Source: Oleomonas cavernae
GTDB lineage: Bacteria > Pseudomonadota > Alphaproteobacteria > Zavarziniales > Zavarziniaceae
Reading direction: 5' to 3'
NCBI RefSeq assembly: GCF_003590945.1
Contig: NZ_QYUK01000011.1
Location: 958,001 to 1,022,000, forward strand
DNA: 64,000 nt
Each line of letters opens with the position of its first letter. The stretch's first letter is position 1. This document shows, one piece after another, positions 1 to 64,000 of this stretch. The notes under the pieces were generated by a model. It had not been told where the DNA came from and searched no databases. It saw only the letters and a list, made by a program, of their open reading frames with translations. The position numbers were made by a program, and so were the translations under genes.

Positions 1-2153
1 GCAACATGGGCAGCGATCGCCGGCCGGTCGGCGCCTCGACCATCACCCAGCAGGTGGCCAAGAACTTCCTCCTCGGCAACGAGGTCTCCTACGGCCGCAA
101 GATCCGCGAGGCGATCTTGACCTTCAGGATCGAACGCACCTTCTCCAAGGACCGGATTCTCGAACTCTATCTCAACGAGATCTACCTCGGCATGGGCTCC
201 TACGGCGTCGCCGCCGCCTCGCTCAACTATTTCGACAAGCCGCTCGACAAGCTTTCGGTCGCCGAGATCGCCTATCTGGCGGCGCTGCCCAAGGCACCGT
301 CCAACTATCACCCGATCAAGCAGCGCGAAGCCGCGACGACCAGGCGCAACTGGGTGCTGGACCGCATGTACGAGGACGGGCGCATCACCCAGGAACAGTG
401 GCAGGAGGCCAAGGCCACGCCCCTGACCGTGCGTGACGCCAGCCAGGGCAACACCACCCGCGCCGATTATTTCGCCGAGGAAGTGCGCCGCGAGATCGTC
501 TCGCTCTATGGCGATGCCGCGCTCTATGAAGGCGGCCTCAGCGTGCGCACCAGCATCGATCCGGCGATGCAGGCCCTGGCCGAGAAGGCGCTGCGTGAAG
601 GCCTGATCGATTACGACCGCCGCCACGGCTGGCGCGGCCCGATCACCCGCATCGACGCCGCCACCGACTGGCTGGCGGCCTTGCGCGAAGTGCCGATTCC
701 GCCGGGCCTAATAGTGCCGGGGATCAAGCCCTGGCGCATGGCGGTGGTGCTGTCGAGCGATGCCAAGGCGGCGTCGATCGGCCTGCTCGACGGCGCCAAG
801 GGCACGATCCCCCTGAGCGAGCTGACCTGGGCGCGGCCGACCACCGCCAACCAGGGTGTGGGCGGTGCGCCGCGCAAGCCCGGCGACGTGTTCAAGGTGG
901 GCGATGTCGTCGCCGTCGAGGAACTGAAGGCGGGCGAGGGTGTCTTTGGCCTGCGCCAGATCCCCAATGTCGGCGGCGCCCTGGTGGCGCTCGACCCCCA
1001 TACCGGCCGTGTCCTGGCCATGGTCGGGGGCTGGTCCTACAACGAGAGCCAGTTCAACCGCGCGACCCAGGCCCTGCGCCAGCCCGGTTCGACCTTCAAG
1101 CCCTTCGTCTATGCGACCGCCCTTGAATCCGGCCTGACCCCCTCCACCCTGGTGATGGATTCGCCCTTCGTCGCCGACCAGGGGCCGGGCATGCCGCCGT
1201 GGCGGCCGGCCAACTACGGCCATGATTTCTTAGGCGCCATCACCCTGCGGGTCGCGCTGGAGAAATCGCGCAACCTGGTGACCGCGCGCCTGGCCTATTA
1301 CCTGGGCATCGACAAGGTGAAGGCCCTGGCCGAACGCTTCGGCGTGGTCATCGACCTGCCGCCTTACCTCGCCATGTCGCTGGGGGCGGGCGAGACCACC
1401 TTGCTGCGCATGACCGCGGCCTATGGCCAGTTCGTCAACGGCGGCAAGAAGATCACCCCCAGCTTCATCGACCGGGTCCAGGACCGCCGCGGCCGCACGG
1501 TCTTCAAGCACGACATGCGCCCGTGCGAGGGTTGCGGCGCCACCAGCTTCTCGGACCAGGCGCCGCCGGTCATTCCCGACAACCGGCCCGAGGTGATCGA
1601 CGCCGGCACCGCCTATCAGATGGTCTCGATCCTCCAGGGCGTGGTCGAGCGGGGCACCGGCGGCCGGGTTCGCGCCGTGGGCAAGCCGATCGCAGGCAAG
1701 ACCGGCACCTCGAACGACAGCAAGGACGTCTGGTTCATCGGCTTCTCGCCCGATCTGGTCGCCGGCGTCTTCGTCGGCTTCGACCAGCCGCGTACCCTGG
1801 GCGGCAAGGAGACGGGCGGCGTGGTCGCGGCGCCGATCTTCCGCGACTTCATGAAGGCGGCCCTGGCCGACAAGCCGGGCATACCGTTCCGCATTCCGCC
1901 GGGCCTGCGCTTCGTGCGCGTGAACCCGGCCACCGGTGCGCCCGCCGGCCCCGGCGAGCGGGCGATCTTCGAAGCCTTCAAGCCCGGCACCGAGCCCTTC
2001 GGTTCGCGCCCGGTGCTCGACGGTTCGGCCGACGGCAGCTTCACCATGGACGGCTTCGGCAACGACAGCGACTTCCTGGGGGCCATCGGCGCGCCGTCGC
2101 CGGGCGGCGGCGCACCGGCCGCGGGCGACAGCGCGACCGGCGGGCTCTATTGA
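1..2153 (+). CDS. mrcA: Class A penicillin-binding protein 1A (5' end outside window)
   Basis: Bifunctional peptidoglycan glycosyltransferase/transpeptidase that polymerises and cross-links murein in the periplasm. The frame is open from the window edge, so the N-terminal membrane anchor and the catalytic Glu region of the glycosyltransferase are missing. What remains starts at the GASTITQQ motif of the GT51 domain, followed by an OB-like insert (about codons 200-310) and a complete transpeptidase domain. Its SxxK motif is STFK (near codon 362), its SxN is SRN (near 421) and its KTGTS motif lies near codon 565. The C-terminal tail is Gly/Ala-rich. prfB follows after about 60 bp, a common alphaproteobacterial order. 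The internal Met at base 6 is not the real start. Confidence 0.95.
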   Translation, partial: NMGSDRRPVGASTITQQVAKNFLLGNEVSYGRKIREAILTFRIERTFSKDRILELYLNEIYLGMGSYGVAAASLNYFDKPLDKLSVAEIAYLAALPKAPSNYHPIKQREAATTRRNWVLDRMYEDGRITQEQWQEAKATPLTVRDASQGNTTRADYFAEEVRREIVSLYGDAALYEGGLSVRTSIDPAMQALAEKALREGLIDYDRRHGWRGPITRIDAATDWLAALREVPIPPGLIVPGIKPWRMAVVLSSDAKAASIGLLDGAKGTIPLSELTWARPTTANQGVGGAPRKPGDVFKVGDVVAVEELKAGEGVFGLRQIPNVGGALVALDPHTGRVLAMVGGWSYNESQFNRATQALRQPGSTFKPFVYATALESGLTPSTLVMDSPFVADQGPGMPPWRPANYGHDFLGAITLRVALEKSRNLVTARLAYYLGIDKVKALAERFGVVIDLPPYLAMSLGAGETTLLRMTAAYGQFVNGGKKITPSFIDRVQDRRGRTVFKHDMRPCEGCGATSFSDQAPPVIPDNRPEVIDAGTAYQMVSILQGVVERGTGGRVRAVGKPIAGKTGTSNDSKDVWFIGFSPDLVAGVFVGFDQPRTLGGKETGGVVAAPIFRDFMKAALADKPGIPFRIPPGLRFVRVNPATGAPAGPGERAIFEAFKPGTEPFGSRPVLDGSADGSFTMDGFGNDSDFLGAIGAPSPGGGAPAAGDSATGGLY

Positions 2154-2213
2154 GTTGATCGGGGCGGCCGTTCCCGGCTATACCGTGCGACCCCATCACG
2201 AGTGCTAGAACCC

Positions 2214-3342
2214 ATGCGCGCCGACGTCGAATCCCTGCAAGCCGAGATCAAGCAGTCGTTGGAACTGCTGAGGAGGCATCTTTGACTGGGACGTTGCCAA
2301 CGTCCGCCTGGACGAGCTGAACGCCCGGGTCGAAGACCCCAGCCTGTGGAACGATCCCACAGAAGCGCAGAAGATCATGCGCGAGCGCACCCGCCTGGAA
2401 GATGCGATCGGCGCCTATCGCCGGCTCGAGGCGGAATTGCGCGACACCCTCGATCTGGCCGAGATGGCCGAAGCCGAGGGGGACGAGACCATGGTCGACG
2501 ACGCCGTCACCACGCTGCGCGGCCTGCGCGACGATGCGGCCGGGGCGGAAGTGAAGGCGCTGCTCTCGGGCGAGGCCGATGCCAATGACAGCTATCTCGA
2601 AGTCAACGCCGGTGCCGGTGGCACCGAGGCCCAGGACTGGGCCGAGATGCTGCTGCGCATGTATACCCGCTGGGCCGAGCAGCACGGCTACAAGGTCGAG
2701 TTGATGGAAGACAGCGCCGGGGAACAGGCCGGCATCAAGAGCGCCACCATCATGGTCAAGGGCTTGAACGCCTATGGCTGGATGAAGACCGAGTCGGGCG
2801 TGCACCGCTTGGTGCGCATTTCGCCCTTCGATTCAAACGCCCGGCGCCAGACCAGCTTTGCCAGCGTCTGGGTCTACCCGGTGGTCGACGACACGATCGA
2901 GGTCGAGATCCTGGACAAGGACCTGCGCATCGACACCTATCGCGCCTCGGGCGCCGGCGGCCAGCACGTCAACAAGACAGACTCGGCCATCCGCATCACC
3001 CACATGCCCACCGGCATCGTGGTCGCCTGCCAGAGCGACCGCTCGCAGCACAAGAACCGCTCGCAGGCCATGTCGATGCTCAAAGCCCGCCTCTACGAGC
3101 GCGAATTGCAGATCCGCGAGGAAGCGGCCCAGGCCCAGGCGGACGAGAAGACCGCCATCGGCTGGGGCCACCAGATCCGCTCCTACGTGCTGCAGCCCTA
3201 TCAGATGGTGAAGGACCTGCGCACCGGGGCCGAAACCTCCGACACCCAGGGCGTGCTGAACGGCGATCTCGATCGCTTCATGGCCGCAGCCCTGGCCGCG
3301 CGCGTCGAAGGCAGTGGGACCGAGGTCAGCGACCTGGATTGA
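2214..3342 (+). CDS. prfB: Peptide chain release factor 2, expressed by programmed +1 frameshift
   Basis: Recognises UGA and UAA stop codons and triggers peptide release on the ribosome. Translation starts at ATG 2214, reads 23 codons and meets an in-frame TGA at 2283-2285. Skipping one base after the CTT codon (2280-2282) continues in the frame starting at 2284, giving about 375 residues, the usual RF2 length. The downstream part has the stop-codon recognition tripeptide SPF (in [11 protein letters not shown]) and the GGQ peptidyl-hydrolysis motif at residues 248-250. The short zero-frame peptide and the long frame join seamlessly into a typical RF2 N-terminus, so the joined product is the real gene. 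Autoregulation by RF2 level is established for this arrangement. Confidence 0.97.
2271..2286 (+). promoter_or_regulatory. prfB programmed +1 frameshift site
   Basis: The sequence reads AGG AGG CAT CTT TGA C. An internal Shine-Dalgarno-like AGGAGG sits three bases before the CTT slip codon, which is followed by the TGA stop and a C. This is the layout of the known RF2 frameshift signal, and here the Shine-Dalgarno element is a perfect anti-SD complement. Low RF2 slows termination at TGA and favours slippage into the RF2 frame. Confidence 0.96.
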
Positions 3343-3420
3343 TTTTGCACCGTCTATGCAAGCAGTGTTGACCGCGTCGGGCTAGCGGTTCACGGTCGAG
3401 GTGTTCCCGGGGGGAATGCC

Positions 3421-4998
3421 TTGACCCTATCGACCTTGCCGTTTCCGGTGATGGAGGGACGCGACGACTGGCTCTTCCTGACCGGTCTTCGCGGTCAGGA
3501 TCACTTTGTCTGGTATCGCCATCCAGAGACCCTGTCGCAGACGGTGTTCCGGCGCATGGCCGCAACCCATCGCCGTCGCCGTGCCGATCTTGCGGCGCTG
3601 GGCATTCCCTTCGTTGCCATCGCGCCGCCCGATCCTGCATTCCTGGTCCCCAAAAAGTTGCCGCCGGGCGTGCGCTTCGATCCCGCGAACGGGCCGTACC
3701 GGCGCCTGGCGCGGGAACTATCGGCCGCCGAACGCGCGGACTTCGTCTATCCGCTCGAAACGATCCGCAAGGCCCACCACCAGCGCCCCGCCTATCCGCC
3801 GGATGATTTTCACTGGACGGCCTGGGGCGCCTATGCCGGCTACCGCGCGCTGATGGCGCGGGTGCGCCGGCACCTGCCCGCGGCGCGCACCGTCGAGGCG
3901 GGCGATATCCGGTGGCGCGACGGTGAAGCCCTGGGCCTGCTGGGGGCCCAGGTCCCGGGCAGGCGCGCCGCGAGCGTGCCGATCGCCGACTGTGCCTCGG
4001 CGGCGGCGCAGCGGCGGGATACCGTGAGGACCGAAGGCGGCTTGAGTTTTGCCGAGTTCGATGGCGGCGATCCGGCCTTGCCCACGGCGGTGATGTTTCG
4101 CGGGTCGTTCACCGTCGCCATGCTGCCGTTCCTGATCCGCTCGTTCCGGCGCTTGATCCTGATCAGGTGCGGCAACCGGATGCTGTTCGACGTGATCGTG
4201 CGCGAGCGGCCCGACATCGTCATTCTCGAGCGCGCGGAGTTTGCCTTGGTCCCGCCGGTGACCGACAACCAGGCGGTCGATGAGCAGATCCTGTTCGGGG
4301 ATCTGCGTTGCCAGGATCTCGATGAAGCGGCGGCCGAATTGGACGTTCGCCGGCTCCTGCATGACGGGGACCATGCGGCGGCGGCGGACAAGGCGGCCAT
4401 GGTGGCAAGCCGTTGGCCGCAGTCGGCGACCCATCACTATTTTCGCGCCGTCGCCCTCAATGCCGCGGGCCGGCGCGACGAGGCCGCGATGGCGTGCCGG
4501 GATGCCCTCTCGCGCGATGGCAGGCTGGCCGCCGGTTACGAGTTGCTGGGTGATATCGCCCGCGCCCAAGGCCAACCCGACGATGCCCTGGGCCACTATC
4601 TGCGCGTAATCGACCTGGTTCCCAAGGCGCCCCGGCCGTGGCTGCTGGCCGCGCGGGTCAGCCGGTTTCTGGGCCGGCCGGCGCAGGCGGCGGTTCAGGT
4701 CCGGGCGGGGCTGGCCGTCGCCCCCGACGATCCGGCACTTCATGCCGAACTTGCAACGATCCTGCTCGAAGCCGGCCGGCTTGCGGAAGCCCATGCCGAG
4801 GTATCGCAGGCACTCCACCTCGACGATGGGGTCATGGCCTTCTGGCAGCTCGCCGCCAGGATTTGTTTCAAGCTCCGGCACTGGGCCGAGGCGGTCGGCT
4901 GCCTCGAGCGCTTCGCCGCGCTGTCGCCGAACGGGGAGGGCTTCATCGCCCCGTTCCTGGCGGCCGCCCGCCAGGCGGCGGCAATCAACTGTTCGTGA
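3421..4998 (+). CDS. AlgX/AlgJ-like SGNH O-acetyltransferase-type domain fused to TPR repeats
   Basis: The N-terminal ~300 residues resemble the SGNH-like domain of the alginate acetylation proteins AlgX/AlgJ. There is a GRDDWLFL-type opening, a DFHW motif (Asp129, His131) matching the D-x-H pair of AlgX, and a GSF motif near residue 229 that could supply the serine. Residues ~315-525 form about five TPR-like helical pairs. No clear signal peptide or membrane anchor is visible, unlike typical AlgX/AlgJ, so location is uncertain. The TTG start at 3421 has a G-rich ribosome site ending at 3414; ATG 3451 is an alternative. The gene converges on the bactofilin gene with a 14-bp overlap of the ends. 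Polysaccharide O-acetylation is inferred; the substrate is unknown. Confidence 0.7.
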   Translation: MTLSTLPFPVMEGRDDWLFLTGLRGQDHFVWYRHPETLSQTVFRRMAATHRRRRADLAALGIPFVAIAPPDPAFLVPKKLPPGVRFDPANGPYRRLARELSAAERADFVYPLETIRKAHHQRPAYPPDDFHWTAWGAYAGYRALMARVRRHLPAARTVEAGDIRWRDGEALGLLGAQVPGRRAASVPIADCASAAAQRRDTVRTEGGLSFAEFDGGDPALPTAVMFRGSFTVAMLPFLIRSFRRLILIRCGNRMLFDVIVRERPDIVILERAEFALVPPVTDNQAVDEQILFGDLRCQDLDEAAAELDVRRLLHDGDHAAAADKAAMVASRWPQSATHHYFRAVALNAAGRRDEAAMACRDALSRDGRLAAGYELLGDIARAQGQPDDALGHYLRVIDLVPKAPRPWLLAARVSRFLGRPAQAAVQVRAGLAVAPDDPALHAELATILLEAGRLAEAHAEVSQALHLDDGVMAFWQLAARICFKLRHWAEAVGCLERFAALSPNGEGFIAPFLAAARQAAAINCS

Positions 4999-5395
4999 GC
5001 ACCAGCGAGGGCTTGGTACCCTCGATCAGCTTGACCGGTTCGGCGCTCGCCGATGGGCGACGCTTGAGATTACCCTCGACGCGGGCGCCGGCTTCGACGC
5101 CTAGGCTGTCGTGCAGGATGTCGCCGGTGATGTTGGCAGATGCCGCCAATTCGACAGTGGCGGCGATGATGCGACCCTCGACACGGCCGCGGACGTGGAC
5201 GGTTTCGGCCCTTATCTCGCCGTTGACCACGCCGTCCTCGCCCAGGGTCAGGGTCCGGCAGGTAATGTCGCCGGTTACGGTGCCGTCGATCTGCAGGTCG
5301 CCCGTCGAATTGAGGTTGCCCTCGATCGTCAGGTTCTCGGCAAACAGGGACGGCGGCGTCGGGCGCTTATTTGTCGTCTTGGGTTTGTTGAACAT
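4985..5395 (-). CDS. bacA: Bactofilin (polymer-forming cytoskeletal protein)
   Basis: A 136-residue protein with the short-repeat beta-helix pattern of bactofilins (TIEGNLNSTGDLQIDGTVTG and following turns), flanked by disordered Lys/Pro-rich ends. Bactofilins self-assemble without nucleotide into membrane-associated filaments that position envelope enzymes. The MFNKP start at 5395 overlaps the end of the upstream M23 peptidase by 29 bases. A longer start at 5428 exists but bactofilins typically begin MF-. Coupling of a bactofilin to an M23 endopeptidase is a conserved cell-shape module in Alphaproteobacteria, so the two products probably act together on local peptidoglycan remodelling. Confidence 0.92.
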   Translation of the reverse strand: MFNKPKTTNKRPTPPSLFAENLTIEGNLNSTGDLQIDGTVTGDITCRTLTLGEDGVVNGEIRAETVHVRGRVEGRIIAATVELAASANITGDILHDSLGVEAGARVEGNLKRRPSASAEPVKLIEGTKPSLVLTNS

Positions 5396-6659
5396 GACGG
5401 CCAGCCTCGATGAATGGGATGGGATCACGCGGAACGTCGTCGAGCATCACTTCGTAATGAACATGCGGCCCGGTGGAGCGGCCCGAACTGCCGAGCTTGC
5501 CGACCACGTCGCCGGCTTCGAGCTTGTCGCCGACCTTTACCGAGATGCTGCGCAGGTGGGCATAGCGGGTCTCAATCCCGAAGGCATGGCGCACCCGCAC
5601 GGCGCGGCCATAGGCGCCTTCCCAGCCGGCGTCGACCACTTCGCCCGGTGCCGTCACCTTGACCGGCGTGCCGATCGGGGCGGCAAAGTCGAGCCCGGCA
5701 TGGAAGGCGGCGCGGCGCCTGAACGGGTCCATGCGCGTGCCAAAGCCGCTGCGCAACTCGTAGTGCGTCAGCGGGGTGGCCAGCGGAATGGCGGGGAGGG
5801 CGGCGCGCAGCGTGTCGAGGCGGACGATGCCGCTGGTCAGCAACAGCAGGCGGTCGCGGCTTTCCGGCTTTTCGACGGCGCTGCCGGGCGGCGGGGGCGC
5901 CTGGGCCAGTTCGACGAGCGGGCCGCCCTGGCCGGGACCGCCGGTGGGCACGATGCGGCTGAGGTCGAGGCCGGTGCTGCCCAACTGTCCTTCCAGCCTG
6001 GTCAGTTCCATGGCGGTCGCCGGGGTCAGGCGGTCGACCAAGGCACCCTGGACCGTCTCGAGGGCAACGATACGGTCACTCAGCGTGGTCGCCCGGCGCT
6101 CGGCCTGGGCCAGAAGGTCGCGGGTCGCGCCGGCGGTGCGTTCCATCGCGGCCAGGCGATCCTCGGCCACCTGCAGGCTCTCCAGCAGGCGCCGGCGTTC
6201 ATCATAGGCGGCCGATAGTTCGAGGCTGAGCGCCGCGCTGTCGTCGGCCATCGCGGGGGCGGCGGCCGGCAGGGCGGGATTGGTGGGGCGGGCCTCGTCG
6301 CGGTCGTTCGCCCGCGCCGTCATCTGCTTTTCGAGGATGGTGCGGGCGGCCTCGGCGGCATCGCGCTGGGCGCGCAGGGCGGCGACTTCGCCGTTGAGCT
6401 GGGCCTGCCTGGCCAGGTCGGCCTGCAACTGCGCGATGGTCTCGTCACGGCCGTCGTCGGCCGGCCGCATGCTCAAGGTGGTGATGGTGGCGTGGCTGAC
6501 CCAGCCGAAAGCCGCCAACCCGAGGGCCAGGGCGGAAACCTGGGCGCCACGCGACAGCCTGATCCAGCGCACGCCCCAGGCGTTGCGGATGGCAATCTCG
6601 CGGGGCGCGAACCAGGTTCGGCGCGAGGGCAAAGGGCGATGTTTGGCGTCGGGGGACAT
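5367..6659 (-). CDS. Membrane-anchored M23 (LytM) peptidoglycan endopeptidase
   Basis: About 430 residues: cytoplasmic N-terminus, one membrane helix (near residues 40-62, ALALGLAAFGWVSHATI), a long periplasmic coiled coil rich in Ala/Arg/Glu (about 75-230), and a C-terminal M23 domain. The zinc-site motifs HAGLD (His near 319) and HVHYE (near 397) are both present, so it is predicted to be catalytically active. Translationally coupled to the bactofilin gene downstream. The ATG at 6659 (MSPDAKH) is chosen; a GTG at 6746 would add 29 residues. The likely role is bactofilin-guided cross-link hydrolysis in cell shape or division. Confidence 0.9.
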   Translation of the reverse strand: MSPDAKHRPLPSRRTWFAPREIAIRNAWGVRWIRLSRGAQVSALALGLAAFGWVSHATITTLSMRPADDGRDETIAQLQADLARQAQLNGEVAALRAQRDAAEAARTILEKQMTARANDRDEARPTNPALPAAAPAMADDSAALSLELSAAYDERRRLLESLQVAEDRLAAMERTAGATRDLLAQAERRATTLSDRIVALETVQGALVDRLTPATAMELTRLEGQLGSTGLDLSRIVPTGGPGQGGPLVELAQAPPPPGSAVEKPESRDRLLLLTSGIVRLDTLRAALPAIPLATPLTHYELRSGFGTRMDPFRRRAAFHAGLDFAAPIGTPVKVTAPGEVVDAGWEGAYGRAVRVRHAFGIETRYAHLRSISVKVGDKLEAGDVVGKLGSSGRSTGPHVHYEVMLDDVPRDPIPFIEAGRHVQQTQDDK

Positions 6660-6775
6660 TGCGACGTCGGGACAGTCTCTGGGGAGGACAGACGCGACAT
6701 TGGCGCCAGAATGGCACGATCTTGTCAACCGCTTAAGCCGCCGCACCCGTCCCCGATCATGGTGGCATCGCCCGA

Positions 6776-7243
6776 TCAGGCCGCCTGGACGGCCGCCAAA
6801 ACCGCGTCGACATGGCCGTTCACGCTGACTTTGCGCCAGATATTGGCGATCTTGCCCTTGGCGTCGATCAGATAGGTCGCCCGTTCGATGCCCATGTACT
6901 TTCGGCCATACATGCTCTTTTCGACCCAGACGCCATAGGCTTCGGTGACCTTGCCCTCCTCGTCGGCGGCCAGGGTGACCGACAGGGCGTGCTTCTTCAC
7001 GAATTTGTCGTGGGCGGCGACGCTGTCGCGGGAGACTCCGATGACGACCGCGCCCGCCTGCTCGAAGGCGGCGATCTTTTCGGTAAAGCCGATCGCTTCC
7101 CTGGTACAGCCGGTGGTGTCGTCCTTGGGATAGAAATAGAGGACGACCTTCTTGCCTTTGAGGTCGCTCAGCTTGACCTTGCCGCCGCCGTTGGCCGGCA
7201 ACGAGAAGGCGGGCGCGGCATCACCGGGCGATAGCGTCGTCAT
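6776..7243 (-). CDS. bcp: Thioredoxin-dependent peroxiredoxin, Bcp/PrxQ family
   Basis: A 155-residue thiol peroxidase that reduces hydrogen peroxide and alkyl hydroperoxides in the cytoplasm. The peroxidatic cysteine lies in DDTTGCTREA (Cys46). The residue five positions later, where many Bcp proteins have the resolving Cys, is not Cys, and no other cysteine occurs in the protein, so this is a 1-Cys variant that must form a mixed disulfide with an external thiol. The start overlaps the glnE stop by 23 bases, implying co-transcription with glnE. Confidence 0.95.
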   Translation of the reverse strand: MTTLSPGDAAPAFSLPANGGGKVKLSDLKGKKVVLYFYPKDDTTGCTREAIGFTEKIAAFEQAGAVVIGVSRDSVAAHDKFVKKHALSVTLAADEEGKVTEAYGVWVEKSMYGRKYMGIERATYLIDAKGKIANIWRKVSVNGHVDAVLAAVQAA

Positions 7244-10226
7244 TCAGGCCTCCTGATGGTTCGAGCGCGCCGGTCCCGGCGCCGCTGCCTTGAACATAGG
7301 TGCTGGCAGGATCGCCGACCAGGGTCGCAAACAGCGCTCGCACCGCCGGCTGGAGGCGGTCGAGCGTGGCCGTCAGGGCGGCGAAATCGGCAACGCCGGC
7401 TTGGCGCGCCAGCAGGGTCTTCAGCCTGTCCGATGCCTGGTCGGGGACGAACGGATCGCCGGCCGTCAGCCGCAACAGGGCCGAGAGGCCGGCGGCCAGG
7501 CGCAGCGCCTCGTCCAGCAGGCCGGCCTGCGCGGCATCGAGCCGGCCCTGCGCCAGGAGGCGCGCGATCATCGCGGCGGTTTCGGTCGGCAGCGGCGCCG
7601 GCTGCTTGGCGCTGGTCACCAGCATCAGGCTCTGCACGATGAACTCGATATCGACGAGGCCGCCGGGGCAGAGCTTCAAGTCCCAGCGATCGCGGGCCGG
7701 GCGGTCCTTGTCCATGCGCCCGCGCATCGCCGCGATGTCGCCCCGCACCCGGGCGGCGTCGCGCGGCAGGCGCTTGATTCGGTCGAGCAGGGCGGCGGCC
7801 TGGTCGGCGAAAGCCGCCCCGTCAGCGCCGACGACGCGCGCCCGGGTCAGGGCCAGATGCTCCCAGGTCCAGGCCTCGCCCTGGTAGTAGTCGCCGAACC
7901 CCTTCAGGGTCGAGACCAGCGGCCCCTTGCTGCCGGCAGGGCGCAGGGCCATGTCGACCTCATAGAGGCTGCCTTCGGCGGTGAGCGCCGACATGGCGGC
8001 GATCAGGCGCTGACCCAGCCGCGTGTAGTAGAGGCCGGGGGTGAGCGGTTTGGCGCCGTCCGAGCCCACGGTGCCGTCCGGCACCGAAAAGATGAACACC
8101 AGGTCGAGGTCGGAGGTGACGGTCAGTTCCCGGCCGCCCAGCTTGCCAAAGCCCAGCACGGCGAAACCGCCGCCGGGGATGCGGCCGTGCGCGGCCTGAA
8201 AGGCCTGCGACACCGTCGCCAGCAACCGCTCGATCACGCTATCGGCAATCAGGGTCAGGGCTTGGCCTGCGGCGGCGTGGTCGATCAGGCCGCGCAGCAA
8301 CTGGATGCCTACGGCAAAGCGCCGGTCGGCGGTCCAGCGGCGCACCGAATCGAGGACATCCTGATAATCGGTCACATCGCATAGCGCGGTATCCAGCTCG
8401 CGCCGCAACGGCTCGGGCCTGGTGATCGGGCGCAGCGCCTCGCCGCCCACCACGCTGTCGAGCAGGCCGGGCCGGCGGCTCAGCGTCTCGGCCAGCAGGG
8501 GCGCGCTGCCCATGATCTCGGCCAGCAGGTCGAGCAGGGCGCGGTTGGCATCGAGCAGCGAGAACAACTGCACCCCGGCCGGCAGGCGCGACAGGAACTG
8601 GTCCAGGCGGACCAGGGCGCTGTCGGGTTCGCCGGTCCGCGCCAGCGCTGCCATCAGCACCGGGGCGATGCCCTCGACCAGGACGCGGGCCCGTTCGTGG
8701 CGGAAGCAGCGATAGCGGCCGATCCGCCAGCCGGTGACGATCAAGGCGGCCTTGCCCGGTTCCTTGAACCCGGCCGCGGCCAGGCGTTCGGCCATGGCCG
8801 CCTCGTCCCGCGGCAGGCCAGGCGGGCGATCGGTGGGGTCGGCCGTGTCATCGGCGGCGAACAGGGCGGTGAAACGGCGCTGGATCGCCGCCAGGTGGCC
8901 CAGCAGGTCGGCGCGGAAGACGGTCGCATCGCCGTAACCCATGAAGCGCCCGATCTGGGCGACCGCTTCAGGCGCCTCGGGCAGCCGGTGCGTCTGTGCG
9001 TCCTCGACCATCTGCAGGCGATGTTCGAGGTGGCGCAGGAAGCAGTAGCCGGCGATGAGGGTGTCATGGTCGGCCGGCGGCAGGCGCCCGATCGCGGCCA
9101 GGTGGTCGAGCATGGCCAGGGTCGCCGGCTGGCGCAGGGCGGGGTCACGGCCGCCCGAGATCAACTGCTGGATCTGGACGAAGAATTCGACCTCGCGAAT
9201 GCCGCCCGGCCCCAGTTTCACGTCATGGCCTTCGACGCCGATGTCGCCATGGCCGTGGTGATCGCGGATTTTCTCCTTCATGCGCTGGATGTCGCGCACC
9301 GCGGCGAAATCGAGGTGCTTGCGCCACACGAAGGGCCGGATGCGCTGCAGGAAATCGTGGCCCGCCTCGATGTCGCCGGCCAGGGGCAGGGCCTTGATCA
9401 TCGCCGCCCGTTCCCAGTTCTGGCCCAGGCTCTGGTAGTAGTTTTCGGCGATGTCGGTCGACAGCGCGATCGGCATGGCACCCGGATCGGGGCGCAGCCG
9501 CAGGTCGACGCGGAAGACATAGCCGTCGGCGGTGCGCTCCTGGATGATCTTGACCAGGGTCTTGGTCAGACGGACGAAGAGCTCGGACGGCGTGCGCTTG
9601 CCGGTCGCCCGGATGACATCGTCGTCATAGAAGACGATCAGGTCGATATCGCTGGAATAGTTGAGCTCGCCCGCGCCGAGCTTGCCCATGGCCAGCACGA
9701 TGAGGCCGCAGCGGCTTTCCGGATCGGCCGCATCGGCCAGGGTCAACTCGCCCTTGGCCGCCGCCTCGCGCAGGACATGGGCCGTCGCCGCCCGCAGGGC
9801 GAGGCCGGCGAAATGGCTGAGCGCCCGGGTGGTCTGCAACAGGGGCCAGCCCGCGGTGAGGTCGCCCACCGCGGTCGCCAGGGCCACCTGCGCCTTGGCC
9901 TGGCGCAGCCGCCGCATCAGCGCATCGAGGGCCAGGCCGGCGGTCGCCGCGGGGGTCAGGCTGGGCCACAGCGCGTCGAGGAAGGCTGCGGGGCCCTGGG
10001 CAACGATCTGCGCAAGCGCCGCGGGGTCGCGCTGCGCCAGGGTCGACAGATAGGGGCTGTAGGCCGCGAAGATGGCCAGGACTGCCAGGATGTCGCCCTG
10101 CTCGCCCGCCGGCGCCGCCCCGCCCCGGGCGGCGTCGAAGCCTTCGATCACGCGCCGGACATCGGGATGGGCTTGGGCGGGCGGGCAGGGGGCTTTGCTG
10201 GGCAGGCCAAGGTTTACGCTGGTCAA
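7221..10226 (-). CDS. glnE: Bifunctional glutamine synthetase adenylyltransferase/adenylyl-removing enzyme
   Basis: A 1001-residue cytoplasmic enzyme controlling glutamine synthetase activity by adenylylation and deadenylylation in response to PII. Both nucleotidyltransferase domains are present with their metal-binding motifs: SSDIDLIVF near residue 190 (adenylyl-removing half) and TSDLDLVFIF near 704 (adenylylating half). The GLGQNWERAA-type segment is also characteristic. The start is a TTG at 10226 (MTSVNLG), with no better upstream codon before the promoter region. It heads a minus-strand operon with bcp and is divergent from the AsmA-like gene across a region with a large palindrome. 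Confidence 0.96.
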   Translation of the reverse strand: MTSVNLGLPSKAPCPPAQAHPDVRRVIEGFDAARGGAAPAGEQGDILAVLAIFAAYSPYLSTLAQRDPAALAQIVAQGPAAFLDALWPSLTPAATAGLALDALMRRLRQAKAQVALATAVGDLTAGWPLLQTTRALSHFAGLALRAATAHVLREAAAKGELTLADAADPESRCGLIVLAMGKLGAGELNYSSDIDLIVFYDDDVIRATGKRTPSELFVRLTKTLVKIIQERTADGYVFRVDLRLRPDPGAMPIALSTDIAENYYQSLGQNWERAAMIKALPLAGDIEAGHDFLQRIRPFVWRKHLDFAAVRDIQRMKEKIRDHHGHGDIGVEGHDVKLGPGGIREVEFFVQIQQLISGGRDPALRQPATLAMLDHLAAIGRLPPADHDTLIAGYCFLRHLEHRLQMVEDAQTHRLPEAPEAVAQIGRFMGYGDATVFRADLLGHLAAIQRRFTALFAADDTADPTDRPPGLPRDEAAMAERLAAAGFKEPGKAALIVTGWRIGRYRCFRHERARVLVEGIAPVLMAALARTGEPDSALVRLDQFLSRLPAGVQLFSLLDANRALLDLLAEIMGSAPLLAETLSRRPGLLDSVVGGEALRPITRPEPLRRELDTALCDVTDYQDVLDSVRRWTADRRFAVGIQLLRGLIDHAAAGQALTLIADSVIERLLATVSQAFQAAHGRIPGGGFAVLGFGKLGGRELTVTSDLDLVFIFSVPDGTVGSDGAKPLTPGLYYTRLGQRLIAAMSALTAEGSLYEVDMALRPAGSKGPLVSTLKGFGDYYQGEAWTWEHLALTRARVVGADGAAFADQAAALLDRIKRLPRDAARVRGDIAAMRGRMDKDRPARDRWDLKLCPGGLVDIEFIVQSLMLVTSAKQPAPLPTETAAMIARLLAQGRLDAAQAGLLDEALRLAAGLSALLRLTAGDPFVPDQASDRLKTLLARQAGVADFAALTATLDRLQPAVRALFATLVGDPASTYVQGSGAGTGALEPSGGLNDDAIAR

Positions 10227-10261
10227 GTTTTCTCGAGCCTGTTGGGGAACCTGAATTTTGT

Positions 10262-10304
10262 AGGTTTACCTTGACCGGGCAGATGGTCTGGTCAAGGTAA
10301 ACCT
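10262..10304. promoter_or_regulatory. 15-bp perfect inverted repeat between glnE and the AsmA-like gene
   Basis: AGGTTTACCTTGACC (10262-10276) is exactly repeated in reverse complement at 10290-10304, with a 13-base spacer. It lies between two divergent genes, so it cannot terminate either one and has no T-run. Each arm contains TTGACC, giving potential -35 elements on both strands. A related GGTTTACGCTGGTCAA sequence overlaps the glnE TTG start. A dyad operator or overlapping divergent promoters is the best reading. Confidence 0.55.
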
Positions 10305-10401
10305 GCTAGGGAGCGGTGACGCGCTGCGGCGCCACGCTGTCGTCGTCAATCAGCCGGGGTCGCGGAACAACAGGCGGTTTCTGGACGAGGTTTTCTCGAA
10401 A

Positions 10402-13400
10402 GTGGTACGGCGCGCTTCTCGGTTCACAGCCCATCTGTTCGGTGGTGCGCTCGCCGCGGTGATCATCGTGGTGCTGGCGATCGGCATCCGTTTGTCCATG
10501 GGGCCTATCTCCCTGGGCTTCCTGACCTCGATGATCGAGGACAGTTTCGCGGCCAATCCCGACGGCCTGAAGCTCACCGTTGCCGACACTGTCCTGACCT
10601 GGAGCGGGATCAACCACGACGTCACCTTGCAGATCGTCGGGCTCGAATTGCGCGACCGGGACCAGCGGCTGATGGCCAAGCTGCCCAGCGCCGATATCGA
10701 CCTGTCGGTCAAGGCGCTGTTGACCGGCACCCTGGCGCCGACAGCGGTTGCCCTGGTGGCGCCCGAGATCTCCATTCGCCGTGCCGCCGACGGCACGGTC
10801 GAACTGGGCCTGGGCGGGGCGGTCGCGGCCGAAAACCGGCCCGACGACGGCCGCTCGCCGGTCAGCGAGCTCATCGCCCTGCTGCGGCGGGGGCCCGGCA
10901 ACAGCGAATCCCTGCGGCACCTCGCAACCTTGTCGGTCGTGCGGGCTCACCTGCTGATCGAGGACGAGGTCACGCTGAAATCATGGATCGCGTCCGATGC
11001 CAGTTTCGAGCTGATGCGCGGCCTGGATGGCGCGGTCGCGCTGCGTGCCGACGTCGCCCTGTCCAGCGGCGGCGAGCAGGTCAGCCTGCACATTGCCGGC
11101 GCGGTGCCGGCCCAGGCGACTCAGGATGTGACCCTGGCGCTGAATTTCGCCGGCCTGGTGCCGGCGCTGTTCGATTCCGGCGGCGAGATCATCGGCCCGG
11201 CGGGCGGCATCGTCATGCCCCTGAGCGGTCAGGTCGCCCTGGCCGTCGACAACCGGGGCGAGCCCAGGACCCTGTCGTTCGACGTGCGTGGCGGTGCCGG
11301 CGGCATCAACCTGCCCGAGCTGTTTCCCGAGGGGCTGACCCTCGACAGCATCGGCCTCAAAGGCTCTTTCGACATGACCGCCAGTGTCCTGCGCTTTGAT
11401 GCGCTACAGGCGCGCCGCGGCGAATTCTCTGTCGATGCCGCCGGTACGATCACCATCGCGCAGGCCGGCCTGGGGCTGGACCTGACGATCAGGATGCCCA
11501 AGGCCCCCATCGACGAGCTGGGTGCCCTGTGGCCGGTGAAACTGTCGGTGAACGGGCGGCGCTGGGTGATGCAGAACATCCGCGGCGGCCATATCACCAA
11601 TGGCGTGTTCCGCTTGAAGGCGCCGCCCGGCGCCCTGGACCGGAGCGAACCGCCCGGCGACATTTTCGCGGGCGACTTCGATCTTGCCGATACCTCGGTC
11701 AACTACCTGAACGGCCTGCCGCCGGTCGCCCACATCGAGGGCAAGGCGCACATGACCGTCGATGCGATCGATGTGGCCTTCGAGGCGGGCAAGGTCGACA
11801 TGGGCGCCTCGGGTATCGTGACGCTGGAGGGCGGCACGGCACGGGTTACCGATTTCAACAAGCAGGACCAGACCGGCGACATCAGCTTCACCGCCAGCGG
11901 CCCGGCCCGCGCGGCGCTGGCGCTGGTCGACCGGCCGCCGCTCGGCTATGCCGGCAAGATGGGCATCGATCCGTCGCGGGTCAGCGGCAACCAGGCGACC
12001 AAGGCGCGGTTCGTCCTGCCCCTGGTGGCCGACCTCGACCTCGACAACCTCAATTTCACGACCTCGAGCCACCTGACGAACCTGGGCATCGACAAGGTGG
12101 TGGGGCCGCTGTCGATGACGGCCGGCGATATCACCATCAGCGTCGACCAGACCAAGGCGGTCGGCGAGGGCAAGGCCATGCTGGGGCCGACCGCGGTGGC
12201 GCTGTCCTGGAGCGAGAGCTTCACGGTGGCCCCCGGCGGGGTGACGACGCGGCTTTCCGCCTCGGGCCTGGTGGACGAGAAACTGCGCGAGCAACTGGGC
12301 ATGCCGGCCGACCGGCACCTGACCGGCCCGCTCGATACCACGGTCACGCTGGAAGGGCGGGGGCAGAGCATCGGCGCGATCACCGTGGCCATGAAGCTGG
12401 ATCAGGCGGCGATCGACGTGCCGGAACTGGGCTGGTCCAAGAAGGCGGCCGTGCCGGGCACGCTGTCGTTCCGCGTCCAGATGGCGGCGCAGCGCTACAA
12501 GATCGATGCCCTGCAATTCAAGGCGCCCGCACTCGATATTGCCGGCGGCACCGGCGAGTTGACGCGCGATGGCGCCCTGCTGCGCCTTGCCGTGAACCGG
12601 GCGCGATTCGGGCGGACGGACCTCAGCTTCGATATCTCGCGCCCGGCAGCGGACCAGCGCTTCCAGGCCAAGCTGCGCGGTGCGGTGCTCGACCTGTCGG
12701 AATATCTGGCGCGGGCGGCACCCGAGCGCCTGCCTGAAGCCGACCGCCCCGATCCGGCCAAGCCCGACAGCCTGCCGGACTTCGATTTCGACATCGCGAT
12801 CGATCGCATCCTGCTCGACGATGCGGCTTCGCTGTCGGCCTTCAAGTCCAACGGCAGTCATTTCGGCGGGCTTTGGCGTTCGGCCGTGGCCCACGGGACG
12901 CTCGGCGCCAATGCGACGTTCAACCTGACCCTGGCGCCCGCCGCCGGTTACCGCGAGTTCCGCATCACCTCGGGCGAGGCCGGCACCTGGACGCGGCTGC
13001 TGGGCATCTACAGCGATATCGAGGGCGGCTCGCTGAGCCTGGTCGCCCGGATCGACGATACCAAGCCCAACCGGCCGCTGACCGCCGATCTCGATATCCG
13101 CGATTTCAAGCTGGTGCGCACGCCCACCCTGGCACGGATACTCACCCTGGCCTCGCTGACCGGCATCGCCGAAGCGGTGGGCGGCGAGGGCATCAGCTTC
13201 GAGGCGCTGAAGGCGAGGGTGCACATGGAAAGTGACGTCATGCGCATCGAGAAGGCCCGCGCCTATGGCACCTCCATCGGCATGACCCTGGCCGGCACCT
13301 ATGACACCTGGGGTCGCTCGATCAGCGTCGGCGGCACCATCGTGCCGTCCTACGGCCTCAACCGCTTCCTGGGCGCCATCCCGCTGGTGGGCGATATCCT

Positions 13401-13620
13401 GACGGGCGGCGAGGGCGGCGGCCTGTTCGCCTTCAACTACAGCGTGGTCGGCGCGATCGAAAACCCGGACGTGAACGTCAACGCCCTCTCGGCCCTGGCG
13501 CCCGGCATCCTGCGCGACATCGTCTCGGCGGTCGACGGCAGCAATTCGGCCGCCGACGCCGCGGCCCCGCCGATCATCGAGGTCCCGCAAAAGCGCCAGG
13601 CCCCACCGCCGGCGAAGTAA
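10402..13620 (+). CDS. Large AsmA/YhdP-like (DUF3971) envelope protein
   Basis: A 1072-residue protein with one N-terminal membrane helix (about residues 10-32, GGALAAVIIVVLAIGI) and a very long beta-rich periplasmic region of repeating groove type. The C-terminal ~250 residues are AsmA-like (SLTGIAEAVGGEGISFEALKA, GSISVGGTIVPSYGLN-like end). Members of this family (YhdP, TamB, AsmA) are thought to form hydrophobic bridges carrying phospholipid to the outer membrane; that role is inferred here. The GTG start at 10402 is used. Divergent from glnE; no partner gene adjoins it downstream. Confidence 0.85.
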   Translation: MVRRASRFTAHLFGGALAAVIIVVLAIGIRLSMGPISLGFLTSMIEDSFAANPDGLKLTVADTVLTWSGINHDVTLQIVGLELRDRDQRLMAKLPSADIDLSVKALLTGTLAPTAVALVAPEISIRRAADGTVELGLGGAVAAENRPDDGRSPVSELIALLRRGPGNSESLRHLATLSVVRAHLLIEDEVTLKSWIASDASFELMRGLDGAVALRADVALSSGGEQVSLHIAGAVPAQATQDVTLALNFAGLVPALFDSGGEIIGPAGGIVMPLSGQVALAVDNRGEPRTLSFDVRGGAGGINLPELFPEGLTLDSIGLKGSFDMTASVLRFDALQARRGEFSVDAAGTITIAQAGLGLDLTIRMPKAPIDELGALWPVKLSVNGRRWVMQNIRGGHITNGVFRLKAPPGALDRSEPPGDIFAGDFDLADTSVNYLNGLPPVAHIEGKAHMTVDAIDVAFEAGKVDMGASGIVTLEGGTARVTDFNKQDQTGDISFTASGPARAALALVDRPPLGYAGKMGIDPSRVSGNQATKARFVLPLVADLDLDNLNFTTSSHLTNLGIDKVVGPLSMTAGDITISVDQTKAVGEGKAMLGPTAVALSWSESFTVAPGGVTTRLSASGLVDEKLREQLGMPADRHLTGPLDTTVTLEGRGQSIGAITVAMKLDQAAIDVPELGWSKKAAVPGTLSFRVQMAAQRYKIDALQFKAPALDIAGGTGELTRDGALLRLAVNRARFGRTDLSFDISRPAADQRFQAKLRGAVLDLSEYLARAAPERLPEADRPDPAKPDSLPDFDFDIAIDRILLDDAASLSAFKSNGSHFGGLWRSAVAHGTLGANATFNLTLAPAAGYREFRITSGEAGTWTRLLGIYSDIEGGSLSLVARIDDTKPNRPLTADLDIRDFKLVRTPTLARILTLASLTGIAEAVGGEGISFEALKARVHMESDVMRIEKARAYGTSIGMTLAGTYDTWGRSISVGGTIVPSYGLNRFLGAIPLVGDILTGGEGGGLFAFNYSVVGAIENPDVNVNALSALAPGILRDIVSAVDGSNSAADAAAPPIIEVPQKRQAPPPAK

Positions 13621-13640
13621 GGGTGCCTCGGGGCGACGCC

Positions 13641-13755
13641 GTGCGTCCTTCGAGACGGGCGCTTCGCGCCCTCCTCAGGATGAGGCAAGTCTTTATACCA
13701 AAAAGATTTTCCTCATCCTGAGGAGCCGCCGAAGGTGGCGTCTCGAAGGACGCAC
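13641..13755. repeat. Inverted pair of a CCTCATCCTGAGGAG-type intergenic repeat
   Basis: Two near-identical ~45-bp copies face each other: 13641-13685 and, reversed, 13711-13755, separated by an AT-rich 25-bp spacer. Each carries CTCATCCTGAGGAG and TCTCGAAGGACGCA segments. This family of palindromic intergenic elements is widespread in Alphaproteobacteria. It lies between converging genes, so the transcript could fold into a long hairpin that acts as a terminator for both. Confidence 0.85.
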
Positions 13756-13770
13756 CGCGTTGCCGTGAGA

Positions 13771-14361
13771 TCATTCGTTCGTCGACGGCGCCTCGCCGTC
13801 CAGAAACGCCTGGCCGCGTGGCGACAGCCGGTAGCCGACGGCATGGGCGGTGATCAGGCCCAGGTCTTTCAGCTTGCGCACCCGGCGCTTGAAGTCGTCC
13901 TTCTCCATCCCGACCCGGGCCGCCAGCGTGATCGCGGCCACTTCCGGCTGCGCGCCGATCAGGGCGAGACAGGCCCTGGTCCATGGCTCGCCGCCGCCGG
14001 CCCGGTCGTGGCGATCCAGGCGCCGGCGCAGGGCGTGACGCTCGTCGTCGCTGATCTCGCCGGCCTGGGCCAGGGCATGGCGCGGGTCCGGACCCGCGAG
14101 GTGCAGGTGGACGCGGTAGAGCGGCAGGGGGCCGTCGCCCAGCGACCCGAGCAGGGCCTGAAGGCTGACATAGCCGGCTTGCCGGGCTTCTTCCTCGGTG
14201 ACGGCGGACGGTTCGACAATGTCGACCGACTCGATGGCGAGGGTGCCGATGGCGCTTTTCATCGTTCTGCCCGCGCTCACCGACGGGCGTTGCCAGCGCC
14301 GGAACACCAGGCTGATCCGGCCGCCGGCGATGGCATCGAGGATTTTTTGTTTCAGCAGCAT
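13771..14361 (-). CDS. ASCH/PUA-like domain protein with C-terminal winged-helix-like region
   Basis: A 196-residue cytoplasmic protein. The first ~65 residues (LLKQKILDAIAGGRISLVFRR...) resemble ASCH-type PUA-like domains, a nucleic-acid-binding fold. The last ~70 residues (VAAITLAARVGMEKDDFKRRV then LKDLGLI) look like a helix-turn-helix/winged helix followed by a basic linker. Similar proteins occur in other Alphaproteobacteria as uncharacterised ORFs. The ATG 14361 start (MLLKQKI) removes a doubtful 13-residue extension. An RNA- or DNA-binding role is likely but the target is unknown. Confidence 0.65.
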   Translation of the reverse strand: MLLKQKILDAIAGGRISLVFRRWQRPSVSAGRTMKSAIGTLAIESVDIVEPSAVTEEEARQAGYVSLQALLGSLGDGPLPLYRVHLHLAGPDPRHALAQAGEISDDERHALRRRLDRHDRAGGGEPWTRACLALIGAQPEVAAITLAARVGMEKDDFKRRVRKLKDLGLITAHAVGYRLSPRGQAFLDGEAPSTNE

Positions 14362-14469
14362 GTCCAATACTCGTGTCCCAGGCGTTGACCGCGGGGCCAT
14401 TCGTCCGGACTATAGTCGCGGCTGCGGGACGGGGTGTTGCTTTTCGTGGGTTTACGTCGGGAGCGGCCG

Positions 14470-15582
14470 ATGGCGCGGGTTGATATCGATACTGTTGCAA
14501 ACGCCGTCGCCGGCCTTTACGAGGCGGCCTACGACCCGTCGGCATGGCCGGCAACGATCGAGGCGCTGTGCGGCCTGTTTGGCGGCTCGAAGGCCTGCCT
14601 GTGCCGGCAGGGGCCGAATCTCCAGGCCTCGGACGTGATCAGCACCGCGGCGGATCCGGCCTATGCGATCAGTTTCATCGATGAATATGCCTATCAGCCC
14701 AATCCGCTGATGAACGTCTTCGAGACCGTGCCCGTGGGGCTGGTCTACAGCGATCACGCGATGGTGGGCCGTGAGACCCTGCGACGGTCCAAGTTCTGGA
14801 CCGAATGGATGGCGCCCCAGGACATGTACGGCGGCCTGGCGGTCAAGCTGCTGCGCTCGGGCGCCTCGTCGTGGTTCTTCGATGTTCAGCGCGGCCGCAA
14901 CCAGGAGAGTTTCGACCGGCGCGATGCCGATCTGCTCGAGCGGATCCTGCCCCATCTCCAGCGGGCCGCGGAAATAAGCTGGAAATCCAGGACCAGCAAG
15001 CTGCTGGCCTCGGCCTTCGCGCAACTGCCGTTCGCGGTGATCCTGGTCGACGGCCACCAGCAGATTGCCGGCATGAACGAGGCCGCCGATGCCGTCCTCG
15101 CCCGGGGCGACCTCAGCGCCCGCAACGGCCGCTTAGGGACCCGCGACCTGGCGACGACCAGGGCGCTGCACCAGCTTGTCATTGCTGCCAGCAAGAGCGC
15201 GGACGGGGTGCCGGGGGTGGGCGGCGAACTGCTGATCGCCGGCGCCGCCGGGCGCTCGCCGCTGGCCCTCTCGGTTGCGCCCTTGCGCGACGTGCAGGCC
15301 GAAGGCCTGCCGATGGGGGGACTCGCCGCGGTCTTCATCCGCGAACTGGGCCACCGCGACCGGCCCGATTTCGGCCCCAGGCTTCAGGCCCTGTTCGGCC
15401 TGACCCGCAAGGAAGCCGAAGTCGCCACGGCGCTGGTGGCCGGCTGCTCGCTGAAGGAAGCGGCTGCGGGCAGTGGTATCGGCATCACCACCGCCCGCAC
15501 CCACATCGCCAGCATGCTGCGCAAGACCCACACCGCCGGCCAGGTCCAGCTCGTGGCCCTGCTCACCCGGGCCATGAGCTAG
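14470..15582 (+). CDS. LuxR-family helix-turn-helix transcriptional regulator
   Basis: A 370-residue protein. The C-terminal ~65 residues are a LuxR/GerE DNA-binding domain (LFGLTRKEAEVATALVAGCS, then GIGITTARTHIASMLRKTHT). The N-terminal part (AYDPSAWPATIEALC, then FDRRDADLLERILPHLQRAAEI) and a PAS-like middle (AVILVDGHQQIAGMNEAADAVL) match a common family of orphan alphaproteobacterial LuxR regulators without an autoinducer synthase. No luxI is in the window. The ATG at 14470 has a GGGAG ribosome site eight bases upstream. The ligand and targets are unknown. Confidence 0.88.
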   Translation: MARVDIDTVANAVAGLYEAAYDPSAWPATIEALCGLFGGSKACLCRQGPNLQASDVISTAADPAYAISFIDEYAYQPNPLMNVFETVPVGLVYSDHAMVGRETLRRSKFWTEWMAPQDMYGGLAVKLLRSGASSWFFDVQRGRNQESFDRRDADLLERILPHLQRAAEISWKSRTSKLLASAFAQLPFAVILVDGHQQIAGMNEAADAVLARGDLSARNGRLGTRDLATTRALHQLVIAASKSADGVPGVGGELLIAGAAGRSPLALSVAPLRDVQAEGLPMGGLAAVFIRELGHRDRPDFGPRLQALFGLTRKEAEVATALVAGCSLKEAAAGSGIGITTARTHIASMLRKTHTAGQVQLVALLTRAMS

Positions 15583-15613
15583 CGGCTTTCGCTGTTGAAA
15601 TACCCACCCCGAT

Positions 15614-15732
15614 CGTCATCCCGGCGAAGGCCGGGATCCATTGGCGTGACGCGCGGGATCTTCGTCACTGCGTGCCAATCGCGATCCCGATTTCCCTCGG
15701 CATGGATCCCGGCCTTCGCCGGGATAACGAGA
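15614..15732. repeat. Inverted pair of GTCATCCCGGCGAAGG-type intergenic repeat
   Basis: Copy one (about 15614-15648) reads GTCATCCCGGCGAAGGCCGG onward. Copy two, reversed, lies at about 15701-15732 and ends CGCCGGGATAACGA. The pair sits between the LuxR gene and thrC in same-strand orientation, so it may terminate the former. The same family recurs at 62616-62695. Confidence 0.85.
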
Positions 15733-15817
15733 TGGAAAGGACGGGCGGACAAGCTTGGTTGAAGCCGGCGGGCGTCGGGGCTAGTCTCCGCCGCGGCTTG
15801 TCAGGCTCAAGGATCTC

Positions 15818-17209
15818 GTGTTGCGCTATGTTTCCACCCGCGGGGCGGCTCCCGTGCTCGACTTCGAAGGGGCGCTGCTGGCGGGGCTGGCCCGTGACGG
15901 CGGGCTTTACGTGCCGGAATCCTGGCCCGAAATCGGCCATCGGCTGACCTTCTGGCGCGGCCTGTCCTATCAGTCCCTGGCCTTCGAGATGCTGGCCCCC
16001 TTCGTGGGCGAGGCGCTGCCGGCCCCGGCCCTGGGCGACCTGATCGATGGCGCCTACGGCAGTTTCGGCCACAAGGCGGTGTGCCCGCTGGTCCAGCTCG
16101 GCCCGAACGATTTCCTGATGGAGCTGTTCCACGGGCCGACCCTGGCCTTCAAGGACGTGGCGATGCAGCTCCTGGGCCGGCTGTTCAACACCATCCTGAC
16201 CCGGCGGGGCGAGAGCGTGACGGTCCTGGGCGCGACCTCGGGCGATACCGGTTCGGCCGCGATCGAGGCCTTGAAGGGCCTGCCGGCGGTGACCGTGGTC
16301 ATGCTGCACCCCAAGGGCCGGGTGTCCGAAGTCCAGCGCCGCCAGATGACCACAGTGATGGATGGCAACATCCATAACGTCGCCGTCGAGGGCACCTTCG
16401 ACGATTGCCAGGCCCTGGTGAAGACCCTGTTCAACCGCCTGGAATTCCGTGACAAGGCCCGGCTTTCGGCGGTGAATTCGATCAACTGGGCCCGCATCGT
16501 CGCCCAGACGGTCTATTACGTTTATGCGAGCCTCGCCCTGGGCGGCCCCGACCGGCCTATTTCGTTCGCCGTGCCCACGGGCAATTTCGGCGATGTCTAT
16601 GCGGGCTACGCCGCGGCCAAGATGGGCCTGCCGGTCGAGAAGCTGGTCGTCGCCACCAATCGCAACGACATCCTGGCCCGGGCGCTCAACACCGGCGACT
16701 ATTCGACCGGCACGGTGCAGCCGACCATCAGCCCGTCCATGGATATCCAGGTGGCGAGCAACTTCGAACGCCTGCTGTTCGATCTCCACGGCCGCGACGG
16801 CACCGCCGTCGCCCGGGCCATGGACGGTTTCCAGGCGACGGGCAGGCTGACCATCGCACCCGATGCGCTCGATCAGGCGCGACGCCTGTTCAGGGCGGTC
16901 AAGGTCGACGAGGAGACGACGCGCGAGACGATCGGGCGGACCAAGGCCGAAACCGGGCTGATCGTCGATCCCCATACCGCGGTCGCCCTGGCGGGGGCGG
17001 CGCAGGCGCGGGGCGACATCGGCGTGCCCATGGTGACCCTGGCGACCGCCCATCCGGCCAAGTTCCCGACCGCGGTCGAGGCGGCGACGGGGGTGCTTCC
17101 CGCGCTGCCGCCCCGCATGGCCGACCTCTATCAACGCGATGAGAGATATGCTGTGCTGCCCAATGACGCCGACGCCCTGCAATCCCATATATCGGGCATC
17201 ATCGGTTGA
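15818..17209 (+). CDS. thrC: Threonine synthase
   Basis: A 463-residue PLP enzyme converting O-phosphohomoserine to threonine, the last step of threonine synthesis. The PLP lysine is in LAFKDVAM (Lys112), and the phosphate-binding ATSGDTGSAA motif follows. The full-length family architecture is present, including the C-terminal FPTAVEAATG segment. The GTG start at 15818 follows an AAGGA ribosome site. It precedes the M16 peptidase gene by 18 bp, a conserved alphaproteobacterial pairing. Confidence 0.97.
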   Translation: MLRYVSTRGAAPVLDFEGALLAGLARDGGLYVPESWPEIGHRLTFWRGLSYQSLAFEMLAPFVGEALPAPALGDLIDGAYGSFGHKAVCPLVQLGPNDFLMELFHGPTLAFKDVAMQLLGRLFNTILTRRGESVTVLGATSGDTGSAAIEALKGLPAVTVVMLHPKGRVSEVQRRQMTTVMDGNIHNVAVEGTFDDCQALVKTLFNRLEFRDKARLSAVNSINWARIVAQTVYYVYASLALGGPDRPISFAVPTGNFGDVYAGYAAAKMGLPVEKLVVATNRNDILARALNTGDYSTGTVQPTISPSMDIQVASNFERLLFDLHGRDGTAVARAMDGFQATGRLTIAPDALDQARRLFRAVKVDEETTRETIGRTKAETGLIVDPHTAVALAGAAQARGDIGVPMVTLATAHPAKFPTAVEAATGVLPALPPRMADLYQRDERYAVLPNDADALQSHISGIIG

Positions 17210-17227
17210 GGCGGATTTGGAACAGGC

Positions 17228-18484
17228 ATGAAGGTCGAAACTAGTCTTCTGGATAATGGTCTTGCGGTCCTGACGGTGCCGATGCCGGAACTCGGCTCGG
17301 CGGCGTTGGGGGTTTGGGTCGATGTCGGCGCGCGCCACGAGACGGCGGCGCTGAACGGCGTCAGCCACATGCTGGAGCACATGGCCTTCAAGGGCACGGC
17401 CCGGCGCAGCGCCCGCCAGATCGCCGAGGAGATCGAGGCGGTGGGCGGGCACCTGAATGCCTTCACCAGCCGCGAGCAGACGGCCTATTATGCCCGCGTC
17501 CTGAAGGACGACGTGCCCCTGGCCGCCGATATCCTGGCCGACATCCTGACCCAGTCCGCCTTCCACCCCGACGAGCTGGAGCGCGAGCGCCAGGTCATCA
17601 TCCAGGAGATCGGCCAAGCCCAGGACACGCCCGACGACCTGATCTTCGACATGCTGCAGGAGGCGACCTATATCGACCAGCCGATGGGCCGGCCGATCCT
17701 GGGCAGCGCCGACAATGTCGCGCGCCTGACCCGCGACGAGATTTCCGGCTACATGGCCGATCACTACCGGGCGCCGGCGATGGCCGTGGTCGCGGCCGGC
17801 GCGATCGATCACGAGCAGGTCTACCGCCTGGCGCAGGACTATTTCGCAAAGCTCGGCCCGCGCGGCAACGGCCGGGCGGAAGCGGCGCGTTTCACCGCCG
17901 GCGACCGCCGCGACGACCAGGATCTCGAGCAGGTCCACCTGGCCATGGCCTTCGACAGCGTGGGTTATGACCACCCCGATTACTATGCCGCCCAGGTCTA
18001 TGCCACCGTCCTGGGCGGGGGCATGTCGTCGCGCCTGTTCCAGGAAATCCGCGAGGTCAGGGGCCTGGCCTATTCCGTCTTCGCCTATGCAAGCCCCAAT
18101 GCCGACGGCGGCACCATCGGGCTTTATGCCGGCACCAGCGAGCGCGACGCCGGCGACCTTGTGCCGGTGATCGCCCAGGAAATGGCCAAGCTGGTGGTCG
18201 ACGCCACCGAGGAGGAAGTCGCGCGGGCCCGGGCGCAGCTTCGTGCCGGCTTCCTGATGGGGCTGGAGAGCCCGTCGTCGGTGATCGAAACCTTGGGCCG
18301 GCAATGGTTGATCCACGGCCGCAGCCTGCCGACCGAGGAAGTCCTCGCCGGCCTTGCCAGGGTCGATGCGGCCGCGGTGCGCCGCTTCGCCGAGGCGACC
18401 ATGCGCAGCCGCCCGGCCGTGGCCGCCCTCGGCCCCCATGGCGCGATCGAATCGCCGGCGCGCATCGCCGCCCGTTTCGGCTGA
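17228..18484 (+). CDS. M16 zinc peptidase, mitochondrial-processing-peptidase-like
   Basis: A 418-residue metallopeptidase with the inverted zinc motif HMLEH (His47, Glu50, His51) and the second-half glutamate in the ERQVIIQEI segment. Closest in style to the beta subunit of the mitochondrial processing peptidase and to bacterial M16B enzymes, which cleave short peptides in a closed chamber. No signal peptide, so probably cytoplasmic. Directly downstream of thrC, likely one operon, and followed by an acetyltransferase. The physiological substrate in Alphaproteobacteria is not settled. Confidence 0.94.
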   Translation: MKVETSLLDNGLAVLTVPMPELGSAALGVWVDVGARHETAALNGVSHMLEHMAFKGTARRSARQIAEEIEAVGGHLNAFTSREQTAYYARVLKDDVPLAADILADILTQSAFHPDELERERQVIIQEIGQAQDTPDDLIFDMLQEATYIDQPMGRPILGSADNVARLTRDEISGYMADHYRAPAMAVVAAGAIDHEQVYRLAQDYFAKLGPRGNGRAEAARFTAGDRRDDQDLEQVHLAMAFDSVGYDHPDYYAAQVYATVLGGGMSSRLFQEIREVRGLAYSVFAYASPNADGGTIGLYAGTSERDAGDLVPVIAQEMAKLVVDATEEEVARARAQLRAGFLMGLESPSSVIETLGRQWLIHGRSLPTEEVLAGLARVDAAAVRRFAEATMRSRPAVAALGPHGAIESPARIAARFG

Positions 18485-18514
18485 CGGGCGGGGACGGGGG
18501 AGAGGGCGACAATC

Positions 18515-19099
18515 GTGACCCTGATCCGCTCCCTGCGTCTCGACCCTATGCCGGTGGTGGTAACCGCCCGGGTGGAAATGCGCCCGCCGACCATGGGCGA
18601 TTTCGAGGATTGGGCCGCGCTGCGCGCCGACAGCCGCGATTTTCTCACCCCCTGGGAGCCGATCTGGCCCGCGGACGATCTCACCCGCTCGGCCTATCGC
18701 CAGCGGCTGCGCCGCTATGGCCGCGAGGTGCGCGAGGATATCGGCTATACTTTCTTCCTGTTCGGCCGGGGCGACGGCGGCTTGCTGGGCGGCATCTCGT
18801 TGACCAACGTCCGGCGCGGGGTAACCCAGAGCTGCTCGCTGGGCTATTGGATGGGGCGGCGCCATGCCGGCCGCGGGCTGATGTCCGAGGCGGTGAAAGG
18901 CGTCGTCGTTCACGTCTTCGAAACCATGCGCCTGCATCGTATCGAGGCGGCGTGCCTGCCCAGCAACGAAGCCTCCAAACATGTCCTGCACAAGGTTGGT
19001 TTCAGTGACGAGGGCCTGGCCCGCCAGTACCTGCGTATCAACGGCCAATGGCGGGATCATCTGCTGTTCGCCATGCTCGCGACCGATCCGCGACCATAA
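18515..19099 (+). CDS. RimJ/RimL-type GNAT N-acetyltransferase
   Basis: A 194-residue GNAT protein with the acetyl-CoA binding loop pattern GRRHAGRGLMSEAV and the terminal NEASKHVLHKVGF helix typical of RimJ-like enzymes that acetylate protein N-termini. The GTG start at 18515 has a weak G-rich upstream region. Third gene of the thrC run. Ribosomal protein S5 acetylation (RimJ) is possible but not provable from sequence. Confidence 0.88.
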   Translation: MTLIRSLRLDPMPVVVTARVEMRPPTMGDFEDWAALRADSRDFLTPWEPIWPADDLTRSAYRQRLRRYGREVREDIGYTFFLFGRGDGGLLGGISLTNVRRGVTQSCSLGYWMGRRHAGRGLMSEAVKGVVVHVFETMRLHRIEAACLPSNEASKHVLHKVGFSDEGLARQYLRINGQWRDHLLFAMLATDPRP

Positions 19100-19132
19100 C
19101 GGCAGCGGTTACGTCATTCGCTGGAGAGGCTT

Positions 19133-20095
19133 TTGAGCACGCAATCGAAGCATCACCCGTCCGACGGGGTGTGGTCCCTGGGGGCCACCCTGCGCCGGCT
19201 GCTGGGCTGGTCGTTCGCCGGGCTGCTCGGCCTGCTCGCCGGCTCGGTGCTGGTCTTCGCCGCGGTGATCTACGGCTTTGCCGGCCTGGGCTTCGTGGTC
19301 CTGCTGCTGATCGCCGCGGTCGGCGCCCTGGCGGGACTGATCCTGGCCTGGTGGCCGACCCGGCGCCCCGTCGACCGCCGGATGCTGCGGCTGCCGCTGG
19401 CGCTGCTGGCTGCCTTGCTGGCGGTCTGGGCGATGCACCTGGCGCCGCTGGGCGAAGTCCTGGCGCAGCGCGCCGCCCTGGCGGCATGGGGCAGCGACAG
19501 CCCGCGTGTCCGCCTGCAGGCGCTTGGCCCCCGCAACGAGTATGCGGCATTCTTCATCTTCGCCCTGGAGCGGTCGGCGCAGACCAAGGCGCAGGTCAAG
19601 ACGCTGTTGCAGCCGGCGCAGAACCTGGGGATCGACTGGCGCTTTACGGCCGATCCCGCCGATCCCGACGCCCTGGCCCGGCTGCGCAGCCAGTTGATCG
19701 ATCTCGACGTGGCGCTCAGCGCCGTGCCCGACAAGCTGCCGGGCCTCTATCTTGCCGAAACCCAGGCGATTGCCACGCGCGCTGTCGAATTGAAGCTGTC
19801 GGCCTCCTTCGGGCAGACGATGGCCGCCACCCTGGTCGCCCGGCAGCGCGACTATACCGCGGTCTATGTCGCTTTCGCCCAGTTGATGCGCCGCGCGGCC
19901 GAGCAGTTGCGCGCGGTGGTCGACGCTGTTGCTACGGCCAAGGTTACACGCGGCGCGGACGGCCAGCTCGTCTACGGCGACGAGGCGACCAGGGCGAAGG
20001 TCGAGCCGCTGATCGCGGCACTCGATCAGACCCGCACGCAGATTGCCAAGCTGGTCGACAAGGCCAGGGAGGTCGAGCAGTACTACCGCTGGTAA
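19133..20095 (+). CDS. Uncharacterised membrane protein
   Basis: A 320-residue protein with three predicted membrane helices in the first ~110 residues (LLGWSFAGLLGLLAGSVLVF; GLGFVVLLLIAAVGALAGL; LALLAALLAVWAMHL), then an all-helical Ala/Leu/Gln-rich soluble domain of about 200 residues. I do not recognise the family. The TTG start at 19133 is preceded by GGAGAGG. It follows the GNAT gene and converges on the metallopeptidase-like gene with a 4-bp gap. Confidence 0.7.
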   Translation: MSTQSKHHPSDGVWSLGATLRRLLGWSFAGLLGLLAGSVLVFAAVIYGFAGLGFVVLLLIAAVGALAGLILAWWPTRRPVDRRMLRLPLALLAALLAVWAMHLAPLGEVLAQRAALAAWGSDSPRVRLQALGPRNEYAAFFIFALERSAQTKAQVKTLLQPAQNLGIDWRFTADPADPDALARLRSQLIDLDVALSAVPDKLPGLYLAETQAIATRAVELKLSASFGQTMAATLVARQRDYTAVYVAFAQLMRRAAEQLRAVVDAVATAKVTRGADGQLVYGDEATRAKVEPLIAALDQTRTQIAKLVDKAREVEQYYRW

Positions 20096-20099
20096 CCGG

Positions 20100-21077
20100 C
20101 TACAGCACCGGGGCCGGCGGCTCGGTCAGTTTCCGGCGGATGGCCGCCAGCGGCGCCTGGTCGTCGAAGATTACCTCGTTGTCCTTCAGCGCGACCCCCA
20201 GCCGGGCGAACAGGGTGTCGAGGTCCGGCGCGACCGGGCTGTCCTTCATCTGGGCATAGAGTGTCGCCAGAACATCGGTGCCGGTCGCGGCATCGCCGAC
20301 GCTGACCAGCTTTTCCATCGGCCAGTAGGTGCCGTTGCCGCCGCTTTCGCGGTTGATCGCCCGCAGCGCATCCTGAAGGCCCAGGCGATTGCCCGTGCGC
20401 TCGCGGATGGCGATATCGGCCAGCAGGTAGAAGGTGGCGCCGCCCCAATAGGTGCGGCCCCAGGCGTCGGTGTGGTTCAGGCCCTGGTCCGTGCTGTCGG
20501 GCTGGCCTTTGGGCATGCCGGTCAGGGAGTCGCGCCAGACGCTGGCCGGATCGAGTTGCCCGGCCTGGGCGCGGGCGATCGGCTCGACGTAGACGGCGCT
20601 GCCTTCCATGGCCCAGCGGCGCTCGTCGCCCAGGAAGGGCAGGGCCAGGTGGGTCATTTCGTGGACCAGCACCCAGTCGCGGCGGAATGCCTCGAGCCCG
20701 GCCTGGCGGCCGACCCCGACCCGGATCGCCGCGCCGTTGTAGCCATAGGTGACGCCGCCCTGGCCCACCCGCGCATCATCTTCGGCCACGATCAGGATGC
20801 CGACATGGGCCACCGGAAACCTACCGAAATAGGTGGTGACGGCGACGGCGCTGGTCTTCACCCAGTCCATCACCGGGCCGCGATCGAGGCCCTCGGCGCC
20901 GTCGGCGAAGACGACATCGATCGTGCCGCCACCGATGGAAAGGGTCTCCTTCGCCTGCACGGCCAATGCCGCGTAGATGACGTCGGGGTCGCGGTAGGCG
21001 GCGGCCGTCGTGGCGGTGGCCGGCGCGGTCAAGGCGATCAGCGCCAAGGCGGTGACGGCGGCAAGTCGCTCCAGCAT
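20100..21077 (-). CDS. Exported gluzincin-type (peptidase MA-like) metalloprotein
   Basis: About 325 residues with an N-terminal signal peptide (MLERLAAVTALALIALTAPA...). It has a zinc HEMTH motif (His139-His143) followed by RWAMEGSAVYVE, matching the HExxH...E arrangement of gluzincins such as the peptidase MA clan. Predicted periplasmic protease; substrate unknown. The ATG at 21077 follows the yqgE stop by 16 bp on the same strand, so the two are likely co-transcribed. Confidence 0.72.
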   Translation of the reverse strand: MLERLAAVTALALIALTAPATATTAAAYRDPDVIYAALAVQAKETLSIGGGTIDVVFADGAEGLDRGPVMDWVKTSAVAVTTYFGRFPVAHVGILIVAEDDARVGQGGVTYGYNGAAIRVGVGRQAGLEAFRRDWVLVHEMTHLALPFLGDERRWAMEGSAVYVEPIARAQAGQLDPASVWRDSLTGMPKGQPDSTDQGLNHTDAWGRTYWGGATFYLLADIAIRERTGNRLGLQDALRAINRESGGNGTYWPMEKLVSVGDAATGTDVLATLYAQMKDSPVAPDLDTLFARLGVALKDNEVIFDDQAPLAAIRRKLTEPPAPVL

Positions 21078-21093
21078 CGGCCGTCCCCCTGCA

Positions 21094-21693
21094 TCAGGCG
21101 CGGCCCGCGGCACCCGACAGTTGCGCGACGTCGAAGCCCAGCTTGGCGATGGCCCGGCCCCATTTGCTGTCGAGATCGGGCGAGAAGATCAGGTCCTGGT
21201 CGGCATCGACGTGAAGCCAGCCGTTGGCCTGGATCTCGGCGTCGAGCTGCCCCGGCCCCCAGCCGGCATAGCCCAGGGCGAACAGGCAGCGGCGGGGCCC
21301 GGCCCCGCTGGCGATGGCGCGCAGGATGTCGACCGTCGCGGTCAGGGCCACATGATCGCCCACTTCCATGGTGGTGGACTGGGCATAATCGTCGGAATGC
21401 AGAACGAAGCCGCGCCCGGTCTCCACCGGGCCGCCGGCATGGACCCGGATGTGTTCGGTGGTCGCGCCGGATTCGATGCCCAACTGGCCGAGCAGTTCGG
21501 GAAAGGTGATGTGGTCGGCCCGCTTGTTGAGGACCAGGCCCATCGAGCCTTCCGACGAATGGGCGCACATGTAGATCACCGTCCGCGCAAAGCGGGGATC
21601 GCCCATGGTCGGCATGGCAACCAGGAGCTTGCCTTCCAGCGAGCTGTCGGCGTTGTCGCCGCCGGCCGGCGAGGGGTGAGGACGCGTCGTCAT
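21094..21693 (-). CDS. yqgE: YqgE/AlgH family protein
   Basis: A 199-residue cytoplasmic protein of the AlgH/YqgE family, with the family's GKLLVAMPTMGDPRFARTVI opening and GYAGWGPGQLDAEI motif. Its biochemical role is unresolved. The start is ATG 21693. Its 5' region (21694-21942) holds an intrinsic terminator and a hairpin on its own coding strand, suggesting leader-level control or an upstream small RNA. Confidence 0.95.
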   Translation of the reverse strand: MTTRPHPSPAGGDNADSSLEGKLLVAMPTMGDPRFARTVIYMCAHSSEGSMGLVLNKRADHITFPELLGQLGIESGATTEHIRVHAGGPVETGRGFVLHSDDYAQSTTMEVGDHVALTATVDILRAIASGAGPRRCLFALGYAGWGPGQLDAEIQANGWLHVDADQDLIFSPDLDSKWGRAIAKLGFDVAQLSGAAGRA

Positions 21694-21756
21694 GCTCTTA
21701 AGATTGGTCCTGCCGGCTCGACTGGGCAAGAGGGCAGGCACAGGGATCGGCGTGAC

Positions 21757-21791
21757 AAAAAAAACCCCCGCGCCACGGATGGGGCGGGGGG
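21757..21791 (-). terminator. Strong intrinsic terminator on the minus strand upstream of yqgE
   Basis: Reading the minus strand, a GC stem (bases 21765-21774 pairing with 21781-21790, one G.G mismatch, 6-base loop) is followed by eight T residues (21764-21757). It stops leftward transcripts, but no annotated minus-strand gene lies to its right. It therefore ends either a small RNA or an attenuated yqgE leader. Confidence 0.8.
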
Positions 21792-21830
21792 AAGTTTGTG
21801 CAGGGTTGGCTGCCTCGGGTGCGAGGCAGG
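21757..21830 (-). ncRNA. Candidate small RNA or attenuated leader of yqgE
   Basis: The stretch upstream of the terminator holds a second hairpin (TGCCTCG at 21811-21817 pairing with CGAGGCA at 21822-21828), so a minus-strand transcript would consist of two hairpins and a poly-U tail. The 5' end is a guess: a promoter has to lie right of about 21830, near the CRP-type site. No known RNA family was recognised. Confidence 0.35.
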
Positions 21831-21860
21831 GGGACCATCGCAGATCGCCGGGTCGCCGGC

Positions 21861-21876
21861 TGTGAGCACCGTCACA
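21861..21876. promoter_or_regulatory. Perfect CRP-type site TGTGA-N6-TCACA
   Basis: TGTGAGCACCGTCACA matches the symmetrical CRP/FNR-superfamily consensus in both half-sites. It lies 66 bp before the ATG of the Crp/Fnr-like gene and also upstream of the divergent yqgE leader, so one regulator could act in both directions. Confidence 0.7.
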
Positions 21877-21942
21877 AGAAATCGCGAAAGCGATGCGCGG
21901 GAAAGATTGACCTTGGAGCGCCGTCTTGTAGGCTTCCGCCCC

Positions 21943-22656
21943 ATGTCGACCGGTAACCAGCTTGCCAAGATTTCGCTTTTGAACGGCCTGACCGAGGCCG
22001 AGCTGACCGATCTCGCACGGGTGTCGCGCTGGCACCGCTTCGACGAGGGCGAGGTGGTCTTCGACCGCCAGAGCGATTGCCGCGGTGTCTACCTTGTCGT
22101 CGAAGGCGAAGTGGACGTCGTCAACTACTCCAATCAGGGGCGCGAGATCGCCTATGCCCGCGTGCGGGCCGGGGAATTCTTCGGCGAGCTCTCGGCCATC
22201 GACGGCGAGCCGCGCTCGGCCAATATCGTGGCCCAGACCCAATGCCGCATCGCTGAAGTGCCGCGGGAAACCTTCACCGAGATGCTGAAGAACCGCCCGC
22301 AGATCGCCTTCAACATCATCCAGAAGCTGGTCAAGATCATCCGCACCGCGGACGACCGGATCATGGACCTGGCGACCCTGGGCGCCCATCAGCGGGTGTG
22401 CATCGAATTGCTGCGCCTGGCCAAGGCCGATCCGGTGAAGCCCGGCTGCTGGATGGTCTATCCCCTGCCGACCCAGGCGGAAATCGCCGCCCTGGCCTCG
22501 ACCACGCGCGAAACCGTCGCCCGGGTGATGAGCCAACTGGCCGAGGACGGCATGATTCGCAAGGTCCACAAGACCGTCTACATCGATTCGCGCGAGAAGC
22601 TCACCGAACTCGCCAACCGCCTGAACCCCCGCCGCGAGGACGCGCCGGCACGGTAG
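21943..22656 (+). CDS. Crp/Fnr family transcriptional regulator
   Basis: A 237-residue regulator. The cyclic-nucleotide-binding beta-roll is residues ~15-130, with a phosphate-binding-cassette-like GEFFGELSAIDGEPRSANIV segment close to that of true cAMP-binding CRP. The dimer helix follows (~115-145), then a winged helix with PTQAEIAALASTTRETVARV. No N-terminal cysteine cluster, so it is not an oxygen-sensing Fnr. The presence of G-E-L-S and R-S at the cAMP contacts suggests nucleotide binding. The perfect CRP-type site upstream suggests autoregulation. A palindrome AGGGGGATTTCCCCCT overlaps the stop codon. Confidence 0.93.
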   Translation: MSTGNQLAKISLLNGLTEAELTDLARVSRWHRFDEGEVVFDRQSDCRGVYLVVEGEVDVVNYSNQGREIAYARVRAGEFFGELSAIDGEPRSANIVAQTQCRIAEVPRETFTEMLKNRPQIAFNIIQKLVKIIRTADDRIMDLATLGAHQRVCIELLRLAKADPVKPGCWMVYPLPTQAEIAALASTTRETVARVMSQLAEDGMIRKVHKTVYIDSREKLTELANRLNPRREDAPAR

Positions 22657-22670
22657 GGGGATTTCCCCCT
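22655..22670. other. Short perfect palindrome overlapping the Crp-like gene stop
   Basis: AGGGGGA TT TCCCCCT overlaps the TAG stop and could form a short hairpin, but there is no T-run after it. It may act as a weak terminator or mRNA end stabiliser before the toxin-antitoxin pair. Confidence 0.35.
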
Positions 22671-22684
22671 GCCTTGCTGAAATA

Positions 22685-22722
22685 CAGCAAATGCAGTAAT
22701 CTTGTAATTGCTGTATTTGCTG
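22685..22722. promoter_or_regulatory. Likely autoregulatory operator of the Phd/PemK-type pair
   Basis: A 16-bp inverted repeat (22685-22700 against 22707-22722, 14 of 16 positions, 6-bp spacer) built from AGCAAATGCAGTAAT-like half-sites. It ends 13 bp before the antitoxin start and is far more AT-rich than its surroundings. Phd/YefM antitoxins repress their own promoters through such dyads. Confidence 0.7.
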
Positions 22723-22735
22723 AAGGATCAAAGCC

Positions 22736-22987
22736 GTGGCTACCTATTCGACGAGCGACCTTTCTCGCAAGTCCGGCGACATCATCGCCGATGCGCTACG
22801 CCATCCGGTGACCATCACCCAGCGCAACAAGCCCCGCCTTGTCCTGCTCAGCATCGAGGACTACCGCCGGTTGGTGAAGCGGGGCGACAGCCGCGTCGCG
22901 AGCAGGCTCGAGGACATGCCCGACGATCTGTTTGAGGAAGTAAAGCGCGCGGTCGATGCCTATGAGCGGGAGGGAGAGGATCGGTGA
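22736..22987 (+). CDS. Phd/YefM-family antitoxin
   Basis: An 83-residue antitoxin with a DNA-binding N-terminal half (YSTSDLSRKSGDIIADALRH, then VTITQRNKPRLVLLSIEDYRRL) and an acidic C-terminal helix that would neutralise the toxin. The GTG start at 22736 has an AAGGA ribosome site. Stop and toxin start overlap as GTGA, so the pair is translationally coupled. Confidence 0.9.
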   Translation: MATYSTSDLSRKSGDIIADALRHPVTITQRNKPRLVLLSIEDYRRLVKRGDSRVASRLEDMPDDLFEEVKRAVDAYEREGEDR

Positions 22988-23394
22988 GCTTCGACGGCAT
23001 CGTCGCGGCTTCAATCGTTCGATACCCTTATCTGTGGGCGAGAGAGGCCGCCCAAGGCGAGACCGAGGGGCGTAAGTTGCGCCCGGCCGCCGTCGTGATC
23101 CGCCTGCCTCGCGAAAATGGCGATCTGCTCCTGCTTCTTCCGATCACCAGCAAGGAACCGGATCGGTCACGGTTTGCGATCGAGATTCCACAGATCGAGA
23201 AGCGTCGAGCCGGCCTCGATGCCGATGTCCGCCTCTGGGTTGTCTTGGATGAGTACAATTTGGATATCGTCGGCCAATCCTATTACCTGGAACCGGAGCC
23301 GCCGCTTGGACACTTCAGCAAGGCCTTTTTCCTGCCGCTACTGAAGCAGTTCCTTGCACTGCGCACCAAAAGCCGAAGTGTCGATCGGGTGTAA
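22984..23394 (+). CDS. PemK/MazF-like toxin (probable endoribonuclease)
   Basis: A 136-residue partner of the Phd-like antitoxin. The segment VRYPYLWAREAAQGETEGRKLRPAAVVIR resembles PemK/MazF-like plasmid-maintenance toxins in its basic loop, and the following LLLLPITSKEP strand fits the same fold. MazF-type toxins cut mRNA; that activity is inferred here and the family match is moderate. The pairing of a Phd/YefM-type antitoxin with a PemK-like toxin rather than Doc or YoeB is a less usual combination. Confidence 0.68.
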   Translation: MSFDGIVAASIVRYPYLWAREAAQGETEGRKLRPAAVVIRLPRENGDLLLLLPITSKEPDRSRFAIEIPQIEKRRAGLDADVRLWVVLDEYNLDIVGQSYYLEPEPPLGHFSKAFFLPLLKQFLALRTKSRSVDRV

Positions 23395-23411
23395 TCGGAA
23401 AGATCCCGACC

Positions 23412-23448
23412 CTTACCCGAGATACCGCGCCTCCAGGTGCGTGCTGAA
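23412..23448 (-). repeat. Direct repeat 1: remnant of an M32 carboxypeptidase 3' end
   Basis: This 37-bp segment matches 24302-24338 at 34 of 37 positions. In frame on the minus strand it encodes STHLEARYLG and a stop, almost the same as the real M32 C-terminus (KTHLEARYLG, stop). Weaker similarity seems to run a little further into the gene. It brackets the DUF6678-like and HigA-like genes with its partner copy. Confidence 0.85.
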
Positions 23449-23495
23449 GACCGCGATGCAAGGTGGCACACTAGATCGCCTGGATGACAGGCCGG

Positions 23496-23810
23496 CTAGG
23501 TCAGTCGGTATCCGATCACCCGAACAGAGTTTTCCATAACTTCAGTCTCCAAGCCGATCATTTTGCAGATCAATGCGATGTCGGAAAGGGAAATGGCATC
23601 GGGTGATTTCGCTGGTGTCAGGTCGCACCATTCAATCTTTTCATATTCTTCCAGTCGAAAATGGTAAAACCACTCACCATCCGATTTCCCGAAATGATCA
23701 AGCCCCAAATACTTTATTTGCCATATAGGGGCCTTTGAAGCCAGCCCGGCCATTTTCTGCTGGAGCTTGCGCCACTTCGTGTTGTTTGCGTAACTGGTTA
23801 TATGGGCCAT
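23496..23810 (-). CDS. DUF6678-like small conserved protein
   Basis: About 104 residues with NNTKWRKLQQKM at the N-terminus, DGEWFYHF in the middle and an IEWCDL strand. The pattern recalls the DUF6678 family, whose function is unknown; that assignment is from memory and only moderately sure. The gene is clearly more AT-rich than its neighbours, a sign of acquisition. The ATG at 23810 is preferred over a longer start at 23906 that overlaps the HigA-like gene. It may be co-transcribed with that gene. Confidence 0.6.
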   Translation of the reverse strand: MAHITSYANNTKWRKLQQKMAGLASKAPIWQIKYLGLDHFGKSDGEWFYHFRLEEYEKIEWCDLTPAKSPDAISLSDIALICKMIGLETEVMENSVRVIGYRLT

Positions 23811-23886
23811 CCGCGGACCTATGCTTTGTTTGCTTTTCGGAATTTCAGATTCTCGCGGCGTCTCTGCCCAATGCCGCAACGATCCC

Positions 23887-24267
23887 TCAAGCCGCGCGCT
23901 GCCCATCGGACGAGCGAATCAGGACGTCAGCCGAAATGCCGAGCGACTCGTGCAGGCGGCGGATCATCTCGATCGATAGCCGTCGTTTACGGTTCAGTAC
24001 CTCGGCGACGCGGGCCCTGGTCCCGATCAGGGGTTCCAAGTCCTTGCGGGTAAGGCCCTGCTGTTCCATCCGAAACTTTATCGCGTCGATCGGATCGGGC
24101 GGATCCATCGGAAAATGGGCTGCTTCGTAGGTTTCGACCAAGGTCGCAAGGATATCCAGACGATCGCCGTCAATGGTCCCCGCCTTTGCGCCCCAAAGGC
24201 TTGCCACTTCCTCCAGGGCGCGCTCGTAATCCGCCTCGCTGCGGATCGGCTTCAGTTCTGCCCGCAT
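23887..24267 (-). CDS. HigA-type antitoxin, apparently without a HigB toxin
   Basis: A 126-residue protein resembling E. coli-type HigA: an N-terminal helical region (RSEADYERALEEVASLWGAK) and a C-terminal XRE helix-turn-helix (GLTRKDLEPLIGTRARVAEV, then LSIEMIRRLHESLGIS). No RelE/HigB-like gene adjoins it. Downstream lies the DUF6678-like gene, upstream the M32 gene. Either it is an orphan regulator or the neighbour is an unconventional partner. Confidence 0.85.
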   Translation of the reverse strand: MRAELKPIRSEADYERALEEVASLWGAKAGTIDGDRLDILATLVETYEAAHFPMDPPDPIDAIKFRMEQQGLTRKDLEPLIGTRARVAEVLNRKRRLSIEMIRRLHESLGISADVLIRSSDGQRAA

Positions 24268-24301
24268 GTTGAACCTCCGTCGCCCAGCCGAGCGGACCGA
24301 G

Positions 24302-24338
24302 CTTACCCCAGATACCGCGCCTCCAGGTGCGTCTTGAA
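24302..24338 (-). repeat. Direct repeat 2: the intact M32 3' end
   Basis: The true C-terminal codons and stop of the M32 gene. Together with 23412-23448 it flanks about 850 bp holding the DUF6678-like and HigA-like genes, as expected if a segment had joined at the gene's 3' end and left or carried a copy of that end. Confidence 0.8.
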
Positions 24339-25796
24339 CGCGGCCACGCCGAGCGGCATGCCGGTGGCCTGGGTCAGGATTTCGTCGGTGGTGCCGTTGG
24401 AGCCCTTCTCGTGGACATTGCGGCGCAGCCAGGCCAGCAGGGGCTTGAAGTCGCCCTGGCCGATCGAGGGCAGGATTGCCGGGTCGGCGGCCTTGGCGGC
24501 GGCGAAGAGCTGGGCCGCGGCCATGGCGCCCATGGTGTAGGTCGGGAAATAGCCGAAGCTGCCGCCCGGCCAATGGATGTCCTGCATGCAGCCGTCGGCA
24601 TCGTCGGGCGGGCGCACGCCCAGCAATTCCTCCATGCCGTCGTTCCAGGCGCCGGGCAGGTCGGCGACCTTGAGGTCGCCGGCGATCATCGCCCGTTCCA
24701 GGCGGTAGCGCAGGATGACGTGGCTGGGATAGGTCACCTCGTCGGCATCGACCCGGATCAGGCCCGGCTGCACCCGGTGATAGACCAGGCGCAGGTTGGC
24801 GGCCGTGAAGGCCTCGCCGTCGCGGCCGAAGGCCTCGCGCACCAGGGGCGCCAGGAAATCGATGAATTCCAGGCTGCGGCAGGCCTGCATCTCGAACAGC
24901 AGGGATTGGCTCTCGTGCATGGCCATGCCGCGGGCGTTGCCCACCGGCTGGCCGCGCCATGACGACGGCAGGCCGCGCTCGTACTGGGCGTGGCCGGTCT
25001 CGTGGATCACGCCCATCAGCGAGCGGGTGAAGTCGCTCGTCGCATAACGCGTGGTGATACGCACATCATCGGGGACGCCGCCGGTGAAGGGGTGGTGGCT
25101 GACATCCAGGCGGCCGTGGGCCCGGTCGAACTGCAGCACGTCCAGGATCCGGTCGGCCAGGGCGCGCTGGGCCTCGACCGGGAAGGGGCCGGGCTGGGGC
25201 AGGGGCGCGCCCCGCGATGCCTGCCGTTCCAGGACCTGGCCGCGCAGCTCGGGCAGGAACGACTGTAATTCGCCAAACAGCACGTCGATCCGGGCCGCCC
25301 GGCCGCCCGGCTCGTATTCGTCGAGCAGGGCGTCATAGGGATCGAGATCGAAGCTGGCGGCCTTCGATGCCGCGACCTGGCGCACCAGATCGAGCAGGGA
25401 TTGAAGTTTCGGCGCCAGGCTCTTGAAATCGTCGGCACCGCGCGCCGTGCGCCAGACCAGTTCGGTCTCGTGCGACTGGCGGGCGATGACCTCGACCAGC
25501 GCCTGGGGCACCGCCGTCGCATGGCGCCAGACGCGGCTCATCTCGTGCAGGTTCGCCTGTTGCCAGGGATCGAGCGGGACACTGCCCGCCGCCGCCAGCA
25601 GGTCGGCCATGTCGCCTGCCGTCAGCAGGTCGTGGGCGATGACCGACAGGGTGGCGATCTGCTCGCCCCGCGCCGCGGCCCCGCCCGGCGGCATGACCGC
25701 GGCGCTGTCCCAGTGCAGGACGGCCAGCGCGCCCTGGACATTGGCGATGCGGCGGAAACGGTCTTCCAGGTGGGCGTAGGCGTTGGTCGCGGTCAT
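24303..25796 (-). CDS. M32 (Taq-type) metallocarboxypeptidase
   Basis: A 497-residue zinc carboxypeptidase, cytoplasmic and mostly helical, removing C-terminal residues from peptides. The zinc motif HETGH is at residues 265-269, and the downstream MAMHESQSLLFE glutamate segment is intact. Its start overlaps the SURF1 stop by 4 bases (ATGA), so it is the last gene of the cytochrome oxidase operon. Its 3' end is partially duplicated about 850 bp further on. Confidence 0.95.
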   Translation of the reverse strand: MTATNAYAHLEDRFRRIANVQGALAVLHWDSAAVMPPGGAAARGEQIATLSVIAHDLLTAGDMADLLAAAGSVPLDPWQQANLHEMSRVWRHATAVPQALVEVIARQSHETELVWRTARGADDFKSLAPKLQSLLDLVRQVAASKAASFDLDPYDALLDEYEPGGRAARIDVLFGELQSFLPELRGQVLERQASRGAPLPQPGPFPVEAQRALADRILDVLQFDRAHGRLDVSHHPFTGGVPDDVRITTRYATSDFTRSLMGVIHETGHAQYERGLPSSWRGQPVGNARGMAMHESQSLLFEMQACRSLEFIDFLAPLVREAFGRDGEAFTAANLRLVYHRVQPGLIRVDADEVTYPSHVILRYRLERAMIAGDLKVADLPGAWNDGMEELLGVRPPDDADGCMQDIHWPGGSFGYFPTYTMGAMAAAQLFAAAKAADPAILPSIGQGDFKPLLAWLRRNVHEKGSNGTTDEILTQATGMPLGVAAFKTHLEARYLG

Positions 25797-26545
25797 GGCG
25801 TTCTGGCCTTCTTCGCGTCGTCGGGCCGGAAATGAAACAGGAAATAGATGACCGCCATGCCGATTGCCAGAGCGTACCAGGTGATGGCGTATTGCAGGTG
25901 ATCGTTGCGCAGGTTGATCACGCTCTGGCCGCCGACGGGCAGGCCGCCCGGGTTGGGTGTCGCATCCGCCTCGACGAACAGGGGCAGGGCGCCCTCGGCA
26001 TGGGCCGTCTTGGCCATGGCGGCCAAGTCACCCCAGAACCAGATGTTCTTGTCGGGGGCGTTGTCGGGCACGAACCAGCCCTGGGGCCAGCCGGGCCGTG
26101 CCATGCCGGTAACCGTCACGGTGCCGGCGACCTGACCGTCCTGGCGGGTCTTGGGATCGGCCTTTTCCGTGGGCACCCAGCCGCGGTTCACCAGCACGGT
26201 GGTGCCGTCGCCACGCACCATCGGGACCACGATCAGATAGCCGAGCTTGGAGGCTTCGTCATAGGCGACGATATGGATCTCGTCCTCGAAGCGGAAGCTG
26301 CCGGTGACGCCGACCTTGCGGTAACGCCAGGCTTCCGGATCGTCGATCCTGGCCGGCAGTTCGACCGCCGGCAGGGCCTGGTTGGCGTGCAGGGCATCGA
26401 TCAGGCCCTGCTTCCAGGCCAGGCGCTGGAGCTGCCAGGTGCCGAGGGCGACGAGCAGACCGACGATCAGCACGGTGAAGACGGTGGGCCACAGCGTCGG
26501 GCGAAAGCGCTTGGGCCCGGCCGGCCTGGTATCGGTACTGATCAT
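25793..26545 (-). CDS. SURF1-family cytochrome oxidase assembly protein
   Basis: A 250-residue inner-membrane protein with the family's two membrane helices (about 20-40 and 218-238) around a periplasmic domain, including LGTWQLQRLAWK and VNRGWVP motifs. SURF1 proteins aid heme a insertion into oxidase subunit I. Coupled to M32 by an ATGA overlap; 44 bp after the DUF983 gene. Confidence 0.96.
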   Translation of the reverse strand: MISTDTRPAGPKRFRPTLWPTVFTVLIVGLLVALGTWQLQRLAWKQGLIDALHANQALPAVELPARIDDPEAWRYRKVGVTGSFRFEDEIHIVAYDEASKLGYLIVVPMVRGDGTTVLVNRGWVPTEKADPKTRQDGQVAGTVTVTGMARPGWPQGWFVPDNAPDKNIWFWGDLAAMAKTAHAEGALPLFVEADATPNPGGLPVGGQSVINLRNDHLQYAITWYALAIGMAVIYFLFHFRPDDAKKARTP

Positions 26546-26589
26546 GTAAGAACCCTCAAGGGCGCCTCTGCCGCCGGGGCGGCACAGGG

Positions 26590-26943
26590 CTACCAGCCGA
26601 GCTTGCGGTACTGCTGGTGGATCAGCGCCGTCTTGATCCGGCGCAGCATGTAAATGGAGAGGCCGAGGATCACCGGCAACCAGATCACCATCTGGAGCCA
26701 GATCGGCGGCTCGTAGTTCACTTCAAGCCAAAGGGCGCCGCCGGTGACGAAGGCGCCCAGGATCAGGATCACGAACACGGCCGGGCCGTCGCCCGTGTCG
26801 ATCGCCGCAAAGTCGAGGCCGCAACTGTCGCACTTCTCGCGCAGGTTCAGGAGGCCCGTGAACAGGGCCCCCTGACCGCAGCGCGGACAACAGGCTTTTG
26901 CCACCTCAGTGGTGCGCGACGGTGGAGCCGGCACCCCAGACAT
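26590..26943 (-). CDS. DUF983 membrane protein
   Basis: A 117-residue protein with an N-terminal zinc-ribbon-like CPRC...CDSC pair and two membrane helices. DUF983 genes are regular members of alphaproteobacterial cox operons between ctaE and SURF1; their function is unknown, with a role in oxidase maturation inferred from position. Its start overlaps the ctaE end by 38 bases. Confidence 0.95.
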   Translation of the reverse strand: MSGVPAPPSRTTEVAKACCPRCGQGALFTGLLNLREKCDSCGLDFAAIDTGDGPAVFVILILGAFVTGGALWLEVNYEPPIWLQMVIWLPVILGLSIYMLRRIKTALIHQQYRKLGW

Positions 26944-27760
26944 AGATGCAGGCGAACAGGAACAGCCACACCACGTCGACGAAGTGCCAGTACCAGGCAG
27001 CCGCCTCGAAGCCGAAATGGCGTTCCGGGGTGAAGTGGTTGCGGGTGGCGCGGATCAGGCAGACGGCCAGGAACACCGTGCCGATGAAGACATGGAAGCC
27101 GTGGAACCCGGTCGCCATGAAGAAGGCGCCGGCATAGAAATTGGCGCCCGCCTCGTTGCCGCCGAAGGAGAAGGCGGCGTGGGCATATTCATAGGCCTGC
27201 ACGCAGGAGAAGAACACGCCCAGGATCACGGTCAGCGTCAGGCCCTGGATCAGGCCCTTGCGGTCGCCTTCCAGCAGGGCATGGTGGGCCCAGGTGACGG
27301 TGGTGCCCGACAGCAGCAGGATCACGGTGTTCATGAAGGGCAGGTGCCAGGGGTCGAAGGTCTCGACGCCGTGGGGCGGCCAGACATGGCCCATGGCCTC
27401 GGTCGGGAACAGGGCGCCGGCGAAATAGGCCCAGAACCAGGCGACGAAGAACATCACTTCCGAGGCGATGAACAGGACCATGCCATAGCGCAGGCCCAGC
27501 TTCACCACGGGCTTGTGGTCGCCCTTATGCACCGACTCGTCGACCACATCGCGCCACCAGGCCAGCATGGTGTAGAGCACGCCCGCCAAGCCCAGCCAGA
27601 ACAGCAGGGAATGGGTCGGGATGAAGGTCATGAACTGCTCGGGGTGCAACCAGCGCACACCGCCCAGGGCCATGATCATGGCCGAGAACGCGCCGATGAT
27701 CGGCCAGGGGCTGGGGTTTACCAGGTGATAGTCGTGCTTGGGGGCGTCGATGCTTGCCAT
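26906..27760 (-). CDS. ctaE: Cytochrome c oxidase subunit III
   Basis: A 284-residue, seven-helix inner-membrane subunit of the aa3 oxidase, typical in length. It has the family's ending FVDVVWLFLFACIYVWG and the conserved GFHGFHVFIGT segment. ATG 27760 (MASIDAPKHDY) is chosen with a GAGGA site upstream; a 33-base longer start is unlikely. Confidence 0.98.
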   Translation of the reverse strand: MASIDAPKHDYHLVNPSPWPIIGAFSAMIMALGGVRWLHPEQFMTFIPTHSLLFWLGLAGVLYTMLAWWRDVVDESVHKGDHKPVVKLGLRYGMVLFIASEVMFFVAWFWAYFAGALFPTEAMGHVWPPHGVETFDPWHLPFMNTVILLLSGTTVTWAHHALLEGDRKGLIQGLTLTVILGVFFSCVQAYEYAHAAFSFGGNEAGANFYAGAFFMATGFHGFHVFIGTVFLAVCLIRATRNHFTPERHFGFEAAAWYWHFVDVVWLFLFACIYVWGAGSTVAHH

Positions 27761-27789
27761 GGCTGTCGTTCCTCGAACGGAATACTCAG

Positions 27790-28392
27790 TCAATTCGTGA
27801 CACTACGGGGTTCGGCCGCCGAGGATCTGGTCTCGTCGTCCTGGGCTCTGAAGAAGGTGTAGGAGAGGGTGATGGTCTTGACCTCGTCCATGTTGCGATC
27901 GGCCAACACGGCCGGGTCGACATAGAAGGTCACCGGCATGTCGACTTCCTGACCGGGCTGCAAGGTCTGCTCCTCGAAGCAGAAGCAGGCGATCTTGACG
28001 AAGTACTGGCCGGATTTGTCGGGTGTCACGTTGAAGGTGGCACGCCCGGTGACCGGCCGGTCGGTGTTGTTGACGGCCTTGTAGAAGACCAGCTTCTGCT
28101 CGCCGGGATGCACCGTGACCGAGCGCTGCTCGGGCCGGAAGGTCCAGGGCAGGTCGGACGCGGTGTTGGCATCGAATTCGACGATGAACACGCGGCTCGA
28201 CACGGCGGCGGCGGCCGGGGCGTCCGCGGCATCGGCGCGCTGGGTCGTGCCGGCGTAACCGGTCACCTTGCAGAACAGGTCGTAGAGCGGCACCGAGGCG
28301 AAGCTCAGCCCCAGCATGCCGGCGACGGCCAGCGACAGCACCAGCGCGGTGCGGCCGTGGCGCGGCGGCTTGTATCCGGGCTGGCCGTTCAT
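27790..28392 (-). CDS. ctaG: Cytochrome c oxidase copper-assembly protein CtaG/Cox11
   Basis: A 200-residue protein with one N-terminal membrane helix and a periplasmic immunoglobulin-like copper-binding domain. The copper ligands are in the ACFCF motif. Cox11 delivers copper to the CuB site in subunit I. Overlaps the small upstream ORF by 4 bases. Confidence 0.97.
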   Translation of the reverse strand: MNGQPGYKPPRHGRTALVLSLAVAGMLGLSFASVPLYDLFCKVTGYAGTTQRADAADAPAAAAVSSRVFIVEFDANTASDLPWTFRPEQRSVTVHPGEQKLVFYKAVNNTDRPVTGRATFNVTPDKSGQYFVKIACFCFEEQTLQPGQEVDMPVTFYVDPAVLADRNMDEVKTITLSYTFFRAQDDETRSSAAEPRSVTN

Positions 28393-28508
28393 GGGTTGGA
28401 GACCTTGACCGCGGCGATCACGAAAAACAGCACGACCCAGGCGGCGAGCGCCAGCCCTAAGGCGATGTTGCGGCTGCGGCGGCGGCGGTGCATCTCGGAA
28501 TAGGGCAT
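28389..28508 (-). CDS. 39-residue single-helix membrane protein (CoxF-like)
   Basis: A short ORF of 39 codons: a basic head (MPYSEMHRRRRSRN) and one membrane helix (IALGLALAAWVVLFFVIAAV). Its ATG 28508 and its ATGA overlap with ctaG support translation. Small proteins of this kind occur between ctaB and ctaG in alphaproteobacterial operons; function unknown. Confidence 0.82.
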   Translation of the reverse strand: MPYSEMHRRRRSRNIALGLALAAWVVLFFVIAAVKVSNP

Positions 28509-28528
28509 GGCGGCGCTCCCCCGATCCG

Positions 28529-29464
28529 TCAGGCCAAGCCGGCCACGCGCTCGACCAGGAGCAGCGCGAACAGCAGGAACAGGTAGAGGATCGAAAAGGC
28601 GAACAGGCGCATCGCCGCCTTGTCGGTCCGCTGGACGAACAGGCGCACCGCCAGGCCGATGAAGGCAAGCCCGAGGGCGCCGGCGCAAATGCCGTAGAGC
28701 AGGCCGGCAAAGCCCATCAGGCTGGGCACCAGGCCCAGGGGCGCCAGCAGCAGGGCATAGGCCAGGATCTGGCGGCGGGTCGACTCGGGGCCGGCCACGT
28801 TGGGCATCATCGGCACGCCGACGGCACCGTATTCGCCGGCCTTGACCAGCGACAGGGCCCAGAAATGCGGCGGGGTCCAGAAGAAGATGATGGCGCACAG
28901 CACCATTGGCTCGATGGTGACATTGCCGGTCACGGCGGCCCAGCCGATCACCGGCGGCAGCGCGCCCGACAGGCCGCCGATGACGATGTTCTGCGGCGTG
29001 CGGCGCTTCAGGTACATCGTGTAGACGACGACATAGAAAAGAATGGTGAAGGCGAGCAGGGCGGCCGCCAGGACATTGACCACCAGGCCCATGAACACCA
29101 CCGATATGGCCGACAGCACCAGGCCGAAGGCCAGGGCGTCCTGGGGTGCCACGCGGCCCATGGGGATGGGACGGGTCTTGGTGCGCGACATGCGGGCGTC
29201 GATGTCCGCGTCGTACCACATGTTCAAGGCGCCCGAGGCGCCGGCGCCGACCGCGATGCACAGCAGGGCGGTCAGGGCGAAGACGGGGTGCAGATGGCCG
29301 GGGGCGAGCACGAGGCCCACCAGCCCGGTGAACACCACGAGCGACATCACCCGCGGCTTGAGCAGTTGGATGAAGTCCGACGCGCTGGCGTCGAGACCCG
29401 CCTCGAAGGAGGCGGGCCCGACGTCGGTCGCGGCGCGGTCACGAGGATGAGTGACCAGGGTCAA
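28529..29464 (-). CDS. ctaB: Protoheme IX farnesyltransferase (heme O synthase)
   Basis: A 311-residue UbiA-superfamily membrane enzyme transferring a farnesyl group to heme b to give heme o, the precursor of heme a. The first prenyl-diphosphate-binding motif is NMWYDADID, and the FFWTPPHFW segment is diagnostic of heme O synthases. It follows ctaD by 19 bp. Confidence 0.98.
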
Positions 29465-29483
29465 TGGCGTTACTCCAGGCCGA

Positions 29484-32013
<2,530 letters not shown>

Positions 32014-32392
32014 GGGTCGATCCAACTCCCGCTTGCTACGTTGGGCGTAGGCGCCGTCCGGTCCCCCGCCACCCCTCGGAAATTCTTTGCCGGCCCCACG
32101 ACCGGCGATCCAGTCGCCTGATCGATGGGTACATCTGATCGGGCCGGATCACTAGCCTGTTTGGCAGGGCGAACCTATCACCGGCCTTCGCCGTCGAACA
32201 GGTGTCGCGCGAGGCGGAGTATACTGTCTGAGCCCCCAGGGCCACGGAGGCCGCGGTTCTTGCGACGTTATGACGCAAAATGCGATTGATTTCCGTCATT
32301 TAGCGGCTATCGACTGTTTCGGTAGGCTGGGGCGGTGACGGGAGGCGCCGGAACCCCCATATTGGAGGCCTGCGCCACGGAGTTTTTCACCG
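32014..32392. other. 379-bp intergenic region between ctaC and tldD
   Basis: A divergent promoter region with no convincing gene. It contains the palindrome at 32260-32278 described separately. Nothing else stands out. Confidence 0.6.
32260..32278. promoter_or_regulatory. Possible RegA/PrrA-type redox site upstream of the oxidase operon
   Basis: TTGCGACGTTATGACGCAA is a near-palindrome containing GCGAC-N5-GACGC, which fits the GCGNC-Nx-GNCGC pattern described for PrrA/RegA response regulators that control respiration genes in Alphaproteobacteria. It lies ~247 bp before ctaC and ~115 bp before tldD. The match is short, so chance is possible. Confidence 0.4.
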
Positions 32393-33835
32393 ATGTCCGA
32401 ATCCGATCGTCTGGTTCCCGATGCCCTGTTTTTCGAACGTGCCGGGCTCGATCCCGCCCGTGTCGGCCGCCTGGTCGACGATGCCCTGGCCGGGGCCGAC
32501 GACGGTGAACTGTTCCTGGAATATGCCCAGTCCGAGTCGTTCGGCTTCGACGACGGCCGGCTGAAGTCGGCGAGCTTCGATACCTCGCAAGGGTTCGGCC
32601 TGCGGGCCGTGTCGGACGAGGCTACCGGCTTTGCCCATGCCGCCGACCTGTCCGAGGAAGCGATCGCCCGGGCGGCGCGCACCGTGCGCGCGGTGGCCCA
32701 GGGCCACGACGGCGTGATGGCCGGCCCGCCGGCGCGCACCAATGCCAAGCTCTATGTCGAAGACAATCCGCTGACCGCGGTCCCGTTCGAGGCCAAGACC
32801 AAGCTGCTGTCCGATATCGATGCCTATGCCCGCGCCAAGGATCCGCGGGTGCGCCAGGTCTCGGCCTCGCTGTCGGGCTCGTGGCAGGTGGTGGAGATCG
32901 TGCGCGCCGGCGGCGTGCGCGTGCGTGACGTGCGCCCGCTGGTGCGCCTCAACGTCTCGGTCGTGGTCGGCCAGGGCGACAAGCAGGAGGCCGGCAGCTT
33001 CGGCGCAGGCGAGCGCGGCTTCTATGCCCGCTACATGGACCCGGCCCATTGGCAGGCCGGGGTCGACGAGGCGCTGCGCCAGGCCCTGGTCAATCTCGAT
33101 GCGGTGGCGGCCCCGGCGGGCGAGATGCCGGTGGTGCTGGGCTCGGGCTGGCCGGGCATCCTGCTGCACGAGGCGATCGGCCACGGGCTGGAGGGTGACT
33201 TCAACCGCAAGAAGACCTCGGCCTTCTCGGGGCTGATGGGCACCCAGGTCGCGGCCAAGGGCGTCACCGTGATCGACGACGGTACCTTGCCGGGCCGGCG
33301 CGGCTCGCTGACCGTCGACGACGAGGGCACGCCGACCAATCGCACCACCCTGATCGAGGACGGCATCCTGGTCGGCTATCTGCAGGACCGGCTGAACGCC
33401 CGCCTGATGGGCATGGCGCCCACCGGCAACGGCCGCCGCCAGTCCTATGCCCACAGCCCGATGCCGCGCATGACCAACACGATCATGCTGGGCGGCGACA
33501 GGACGCCCGAGGAGATCATCGCGAGCTGCAAGCACGGGCTCTACGCCGTGAATTTCGGCGGCGGCCAGGTCGACATCACCAGCGGCAAGTTCGTCTTCTC
33601 CTGCACCGAGGCCTATCTGATCCAGGAGGGCAAGGTCGGCCCCGCCGTGAAGGGCGCCACCCTGATCGGCAATGGCCCCGATTGCCTGACCCAGGTCCGC
33701 GCCGTGGCCAACGACATGAGGCTGGATCCCGGCATCGGCACCTGCGGCAAGTCGGGCCAGGGCGTGCCGGTCGGCGTCGGCCAGCCGACCCTGCTGATCG
33801 ACGGCCTGACCGTGGGCGGCACGGCTGCCGCCTGA
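32393..33835 (+). CDS. tldD: Metalloprotease TldD
   Basis: A 480-residue subunit of the TldD/TldE protease, which degrades unfolded short peptides and matures some ribosomal peptides such as microcin B17. The catalytic zinc motif HEAIGH (His259, Glu260, His264) is intact. Its usual partner tldE/pmbA lies 17 kb away at 50628 and is frameshifted in this sequence. Confidence 0.97.
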   Translation: MSESDRLVPDALFFERAGLDPARVGRLVDDALAGADDGELFLEYAQSESFGFDDGRLKSASFDTSQGFGLRAVSDEATGFAHAADLSEEAIARAARTVRAVAQGHDGVMAGPPARTNAKLYVEDNPLTAVPFEAKTKLLSDIDAYARAKDPRVRQVSASLSGSWQVVEIVRAGGVRVRDVRPLVRLNVSVVVGQGDKQEAGSFGAGERGFYARYMDPAHWQAGVDEALRQALVNLDAVAAPAGEMPVVLGSGWPGILLHEAIGHGLEGDFNRKKTSAFSGLMGTQVAAKGVTVIDDGTLPGRRGSLTVDDEGTPTNRTTLIEDGILVGYLQDRLNARLMGMAPTGNGRRQSYAHSPMPRMTNTIMLGGDRTPEEIIASCKHGLYAVNFGGGQVDITSGKFVFSCTEAYLIQEGKVGPAVKGATLIGNGPDCLTQVRAVANDMRLDPGIGTCGKSGQGVPVGVGQPTLLIDGLTVGGTAAA

Positions 33836-33870
33836 GGCGTTGATCCGCCGCCTCGGGCACTATCCTATAT

Positions 33871-33979
33871 CGTCATGGCCGGGCGCCGTCCCGGCCATCC
33901 ACGTCGGCAGGCTGCCCAAATCGTTGACGGACTTGCACCGTCTCGACGTGGATGACCGGGACAAGCCCGGTCATGACGA
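33871..33979. repeat. Inverted pair of a CGTCATGGCCGGGC-type intergenic repeat
   Basis: Copy one is 33871-33906; the reversed relative is 33944-33979. They share CGTCATG(G/A)CCGGG...CC(A/G)TCCACGTCG. It sits between converging genes tldD and the DUF2846-like gene and may serve as a terminator for both. Confidence 0.75.
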
Positions 33980-33997
33980 CTTGGGGGCCTAAAGCCC

Positions 33998-34582
33998 TCA
34001 GGCGGTCGCCGCGACCATCTTTGTCTTCGCCAGTTTCCTGACGACCGCAGCCGGGTCTTCCAGGTGGGTCAGCACGACGTCGCTGGTCGTCATCTTCATG
34101 GCCGTGGTGAGGCGGAACAGGGCCACCTGGCCCGAGCCTAAATCGAAGGTCGCGGTTCCCGGCGCGCTGCCCAGGTTCATCTGGCCGGCGAAGGCCGCCT
34201 TCAGGACATATTGGCCCGGCGGCACGGTCGTCGCGGTGAAGCGCGGGCTTTTGAGCTGCGCCAGCTCCCGGCCGTTCAGCGTTACATCCATGCCCTGCGC
34301 CTTGCCCACAAAGCCTTCGCGCAACACGATGACAAGCCCCGTTCCCGGCGGCGGGGTCAGCGACAGGGCGGCCGCCCGGGTCTTCTCGTCGGCCAGTGTC
34401 ACCGGCTTGTTGCCGGCGAGATTCATCAGGCCGAGGGTGACGAAGCCGCCGATCAGCCCGGAGACGATCCAGATCGAGGACATCGGTTCGACACCGGCGG
34501 CGGCCAGGGCGAAGGTCACGCCGAAACCGATGAGGCTGGCAATCAGCATCCCGGCCAGGACGGCGGTCAACTTCTTCGACAT
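33998..34582 (-). CDS. Membrane protein with DUF2846-like domain
   Basis: A 194-residue protein with two N-terminal membrane helices (about 5-30 and 37-58) and a C-terminal beta domain. The segment GTGLVIVLREGFVGKAQGMD, then VTLNGRELAQL and VPPGQYVLKAAF, fits the DUF2846 pattern of small lipoprotein-like beta sandwiches. Function unknown. ATG 34582 (MSKKLTAV) is chosen as start. Confidence 0.65.
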   Translation of the reverse strand: MSKKLTAVLAGMLIASLIGFGVTFALAAAGVEPMSSIWIVSGLIGGFVTLGLMNLAGNKPVTLADEKTRAAALSLTPPPGTGLVIVLREGFVGKAQGMDVTLNGRELAQLKSPRFTATTVPPGQYVLKAAFAGQMNLGSAPGTATFDLGSGQVALFRLTTAMKMTTSDVVLTHLEDPAAVVRKLAKTKMVAATA

Positions 34583-34730
34583 TGCGGGTCCCCAAGCAAT
34601 CGCGGCGCCCATCCTAGCGACGGCGCCCGGCACGTAAACCATTCGATCGCCACATCCAAAGTATGGACGTGGCCCGGGGCGGCCGGGATATGCTCGTCGA
34701 AAGGCCCTGAAGGGCTGGGGAGGGAGCTAT

Positions 34731-35207
34731 ATGTCGTCTTTGTCGCCCGAGGCCCGCCGCCTCGTCGGTCACGGTGCCCTGGTGGTGATCTTCGGGTTGC
34801 TCGCGGGGTTCGCCATCGGCTTTGTGGCCCTGGGTGGTTTCATCCTGGATCCACTGCCCAGCGCCACCTTCGCCTTTCCCGGCAGCGAGCGCGGCTGGCG
34901 CGCCATGCACGTGGGCTCGCTGCTCAACGGCATCATGGCGATCGCGGTCGCCGGCGTGATCGACCGGGTGGTCGACAATTTCGGCACGCGCCGCCTGATC
35001 ACGCGGGTGCTGACCCTGGCCATCTGGGCCAACACGATCTTCTATCTCGCGGCCAATTTCGCCGCCAACCGGGGCCTGTCGCCGTGGGACAATGCGGTGG
35101 GCCAGGGCTCGATCGCCGGGCTGATCGCCTTCGCCCCCGCCGCCATCGCCGCCTTCGTAACCATCTGGGTCGTCGCCCTGCTGGCCAAGGCGGCCTTCAG
35201 GCGTTGA
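34731..35207 (+). CDS. Four-helix membrane protein, hydroxylaminobenzene mutase/styrene oxide isomerase-like
   Basis: A 158-residue membrane protein with four predicted helices. VGHGALVVIFGLLAGFAIGF followed by RAMHVGSLLNGIMAIAVAGV recalls the hydroxylaminobenzene mutase and styrene oxide isomerase group, where a histidine in the second helix pair matters. The match is from pattern recognition only. ATG 34731 has a GGGAGGGAG ribosome site. Converges on the ECF42 sigma gene with 11 bp overlap. Confidence 0.55.
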   Translation: MSSLSPEARRLVGHGALVVIFGLLAGFAIGFVALGGFILDPLPSATFAFPGSERGWRAMHVGSLLNGIMAIAVAGVIDRVVDNFGTRRLITRVLTLAIWANTIFYLAANFAANRGLSPWDNAVGQGSIAGLIAFAPAAIAAFVTIWVVALLAKAAFRR

Positions 35208-36447
35208 GCTGGTCGCGGCGATGCTGCAGGAAGCGGCGGACGGCGGGATCGGCTTCGAGGCCGATGGCGCGGCCGTAAGCGTCATCGGCGGCGGCGGTCG
35301 CACCCGAACGGGCTAGGAGTTCGGCACGGGCCGCCCAATAGGGCTGATACTGGGCCAGGCGCACGTCGCCGGTTACCGCGTCAAGGGCGGCGAGGCCGGC
35401 CCGCGGCCCGTCCAACTCGGCGATGGCGATGGCCTGGTTGATGGCGACCACGGGCGACTCGGTCAGGGCCAGCAAGGCGCCGTAGAGCCGGACGATCGCC
35501 GCCCAGTCGGCGCGCCCGGTGTGCCGGCGCACGACATGGGCCGACTGGACGGCCGCCTCCAGTTGATAGCGGCCGATCGCTCCCAGCTTGCTGGCCCGGA
35601 ACAGCAGGCCCTCGGCTTCCGCGATCTGTGCGGCGTTCCACCGGGCCGGATCCTGCTCGGCCAGGGGGATATAGTCGCCTTGGGCATCGCGGCGGGCATC
35701 GCGCCTTGCCTCGGCATGCAGCATCAGGGCGAGCAGCCCCAGGGCCTCGGGCTCGCCCGGCAGCAGGGAGGCGACGAGGCGGCCCAGCCAGATGCCTTCG
35801 TCGGCCAGGTTGCGGCGCCGCGCCTGCGTGCCGGCGGGATCGGACCAGCCTTCGGCAAAAGTCGCATAGATCGCCTCGAGCACGGCATCGAGGCGCTCGC
35901 CCAACTGCGCCGGTTCGGGGACGTGGAAGGGAATGCCGGCCTGGGCAATCTTCTGTTTGGCCCGCACCAGCCGCTGTCCCATGGTCGCCGGCGCGACCAG
36001 GAAGGCCGACGCGATGGTCGCGGCATCGAAGCCCAGCACGGTCTGCAGGATCAAGGGGGCGCGGATGCCCCGCTCGATCGCCGGGTGGGCGCAGGCGAAC
36101 ATCAGGCCCAGGCGAGCGTCGGGCATGGGGGCCTCGCGGGCGGCAGCGGCGTCGATTTCCTCGGCCATGAGGCGCAGGTGGCCGGCGGCGTCGCTGCGGC
36201 TGCGCCGCCGCCGGGCGGCATCGATCGACTTGCGCCGGGCCACGGCCAGCAACCAGGCTTCGGGGCTGCGCGGGATGCCGTCGGCCGGCCAGGTGGCCAG
36301 GGCGGCGGCGAAGGCTTCGGACAAGGCGTCCTCGGCCCCCGCGACATCGCGCGTGCGCGCCGCGAGAAAGGCGACCAGCTTGCCGTAGCTCTGGCGGGCA
36401 ACCGCTTCCGCGGTCGCCCGGGCAGGGCCGTCATCGGGCCGCGCCAT
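35197..36447 (-). CDS. ECF42-type RNA polymerase sigma factor with C-terminal TPR-like domain
   Basis: A 416-residue ECF sigma factor with sigma-2 (GAEDALSEAFAAALATWP) and sigma-4 domains followed by a long helical C-terminal extension (DUF6596/TPR-like). That extension, and the YCII/DGPF-type protein encoded just upstream, mark the ECF42 group. These sigmas lack an anti-sigma factor; the extension is needed for their activity. The 10-bp gap to the YCII gene indicates one operon. Confidence 0.93.
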   Translation of the reverse strand: MARPDDGPARATAEAVARQSYGKLVAFLAARTRDVAGAEDALSEAFAAALATWPADGIPRSPEAWLLAVARRKSIDAARRRRSRSDAAGHLRLMAEEIDAAAAREAPMPDARLGLMFACAHPAIERGIRAPLILQTVLGFDAATIASAFLVAPATMGQRLVRAKQKIAQAGIPFHVPEPAQLGERLDAVLEAIYATFAEGWSDPAGTQARRRNLADEGIWLGRLVASLLPGEPEALGLLALMLHAEARRDARRDAQGDYIPLAEQDPARWNAAQIAEAEGLLFRASKLGAIGRYQLEAAVQSAHVVRRHTGRADWAAIVRLYGALLALTESPVVAINQAIAIAELDGPRAGLAALDAVTGDVRLAQYQPYWAARAELLARSGATAAADDAYGRAIGLEADPAVRRFLQHRRDQLNA

Positions 36448-36457
36448 CCCGTCCCGC

Positions 36458-36805
36458 CTACATGGTCCAGACGGGCCGGACCTCGATCGCGCCGCGGCTG
36501 GCGCCCGGGCACCGCGCCGCCCAGGACAAGGCGGCGTCGAGGTCGGGCACGTCGATCATGTAGAAGCCGCCGAGCTGTTCCTTGGTATCGGCATAGGGGC
36601 CGTTCAGCACGTTGGTCTTGCCGTCGGCGATGCGCACGACCGTGGCGGTGGCGACCGGCTTCAGGCGGTCGCTGGCGAGCAGGATGCCGGCCTGCTGCAA
36701 GGCCTGGGTATAGGCGCCGTAAGCGGCCATGGTCTCGCCGATCTGCGCCTGGCTGGCGCTCAGGAAATCGGCTTCGTTGTTGTAGATCATCAGCATGTAT
36801 TGCAT
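36458..36805 (-). CDS. YCII-related (DGPF-type) protein, partner of ECF42
   Basis: A 115-residue YCII-like protein, ferredoxin-like fold. Family members carry a DGPF motif; here the place is held by NGPYADTKEQLGGFYMID. It is the signature target and neighbour of ECF42 sigma factors. Start ATG 36805 (MQYMLMI). Biochemical function unknown; a role in stress response is inferred for the pair. Confidence 0.92.
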   Translation of the reverse strand: MQYMLMIYNNEADFLSASQAQIGETMAAYGAYTQALQQAGILLASDRLKPVATATVVRIADGKTNVLNGPYADTKEQLGGFYMIDVPDLDAALSWAARCPGASRGAIEVRPVWTM

Positions 36806-36853
36806 GGCGGTTCCCCCGGAGTTCAGCCGCACCTGATGGCCGGCTGCTACAAT

Positions 36854-36880
36854 GTCGTCCGACCATGCCCCATTTCGACA
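36854..36880 (-). promoter_or_regulatory. ECF42-type promoter upstream of the YCII/sigma operon
   Basis: On the minus strand TGTCGAA (36880-36874) is followed 16 bases later by CGAC (36857-36854). ECF42 promoters have TGTCGA at -35 and CG(A/T)C at -10. It lies 48 bp before the YCII start, consistent with autoregulation. Confidence 0.7.
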
Positions 36881-36911
36881 GGCAAGCGCTCAAATGCACG
36901 CCCTGAATTCG

Positions 36912-37193
36912 TCAGGGCTGAAGACGTTGCTGCATCCCATGCCGAATTCGGATGATCTCTACGTGCTGCCCTCGAATCCGATAGTAGATGAGATACGGTG
37001 TACCAGGTACCGGCAGGCAACGAGCATCGCCCACGCCGCCGAGCCGGCCGACCAGGGGGTGCTCGGCGATAAGCTTCACGACCTGAAGGATTCGCGTTGC
37101 CATCCGATCGGCCGCGGCGGGGTTGAAATCGGATATGTAGCTACGGATGCGGACAAGGTTGCCGTTTGCCCGCGGAAGCCAAACTACTTCCAT
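36912..37193 (-). CDS. RelE/ParE-superfamily toxin
   Basis: A 93-residue toxin with the family's N-terminal helical hairpin (NPAAADRMATRILQVVKLIA) and the C-terminal strands PYLIYYRIRGQHVEIIRIRHGMQ. RelE types cut ribosome-bound mRNA and ParE types inhibit gyrase; sequence alone does not separate them. The ATG 37193 overlaps the antitoxin stop by 10 bases. Confidence 0.92.
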   Translation of the reverse strand: MEVVWLPRANGNLVRIRSYISDFNPAAADRMATRILQVVKLIAEHPLVGRLGGVGDARCLPVPGTPYLIYYRIRGQHVEIIRIRHGMQQRLQP

Positions 37194-37456
37194 CGCGGCG
37201 GGGGAAGCTCGTTGGGTGTGCCCCAACTGCGCAGCCACGCTTCAACCTCTTCATGAGGAACAAAATCGCCCTCATCCGCCTCTGCCATACCTGCGCTGAT
37301 ATCCGCCAGGGTGTCGGCATCGGCGGGCGACACGGCGCCGTCCAGAAGGCCGGCGACGGCTTCGGCAACCGTCAGGTCGTGGGCACTGGCAAAGGCGGCG
37401 AGGTCTTCATAGACCTCGGCCGGCAGTTCAATCGTGCGTGTCGCCTGAACATTCAT
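37184..37456 (-). CDS. Antitoxin of the RelE/ParE-type pair
   Basis: A 90-residue protein beginning with a ribbon-helix-helix-like strand (TRTIELPAEVYEDLAAFA) and ending in an acidic arm (MAEADEGDFVPHEEVEAW). It precedes and overlaps the toxin gene. Such antitoxins bind their toxin and repress the operon. Confidence 0.88.
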   Translation of the reverse strand: MNVQATRTIELPAEVYEDLAAFASAHDLTVAEAVAGLLDGAVSPADADTLADISAGMAEADEGDFVPHEEVEAWLRSWGTPNELPPPRWK

Positions 37457-37471
37457 GGCGACAGCATAGCA

Positions 37472-38833
37472 TCAATAGGCATGTTCCTTGAACAGGTGCG
37501 TGAGGTCGCCGTTCCAGCGGCCGTGATAGGCTTCCAGCAGATCGTCGGCCGGGGTGCGGCCGCTGTCCACCGTGCGCTTGAGGATGTCGAGGAACATGGT
37601 CTCGTCGCTGCCCATGCCGTTGTCGGCGGCGCGCTGCTTCAGGCCATGCTCGGCGATGCCGACCACCTCGCGGGCGACATCGAGGACGCTGCCCTTGCGG
37701 AAGGGGGTCTTCAGCGCCAGGCGGGGCACGCCGGCGCGCAGGGCATCGCGTTCCTCGGCCGACCAGTCCTTGACCAGGTCGAGGGCGGCGGCCAGCGAAT
37801 CGTCGGCATAGATCAGGCCGACCCACAGGGCGGGCAGGGCACACAGGCGGTTCCACGGGCCGCCGTCGGCGCCGCGCATCTCGATGTAACGCTTGAGGCG
37901 CGCTTCGGGGAAGAGCGTGGTCAGGTGGGCCGACCAGTCGCCCAGGTGCGGCTTCTCGCCCGGCAGCGCAGGCAGGCGGCCGGCCAGGAAATCGCGGAAC
38001 GACTGGCCCGAGGCATCGATGTACCTGCCGTCGCGGTAGACGAAGTACATGGGCACGTCCAGCGCCCAGTCGACGTAACGCTCGAAGCCGAAGCCCTGGT
38101 CGAAGACGAAGGGGATCATGCCGGTGCGGTCGGGATCGGTGTCCGACCAGATGTGGGCACGGTAGGACTGATAGCCGTTGGGCTTGCCCTCGGTGAAAGG
38201 CGAATTGGCGAACAGCGCGGTCGCGACGGGTTGCAGGGCGATCGCCGCGCACATTTTCCGCACCATGTCGGCTTCGTTCGAGAAGTCGAGGTTCACCTGC
38301 ACGGTCGAGGTGCGCAGCATCATGTCGAGGCCCAGCTTGCCGCGCTTGGGCATGTAGCTGCGCATGATGTCGTAGCGCCCCTTGGGCATGATCGGGACTT
38401 CGTCGCGCTTCCACAGGGGCGAGAAGCCAAGCCCCAAGAAGCCCAGGCCCAGTTCGCCGGCGACGGCACGGACCTGTTCCAGATGGGTGCCGACCTCGCC
38501 GCAGGTGCCGTGCACGGTTTCCAGCGGCGCGCCCGAGAGCTCGAACTGGCCACCCGGCTCGAGGCTGATCGAGGCACCGTTCTGTTCCAGGGCGATGATG
38601 TGCTCGCCCTCGTAGATGGGGCCCCAGCCGAAACGGCGCAGGCCTTCCAGCATGGCGCGGATGCCGGCCGGCCCGTCGTAGGGGACGGGGCCCAGATCGT
38701 CTAGGCGAAAGCCGAATTTCTCGTGCTCGGTACCGATGCGATAGTCGGCCTTGGGCTTGCCGCCCTCGGCCATCCACTCGACAAGCTGACGACGGTCTTC
38801 GATCGGCTCTCCGGCCGCCTGCACACCCGACAT
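37472..38833 (-). CDS. gshA: Glutamate-cysteine ligase
   Basis: A 453-residue ATP-dependent ligase joining glutamate and cysteine, the first and limiting step of glutathione synthesis. It belongs to the alphaproteobacterial/plant type rather than the gammaproteobacterial one. Motifs include GTEHEKFGF, the substrate loop [18 protein letters not shown] and MRTSTVQVN-like [15 protein letters not shown] 38833 follows a GGGAG site. gshB is not in the window. Confidence 0.97.
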
Positions 38834-38927
38834 CAATTCTTCTCCCAGCCAACTGGCAGGTTGACTAACGAAACCTGATCACCCTGTCCAGCAGCACGCC
38901 GTGCAGCGCCGCTATGCGTCCGGACGT

Positions 38928-39650
38928 TTAGCGAGGCAGCGGTGTGGAAAGCTCGGCGACGACGCGTTCGAGCATATGGGGGGCGAAACCCATGCCGCAA
39001 TGCGTTGCATCAATCTCGACATGGCGCACCATGGGCTCGTGGGTGCTGATGCAGGCGCGCCAGCTCACCACCCCGTCATGGCGGCTGTAGAAGGCGGTGA
39101 CGGGGATTTTCAGGGGCACCAGCTCGCGCTGGGCGATGCGGGCATCGGCCTTGTCGAGGTCGATGCCCCGGCGCCGGTAGGTGCCGGCCAGCACGGTATA
39201 TTTGGCCCCGCCCTTGACCGGGGTGCCCAAAGTGACGATGCGGCTGACCAGGTCCGGCCGCTCCCGCGCCGCTTCCCGGGCGATATAGCCGCCCAGGCTT
39301 TGTCCCACCAGGGCGATGGGGCCGCCGAAGGCCGCCACCCGCCGCTCCAGCCGGGCCAGGAAGGCCTGCACCAGGGCCGGCACGCTGCCCCTGTTGCGGC
39401 CCAGGCCCCAGCCCTCGGCCTTGAAGCCGGCGGCCGTCAGGCGCCGGCGCAGCACGACGGTCGAATAGTCGTCGGTGCCGAAGCCGGGCAGGACGATGAC
39501 ACGCGGCCAGCCCGCCACGGTCATGGGGCGCGGCAGAATCGCACCGGTCACGGTTGACACCAGGCCCTTCATCATTTCCAGCCCGGCCCCCATCTCGCGC
39601 AGGGTGTCGAGCATGTGGGGCGGCTTGATCTCGTCGCGGGAGGCGGTCAT
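38928..39650 (-). CDS. Alpha/beta hydrolase (lipase/esterase-like)
   Basis: A 240-residue hydrolase with the nucleophile elbow GQSLGG, a GFGTDDYST oxyanion-type loop, and SRHDGVVSW and THCGMGF near the acid and histidine positions. The fold resembles PGAP1-like/triacylglycerol lipases. Substrate unknown. Start ATG 39650, 16 bp after rsmE on the same strand. Confidence 0.85.
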   Translation of the reverse strand: MTASRDEIKPPHMLDTLREMGAGLEMMKGLVSTVTGAILPRPMTVAGWPRVIVLPGFGTDDYSTVVLRRRLTAAGFKAEGWGLGRNRGSVPALVQAFLARLERRVAAFGGPIALVGQSLGGYIAREAARERPDLVSRIVTLGTPVKGGAKYTVLAGTYRRRGIDLDKADARIAQRELVPLKIPVTAFYSRHDGVVSWRACISTHEPMVRHVEIDATHCGMGFAPHMLERVVAELSTPLPR

Positions 39651-39666
39651 GTGGCTGGACCCTCTG

Positions 39667-40404
39667 TCATGCCCAGGATGCTCGCCTTGCCGCGTCCAAT
39701 AAGGCAAGCCCGGCGATCACGGCGGTCTCGGCGCGCAGGATGCGGGGGCCCAGCGAAACCGGGCGGATGAAGGGCAGGCGGCGCATCAGGCTGCGCTCGG
39801 CCGGCTCGAAGCCGCCTTCGGGGCCGATCAGCAGGGCCGCCGGCGCGTCGCCGATCGCCCTTGCCGCCTCGATCAGGGGCGGGGCATCGCCGGCCTCGTC
39901 GCAGAAAAACAGCGGGATCGCCTTGTCCCAATCGCCCAGCACCTGTTCGAGACGGCGCAATTCGGCCATGGCCGGCACGCCCAGGCGGCCACATTGCTCG
40001 GCGGCTTCGATCGCATTGGCGCGCATGCGGGCGATGTTCACCTTGTCGACCACGCTGCGCCGGGTCTGGGCCGGGATGAGGCGCGAGGCGCCCAGTTCGG
40101 TCGCCTTTTCGGCGATCAGCTCGACCTTGGCGCCGCGGATCGGGGCGAAGACCAGGATCGTCTCGGCTTCGACCGGCTGTGGCGCCAGCAATTCTTCGCA
40201 AAGGGCGGTGACGGCCTTCTTGCCCGGCCGGGCCAGGCCGGCCCGCCATTCGCCGTCGCGCCCGTTGAACAGGGCGATCTGGTCGCCGTCACCAAGGCGC
40301 AGCACATTGCCGACATAGTGCGCCTGCCCCTCGGCCAGGGCCACGGTCGCGCCCGGGCCCAGATCGGCATCGACGAACAGGCGATGGCGCGGGCGGTCCT
40401 TCAT
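39667..40404 (-). CDS. rsmE: 16S rRNA (uracil1498-N3)-methyltransferase
   Basis: A 245-residue SPOUT methyltransferase that modifies U1498 of 16S rRNA using SAM. The trefoil-knot motifs LIGPEGGF and SLGPRILRAETA are both present. Divergent from ubiA with a 51-bp gap, a frequent alphaproteobacterial arrangement. Confidence 0.97.
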   Translation of the reverse strand: MKDRPRHRLFVDADLGPGATVALAEGQAHYVGNVLRLGDGDQIALFNGRDGEWRAGLARPGKKAVTALCEELLAPQPVEAETILVFAPIRGAKVELIAEKATELGASRLIPAQTRRSVVDKVNIARMRANAIEAAEQCGRLGVPAMAELRRLEQVLGDWDKAIPLFFCDEAGDAPPLIEAARAIGDAPAALLIGPEGGFEPAERSLMRRLPFIRPVSLGPRILRAETAVIAGLALLDAARRASWA

Positions 40405-40455
40405 GATCTCATCGGCTCCTTGAGGCGGCGGGCCATTCCGGGGTAGCACAGTGGC

Positions 40456-41379
40456 ATGATACCTGTCCCCGATATCAAACCGGCCGATGCCACGCCGTCA
40501 GGCTGGGTCGACCGCATGCCGCCCGCGCTCCGGCCCTATCTGCGCCTGGCGCGGGCCGACCGGCCGATCGGCGTCTGGCTGCTGATGTTTCCCTGCTGGT
40601 GGTCGACGGCCCTGGCTGCCCCCGCGGGCAGCCTGCCCGATTGGCGCCTGCTGCTGCTGTTCTTCGTCGGCTCGGCCGTGATGCGCGGCGCCGGCTGTAC
40701 CCTGAACGACATCGTCGACCGTGACATCGATGCCCAGGTGGCGCGCACCCGGGGCCGGCCCCTGCCGTCGGGCGCCGTGTCCACCAAGGCCGCGGCCGTG
40801 TTCATGGGGCTTCAGGCCCTGATCGGCCTGGGCGTGCTCCTGTCGCTCAACACGTTCTCGGTCTGGCTGGGCCTGGCCTCGCTGCTGCCGGTGGCGGTCT
40901 ATCCCTTCATGAAGCGGATCACCTACTGGCCGCAGGCGGTGCTGGGCATCGCCTTCAATTGGGGCGCCTTGATCGGCTGGACGGCGGTGAGGGGCGATCT
41001 GGGCTGGCCGGCGATCCTGCTCTATCTGGCCGGCATCGCCTGGACGCTGGGCTACGACACGATCTATGCCCACCAGGATAAGGAAGACGACGCGGTGGTC
41101 GGCGTGAAGTCGACCGCGCTGAAACTGGGCGAGCGGACCCGGCCGTTCCTGTGGCTGGTTTACGGCCTGACCGTGGCCCTGATCGGCGCGGCCGGCGTCC
41201 TGACCGGCCTCGCCTGGCCGTTCTGGATCGTCTTGGGACTGGCGGCACTGCACCTGGGCCGTCAGGCGGCGGCGAGCGATTTCGACAATGGCGCCGACTG
41301 CCTGGCCAAGTTCAAGTCCAATGCCCGCCTGGGCGCAATCGTGTTCGTCGCCATCGCCGCCGGGCAATGGGCAGCATAA
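40456..41379 (+). CDS. ubiA: 4-hydroxybenzoate polyprenyltransferase
   Basis: A 307-residue membrane prenyltransferase in ubiquinone synthesis. The two Asp-rich prenyl-diphosphate motifs are NDIVDRDID and the later DTIYAHQDKEDD. About eight membrane helices. Start ATG 40456; followed by osmC after 10 bp. Confidence 0.97.
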   Translation: MIPVPDIKPADATPSGWVDRMPPALRPYLRLARADRPIGVWLLMFPCWWSTALAAPAGSLPDWRLLLLFFVGSAVMRGAGCTLNDIVDRDIDAQVARTRGRPLPSGAVSTKAAAVFMGLQALIGLGVLLSLNTFSVWLGLASLLPVAVYPFMKRITYWPQAVLGIAFNWGALIGWTAVRGDLGWPAILLYLAGIAWTLGYDTIYAHQDKEDDAVVGVKSTALKLGERTRPFLWLVYGLTVALIGAAGVLTGLAWPFWIVLGLAALHLGRQAAASDFDNGADCLAKFKSNARLGAIVFVAIAAGQWAA

Positions 41380-41389
41380 GGAGGATTTC

Positions 41390-41776
41390 ATGGCTTCGGT
41401 GCATCTGACCAGCGAGAAGGGCCTGGCCCAGTCGATCCGCGCCCGCACCCATGTGCTGACCGCCGACGAGCCGCCGAGCAACGGCGGCACCGATACCGGC
41501 CCGGCGCCTTATGAATTGCTGATGGCGGCACTCGCCGCCTGCACCTCGGCCACCCTGCGCATGTACGCCGACCGCAAGAAATGGGACCTGGGGACGATCG
41601 GCATCCATGCCCGTTTCGTTCGCGATGCCGACGGGACCGAGCGGGTGGTACGGGACGTGACCATCGGCGCCCCGCTGCCCGACGAGGCGAAGGTGAAACT
41701 TGCGGAAATCTGCGAGAAGACGCCGGTCACCAAGACCCTGAAGCGGTCGATGACCATTGCCACGGTGCTGAAATGA
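41390..41776 (+). CDS. OsmC-family protein
   Basis: A 128-residue OsmC-like protein, peroxide-detoxification fold. It has TGPAPYELLMAALAACTSAT with one of the two redox cysteines; a second lies in AEICEKTPVTKTL. An AAGGAGGA ribosome site precedes ATG 41390. Overlaps the FMN reductase by ATGA. Confidence 0.92.
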   Translation: MASVHLTSEKGLAQSIRARTHVLTADEPPSNGGTDTGPAPYELLMAALAACTSATLRMYADRKKWDLGTIGIHARFVRDADGTERVVRDVTIGAPLPDEAKVKLAEICEKTPVTKTLKRSMTIATVLK

Positions 41777-42315
41777 AACTCCTGGGCATTTCGGGAAGCC
41801 TGCGCCGCGCCTCGCTGAACACCGTGCTGCTGCGTGCCGCGGTGGGCCTGGTGCCTGATGGGGTTACGCTGGAGACCGGGACGATTACCGGCATTCCGCT
41901 CTATGACGGCGACGTCGAGGAGGCCGGCGGCCTGCCCGAGGCGGTGGTCACTTTGAAGGCGCAGATCGCGGCGGCCGATGGCGTGGTGCTGGTGACGCCC
42001 GAATACAACGGCTCGATGCCCGGCGTGTTCAAGAACGCGGTCGACTGGCTGTCGCGCCCGCCCGGCCAGCCCGGCGTGTTCAAGGACAAGCCGGTGGCGA
42101 TCATGGGCGCCTCGCCCGGCGGCTTCGGCACCGTCCTGTCCCAGGATGCCTGGTTGGGCGTGCTGCGCTCCCTGGGCACCAGGCACTGGTTCGGCGGGCG
42201 GGTGCTGCTGTCGCGGGCGCACCAGGCCTTCGACGCCCGGGGGCAGTTGACCGACAAGGCGGCCGAGGAGCAGGTGCGGCAGATGCTGGCGGGCTTTGCC
42301 AGGTTCGTGGGGTAG
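41773..42315 (+). CDS. NAD(P)H-dependent FMN reductase family protein
   Basis: A 180-residue flavodoxin-like oxidoreductase. The FMN phosphate loop is GISGSLRRASLN, and TPEYNGSMPGVFKNAVDWLS is the family's flavin/dimer motif. Reduces FMN or quinones with NAD(P)H. Translationally coupled to osmC, which suggests a shared redox-stress role. Confidence 0.94.
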   Translation: MKLLGISGSLRRASLNTVLLRAAVGLVPDGVTLETGTITGIPLYDGDVEEAGGLPEAVVTLKAQIAAADGVVLVTPEYNGSMPGVFKNAVDWLSRPPGQPGVFKDKPVAIMGASPGGFGTVLSQDAWLGVLRSLGTRHWFGGRVLLSRAHQAFDARGQLTDKAAEEQVRQMLAGFARFVG

Positions 42316-42327
42316 CTGCCCTGCGGC

Positions 42328-43605
42328 CTAAGTGCCCTTGGCTTCCTTCATCGAGGGCAGGAACACGGTCAGCACGCCCAGGACCGGCAGGAAGGCGCAC
42401 AGGCGGTAGACTGTCTCGATGCTGGTCGCATCCGCGAGCTCGCCCAGGGCCGCGGCGCCGATCCCGGCGAGGCCGAAGGCCAGGCCGAAGAACAGGCCCG
42501 CCACCATGCCCACCCGGCCGGGCATCAGTTCCTGGGCATAGACCAGGATCGCCGAGAAGGCCGAGGACAGCACCAGGCCGATGACCACGCTGAGCGCCGC
42601 CGTCCAGAACAGGTTGGCGTGAGGAAGGGCCAGGGTGAAGGGCAGCACGCCCAGGATCGAGCCCCAGATCACGTATTTGCGGCCGATCCGGTCGCCGATC
42701 GGCCCGCCGGCGATGGTGCCGACGGCGACGGCGCCCAGAAAGATGAACAGGTGCACCTGGGCATCTTCGATGGTCAGCCCGAAGCGGTCGATCAGGTAGA
42801 AGGTGTAGTAGCTGGTGAAGCTCGAGGTGTAGATGAACTTCGAGAACATCAGCGCGATCAGGATGGCGATGGCAAAGCCCACCTGCCGGCGCGACAGGGT
42901 GACGCCGCCGCTGCTGGCCCGGGCCTTGGGCTTGGCCAGCATGGCGCGGCGCGCGCCGTACCAGGTGCCGACCTGCCACAGGATGACGATGCCCAGCAGG
43001 GCCGCCAGGGTGAACCAGGCAACACCGCCCTGGCCATGGGGCAGGATGAAGAAGGCGGCGACCAGCGGCCCGGCGGAGGAGCCGAAATTGCCCCCCACCT
43101 GAAACAGCGACTGGGCCAGGCCATGGCGCCCGCCCGAGGCCATGCGGGCGATGCGCGACGATTCCGGGTGGAAAATCGACGAGCCGGTGCCCAGCAGGCC
43201 GGCGCCCAGCAACAGCAGGCCATAGCTGCCCGCCATCGAAATCACGGCCAGCCCGCTCAAGGTAAAGCCCATGCCCACTGCCAGTGAATAGGGCTTGGGA
43301 TGGCGATCGGTATAGAAGCCGACCAGGGGCTGCAGCAGCGAGCCGGTGATCTGGAAGGTGAAGGTGACCAGGCCGATCTGGCCGAAATCGAGCGCGAAAT
43401 TCGATTTCAGCATGGGATAGATCGCCGGCAGCAGCGACTGCATCAGGTCGTTCAGGAAGTGACAGAAGCTGACCGCGAGCAGGATGCCATAGGTCGCCCC
43501 CTCGGCGGGCAGGGCCCGGGCGGCGGTGATGGCGGGGGCGGCGGCATCGGCCGTGGTGTCGCTCACGTCTGCTTCTCCCAAGGCGGCCTTTGTCGACTTG
43601 GCCAC
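42328..43605 (-). CDS. MFS exporter, fosmidomycin-resistance (Fsr) type
   Basis: A 425-residue, twelve-helix major facilitator transporter. HFLNDLMQSLLPAIYPMLK near the N-terminus and GTGSSIFHPESSRIARMASG are typical of Fsr drug exporters. The GTG start at 43605 is the only reasonable codon. Divergent from an AraC regulator across 77 bp with a dyad, so probably controlled by it. Confidence 0.92.
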   Translation of the reverse strand: MAKSTKAALGEADVSDTTADAAAPAITAARALPAEGATYGILLAVSFCHFLNDLMQSLLPAIYPMLKSNFALDFGQIGLVTFTFQITGSLLQPLVGFYTDRHPKPYSLAVGMGFTLSGLAVISMAGSYGLLLLGAGLLGTGSSIFHPESSRIARMASGGRHGLAQSLFQVGGNFGSSAGPLVAAFFILPHGQGGVAWFTLAALLGIVILWQVGTWYGARRAMLAKPKARASSGGVTLSRRQVGFAIAILIALMFSKFIYTSSFTSYYTFYLIDRFGLTIEDAQVHLFIFLGAVAVGTIAGGPIGDRIGRKYVIWGSILGVLPFTLALPHANLFWTAALSVVIGLVLSSAFSAILVYAQELMPGRVGMVAGLFFGLAFGLAGIGAAALGELADATSIETVYRLCAFLPVLGVLTVFLPSMKEAKGT

Positions 43606-43625
43606 TGTCAGTCGTGCTGCATCAT

Positions 43626-43647
43626 AGTAGGCTGGTGGCGACCTACT
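43626..43647. promoter_or_regulatory. Dyad AGTAGG-N10-CCTACT between the Fsr exporter and AraC gene
   Basis: A 6-bp perfect inverted repeat with a 10-bp spacer in the 77-bp divergent promoter region. Proposed operator for the adjacent AraC-type regulator. Confidence 0.5.
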
Positions 43648-43682
43648 TACGCAGTCGGGTCTTTCTCTTTCGCGAGTGGGCC

Positions 43683-44477
43683 ATGGTCCGGAATGTCAGG
43701 GTTGCAGATTACGAAGCCGTCCCCCGGGCGGTGCTGGCGATCGGCAACGATTATCCGGCCGGCCACGAGACCAAGCCCCACGTCCATCGCCGGGCGCAAC
43801 TGCTTTATGCCCTGTCGGGCATCATGATGGTGGGCACGGCGGAGGGCACCTGGCTGGTGCCGCCGGACCGGGCGATCTGGATCCCGCCGGGCATGGTCCA
43901 CGGCGTCCGCTCGACCGGCGCACCCTTAGGCGTGCGCAGCGTCCTGATCGAGCCGGGCGCCATCGCCGATCTGCCCGATATCTGCCGGATGGTGCAGATC
44001 TCGCCCTTGATCCGGGCGCTGATCCTCGAGGCGGTGGATCTGCCGGTGGAATACGAGGCCGACGGCCGGGCCGGGCTGATCATGAGCCTGCTGCTGCACG
44101 AATTGGGCGCCCTGCCGGCCCTGCCGGTGGGCCTGCCGCTGCCGGCCGATGCCCGGCTCAATGCCCTGTGCCAGCACTTCGTCATGGCCCCCGACCCCCA
44201 TGCCCGGATCGACGACTGGTGCGCGCAACTGGGCATGAGCCGGCGCAGCTTCACCCGCCTGTTCAAGCGCGAGACGGGATTGAGTTTTGCCCTGTGGCGC
44301 CAGCGCGCCTGCCTCTTTGCCGCCCTGCCCAGGCTGGGCGGGGGCGAGGCGGTGACCACGGTTGCCCTGGACCTGGGCTACGACAGCGTCGCCGCCTTCA
44401 CCACCATGTTCCGCCGCCTGCTGGGCCAATCCCCCAGCCGCTATTTCCGCGGCGTTGTGGAGGGGGTGGAGGCTTAG
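43683..44477 (+). CDS. AraC-family transcriptional regulator
   Basis: A 264-residue regulator with an N-terminal cupin sensor (HETKPHVHRRAQLLYALSGI, then PPGMVHGVRS) and a C-terminal double helix-turn-helix (DDWCAQLGMSRRSFTRLFKR and the GYDSVAAFTTMFRRLLGQSP signature). This architecture matches the NimR-like group that controls a neighbouring MFS exporter. ATG 43683 is used. Confidence 0.93.
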   Translation: MVRNVRVADYEAVPRAVLAIGNDYPAGHETKPHVHRRAQLLYALSGIMMVGTAEGTWLVPPDRAIWIPPGMVHGVRSTGAPLGVRSVLIEPGAIADLPDICRMVQISPLIRALILEAVDLPVEYEADGRAGLIMSLLLHELGALPALPVGLPLPADARLNALCQHFVMAPDPHARIDDWCAQLGMSRRSFTRLFKRETGLSFALWRQRACLFAALPRLGGGEAVTTVALDLGYDSVAAFTTMFRRLLGQSPSRYFRGVVEGVEA

Positions 44478-44492
44478 AGTGTGTTTCAAAAC

Positions 44493-44592
44493 TCGTCATC
44501 CCGGCCTTGAGCCGGGATCTTGTGACGCTCAGGTGCCGGAAACACTGGTCGAAAGATCCCGGATCTGCGCTGCGCTTCGTCCGGGATGACGA
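44493..44592. repeat. Inverted repeat pair of CGTCATCCCGG type
   Basis: Copy one 44493-44520 and reversed copy two about 44565-44592 share TCGTCATCCCGG and GCCGGGATCTT-like segments. It lies between the converging AraC and OpgC-like genes, where it can terminate both. Confidence 0.75.
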
Positions 44593-44602
44593 GAAAAATC
44601 TC

Positions 44603-45811
44603 TCAGGCCACCTTCACCTGACGTGCTGCCAGGTCGCGCCGCTGGTTGGCGGCGTGCCAGGCGGCGGGGATGCCTAGGCTGGCGACCGCGGCGATGATGA
44701 TCGCCGTCTTGCTCGGCTCGTCGAACGGGCCGAAGTGCCAATCGATGGCGCCGACGCCGTAGGCCACGATGACGTGGAAGGCGTAGACCTGCAGCGAATG
44801 CCTGCCCAGGAAGACCAGGAAGGGCAGGGCGAAGAAACGGCGCAGGCCGCGGCCCAGCAGGGCAACCGCCCGCGGCGTGGTCGCTTCCTGGGCATTGTGC
44901 AGGATCCAGGCCACGCCGTAGCCCAGGGCCGCGAAATTCACGACATAGGACAGGCTCAGGTCTTCGCGCCGCAGCAGCTTGTAGAAGCGCTCGCCCAGGG
45001 CGCCGTCCAGGGCGCCCTCGCCATGGACGATGCGCAGGCCGGCGAACAGGGCGACCACACCCAGGGCGATCAAGGCCAGGTCGCGATGCTTGGGGCCTAA
45101 GATCGCATCGGCGCTGAGCCGCCCGCTGGCGGCCGCGGCGCCCAGGACGAGGCCCGAGACGAACAGCAACTGCCAGGCCATCGGGTTGAAGAAGGCGCGC
45201 AGCGTGCCGCCGGGAACAACAGAGGCGAGGCCCGCCTCGGCAGCCTCGACCAGGGGCATCTGCAGGCCGATCTGGGCCATGAACCAGATGGCGCCGCTGA
45301 TCGCCATGACGCGCAGGCCATGGCCGCTGGCTGTGGCGCGCACGATGAACGGCGCCGCCAGCAGGTAGATCATGTATTGCGGCAGAATATCGAGATAGGC
45401 GGGCTGGTAGAGCATGGCGGCCGCCGCGCCCAGGTTGTCGGCCGGCGATTGCGCCAGCTTGCCCAGTTGCCAGCCCCAGATTCTGGCGGCGTCGGGCACC
45501 AGGAACAGCATGGTCATGACCACGGCCAGGGTCAGCAGGACCATGCGGTAGAGTTCGCCCACCCGGGCGCTGGCCTTGTCCCACAGGACATCGGGGCCGC
45601 GCTTGGCCAGGATGCGCGCATAGGTAAGGCCGACGACGAGGCCGGACAGGAAGACGAAGCCCTGGGCATCCTCGACGAAGGCAAACTGGCTGTGGTGAAG
45701 CTTGAGCGCCCAGGCGCCGCCCTGGAAAGCCAGGTGGCTGGACATCATCAGGACGAGAAAATAGCCCCGCAGACCGTCGATCAGGGCAATTCTGTTGCCG
45801 GCGGGCGCCAT
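44603..45811 (-). CDS. OpgC-like membrane acyltransferase
   Basis: A 402-residue protein with about ten membrane helices. It resembles OpgC, which adds succinyl groups to osmoregulated periplasmic glucans: DGLRGYFLVLMMSSHLAFQG start, EDAQGFVFLSGLVVGL, and FLGRHSLQVYAFHVIVAYG near the end. It lies 70 bp after bufC on the same strand, an unusual place for this family, and may be read from the bufferin promoter. No opgG/opgH is in the window. Confidence 0.88.
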   Translation of the reverse strand: MAPAGNRIALIDGLRGYFLVLMMSSHLAFQGGAWALKLHHSQFAFVEDAQGFVFLSGLVVGLTYARILAKRGPDVLWDKASARVGELYRMVLLTLAVVMTMLFLVPDAARIWGWQLGKLAQSPADNLGAAAAMLYQPAYLDILPQYMIYLLAAPFIVRATASGHGLRVMAISGAIWFMAQIGLQMPLVEAAEAGLASVVPGGTLRAFFNPMAWQLLFVSGLVLGAAAASGRLSADAILGPKHRDLALIALGVVALFAGLRIVHGEGALDGALGERFYKLLRREDLSLSYVVNFAALGYGVAWILHNAQEATTPRAVALLGRGLRRFFALPFLVFLGRHSLQVYAFHVIVAYGVGAIDWHFGPFDEPSKTAIIIAAVASLGIPAAWHAANQRRDLAARQVKVA

Positions 45812-45881
45812 CACAGATCTCCTCGCACACAAGCTTGCACAGCTTGGTAATGCCGGGATCGGCGATCGGTTCCCGCAGGGG

Positions 45882-46643
45882 CTAGGCGGCGGGCGGCGAG
45901 GGAGCGGCGGTCTCGAGGCCGCCGACCAGGCCGCCGGCGCACCACCCGGCCAGCCAGGCAACGGCCTGGTTCGGCTCGATATCGTCCAGTGCCGCGGCAA
46001 AGCGCAGGCCGTCGCGCAGGCGGTGGAACAGCATCGCCTCGCCCGCCGCCATCGCGCGGTATTGCACTTCGAGGTTGCGGCGCCAGATCAGCAGGGCGGC
46101 CGGGCCGGCCGGTGCCGGCGTAATCTCCCCCGTCTCGCGCCACATGCGCCACACGTCGTGGACGGCGTGGGCGAGGTCCAGGCCCTGCACCGTCGGATGA
46201 AAGCGGGCGCGCAGCCGTTCCCATGCCGCCGGCGCCAGGGCGGCCAGCGCCTCGGGACCGACGGTGTCGCCATCGCCGCCGTCGAAGGCCAGGCCCAGGG
46301 CCCATTCGAAGGCGGCGAGGTCGGCTGCCATGGCCTGGCCCTGCCGCGCCAGGTGCCCGGCGAAATCGGCGCCCAGCCAGCGGATCGACGGGCGGTGGGA
46401 GGGATGCGCGGCGATATAGGCCCGTGCCGCGCCCTCGAACGCGTCGGATCCCATCAGCGCGGCGGTGGCGGGAAAATCCTTGCCCAGGGCCTCAACCAGC
46501 CGGGCGCCGTAGGCAAAGCGATAGACCCCGAGCAGGGTCTCGCGATCGGTGCGGGCACTGTCGCATATCTGCGGGCTGATCGTGCCGGGTGCCCCCAGGA
46601 CGTCGCGCGCGAAGCCGCGCTGCAATTGCGCCAGGGCGGTCAT
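45882..46643 (-). CDS. bufC: Bufferin maturation partner BufC (DUF2063)
   Basis: A 253-residue DUF2063 protein, related to MbnC/HvfC. It has the N-terminal LQRGFARDVLGAPG region and LGVYRFAYGARLVEALGKDF, which is typical. These proteins assist the MNIO enzyme in binding and modifying the precursor peptide. Start overlaps the bufB stop by ATGA, so the two subunits are made together. Confidence 0.93.
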   Translation of the reverse strand: MTALAQLQRGFARDVLGAPGTISPQICDSARTDRETLLGVYRFAYGARLVEALGKDFPATAALMGSDAFEGAARAYIAAHPSHRPSIRWLGADFAGHLARQGQAMAADLAAFEWALGLAFDGGDGDTVGPEALAALAPAAWERLRARFHPTVQGLDLAHAVHDVWRMWRETGEITPAPAGPAALLIWRRNLEVQYRAMAAGEAMLFHRLRDGLRFAAALDDIEPNQAVAWLAGWCAGGLVGGLETAAPSPPAA

Positions 46644-47470
46644 TGGGCGGCCTCGCGCACGGCCAGGCCTTCGGCGGCATGGCGGCGGACCTGGTCCAAT
46701 TCGTCCAGCAATTCGGCCAGCGGCGGGATGTTGTCGTCACGCTCGATCATCGTCGGCACGGCGCCGAAGCGGCGCACCGCCTGGGCATAGAGTTCGAACA
46801 CCGGGCCGATGATCGGCGCGTCATGGGTATCGATGATGTGGCTGCCCATCATGCTGTGGCCGGCCAGATGGACCTGGCGGATCGCCGCCGCCGGCAGCAG
46901 GTCGAGATAGGCGAGCGGATCGAAGCCGTGATTGAAGGCCGAGACATAGATGTTGTTCACGTCGAGCAGCAGTTCGCAGCCCGAGCGGGCGATCAGCGCG
47001 GCCAGGAATTGGGGCTCCGACAGGTCGGATACATTATAGGTTACATAGGTCGAGACATTCTCGATCACCAGCGGGCGGCGCAGGCGGTCCTGCACCCGGC
47101 CGATGCGGCCGGCGACATGGGCCAGCACCTCGTCGGTATAGGGCAGGGGCATCAGGTCGTGCAGGTTGATGCCGTCGATGCCGGCCCAGCACAGGTGATC
47201 GGAGATCCAGGCGGGCTGCACCCGGTCGGCCAGCGCCACGAGGTCGTCGAGATAGGCGTGATCGAGCGGGTCGCTGCCGCCGATCGACATCGAGACGCCA
47301 TGCATCACCATGGGATAGCGGGCGCGCAGCCGGTCCAGCCAGTCGAGCGGCCGGCCGCCGGGCACCATGAAGTTCTCGGAAATGATTTCGAGCCAGTCGA
47401 CGGCGACACCGTCCTGGTCCATGTCGTGATAGTGCTCGGTCCGAAGACCCAGGCCGAAACCTTCGATCAT
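46640..47470 (-). CDS. bufB: MNIO-family (DUF692) peptide-modifying enzyme BufB
   Basis: A 276-residue multinuclear non-heme iron oxidase of the DUF692/MbnB family, a TIM barrel. Putative metal-ligand motifs are visible in order: EIISENF, HGVSMSIGG, SDHLCW, ENVSTYV, DVNNIYV, HLAGH and DTHDAPI. In characterised bufferin systems the enzyme converts precursor cysteines to 5-thiooxazoles for copper binding. Adjacent bufA and bufC give a complete maturation core. Confidence 0.95.
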   Translation of the reverse strand: MIEGFGLGLRTEHYHDMDQDGVAVDWLEIISENFMVPGGRPLDWLDRLRARYPMVMHGVSMSIGGSDPLDHAYLDDLVALADRVQPAWISDHLCWAGIDGINLHDLMPLPYTDEVLAHVAGRIGRVQDRLRRPLVIENVSTYVTYNVSDLSEPQFLAALIARSGCELLLDVNNIYVSAFNHGFDPLAYLDLLPAAAIRQVHLAGHSMMGSHIIDTHDAPIIGPVFELYAQAVRRFGAVPTMIERDDNIPPLAELLDELDQVRRHAAEGLAVREAAQ

Positions 47471-47512
47471 CGTGGCAGGGTCCTGTCGGCCATCGTCGGT
47501 GTCAAGGCGTGC

Positions 47513-47533
47513 GGGGCCGGCAGTGCCGGCCCC
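47513..47533. other. GC-rich hairpin between bufA and bufB
   Basis: GGGGCCGGCA (47513-47522) pairs perfectly with TGCCGGCCCC (47524-47533). It lies in the 83-bp gap between precursor and enzyme genes and has no T-run. Likely an mRNA stabiliser or partial terminator allowing more precursor than enzyme. Confidence 0.65.
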
Positions 47534-47553
47534 GAGCCGTAAGACCAGGCTGA

Positions 47554-47802
47554 TCAGCCGACCTTGCCGCCGGCGGCGGTGCAGGCAGCCTCGTCCGGGG
47601 CCATGGTGAAGCCCTGGCCCTTGCAGGCGTTCTGGCCCTTGCAGGCATTCGTGGCGCTCTTACACGCACTCTGGCCTTTGCAGGCGTTGCCGCCCGTGCA
47701 GTGAACGTCGGCAGCCTGCGCGGCCATCGGCGCCAGCGCGATGGTGCCGGCCGAGAACAAGGCGGCCGCAGCGGCGGCAAGCGCGAAACCGGATTTGCTC
47801 AT
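47554..47802 (-). CDS. bufA2: Bufferin-type metallophore precursor (BufA2-like)
   Basis: An 82-residue exported peptide. Residues 1-30 form a signal peptide ending AAQA. The mature part has six cysteines (35, 41, 47, 54, 60, 74), four of them in repeated (N/S)AC-K units: NACKGQ, SACKSA, NACKGQ, NACKGQ. This matches the BufA2 class of bufferin precursors. The peptide would be modified in the cytoplasm by BufB/BufC, then exported to bind copper in the periplasm. Which cysteines are modified cannot be read from sequence. Confidence 0.93.
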   Translation of the reverse strand: MSKSGFALAAAAAALFSAGTIALAPMAAQAADVHCTGGNACKGQSACKSATNACKGQNACKGQGFTMAPDEAACTAAGGKVG

Positions 47803-47905
47803 GTCATCCCCCTGGGAATGGAACGTTGAAACGTTGTGTTTTCCATCGCCACCAGTTCATCTGGCAACGGGAACCGACCCTGTACTCAGCGGTTCCAGGG
47901 TGTAG

Positions 47906-47931
47906 TTCGCCTGCCGCCGGGCGAGAGTTAC
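47906..47931 (-). promoter_or_regulatory. SigF-like ECF promoter upstream of bufA
   Basis: On the minus strand GTAACT (47931-47926) is followed by exactly 16 bases and then CGAA (47909-47906). The Caulobacter SigF consensus, as I recall it, is GTAACC-N16-CGAA, and SigF controls bufferin operons there. One mismatch in ten defined bases. The 5' untranslated region would be ~100 bases. Confidence 0.6.
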
Positions 47932-47945
47932 AGGAAAGGCGCCGC

Positions 47946-49526
47946 ATGAATCCCGTATTGCGACTTCAACACCCGGGCGAGGGCGAAAGTTTTCTCGCCG
48001 GCGCCATCCTGCTGCTCGGCATGCTGGCCTGTGCCGCGGCGGTTGCCGTCATGGGCCAGGACGGCGGCTGGGACCTGCGCAACTATCATTGGTATGTGCC
48101 CTTCGCCCTGCTGAACGGGCGGCTGGGCGTCGACGTGCTGCCCGCCTTCATGGGGCCGACCTTCCACAACCCGCTGGTCGACGTGCCGTTCTACCTGGCG
48201 GCAAAGGCGCTGGGGCCGCTGTGGGCCTCGCTGGGCCTGGGGCTGGTGCACGGCGCCAATGCCCTGCCGCTCTATGTCATCGCCCGCCGCGTGCTGCCGC
48301 AGGTCGGCAGGCCCATGGCGGCATTGCTGGCGGTCATCGGGCTTGCCGGGGCCATGAAAATCTCGCTGCTGGGGGCGACGGCGGGCGACAATATCCTGTC
48401 GCTGTTTGCCCTGGGCGCGATCGCCGCCTTCCTGGCGGTCGAGGCGCGGGGGTTGAAGGCGCTGGCCCTGGCCGGCCTGCTGGCAGGGGCAGGGTTCGGG
48501 CTGAAGCCGGTGCTGGCCCCCTTCATCATCGGCCTGACCGTGGCGGTACTGGCGTTTCATACCTTCCGGGCCGGGGGCGGGCGGGCGCTGCTGGTTTTCG
48601 CGCTGGCCGGGATCGCCGGCACCGTGCTCACCGGGGGCTTTTGGATGGCACGGCTCTACGCCGAATTCGGCAATCCCCTGATGCCCTATTTCAACGATGT
48701 CTTCGCGGCACCCTACGTGCCGGCCCACACCTATTCCGATCCCGGCTTCACCGCCGGCCTGCCCTGGCCCCGGGTCCAATTGCCGTTCCTGGCAGGGATT
48801 GTCGATCACGTCAGCGCCGAGGCGAGCTTCACCGACTGGCGCATCCCGCTGGGCTATGCCGGCGCGCTGGCGCTGCTGGCGGCCGGGCTGGTCAGCCGGG
48901 AACAGCGGGCCACGGCGGGCTTCCGCCTGTGCCTGGTCGTGGTGGCGACGCTGGTGCCGTGGTCGATCGTCTTTGCCATCTATCGTTACGTTCTTGCCGT
49001 CGAGATGCTGGGGCCGATCCTGGTCACGCTCGCCCTGCTGCGGCTGATCCCCTGGCGCCGGGCCGCCGGCGTGGCGGCGGCTGTCGTGCTGATCGCCGTC
49101 GTCGCCGTCACCCGGCCGCCGCCGGCGGAACGTGTCGCCTTCGGTCCTGATCTGACCGGCGTCGAGGTGCCGCCGATCGCCACGCCTGAGCGGGCGGTGG
49201 TGCTGATGGCGGGGCTGACGCCGTCGGCCTTCGTCATCCCGTCTTTCCCGCCGACCGTCCGTTTCCTGCGCTTCGACGGCTTCTGGATCGACCCGCCCGA
49301 GCGTGAGGCCGGCTACGCCCGGGAGATCCGCCGCGCCGTCGCGCAGGCGGGCGGGGCGGTCTCGATCCTGTTCGAGCCGGGGGAGGTGGCCCGGGTGACG
49401 GACGCCCTGAAAGCCTTCGACCCCGCCTTGACGATCGGCGCCTGCCGGCCGGTCCGCCACCATTTGGAGCAGCCGGGAACGAACTGGGGCAGCTTCGTGT
49501 TATGTGACGTGAATGGGCCAGCCTGA
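47946..49526 (+). CDS. Polytopic membrane protein, GT-C glycosyltransferase-like
   Basis: A 526-residue protein with about ten to eleven membrane helices and a C-terminal periplasmic tail (about 410-526). An acidic-aromatic loop after the first helix (GQDGGWDLRNYHWYVPFALL) recalls GT-C enzymes that use polyprenyl-phosphate sugars. No single family was recognised. ATG 47946 follows a CAGGAAAGG site. The next gene encodes a dolichol-phosphate-mannose-synthase-like GT2, fitting a donor-maker/user pair. Confidence 0.65.
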   Translation: MNPVLRLQHPGEGESFLAGAILLLGMLACAAAVAVMGQDGGWDLRNYHWYVPFALLNGRLGVDVLPAFMGPTFHNPLVDVPFYLAAKALGPLWASLGLGLVHGANALPLYVIARRVLPQVGRPMAALLAVIGLAGAMKISLLGATAGDNILSLFALGAIAAFLAVEARGLKALALAGLLAGAGFGLKPVLAPFIIGLTVAVLAFHTFRAGGGRALLVFALAGIAGTVLTGGFWMARLYAEFGNPLMPYFNDVFAAPYVPAHTYSDPGFTAGLPWPRVQLPFLAGIVDHVSAEASFTDWRIPLGYAGALALLAAGLVSREQRATAGFRLCLVVVATLVPWSIVFAIYRYVLAVEMLGPILVTLALLRLIPWRRAAGVAAAVVLIAVVAVTRPPPAERVAFGPDLTGVEVPPIATPERAVVLMAGLTPSAFVIPSFPPTVRFLRFDGFWIDPPEREAGYAREIRRAVAQAGGAVSILFEPGEVARVTDALKAFDPALTIGACRPVRHHLEQPGTNWGSFVLCDVNGPA

Positions 49527-49556
49527 CCCGAGGCCCGGCCGAACGAGGATGGTGAC

Positions 49557-50561
49557 ATGGACTGGAATGTCGGTGGTGTAACGGCCGGCCGCGAGATCGC
49601 GGTGATCGTGCCCTGCCTGAACGAGGCCGCCGCGATCGGCCAGGTGGTCCGGGGCTTCCAACAGGTGCTGCCCGAGGCGACGGTGTATGTCTACGACAAC
49701 ATGTCGACCGACGACACGATCGCCGTGGCCAAGGCCGCCGGCGCCGTGGTCCGCCAGGTCAGCCATCGCGGCAAGGGCAATGTGGTGCGCCGGATGTTCG
49801 GCGACATCGATGCCGACATCTACATCATGGTCGACGGCGACGGCACCTACGACCCGGCCGCCGCCCCCACCATGGTGCGCCGCCTGATCGAGGACAATCT
49901 CGACATGGTCGTGGGCACCCGCGTCGACGACGATCCGGAGGCCTATCGCAAGGGCCATCGCTTCGGCAACTGGCTGCTCACCACCCTGGTCACCAAGCTG
50001 TTCGGCCGCACCTTCACCGACATGCTGACCGGCTACCGGGTCTTCTCGCGCCGCTTCGTCAAGGCCTTCCCGGCCCTGTCGAGCGGCTTCGAAACCGAGA
50101 CCGAAATCACCGTCCACACCCTGGAACTGCGCCTGGCCACGGCCGAGATCCCGACCCGCTATTCGACCCGGGTCGCCGGCAGCCAGTCCAAGCTGAACAC
50201 CTATCGCGACGGCGCCCGCATCCTGAAGCTGATCCTGCGCCTGCTGATGCTGGAAAAGCCGCTGGCCCTGTTCGGCGCCTTTGCCGGCGTTTTCGCTCTG
50301 GTCTCGATCGGGCTGTTCGTGCCGATCTTCATCGACTATGTGGCGACCGGCCTGGTGCCCCGCTTCCCGACCCTGATCGTGTCGGTGGGGGCGATCATGC
50401 TCAGCGTGCTGTCGCTGATGACCGGGATCATCCAGGACAACGTCACCCGCGGCCGCCAGGAGTTGAAGCGGCTGTTCTATCTCGCCGCCGGCGAACGCGC
50501 GGCGACGGCGATCAGCCAGTCGACCGGGACCGGCCCTGCCCGCATCGCGCGGCGGGGTTGA
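49557..50561 (+). CDS. GT2 glycosyltransferase, polyprenyl-phosphate sugar synthase-like
   Basis: A 334-residue GT-A enzyme: VIVPCLNEAAAIGQVVRGF start, the YDNMSTDDT loop and the metal DxD as DGDGTYDP. Two C-terminal membrane helices (about 235-260 and 275-300) follow, as in DPM1-like enzymes. Predicted to load a sugar onto a polyprenyl phosphate at the inner membrane, perhaps for the membrane protein encoded just upstream. Confidence 0.87.
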   Translation: MDWNVGGVTAGREIAVIVPCLNEAAAIGQVVRGFQQVLPEATVYVYDNMSTDDTIAVAKAAGAVVRQVSHRGKGNVVRRMFGDIDADIYIMVDGDGTYDPAAAPTMVRRLIEDNLDMVVGTRVDDDPEAYRKGHRFGNWLLTTLVTKLFGRTFTDMLTGYRVFSRRFVKAFPALSSGFETETEITVHTLELRLATAEIPTRYSTRVAGSQSKLNTYRDGARILKLILRLLMLEKPLALFGAFAGVFALVSIGLFVPIFIDYVATGLVPRFPTLIVSVGAIMLSVLSLMTGIIQDNVTRGRQELKRLFYLAAGERAATAISQSTGTGPARIARRG

Positions 50562-50627
50562 GCAAAAAGGCTGACTTGAGCCATTCGTTACCTCTAGGAT
50601 GCGGCCCGCATTCTGAATGGTGGACGA

Positions 50628-51961
50628 ATGGCTGAACCGCTTGCCCTGCTCGACGACCTCCTGACCCGCGCCAAGCGCGCCGGGGCCGATGACGCCGACG
50701 CCATGTACTTCGAGGCGATCTCCGTGGGCGTCAACTGGCGCCTGGGCAAGCTCGAAGATCTCGAACGCTCCGAAACCCGCGACCTGGGCCTGCGCGTCTT
50801 CGTCGGCCAGGCCCAGGCGACGGTCTCGTCCAGCGAAATCGACTCGAGCGCCCTCGACCGCCTGGTCGAGCGGGCGGTGGGCATGGCCAAGGTGGCGCCG
50901 CCCGACCGCTTTGCCAGCCTGGCCGACCCGGCACTGATCGAACGGGCGCCGCGCGCGCTCGACCTGTGCGAGGACGGCGAGCCCGAACCCCAGGCCCTGC
51001 TCGACCGCGCTGCCCGGGCGGAAGCCGCGGCGCTGGCCGTCGACGGCGTCACCAATTCCGAAGGGGCGGGGCCAGTTGGGGCGCCAACCGGGTGGCGCTG
51101 GCGACCACGGGCGGCTTTGCCGGGGAATACCGCAACTCGCTCCACGGCGTCTCCGTCTCGGTCCTGGCGGGCAGCGGCACCGGCATGGAGCGCGACTATG
51201 ACCATGCCTCGGCCCGTTTCATCGCCGACCTCGAGGATGCCGAAACCATCGGCCGGCGGGCGGGCGAGAAGGCCGTACGCCGCCTCCACCCGCGCAAGGC
51301 CAAGACGGCCCGGGTGCCGGTGGTGTTCGATCCCCGCGTCGCGGGCTCGATCGTCGGCCACCTGCTGGGCTCGATCAACGGCGCGGCGGTGGCCCGCGGC
51401 ACCTCGTTCCTGAAGGAGAAGATGGGCCAGGCGATCTTCGCCCCCGGCATCACCATCATCGACGACCCCTATCGCCCGCGCGGCCTGCGCTCGCGCCCCT
51501 TCGACGGCGAGGGCGTGCGCGGCACCACGCGCAAGCTCATCGACGACGGCCACCTGACCACCTGGCTGATGGATACCTCGGCCGCCCGTCAACTGGGCCT
51601 GGCCTCGACCGGGCACGCCGCGCGCGGCACCTCGGGCCCGCCGACACCCTCCGCCGCCAATGTCCACCTGGAACCGGGCGCGCTCAGCCCGGCGGCACTG
51701 ATGGCCGACATCGCCGAGGGCTTCTACGTCACCGAACTCATCGGCTCGGGCGTCAACGGCATCACGGGTGATTACAGCCGTGGCGCCGCGGGCTTCTGGA
51801 TCGAGCAGGGCGAGCTCGCCTATGCGGTGAGCGAAATCACCATCGCGGGCAATCTCAAGGACATGTTCCTGAACCTGGTTCCGGCCAACGACCTCGTCTT
51901 CCGCTATGGCACCAATGCGCCGACGGTGCGGATCGACGGCATGACCATCGCGGGCACATGA
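50628..51961 (+). pseudogene. pmbA: Metalloprotease partner TldE/PmbA, broken by a one-base deletion
   Basis: The two parts of a PmbA/TldE protein are in different frames. Codons from ATG 50628 read normally to GVTNSEGAG near 51070; the continuation (SWGANRVALATTGGFAGEYR) is in the -1 frame and runs to 51961. Adding one G to the run GGGG at 51068-51071 restores GAGASWG, the usual sequence. Either a real mutation or an assembly error at a homopolymer. The remainder, including the C-terminal VTELIGSGVNGITGDYSRGA, is intact, and the next gene still overlaps its stop by ATGA. Confidence 0.92.
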
Positions 51962-52770
51962 CGATCGACCTGCGCGCCGATCTCGACCTGCTGATCGCCG
52001 CGGCCCGCGCCGCCGGCGCGCTGGCGCTCGACTACCGCGCTAAGGGCTTCCGCACCTGGGAAAAGGAAGGCCACGGCCCGGTCACCGATGCCGACCTGGC
52101 CGTGGATGCCCTGCTGAAGGAGAGGCTGGGCCAGGCGCGGCCGACCTATGGCTGGCTGTCGGAGGAGACCGCGGATAACCCGGCGCGTCTCTCGGCCGAC
52201 CATCTGTTCGTGGTCGATCCGATCGACGGCACCCGGGCCTTCGTCAAGGGGCGTCCGCATTTTGCCGTCTCGATCGCCGTGGTGGCTGGTGGCCGGCCGC
52301 AGGCGGCCGTGGTCTTCAACCCGGCCCTGGACGAACTCTATGCCGCTCATTTGGGCGGCGGCGCCACCATGAACGCTGCCACGATCAAGGTCAGCGACCA
52401 GGCCGGCATCGAGGGCGCCCGCATGGTCGGGCCCGAGGACATGTATCGCTCGCGCCTGTGGCCGACGCCGTGGCCGGCGATCGCCATCGCCGGCTCGACC
52501 TCGATCGCCTATGCCCTGTGCCTGGTCGCCGGCGGCACTCATGACGGCTCGGTCAGCCTGACCGGCAAGAGCGACTGGGACCTGGCAGCGGCCGACCTGA
52601 TCGTGCACGAGGCGGGCGGCATCGCCTCGACCCATGCCGGCGAGCGCTTCACCTACAACCGTGTCTCGACCCGCCACCGCAACATCATCTCCGCCGGCCC
52701 GGCGCTGCACGCCCGCCTGCTGGAAAAACTGACCGAATTCAACCCCCGCCGGACGTCGCCGAGCGGTTGA
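51958..52770 (+). CDS. Inositol monophosphatase family (CysQ/IMPase-like) phosphatase
   Basis: A 270-residue lithium-sensitive type magnesium phosphatase. Metal-site motifs are SEET (near residue 67), DPIDGTRAF and WDLAAADLIVHEAGG. Substrate may be 3'-phosphoadenosine 5'-phosphate, inositol phosphate or histidinol phosphate; the sequence does not decide. Coupled to tldE by an ATGA overlap. Confidence 0.92.
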   Translation: MTIDLRADLDLLIAAARAAGALALDYRAKGFRTWEKEGHGPVTDADLAVDALLKERLGQARPTYGWLSEETADNPARLSADHLFVVDPIDGTRAFVKGRPHFAVSIAVVAGGRPQAAVVFNPALDELYAAHLGGGATMNAATIKVSDQAGIEGARMVGPEDMYRSRLWPTPWPAIAIAGSTSIAYALCLVAGGTHDGSVSLTGKSDWDLAAADLIVHEAGGIASTHAGERFTYNRVSTRHRNIISAGPALHARLLEKLTEFNPRRTSPSG

Positions 52771-52785
52771 TCGGTTGAGCAAAAG

Positions 52786-52925
52786 CCCTCTCCTCCTCGG
52801 AGGAGAGGGTTGGGTGAGGAGGGATGTCAGGCGTAAGGTCCGATCTCTCCCGGCCACCACCTCACCCTCCCCATCGCTGACGCGACGGGTCCCCTCCCTC
52901 TCCCCCGCAAGCGGCGGAGAGGGAG
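52786..52925. repeat. Two CCCTCTCC-type hairpins between converging genes
   Basis: Hairpin one (52786-52809): CCCTCTCCTCC pairs perfectly with GGAGGAGAGGG. Hairpin two (52894-52925): CTCCCTCTCC pairs with GGAGAGGGAG with extra inner pairing. They lie between the phosphatase gene and the Lrp gene and probably end both transcripts. Confidence 0.8.
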
Positions 52926-52936
52926 TTCAAAGGACC

Positions 52937-53413
52937 TCACACATAACTGGTCGGCAGGGCGATCTCGCGTTTGAGGGTTTCCATCGAGATGTAGGCGGAG
53001 ACGTCGAACAGTTCGACCCGCTGCACCAGGCGTTTGTAGATCACGTCGTAGTGTTCGACGTTGGGCAGCACGACCTTCAGGATGTAGTCGAAATTGCCGG
53101 TCAGGCGGTGAACCTCGACGATCTCGGGGATGTCCGCCAGGGCGCGGCGGAAGCCGTCCAGCCAGTCGGCGGCATGATGGCTGGTCTTCACGATGACGAA
53201 GACCGTGGTCGGCAGGTTCATGCGCCGCCGGTCGAGCCGGGCCACCACCCGTTCGACGAAGCCGTCATCCTTGAGCTTGGCGATCCGCCGCGAACAGGCG
53301 GAGACTGACAGGGCGACCTGTTCGGCGATGTCGGTGACGGCCAGGTCGGCATCGGCCTGGAGCAGGGCGAGGATTTTGCGGTCGCGATCGTCGAGCATTG
53401 ATCGATTTTGCAT
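52937..53413 (-). CDS. Lrp/AsnC family transcriptional regulator
   Basis: A 158-residue regulator: N-terminal helix-turn-helix ([20 protein letters not shown], then [15 protein letters not shown]) and C-terminal RAM/ACT-like amino-acid-sensing domain ([18 protein letters not shown]). Divergent from an amino-acid racemase gene, suggesting control of D-amino-acid metabolism. ATG 53413 is chosen; ATG 53398 is possible. Confidence 0.94.
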
Positions 53414-53532
53414 GATTTTCCGAATAGGCGCAAATTTCAGGCGCTAAAACCGACAACAAGGGGAAAGGACGCGCGCCATTTTCGTTCAACCTGGGGCATC
53501 CTTGCGGCATGGAAATTCGGGGAGTGCATGGC

Positions 53533-54255
53533 ATGAAGATGATCGGCCTGATCGGCGGCATGAGCTGGGAAAGCACAGCGGTCTACTATCGCCAGATCAA
53601 CGAGGCGATGCGCCAGCGCCTGGGCTCGCTGCATTCGGCCGACATCATCCTGCGCTCGGTCGATTTCGAGCAGGTGGTGAAGCTGCAACGGGCCGATAGC
53701 TGGGACGAGGCGGGCGCCATGCTGGGCGATGCGGCGGCGGGCCTGGTCCGTGCCGGGGCCGATTGCGTCCTGATCTGCACCAATACCATGCACTTGGTCG
53801 CCGACCAGGTGGGCGCGCAGGCGGGCGTGCCGCTGATCAATATCATCGACGAGACGGGCCGGGTGATTGCCGCTTCCGGTCGCCGGCGGCCGCTGCTGCT
53901 GGCCACGCGCTATACCATGGAGCACGGTTTCTATACCCAGCGGCTGGGCCGCCAGGGCGGGATCGAGGCACTGGTGCCCAACGAGATCGACCGGGCCGCG
54001 GTGCATTCGATCATCTTCGAGGAGCTTTGCCAGGGCATCGTGCGCGAAAGCTCGCGGGCCCGCCTGATGGAAATCGTCGCCCGGGGCATCGCGGCCGGCG
54101 CCGATTCGGTGATCCTGGGCTGCACCGAGATCTGCCTGCTGCTCGATCCCGACGCACTGCCGGTCCAGGGCTTCGACTCGACCGCCATCCATGCCCGCGC
54201 GGCGGTGGATTTCGCGCTGGCCGCGGATCGGGGGGCGGCGCGCAGCGTCGCCTGA
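53533..54255 (+). CDS. Aspartate/glutamate racemase family protein
   Basis: A 240-residue PLP-independent racemase. Both catalytic cysteines are present: Cys82 in ICTNTMH and Cys197 in GCTEI. Start MKMIGLIGGMSW at 53533 has a GGGGAG site; an upstream ATG at 53509 lacks one. The family makes D-aspartate or D-glutamate. Located across a 119-bp divergent promoter from the Lrp gene. Confidence 0.94.
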   Translation: MKMIGLIGGMSWESTAVYYRQINEAMRQRLGSLHSADIILRSVDFEQVVKLQRADSWDEAGAMLGDAAAGLVRAGADCVLICTNTMHLVADQVGAQAGVPLINIIDETGRVIAASGRRRPLLLATRYTMEHGFYTQRLGRQGGIEALVPNEIDRAAVHSIIFEELCQGIVRESSRARLMEIVARGIAAGADSVILGCTEICLLLDPDALPVQGFDSTAIHARAAVDFALAADRGAARSVA

Positions 54256-54296
54256 GGGCACTTACCCCGGCGGTCATCGCCGCCCCATTCGGGTCA

Positions 54297-54323
54297 TGTC
54301 ACAATCTGCCGGTCCCCCTCGTC
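54297..54323 (+). promoter_or_regulatory. ECF41 promoter upstream of the CMD-sigma operon
   Basis: TGTCACA (54297-54303), then 16 bases, then CGTC (54320-54323). This is the exact consensus reported for ECF41 sigma factors. It lies 25 bp before the first gene of the operon that ends in the ECF41 gene, implying autoregulation. Confidence 0.85.
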
Positions 54324-54348
54324 AAACTTAAGACGAGGAGAAGAGACA

Positions 54349-54765
54349 ATGGAGCAGACGACGATGGCGCTACCCCGCTGGTGGAGACTTCTGGCCCTGG
54401 TGCTGGGCCTTGGCCTGGCCGCCAACGGCCTGTTCATGCTGGCGGACCCGATGGGCTGGTACATCGCCGTGCCGGGCGTGGTCGATACCGGGCCGCCCAA
54501 CCGCCACTTCATCGGCGATATCGGCGGCGCCTACCTGGCGACCAGCCTGGGGCTGATCGGCGGGGCCCTGTGGCCGCGGCTGGCGGCCGGGGGTGCCATG
54601 GTGGCGGCGATCTTTCACCTGCTTCATTCCTGGGTGCACCTGATGGATGCGGCCGCCGGGCGGTGTTCGCCGGCCCAGGCGATCGCCGACATCGGGCCGG
54701 TGCATATCCCCAGCCTGCTCATCCTGCTCCTCGCCATCGTCGCCCTGAGGAGGAAGGCATCATGA
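54349..54765 (+). CDS. Small membrane protein of the ECF41 operon
   Basis: A 138-residue protein with four predicted membrane helices (LLALVLGLGLAANGLFML; GGAYLATSLGLIGGALWP; AAGGAMVAAIFHLLHSW; HIPSLLILLLAIVAL). I do not recognise the family. ATG 54349 has a GAGGAGAAG site. Ends in an ATGA overlap with the CMD gene, so it is part of the ECF41 operon. Confidence 0.75.
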   Translation: MEQTTMALPRWWRLLALVLGLGLAANGLFMLADPMGWYIAVPGVVDTGPPNRHFIGDIGGAYLATSLGLIGGALWPRLAAGGAMVAAIFHLLHSWVHLMDAAAGRCSPAQAIADIGPVHIPSLLILLLAIVALRRKAS

Positions 54766-55289
54766 TGAAGTGGCTCTGTGGCAAACTGATCGACGGCGGC
54801 GAGCGCCAGACCGGGCAGAGTGCCGAATTCCTGCGCGATATCCTGAAGTCGAGTTCGTCGGGCTTCTGGAAATTCGCCCTGTTCATGCCCCTGTCGCGCC
54901 ACCGGGCCCATGCGGCCAAGGAATTGTGGCACCTCGCCCATATCGGCGCCGACATGGCGGAAGACTGCGGCCCCTGCACCCAGATCGCCGTCGACATGGC
55001 CGCCGATGCCGGCGTGTCGCCGGAGACCCTGCGCGCTGTCGTCGCGGGGCGGGTGCAGGATCTGGCCCCGCTCGAAGCCCTGGCCCTGGCCTTCGGCAAG
55101 GCGGTGTCCGCCAACGATCCGGCAGCCGAGGAGATGCGCCTGGAACTGGAGGCGGCGATCGGCCCCAAGGCCATGGCCGACCTGGCCATTTCCATCGCCA
55201 CGGCGCGGATATTTCCGGCCCTGAAGCGGGCGCTGGGCCACGCCACGGCCTGTCACCTGGTCCAGGTGAAGGTCAGGCAGGCGGCATGA
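54762..55289 (+). CDS. Carboxymuconolactone decarboxylase (AhpD-fold) protein
   Basis: A 175-residue helical AhpD-like protein. The redox CxxC is EDCGPC (Cys69, Cys72). CMD proteins are the standard partners and targets of ECF41 sigma factors; their substrate is unknown, with thiol-redox or peroxide stress most likely. Overlaps both neighbours by ATGA. Confidence 0.9.
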   Translation: MMKWLCGKLIDGGERQTGQSAEFLRDILKSSSSGFWKFALFMPLSRHRAHAAKELWHLAHIGADMAEDCGPCTQIAVDMAADAGVSPETLRAVVAGRVQDLAPLEALALAFGKAVSANDPAAEEMRLELEAAIGPKAMADLAISIATARIFPALKRALGHATACHLVQVKVRQAA

Positions 55290-56212
55290 CCGCCGCGGCC
55301 TTCGAGGCGGAACGGGCCAGGCTGATCCGCCTGGCCTACCGCATGACCGGCACCATGGCCGAGGCCGAGGACCTGGTGCAGGAGACCTACCTGCGCTGGC
55401 ACGGCACTTCGGCCGCGGAGATCCGCAGCCCGGCCGCCTGGCTGACCACCACCTTGACCCGGCTGGCTATCGACCATCTGCGCGCCCGTAAGAACGAGCG
55501 CGCCCGCTATGTCGGGCCGTGGCTGCCCGAGCCGATCCTGGACGAGCCCGGGGATCGGGTGGGCGACGAGGGCCGGGCGGCGGCGCGCATCGAACTGGCC
55601 GACGACCTGTCGCTGGCCTTCCTGATGGTGATGGACAATCTGCCGCCGGCCGAACGGGCGGCCTTCCTGTTGCATGATGCCTTCGGCCACGACCATGACA
55701 GTGTCGCCACGATCTTGGGCAAAAGCCCGGCGGCGGTACGCCAGCTGGTCAGCCGGGGGCGGGCGCGGCTGAAAGCCGCACGGCCCGATATTCACGTGCC
55801 CAAGGCGGCGCGAGACGCCATCGCCAACCGCTTCATCGATGCCCTGATCAACGCCGACGGCGCCGCCCTGGCTGGGATCATGCACCAGGACGCGATCCTG
55901 CTGACCGACGGCGGCGGCAAGCGCAGCGCGGCGCTCAATCCGATCTATGGCGCCGACAAGATCCTGCGCTTCTTTGCCGGCATCGCGCGCAAGATCAAGG
56001 TCGAGGTCCGCTTCGAGCGGACCTTGCTGAACGGTGCCCCCGGGCTGGTCGCGATTGCCGAGGGCGAAATCTGGTTCGCCTTGGTGCCTGATGTTCAGGA
56101 GGGCAGCGTCGGCCGCATCATGATGGTCCGGAACCCGGACAAGCTCTCGGTGCTGACCGCGGCCTTTGCGCCCGGCCCCCTTACTCGCGGCCCAGAATCC
56201 GATCGACGATAA
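55286..56212 (+). CDS. ECF41-type sigma factor with SnoaL-like C-terminal domain
   Basis: A 308-residue ECF sigma: sigma-2 (MTGTMAEAEDLVQETYLRWH), sigma-4 (LGKSPAAVRQLVSRGRARLK) and a C-terminal SnoaL-like extension. The ECF41 signatures WLPEP (near residue 79) and DGGGK (near 208) are present. The extension both activates and restrains the sigma factor; no anti-sigma factor is needed or seen. Its 3' end overlaps the converging phosphatase gene by 32 bp. Confidence 0.94.
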   Translation: MTAAAFEAERARLIRLAYRMTGTMAEAEDLVQETYLRWHGTSAAEIRSPAAWLTTTLTRLAIDHLRARKNERARYVGPWLPEPILDEPGDRVGDEGRAAARIELADDLSLAFLMVMDNLPPAERAAFLLHDAFGHDHDSVATILGKSPAAVRQLVSRGRARLKAARPDIHVPKAARDAIANRFIDALINADGAALAGIMHQDAILLTDGGGKRSAALNPIYGADKILRFFAGIARKIKVEVRFERTLLNGAPGLVAIAEGEIWFALVPDVQEGSVGRIMMVRNPDKLSVLTAAFAPGPLTRGPESDRR

Positions 56213-56885
56213 GGTTGCCGATCAGGCCGGCGTGAAAGTCGCGCTTCATGGCGATGGGGTCGTAGACCGTGTCGACCCAGTGCCAGAATTCGATGCCGGT
56301 CGCGGCCCGGGCCTCGGCGTAAGCGTCGAAAAAGCGGTCGAGAACGCCGGTTTTGCCTTGTTTGATATGGCCGTAGCGTAAGGAGAGCTGGCCCTTGGCC
56401 TCCTCCAGGGACTTGCCCTCGTGCAGGAAGAGATAGAGCGCCGACATGATGCCGGCCCGGTCGGCACCCGACTTGCAGTGCATCAGGGCGGGATACTCGA
56501 TCGTCTCGAAGAGCTGCCTGGCGCCGCGCAGAACGGCGGGCGAGGGCGGTTCGCGCGAGGTGGCGGTGAAATTGACCAGCTTGATGCCTGACCCTTCCGC
56601 CGCCTCTTTTTCATAGAGATAGGTGGCGCAGTCGCGCTCGCCGCGCAGGTTCACGATGGTCTTGATGCCCTGGCGGGCCAGGCCGCGCACCTGCCAGCTC
56701 GAGGGCTGGGCGCCGCGCCACATCCGGGGCGAAACCCGCCGCTTGTTCCAGAAGAGCAGGCGCAGGATACCGTGGTCGATGAACAGGACCTCGAACCAGC
56801 CGACGATCCGGCCCCAGGGGGTGGAGGCATCGCCTCGGGCGAGGCGAATCTGGTTGCCCACCTTGCGGGTCTGTCGCTTGAACAA
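56181..56885 (-). CDS. PTP-fold (CX5R) phosphatase, possibly CtpA-like lipid A phosphatase
   Basis: About 234 residues with the phosphatase loop HCKSGADRAG (Cys137, Arg143) and the general-acid region VNLRGERDCATYLYEKEAAE. The start is uncertain: the TTG at 56885 has a good AAGGA site seven bases upstream, while a TTG at 56945 would add 20 residues. It is divergent from the lipid A operon. PTP-fold CtpA of Caulobacter acts on lipid A, so the same is inferred but unproven here. Confidence 0.75.
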   Translation of the reverse strand: MFKRQTRKVGNQIRLARGDASTPWGRIVGWFEVLFIDHGILRLLFWNKRRVSPRMWRGAQPSSWQVRGLARQGIKTIVNLRGERDCATYLYEKEAAEGSGIKLVNFTATSREPPSPAVLRGARQLFETIEYPALMHCKSGADRAGIMSALYLFLHEGKSLEEAKGQLSLRYGHIKQGKTGVLDRFFDAYAEARAATGIEFWHWVDTVYDPIAMKRDFHAGLIGNLIVDRILGRE

Positions 56886-57010
56886 ATGCCTGTCCTTAAA
56901 TCCCTGGCCGGAACCCCATATAGCGATGGGACCGGGCCGCGGCAACCCGGCCCGGTTTTGCGTGAGCGAACAGTCGTGCTAGTTTCCGGCCCCGCAGAGG
57001 TAAATCAAGA

Positions 57011-58780
57011 TTGACCACGACATCAGCACCATTGGCCGCCAGCGCCGAGGCGAAGCCCTCGGCGGTCCGTCGCTTGCTCAAAAGTGCGGTTCGCCCGCAC
57101 GCCAGGCGCCTTGCCGTTGCCGGGGTGATGATGGCGATCGTGGCCGGCATGACAGCCGCCCTGGCCTATCTGCTGTCGCCGGCGATCGACGATATTTTCG
57201 TCAAGCGTGATCCCACGGCGCTGTGGATGATCCCCCTGGCGGTGGTCGTCGCATCGCTGATCAAGTCGGGCGCCGACTATGTCCAGAGCGTGCAGATGTC
57301 CTATGTCGGCCAGCGCATCGTCGCCGACACCCAGCTCAAGCTGTTCGACCGCTTCATGCGGGCCGACCTGGCCTGGATCCACGACATTCATTCCGGCCGC
57401 CTGATCTCGGCCTTTCTCTACGATGCCAGCCTGCTCTCAGACTCGGTTTCCAAGACCGTGGTCGGCCTGCTGCGCGACGGCGCCTCGGTGATCCTGCTCA
57501 CCGGCGTCATGTACTTCCAGAACTGGCAACTCGCGCTGGTCGCCTCGATCGGCTTTCCCGTCGCCATGCTGGTGATGCGCAGGGCTGGGCGCAAGACGCG
57601 CAAGGTCTCGACCAAGGCCCAGGCCGAAACCGGCACCCTGGCCTCGCTGCTGACCGAACGCTTCGACGGCACGCGCCTGGTCAAGGCCTACGGCCGCGAG
57701 GCCGACGAGCTCAGGACCGTGACCGGATCGGTCGAACGCCGCCTGAAGCACCTGATGAAGGCCGTGCGCACCAAGTCGGCGACCGTGCCGCTCAATGATC
57801 TGATCGGGTCGGTCGCCATCGCCGGCGCCATCCTTTATGCCGGCGTGGCGATGCAGACCTCGGAGATGAGCTTCGGCGCCTTCACCAGCTTCATCGCCGC
57901 GATGATCATGGCCTATCAGCCGTTGCGCAGCCTCTCCAACCTGCATGTCAGCCTGCAGGAAGGCCTGGCCGCGGCCGACCGTGTCTTCGCCATGCTGGAT
58001 GTCGAGCCCAAGGTGGTCGATGCGCCCGGCGCCCTGCCGATCAAGGTGACGCGCGGCGATATCACCTTCGAGGATGTCCGCTTCTCCTATAGCGACGGTA
58101 CGGCCGCGTTGAAGGGGGTTACCTTCGACGTGCCCGCCGGCAAGACGGTGGCGCTGGTCGGCCCGTCGGGCGGCGGCAAGTCGACCACCATCAACCTGAT
58201 CCCGCGCTTCTACGATCCGGCCGGCGGCCGCATCCTGGTCGACGGTATCGATATCAAGGCGGTTACCATCGACTCGGTGCGCCGCGCCATGGCTCTGGTG
58301 GCCCAGGAAGCGACCCTGTTCGACGATACCATCGCCAGCAACATCGCCTATGGCCGGCCCGGCGCCGCGCGCGAGGAGATCGAGGCGGCGGCGCGGGCGG
58401 CGGCGGCCTTTGACTTCATCGTCAATCTGCCGCTGGGCTTCGAGACCGTGGTCGGCGAATCCGGGGTCAAGCTGTCGGGCGGGCAGCGCCAGCGTATCTG
58501 CATTGCCCGCGCCTTTTTGCGCGATGCCCCGATCCTGCTGCTGGACGAGGCGACCTCGGCCCTCGACACCGAATCCGAGCGCCAGATCCAGGCGACCTTG
58601 CGCGGCCTGATGAAGGGCCGCACCACGCTGGTGATCGCCCATCGGCTGTCGACGATCGTCGATGCGGACTGTATTCATGTGGTCGAAGCCGGCCGCATCG
58701 CGGAAAGCGGCAGTCACGACGAACTGATCGCGAAGGGCGGCCTCTATGCACGGCTCTATGCCCAAGCCGAAGCGGAATAG
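57011..58780 (+). CDS. msbA: Lipid A export ABC transporter (MsbA-like)
   Basis: A 589-residue half-transporter with six membrane helices (about 35-305) and an ATPase domain: Walker A GPSGGGKS near 384, signature LSGGQ near 489, Walker B ILLLDEAT near 510. Flips lipid A-core across the inner membrane. First gene of the operon with DUF374, waaA and lpxK. Start TTG 57011. Confidence 0.95.
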   Translation: MTTTSAPLAASAEAKPSAVRRLLKSAVRPHARRLAVAGVMMAIVAGMTAALAYLLSPAIDDIFVKRDPTALWMIPLAVVVASLIKSGADYVQSVQMSYVGQRIVADTQLKLFDRFMRADLAWIHDIHSGRLISAFLYDASLLSDSVSKTVVGLLRDGASVILLTGVMYFQNWQLALVASIGFPVAMLVMRRAGRKTRKVSTKAQAETGTLASLLTERFDGTRLVKAYGREADELRTVTGSVERRLKHLMKAVRTKSATVPLNDLIGSVAIAGAILYAGVAMQTSEMSFGAFTSFIAAMIMAYQPLRSLSNLHVSLQEGLAAADRVFAMLDVEPKVVDAPGALPIKVTRGDITFEDVRFSYSDGTAALKGVTFDVPAGKTVALVGPSGGGKSTTINLIPRFYDPAGGRILVDGIDIKAVTIDSVRRAMALVAQEATLFDDTIASNIAYGRPGAAREEIEAAARAAAAFDFIVNLPLGFETVVGESGVKLSGGQRQRICIARAFLRDAPILLLDEATSALDTESERQIQATLRGLMKGRTTLVIAHRLSTIVDADCIHVVEAGRIAESGSHDELIAKGGLYARLYAQAEAE

Positions 58781-59507
58781 GGGCATGCCGCTGGGCAAGC
58801 GGCTGGCCAAATCCCGTTTCGTCCAATGGCTGCTGCCGCACCTGATCGGCCTCTATATCCGCTTCGTGCGCGCAACCAGCCGCTTCACCGAGGAGGGACC
58901 TGGCCTGGCCGAGATGCTGGGGCGCTGGCACGGGCATCAGCCCTTCGTGCTGTGCTTCTGGCATGGGCGGCTGATGATGATGGCGCGGATGCGCAACCGT
59001 AACCTGCGCATGATCCATGTCCTGATCTCGACCCATTCCGACGGCGAGTTGATCGCCCGTTCGATCGAGGGCCTGGGCTTCAGCACGGTGCGCGGGTCGT
59101 CCAAGCGTGGCGGCTATGCCGCCATGCGCGGCCTGGTCGAGCTGATCGGCAGGGGCGACAGTGCCGCCTTCACGCCTGACGGGCCGATCGGCCCGCGCAT
59201 GCGGGCGCAAGGCGGCGCCATCAGCGCCGCCTCGATGGGCGGCATCCCGATCTATCCCATCGCCGTGTCGACCAGGCGGGGCCCCATGCTCGATAGCTGG
59301 GACCGTTTCCTCCTGGCGACCCCGTTCAACCGCGGCCTCTATATCGTGGGCGAACGCCTCGACGTGCCGCCCGATCTCGATGACGACCAGTTCGAGACCC
59401 ATCGGGTGGCATTGGAGCGCGCGCTCAACACGCTGACGGCAGAAGCCGACCGGCGCATGGGGCGCGACCTGGTCGAGCCCGCCCCGGCCAGGCGCCGCCG
59501 CACGTGA
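58746..59507 (+). CDS. DUF374 lysophospholipid acyltransferase-like protein
   Basis: A 253-residue protein with the FWHGRLMMMA motif (HxxxxM-type acyltransferase site) and FTPDGPIGPRMRAQGGAISA. DUF374 proteins sit in alphaproteobacterial lipid A operons and may acylate lipid A. Several starts are possible (58746, 58758, 58785); all overlap or abut the msbA end. No catalytic test is possible from sequence. Confidence 0.9.
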   Translation: MHGSMPKPKRNRGMPLGKRLAKSRFVQWLLPHLIGLYIRFVRATSRFTEEGPGLAEMLGRWHGHQPFVLCFWHGRLMMMARMRNRNLRMIHVLISTHSDGELIARSIEGLGFSTVRGSSKRGGYAAMRGLVELIGRGDSAAFTPDGPIGPRMRAQGGAISAASMGGIPIYPIAVSTRRGPMLDSWDRFLLATPFNRGLYIVGERLDVPPDLDDDQFETHRVALERALNTLTAEADRRMGRDLVEPAPARRRRT

Positions 59508-60787
59508 CGCCGGCGCTGTATCGCCTGCTGACCTGGGTGGCGACGCCGTTCGTCCGGCCGCTGCTGGAACGCCGCCGCCGCCGTGGCAAGGAAGACGCGG
59601 CCCGCCTGCCTGAACGCTTGGGCTACGCCGGCCTGCCCCGGCCGGCGGGGCCGCTGGTCTGGATCCACGGCGCCAGCGTCGGCGAGGCGCAATCCGTGCT
59701 GGGCCTGATTCGCCGGCTTGCCGGTGGCACGCCGGCGGTATCGGTGCTGATGACCACGGGGACGGTGACCTCGGCCAGCCTGATGGCGTCGCGCCTGGCT
59801 GCCGGCGCCTTCCACCAGTATGTCCCGGTCGACCAGCCCCAGGCGGTCAGGCGCTTCCTCGATCACTGGCGCCCCGACCTCGCTCTGTGGGTGGAGAGCG
59901 AGCTGTGGCCCAACCTGGTGCTCGACACCAACCGGCGCGGCGTACCCATGGCCCTGATCAACGGCCGCATGTCGCAGGCCAGTTTCGAGGGTTGGCGCAA
60001 GCGGCCGGGCCTGATCCGGCCGATGCTGGACTGCTTCCGCTTCGTGCTGCCGCAATCGAATGTGGACGCCGCGCATTTCACCGCCCTGGGCGCCGGCGAC
60101 GTTCGCACCCTGGGCAACCTGAAATTCGATGCCCCGGCCCTGACCGCCGATCCGGCAGCCCTGGCGCAACTCGCCGCCAGCATGGACGAGCGGCCCCGCT
60201 GGCTGGCCGCCTCGACCCACGCGGGCGAGGAGCTTGCCGCCGGCCGCGTTCACGCGGCCCTGAAAGCCCGCGTGCCGGGCCTGCTGACGATCGTGGTGCC
60301 GCGCCACCCGGAGCGTGGCGAGGAAGTCGCCGATAGCCTGGCTGCGCTGGGCCTTACCGTGGCCCGCCGCCGGTCCGGCGATGTGATCACCGGTGATACC
60401 GACATCTACCTGGCCGATACGCTGGGCGAGCTGGGCCTGTTCTACCGGCTCTGCGCGATCAGTTTCATCGGCGGCAGCCTGGTGCCGCATGGCGGGCAGA
60501 ATCCGCTGGAGCCGGCGCGGCTGGGCAATGCCATCGTCACCGGCCCGCACATGGGCAACTTCAGCGAAACCCTGGGCCTGTTGAAGGCCGGCGGTGCCGT
60601 GGTCGAAGTGCCGGACGAGGCCGGCCTCGCCGCGGCCGTCGAAGCCCTGCTGTCCGACGAGGACCGGGTCGCCGCACTCGCCGCCGCCGCCAGGGCCGTG
60701 GCCCTGCAAGGCGACGGCGTGCTGGACCGCGTGCTGGCCGCGCTGAAGCCGCTGGTCGACGAGGCGGCGTCTCGTGCGCGCCCCTGA
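59504..60787 (+). CDS. waaA: 3-deoxy-D-manno-octulosonic acid transferase
   Basis: A 427-residue GT30 enzyme that adds Kdo to lipid IVA at the inner membrane. The acceptor region HGASVGEAQSVLGLI and the donor-binding VPHGGQNPLEPA are typical. GTG start at 59504 overlaps the DUF374 stop as GTGA. Confidence 0.96.
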   Translation: MTPALYRLLTWVATPFVRPLLERRRRRGKEDAARLPERLGYAGLPRPAGPLVWIHGASVGEAQSVLGLIRRLAGGTPAVSVLMTTGTVTSASLMASRLAAGAFHQYVPVDQPQAVRRFLDHWRPDLALWVESELWPNLVLDTNRRGVPMALINGRMSQASFEGWRKRPGLIRPMLDCFRFVLPQSNVDAAHFTALGAGDVRTLGNLKFDAPALTADPAALAQLAASMDERPRWLAASTHAGEELAAGRVHAALKARVPGLLTIVVPRHPERGEEVADSLAALGLTVARRRSGDVITGDTDIYLADTLGELGLFYRLCAISFIGGSLVPHGGQNPLEPARLGNAIVTGPHMGNFSETLGLLKAGGAVVEVPDEAGLAAAVEALLSDEDRVAALAAAARAVALQGDGVLDRVLAALKPLVDEAASRARP

Positions 60788-61760
60788 TTTCTGGGCCGGC
60801 CCCGGCGACGGCGGCTGGCGCGCTTGGCTGTTGTCGCCCTTGTCGCGGCTGTGGACCGCGGTGACGCGGCGCCGGCTGGCACGGGCCCAGCCCTTCGATT
60901 GCGGCATCCCGGTCATCTGCATCGGCAATGTGACCGCCGGCGGCACCGGCAAGACACCGGTGGCCCAGGCGGTCGCCCGGCGCCTGATCGCGCGCGGGCT
61001 CAACCCGCATTTCCTCTCGCGCGGCTATGGCGGGTCCCAGGCCGGGCCGCTGCGGGTCGGCGACGGCCATGACGCGGCGGCGGTGGGTGACGAGCCGCTG
61101 CTGCTGGCCGGCGTGGCGCCGGCCTGGATCGCGCGCGACCGGGTGGCCGGGGCCCGGGCGATCGCCGCGGCCGGGGCGGACGTCATCATCATGGACGACG
61201 GTTTTCAGAACCCCGGCCTGGCCAAGAGCCTGGCCGTGCTGGTGATCGATGCCGGCGCCGGCCTGGGCAACGGCCGGGTGATCCCGGCCGGGCCCCTGCG
61301 CGAGCCCTGGGCCGATGCCCTGGGCCGGGCCGACGCGGTGATCATCAACGGCACCGGCAATGCCCCGGTGCCCGACAACGGGGCCGTCCCGCTGTTGTTC
61401 GGGCGGGTGCAGCCATTACAGCCCCGGGCATTCGCGACCAGGCCGGTATTCGCCTTTGCCGGGATCGGCCGGCCGGCCAAATTCTACGACACCCTGCGCG
61501 CCATGGGCGCCCGCATCGCTGGAACGCGGAATTTTCCCGACCATCACCCTTACACGGTGCCGGAAATCGAGGCGGTCCTCGCCGCTGCCGGCGCGGCGGG
61601 TGCGGTGCCGGTCACCACGGCCAAGGACGCGGTCAGGCTGCCGTCAGCCCTTCGCGACAGGGTCGAGGTGGTCGATATCGCCTTTGTCTTCGAGGACGAG
61701 GCGGCGCTGGACCGGCTGCTCGACCAAGGTCTTGTCGATCCGGTCTCGAAAACGCCATGA
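60774..61760 (+). CDS. lpxK: Tetraacyldisaccharide 4'-kinase
   Basis: A 328-residue kinase that phosphorylates the 4' position of the lipid A precursor. The Walker-like loop is NVTAGGTGKTPV (near 52-63), and the MDDGFQNP motif holds the catalytic Asp-Gly-Phe. GTG start at 60774 overlaps waaA by 14 bases. Confidence 0.96.
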   Translation: MRAPDFWAGPGDGGWRAWLLSPLSRLWTAVTRRRLARAQPFDCGIPVICIGNVTAGGTGKTPVAQAVARRLIARGLNPHFLSRGYGGSQAGPLRVGDGHDAAAVGDEPLLLAGVAPAWIARDRVAGARAIAAAGADVIIMDDGFQNPGLAKSLAVLVIDAGAGLGNGRVIPAGPLREPWADALGRADAVIINGTGNAPVPDNGAVPLLFGRVQPLQPRAFATRPVFAFAGIGRPAKFYDTLRAMGARIAGTRNFPDHHPYTVPEIEAVLAAAGAAGAVPVTTAKDAVRLPSALRDRVEVVDIAFVFEDEAALDRLLDQGLVDPVSKTP

Positions 61761-61810
61761 CGCGGAGTCATGCTGCAACGGCGTAGGGCAGTCTTTCAAG
61801 GAGTTCAGTC

Positions 61811-62593
61811 ATGCTCAAAGGGCGTAGTGCGATCGTTACCGGTTCGACCAGCGGCATTGGCCTAGGGATTGCCCGGGGCCTGGCGGCCGCCGGGGTGAAC
61901 ATCGTCATCAACGGCTTCGGCAAGCCGGAAGACATCGAGGCGGAGCGGGCAAAGCTCGAGACGGAATTCGGCGTCACCGCGATCTATTCCCCCGCCGACA
62001 TGACCAAGCCCGCCGATATCGCCGGCATGGTGACGGAAGCCGAGGCCAAGCTGGGCTCGGTCGACATCCTGGTGAACAATGCGGGCATTCAACTCGTCAA
62101 GCCGATCGACGAATTCCCGATCGAGAAGTTCGACCAGATCATCGCCATCAACATGGTCAGCAATTTCCATGCGATCCGCGCCGCCCTGCCGGGCATGAAG
62201 AAGCGCAACTTCGGGCGTATCATCAACATCGCCTCGGCCCACGGCCTGGTGGCCTCGCCCTTCAAGTCGGCCTATGTCGCGGCCAAGCACGGCGTCGTCG
62301 GCATGACCAAGACCGTGGCCCTGGAAGTGGCCGAGACCGGCATCACCTGCAACGCGATCTGCCCCGGCTTCGTCCGCACGCCCCTGGTCGAGGCGCAGAT
62401 CGACGATCAGGCCAAGGCCAACAACATGCCCAAGGAGAATGTCATCCGCGACATCATCCTGGCCTCGCAGCCCAACAAGCGCTTCGTCGAAGTCGAGGAA
62501 ATCGCCGCCCTGGCGGTGTTCCTGTCGGGCGACCTCGCCCAGTCGATCACCGGCACCTCGATCTCGATCGACGGCGGCTGGACCGCGCGGTAG
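61811..62593 (+). CDS. 3-hydroxybutyrate dehydrogenase
   Basis: A 260-residue short-chain dehydrogenase. The NAD loop is TGSTSGIGLGIA, and the catalytic residues are Ser in IASAHG, and Tyr and Lys in SAYVAAKHG. The family oxidises 3-hydroxybutyrate to acetoacetate, used in poly-hydroxybutyrate breakdown. It starts 50 bp after lpxK and need not be in that operon. Confidence 0.93.
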   Translation: MLKGRSAIVTGSTSGIGLGIARGLAAAGVNIVINGFGKPEDIEAERAKLETEFGVTAIYSPADMTKPADIAGMVTEAEAKLGSVDILVNNAGIQLVKPIDEFPIEKFDQIIAINMVSNFHAIRAALPGMKKRNFGRIINIASAHGLVASPFKSAYVAAKHGVVGMTKTVALEVAETGITCNAICPGFVRTPLVEAQIDDQAKANNMPKENVIRDIILASQPNKRFVEVEEIAALAVFLSGDLAQSITGTSISIDGGWTAR

Positions 62594-62615
62594 GGCAATA
62601 CACGCAAACACACAG

Positions 62616-62695
62616 CGTCATTCCGGCGAAGGCCGGAATCCATTCTGGGGCAGCGCGCGACGTCTCAATGGATCCCGGCCTTCGCCGGGATGACG
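62616..62695. repeat. Inverted pair of GTCATTCCGGCGAAGG-type repeat
   Basis: Copy one 62616-62644 and reversed copy two 62667-62695, the same family as at 15614. Between converging bdh and eutC genes, so it may terminate both transcripts. Confidence 0.85.
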
Positions 62696-62709
62696 CCGAG
62701 GGAGGTGGG

Positions 62710-63492
62710 TCAGGGCTCGTCGATGAGCAAGGCGCGGGTTTCCGCCTCGAGGGCTGCGCCCGACTCTTCCTTCAGCTCGATGCCCGTTAATTCCCGCTGT
62801 AACGCCTCGCGGGCGAGCCAGGCGATCTTGTAGGCGGCATCGGCGATCTCGAGGCCGCCGCGGCGGATGTTCGAGACGCAGTTGCGCCTTGAATCCGGGG
62901 TGCCCGGCCGGGGCTTGTAGGTGATGTAGCAGCCCAAGGAGTCGGCCGCCGAAAGGCCCGGCCGTTCGCCGATCAGCACGATCACCAGGTCGGCACCTAA
63001 GGCGCTGCCGATGGGATCGCCGATGGCGACGCGGCCCTGTTCGGCCAGGACCACTGCATCGATCGCGAGGCTTGACCGCAGGGCATCGATCACGGCCAGG
63101 GCATTGGCCTCGACCGCGGCGGCCGACAGGCCGTCGGCGATGATGACGGCGATTTTGGCGGTGCCCAGGGCTCGCAGCCCGGCAAGGTCGTCGGGGGCCA
63201 GTTCCCGCCCCAGGTCCGGCCGGCGGACATAGGTGGCCCGGTCGCCGGCCCGGCTGCGCACCCGGGCCGCTGCCAGGCCGCGGTCGCGCACGGCGGCTTC
63301 CAGGGCGGCCATGTCGACCGCCGACCAGACGGCGTCGCGGGCGCGGGCATGGTCCAGGGTGAATTGCAGGTGCGCCTTGGTCGGCAGGCCGGCGCCGGCG
63401 CGGCCCAGGGCCACCCGGGCGGCGGTGAAGCGGCGCAGGTATTCGAGCGAGGGCGTGGCCGGGATGATCGCGGTCGGCAGGTCGTCGCTCAC
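62710..63492 (-). CDS. eutC: Ethanolamine ammonia-lyase light chain
   Basis: A 260-residue small subunit of the B12-dependent enzyme that splits ethanolamine to acetaldehyde and ammonia. Motifs RPDLGR, LIGERPGLSAADSLGCYITY and the terminal SNIRRGGL are typical. The GTG start overlaps the eutB stop as GTGA. No microcompartment genes are visible, as usual in Alphaproteobacteria. Confidence 0.96.
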   Translation of the reverse strand: MSDDLPTAIIPATPSLEYLRRFTAARVALGRAGAGLPTKAHLQFTLDHARARDAVWSAVDMAALEAAVRDRGLAAARVRSRAGDRATYVRRPDLGRELAPDDLAGLRALGTAKIAVIIADGLSAAAVEANALAVIDALRSSLAIDAVVLAEQGRVAIGDPIGSALGADLVIVLIGERPGLSAADSLGCYITYKPRPGTPDSRRNCVSNIRRGGLEIADAAYKIAWLAREALQRELTGIELKEESGAALEAETRALLIDEP

Positions 63493-64000
63493 TCCGCCGC
63501 CTCCAGCCGGCTGGACAGGGCGGCCAGTGCGGGGCCAATGGCCACCGGCGCCGGCTTCAGGCCGCCGGCGGCGTCGGTCAGGCCCACCTGCGCCAGCCAG
63601 GCCTCGAATTCCGGGGCCCGGCGGCGGCCCGTGACCTCACGGGCGCACAGGGCGTCGTGGTAGGACAGGCTCTGGTAGTTCAGCATCACATCGTCGGCGC
63701 CCGGCACGGTGATGACGAAATTGACCCCGGCATTGACCAGCAGCAGGAGCAGGCCGTCCATGTCGTCCTGGTCGGCGTCGCAATGGTTGGTGTAACAGAC
63801 GTCGACCCCCATCGGCAGGCCCAGCAGCTTGCCGCAGAAGTGATCCTCGAGCCCGGCGCGGGTGATCTCCTTGCCGTTGTAGAGGTATTCGGGGCCGATG
63901 AAGCCCACGACCGTGTTCACCAGCAAGGGCTCGAAGCGGCGGGCGACGGCATAGGCCCGCACTTCCATGGTCTGCTGGTCGACGCCGTGGTGGGCATTGG
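63489..64000 (-). CDS. eutB: Ethanolamine ammonia-lyase heavy chain (5' part outside window)
   Basis: The last ~170 codons of the large catalytic subunit, open to the window edge. Typical segments are VDVCYTNHCDADQDDMDGLL and FVITVPGADDVMLNYQSLSY. The start and the N-terminal half lie beyond base 64000. Confidence 0.95.
   Translation of the reverse strand, partial: NAHHGVDQQTMEVRAYAVARRFEPLLVNTVVGFIGPEYLYNGKEITRAGLEDHFCGKLLGLPMGVDVCYTNHCDADQDDMDGLLLLLVNAGVNFVITVPGADDVMLNYQSLSYHDALCAREVTGRRRAPEFEAWLAQVGLTDAAGGLKPAPVAIGPALAALSSRLEAAE

Follow-up and report, generated by a model that had tools for sequence, protein, structure and literature searches.

How a Buf2-type bufferin operon is switched on is a question that has been left open, because Buf2 clusters are said to have no sigma-factor genes; a survey reported sigma and anti-sigma genes in Buf1 clusters and none in Buf2 (Antoine et al. 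2025, PMC12452194). The question is raised here by an operon at 45882-47931 on the minus strand of a 64,000-nucleotide stretch of the Oleomonas cavernae genome (the window), transcribed leftwards from 47931. The host is a Zavarzinia bacterium, with Zavarzinia as the closest named relatives of its genome. The features of the locus are as follows.

47906 to 47931, minus strand: SigF (ECF16) promoter of bufA2, with -35 element GTAAC(T) at 47931-47926 and -10 element CGAA at 47909-47906, assigned from conservation in relatives and the ECF16 consensus.
47870 to 47896, minus strand: predicted 5'-terminal hairpin of the bufA2 mRNA (GGAACCGCT..GGTCGGTTCC), -12.6 kcal/mol, beginning 10 nt after the -10 element.
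47554 to 47802, minus strand: bufA2, six-cysteine bufferin precursor of 82 aa with a Sec signal peptide (NCBIfam NF050166 Cu_RiPP_BufA2, 87.5 bits; cut-off 60 bits).
46640 to 47470, minus strand: bufB, MNIO bufferin maturase (NF050167 MNIO_BufB, 368.5 bits, cut-off 310 bits; PF05114, 358 bits).
45882 to 46643, minus strand: bufC, DUF2063 partner protein (PF09836 DUF2063, 66 bits; cut-off 27.2 bits).
44603 to 45811, minus strand: OpgC-domain membrane acyltransferase, a genus-specific neighbour 70 nt downstream of bufC (PF10129 OpgC_C, 191 bits).
47946 to 49526, plus strand: divergent membrane glycosyltransferase, a syntenic neighbour outside the operon (weak PMT_2 match).
49557 to 50561, plus strand: GT2 glycosyltransferase, a syntenic neighbour of bufA2 genus-wide, outside the operon (PF00535, 55.5 bits).

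The operon is a Buf2-type bufferin operon, which is a known kind, and what we add to it is regulatory, namely the placement of Buf2 under SigF and the hairpin in the leader. As in the published Buf2 (Buf_6/12Cys) clusters (PMC12452194), it encodes a Sec-exported precursor with six conserved cysteines that fits the BufA2 model, an adjoining MNIO maturase that fits the BufB model and a DUF2063 partner, BufC. The earlier note, made by reading the DNA, had called this a bufferin operon on the basis of an exported 82-residue six-cysteine peptide with four (N/S)ACK repeats next to MNIO and DUF2063 genes, and the matches to NF050166, NF050167 and PF09836, all above cut-off, bear out both the description and the identity. 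The repeats run NACK/SACK/NACK/NACK behind a Sec-type N-terminus, the signal peptide being read from the sequence; the PDB relatives of BufB include MbnB and TglH. The genes are closely packed, with 83 nt between bufA2 and bufB and an overlap of 4 nt between bufB and bufC. In a BufB tree built by a quick method, Zavarzinia BufB2 falls in the Buf2 group, comprising mostly Beta- and Gammaproteobacteria, and apart from Zavarzinia BufB1. Two Zavarzinia genomes (G004 and G005) carry an additional solo bufA2, at 7847-8095 of L059 and 3931-4179 of L060, with no bufB or bufC nearby; both are preceded by the SigF promoter, and their leader hairpins are very strong, at about -20 kcal/mol.

Upstream of bufA2, the note had read GTAACT-N16-CGAA at 47931-47906 (minus strand) as one base off the SigF promoters of Caulobacter (PMC3511200). 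The element is indeed there and is kept in relatives, but the deviation is immaterial, since with the preceding T the sequence reads TGTAAC-N17-CGAA at 47906-47932, an exact fit to the ECF16 consensus (T/C)GTAAC-N17-CGAA (PMC8315932). That consensus comes from the Brucella BcrS-AbcS system, which likewise has an NrsF-family anti-sigma factor and MsrPQ-like targets but responds to hypochlorite, with DUF692 unmentioned in PMC8315932. We take the promoter to be real because of its conservation and not from the bare pattern: it stands upstream of 9/9 bufA2 genes (the window, five other Zavarzinia genomes including the two solo copies, and the sister genus) and 6/6 bufA1 genes in Zavarziniaceae, with divergent spacers. 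The idea that the site is a chance match and that another promoter drives the operon draws on the weakness of the pattern by itself (GTAACY-N16-CGAA occurs 20 times genome-wide vs. 13 for its reversed control, and the N15 form 9 times vs. 16) but is rejected as extremely improbable, because the site precedes each of the family's 15 bufferin precursor genes as well as several msr genes, against an expectation of ~6e-4 per 250-nt upstream stretch (about 29 matches in 11.3 million positions). Interspersed repeats of the GTCATCCCGG type, found behind the OpgC gene (about 44510-44590, minus strand) and in many of the loci L005-L020, are a source of many chance matches to the promoter pattern.

A search of the genome for a SigF/NrsF pair, which the note had set beforehand as a test, revealed an ECF sigma gene (Sigma70_r2 and r4_2) adjoining the only NrsF match in the genome (77.6 bits). 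The sigma gene, followed by nrsF, is divergent from a canonical bufA1-bufB-bufC-bufD operon at about 786.1-788.5 kb of the same contig (G000:C11), ~220 kb from the buf2 operon; this operon holds the only other MNIO gene of the genome and includes the DoxX gene bufD. The SigF-type element is also found in the window genome ahead of msrP (NF003767, 416 bits), an msrQ-like gene (124.7 bits, slightly below the cut-off of 130) and two msrA genes; across the genus it precedes msrP in G000 (the window genome), G001 and G004, msrQ in these three and G002, and msrA in G000 and G004. The two msrA genes of the window genome (L010 and L235) are different genes, with the element 33 and 48 nt upstream.

This arrangement resembles the copper-induced SigF regulon of Caulobacter crescentus, comprising buf1, a second buf cluster and MsrPQ, in which a sigF mutant is copper-sensitive (PMC8224329). 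Shared features are the SigF-type promoter, a buf1 operon beside sigF-nrsF, msrP/msrQ in the regulon and a second, DoxX-less buf operon elsewhere in the genome (PMC3511200, PMC8224329). The two systems differ in that: 1) in Caulobacter the two precursors are assigned to the DUF2282 (Buf1) type, whereas the second one here is Buf2; 2) msrA genes join the regulon here and do not figure in the list of SigF genes for Caulobacter. By analogy with that regulon, the role in copper stress that the note had proposed would follow for the present operon. Taking the gene set, the promoter with its conservation and the sigF-nrsF pair beside bufA1BCD together, each of them read from the DNA, we are highly confident that the Buf2 operon of Zavarzinia is controlled by SigF.

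Such control appears to be rare for Buf2 outside this family. A scan across 84,980 species genomes supplied 74 Buf2 loci, and four of these have the exact SigF element, three from Zavarziniaceae and one from a Myxococcales MAG, so that outside Zavarziniaceae it precedes Buf2 in 1 of about 71 loci. Because Buf2 elsewhere almost never has the element, and because the published survey placed sigma and anti-sigma genes in Buf1 clusters and not in Buf2, we surmise that a Buf2 operon was probably captured by SigF in Zavarziniaceae. The Myxococcales locus (L143) is the sole one outside Alphaproteobacteria among the 74 with an exact SigF-type promoter before a Buf2 gene, and its leader hairpin is weak (-6.5 kcal/mol). 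In another genome (G103, locus L202, about 5330, minus strand) a Buf2-like Cys-rich precursor with a SigF element lies near nrsF, a case that runs against the published absence of sigma/anti-sigma genes from Buf2 clusters.

When upstream regions were compared, almost all bufA genes driven by SigF proved to have a stem that starts ~10 nt downstream of the -10 CGAA. When the MFE of a 28-nt window was averaged over 28 promoters, it fell from about -4 to -12.2 kcal/mol at +8 from CGAA and was back by +16; against dinucleotide shuffles, this corresponds to z of -14.2 for all 28 promoters, -11.4 for Zavarziniaceae and -10.1 for the 13 promoters of other families. A second set of 22 promoters, from more bufA1 genes of Alphaproteobacteria and in part phylogenetically linked to the first set, gave z of -7.9 at the same position, with about 5 of the 22 leaders lacking a clear stem. 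The window's own hairpin, taken alone, is not significant (z -1.6). Permuting the arms among 50 sequences with fixed 5' and 3' arm windows showed that own arms pair better than permuted ones (-12.2 vs. -8.5 kcal/mol, z -10.4), compared to z of 0.4 in control windows further downstream. The sequences of stem and loop differ widely between and within genera, with loops of 3-13 nt and arms of variable length; since the arms nonetheless pair, pairing is kept as sequence drifts. RNAalifold predicted no pairs when 13 leaders from Zavarziniaceae were aligned with MAFFT, a result of stems that vary in length and register. These data make it very likely, in our view, that the leader hairpin is under selection in SigF-driven bufA genes.

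The hairpin is a trait neither of every SigF promoter nor of all Buf2 genes. The sigF gene has a SigF promoter too, yet its leaders fold weakly (mostly -0.5 to -7) and show no hairpin, although they are short, 5-27 nt in most cases; upstream regions of non-SigF Buf2 genes have at most weak extra structure (mean z -0.7), the hairpin not being seen in 70 loci outside Zavarziniaceae. In the buf2 leaders of Zavarzinia a second stable hairpin comes right after the first (window 47869-47803, minus strand, CGTTGCCAG..CTGGTGGCG), and the energy profile of Zavarziniaceae has a second dip at +30 to +36.

As to function, the stem is stable and conserved in position relative to the -10 element, with its distance from the 5' end of the mRNA assumed from typical ECF spacing. 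The closest parallel we know is with the stabilizing 5'-terminal stem-loops of ompA and papA, which, as described in the works cited in PMC3997798 (refs 92-95), share a stable stem near the 5' end of the mRNA and a sequence that apparently is unimportant; in that account they are known from single genes, whereas the present stem occurs repeatedly, at a constant position, in members of a single gene family from different alphaproteobacterial families. By this analogy, the hairpin may stabilize bufA mRNA as a 5'-terminal stem, a proposition to which we assign an even chance. We would put on the same footing the broader view that, in SigF-driven bufferin mRNAs of Alphaproteobacteria, a sequence-independent, position-fixed 5'-terminal RNA element controls the lifetime or output of the message, possibly in response to copper.

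Two other interpretations of the stem have to be weighed. It could be an RNA element that adjusts the output of bufferin to copper, whether as an attenuator or by binding a protein, an sRNA or a metal. Its restriction to SigF-driven bufA genes and the presence of further stems downstream in Zavarzinia buf2 leaders are consistent with this idea, but the stem has no conserved loop or sequence motif and no U-run behind it, lies 20-100 nt away from the start codon and belongs to no Rfam family, a search of the leader having yielded only chance matches; we therefore consider such an element unlikely. Somewhat more doubtful still is a DNA operator, in which the inverted repeat downstream of the promoter would serve a repressor or activator and not form an RNA hairpin. 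The position just after the start site is usual for operators and the test of strand asymmetry is weak (p 0.07), but a conserved operator should keep its sequence, whereas here arms and loops vary in sequence and length with pairing kept, and the sense strand folds slightly better than the antisense at the hairpin, with the antisense better in matched flanking control windows. Between these possibilities, we favor the 5'-terminal stabilizing stem.

The earlier note had given prominence to the OpgC-domain gene, proposing that it stands in place of BufD and that it links the operon to periplasmic glucan modification. No DoxX gene (bufD) is present in the buf2 operon of the window, as the note had said; however, this is normal for Buf2, because a DoxX-like gene is within reach of only 13/80 BufB2 loci, which rules out OpgC as a substitute for BufD. 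The OpgC gene also has a block of its own in the gap behind bufC (window 45812-45881, minus strand), common to five Zavarzinia species (CGGCATT..., TGTGACAGCTTG in most), which could be a separate promoter or control site of this gene. The glucan link fares no better: the protein has the OpgC_C domain, but the backbone synthesis protein MdoG/OpgG is absent from 7/7 Zavarziniaceae genomes, with the E. coli control detected. A search of solved structures with the OpgC protein gave no match.

The OpgC-domain gene is truly linked to bufC; a part for it in osmoregulated periplasmic glucans finds no support. Might the gene nonetheless belong functionally to the bufferin operon, its product transferring acyl groups to a periplasmic glycan, or to the bufferin, during copper stress? 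It is a single-copy gene, always behind bufC in the 5/5 Zavarzinia genomes whose contig reaches (that of G003 ends inside bufC), and the AraC and MFS genes further downstream in the window do not follow. Against this, the sister genus (G006) lacks it behind bufC, and the BufB2 loci outside Zavarzinia yielded no copy; the gap of 70-90 nt across the genus, with its conserved block, may hold its own promoter; and the genus is without MdoG. We regard such a part in the operon as improbable, and the original emphasis on OpgC should be dropped. On the other side of bufA2 (window 47946-50561, plus strand), the divergent GT2 gene is present in 6/6 Zavarzinia genomes seen and the PMT-like membrane glycosyltransferase in 4/6, so the bufferin genes in Zavarzinia are flanked by a glycosyltransferase/acyltransferase set.

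The explanation that we consider likely as a whole is a SigF-driven Buf2 operon with a copper-binding BufA2 and an mRNA protected by a 5' stem. In this scheme, copper or a similar stress would free SigF from NrsF, copper induction being borrowed from Caulobacter, and SigF would then transcribe both bufferin operons together with the methionine-sulfoxide repair genes msrP, msrQ and msrA. The bufA2 mRNA would probably open with the stem-loop 2-5 nt from its 5' end, and the likeliest job of this stem-loop may be to shield the 5' end, thereby stabilizing a small precursor message that is highly expressed, much as the stems of ompA and papA do. As published work suggests, BufB with BufC would convert cysteines of BufA2 to thiooxazoles, and the modified peptide, exported by Sec, would bind Cu(I) in the periplasm. 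Captophorins, which are 5-thiooxazole peptides, share MNIO-made thiooxazoles and copper detoxification with this prediction, but the precursor characterized there (fontiphorin) is another one with its own MNIO (PMC13097082). The OpgC-domain gene is, in this scheme, a genus-specific neighbour.

The analysis suggests that in Zavarzinia the SigF-NrsF regulon, besides Buf1 and the genes for methionine-sulfoxide repair, takes in a Buf2 operon in trans, so that Buf2 regulation can be tested directly in a culturable genus. We found no report of a leader hairpin in bufferin genes in the open-access literature; if the RNA element proposed here is real, it would act post-transcriptionally, at a level of control that has been described neither for bufferins nor for other MNIO peptides. 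Replicated on a second promoter set, the hairpin is a cheap, testable hint that the output of an abundant copper-trapping peptide may be controlled post-transcriptionally, and it may serve as a marker for finding SigF-type bufferin promoters.
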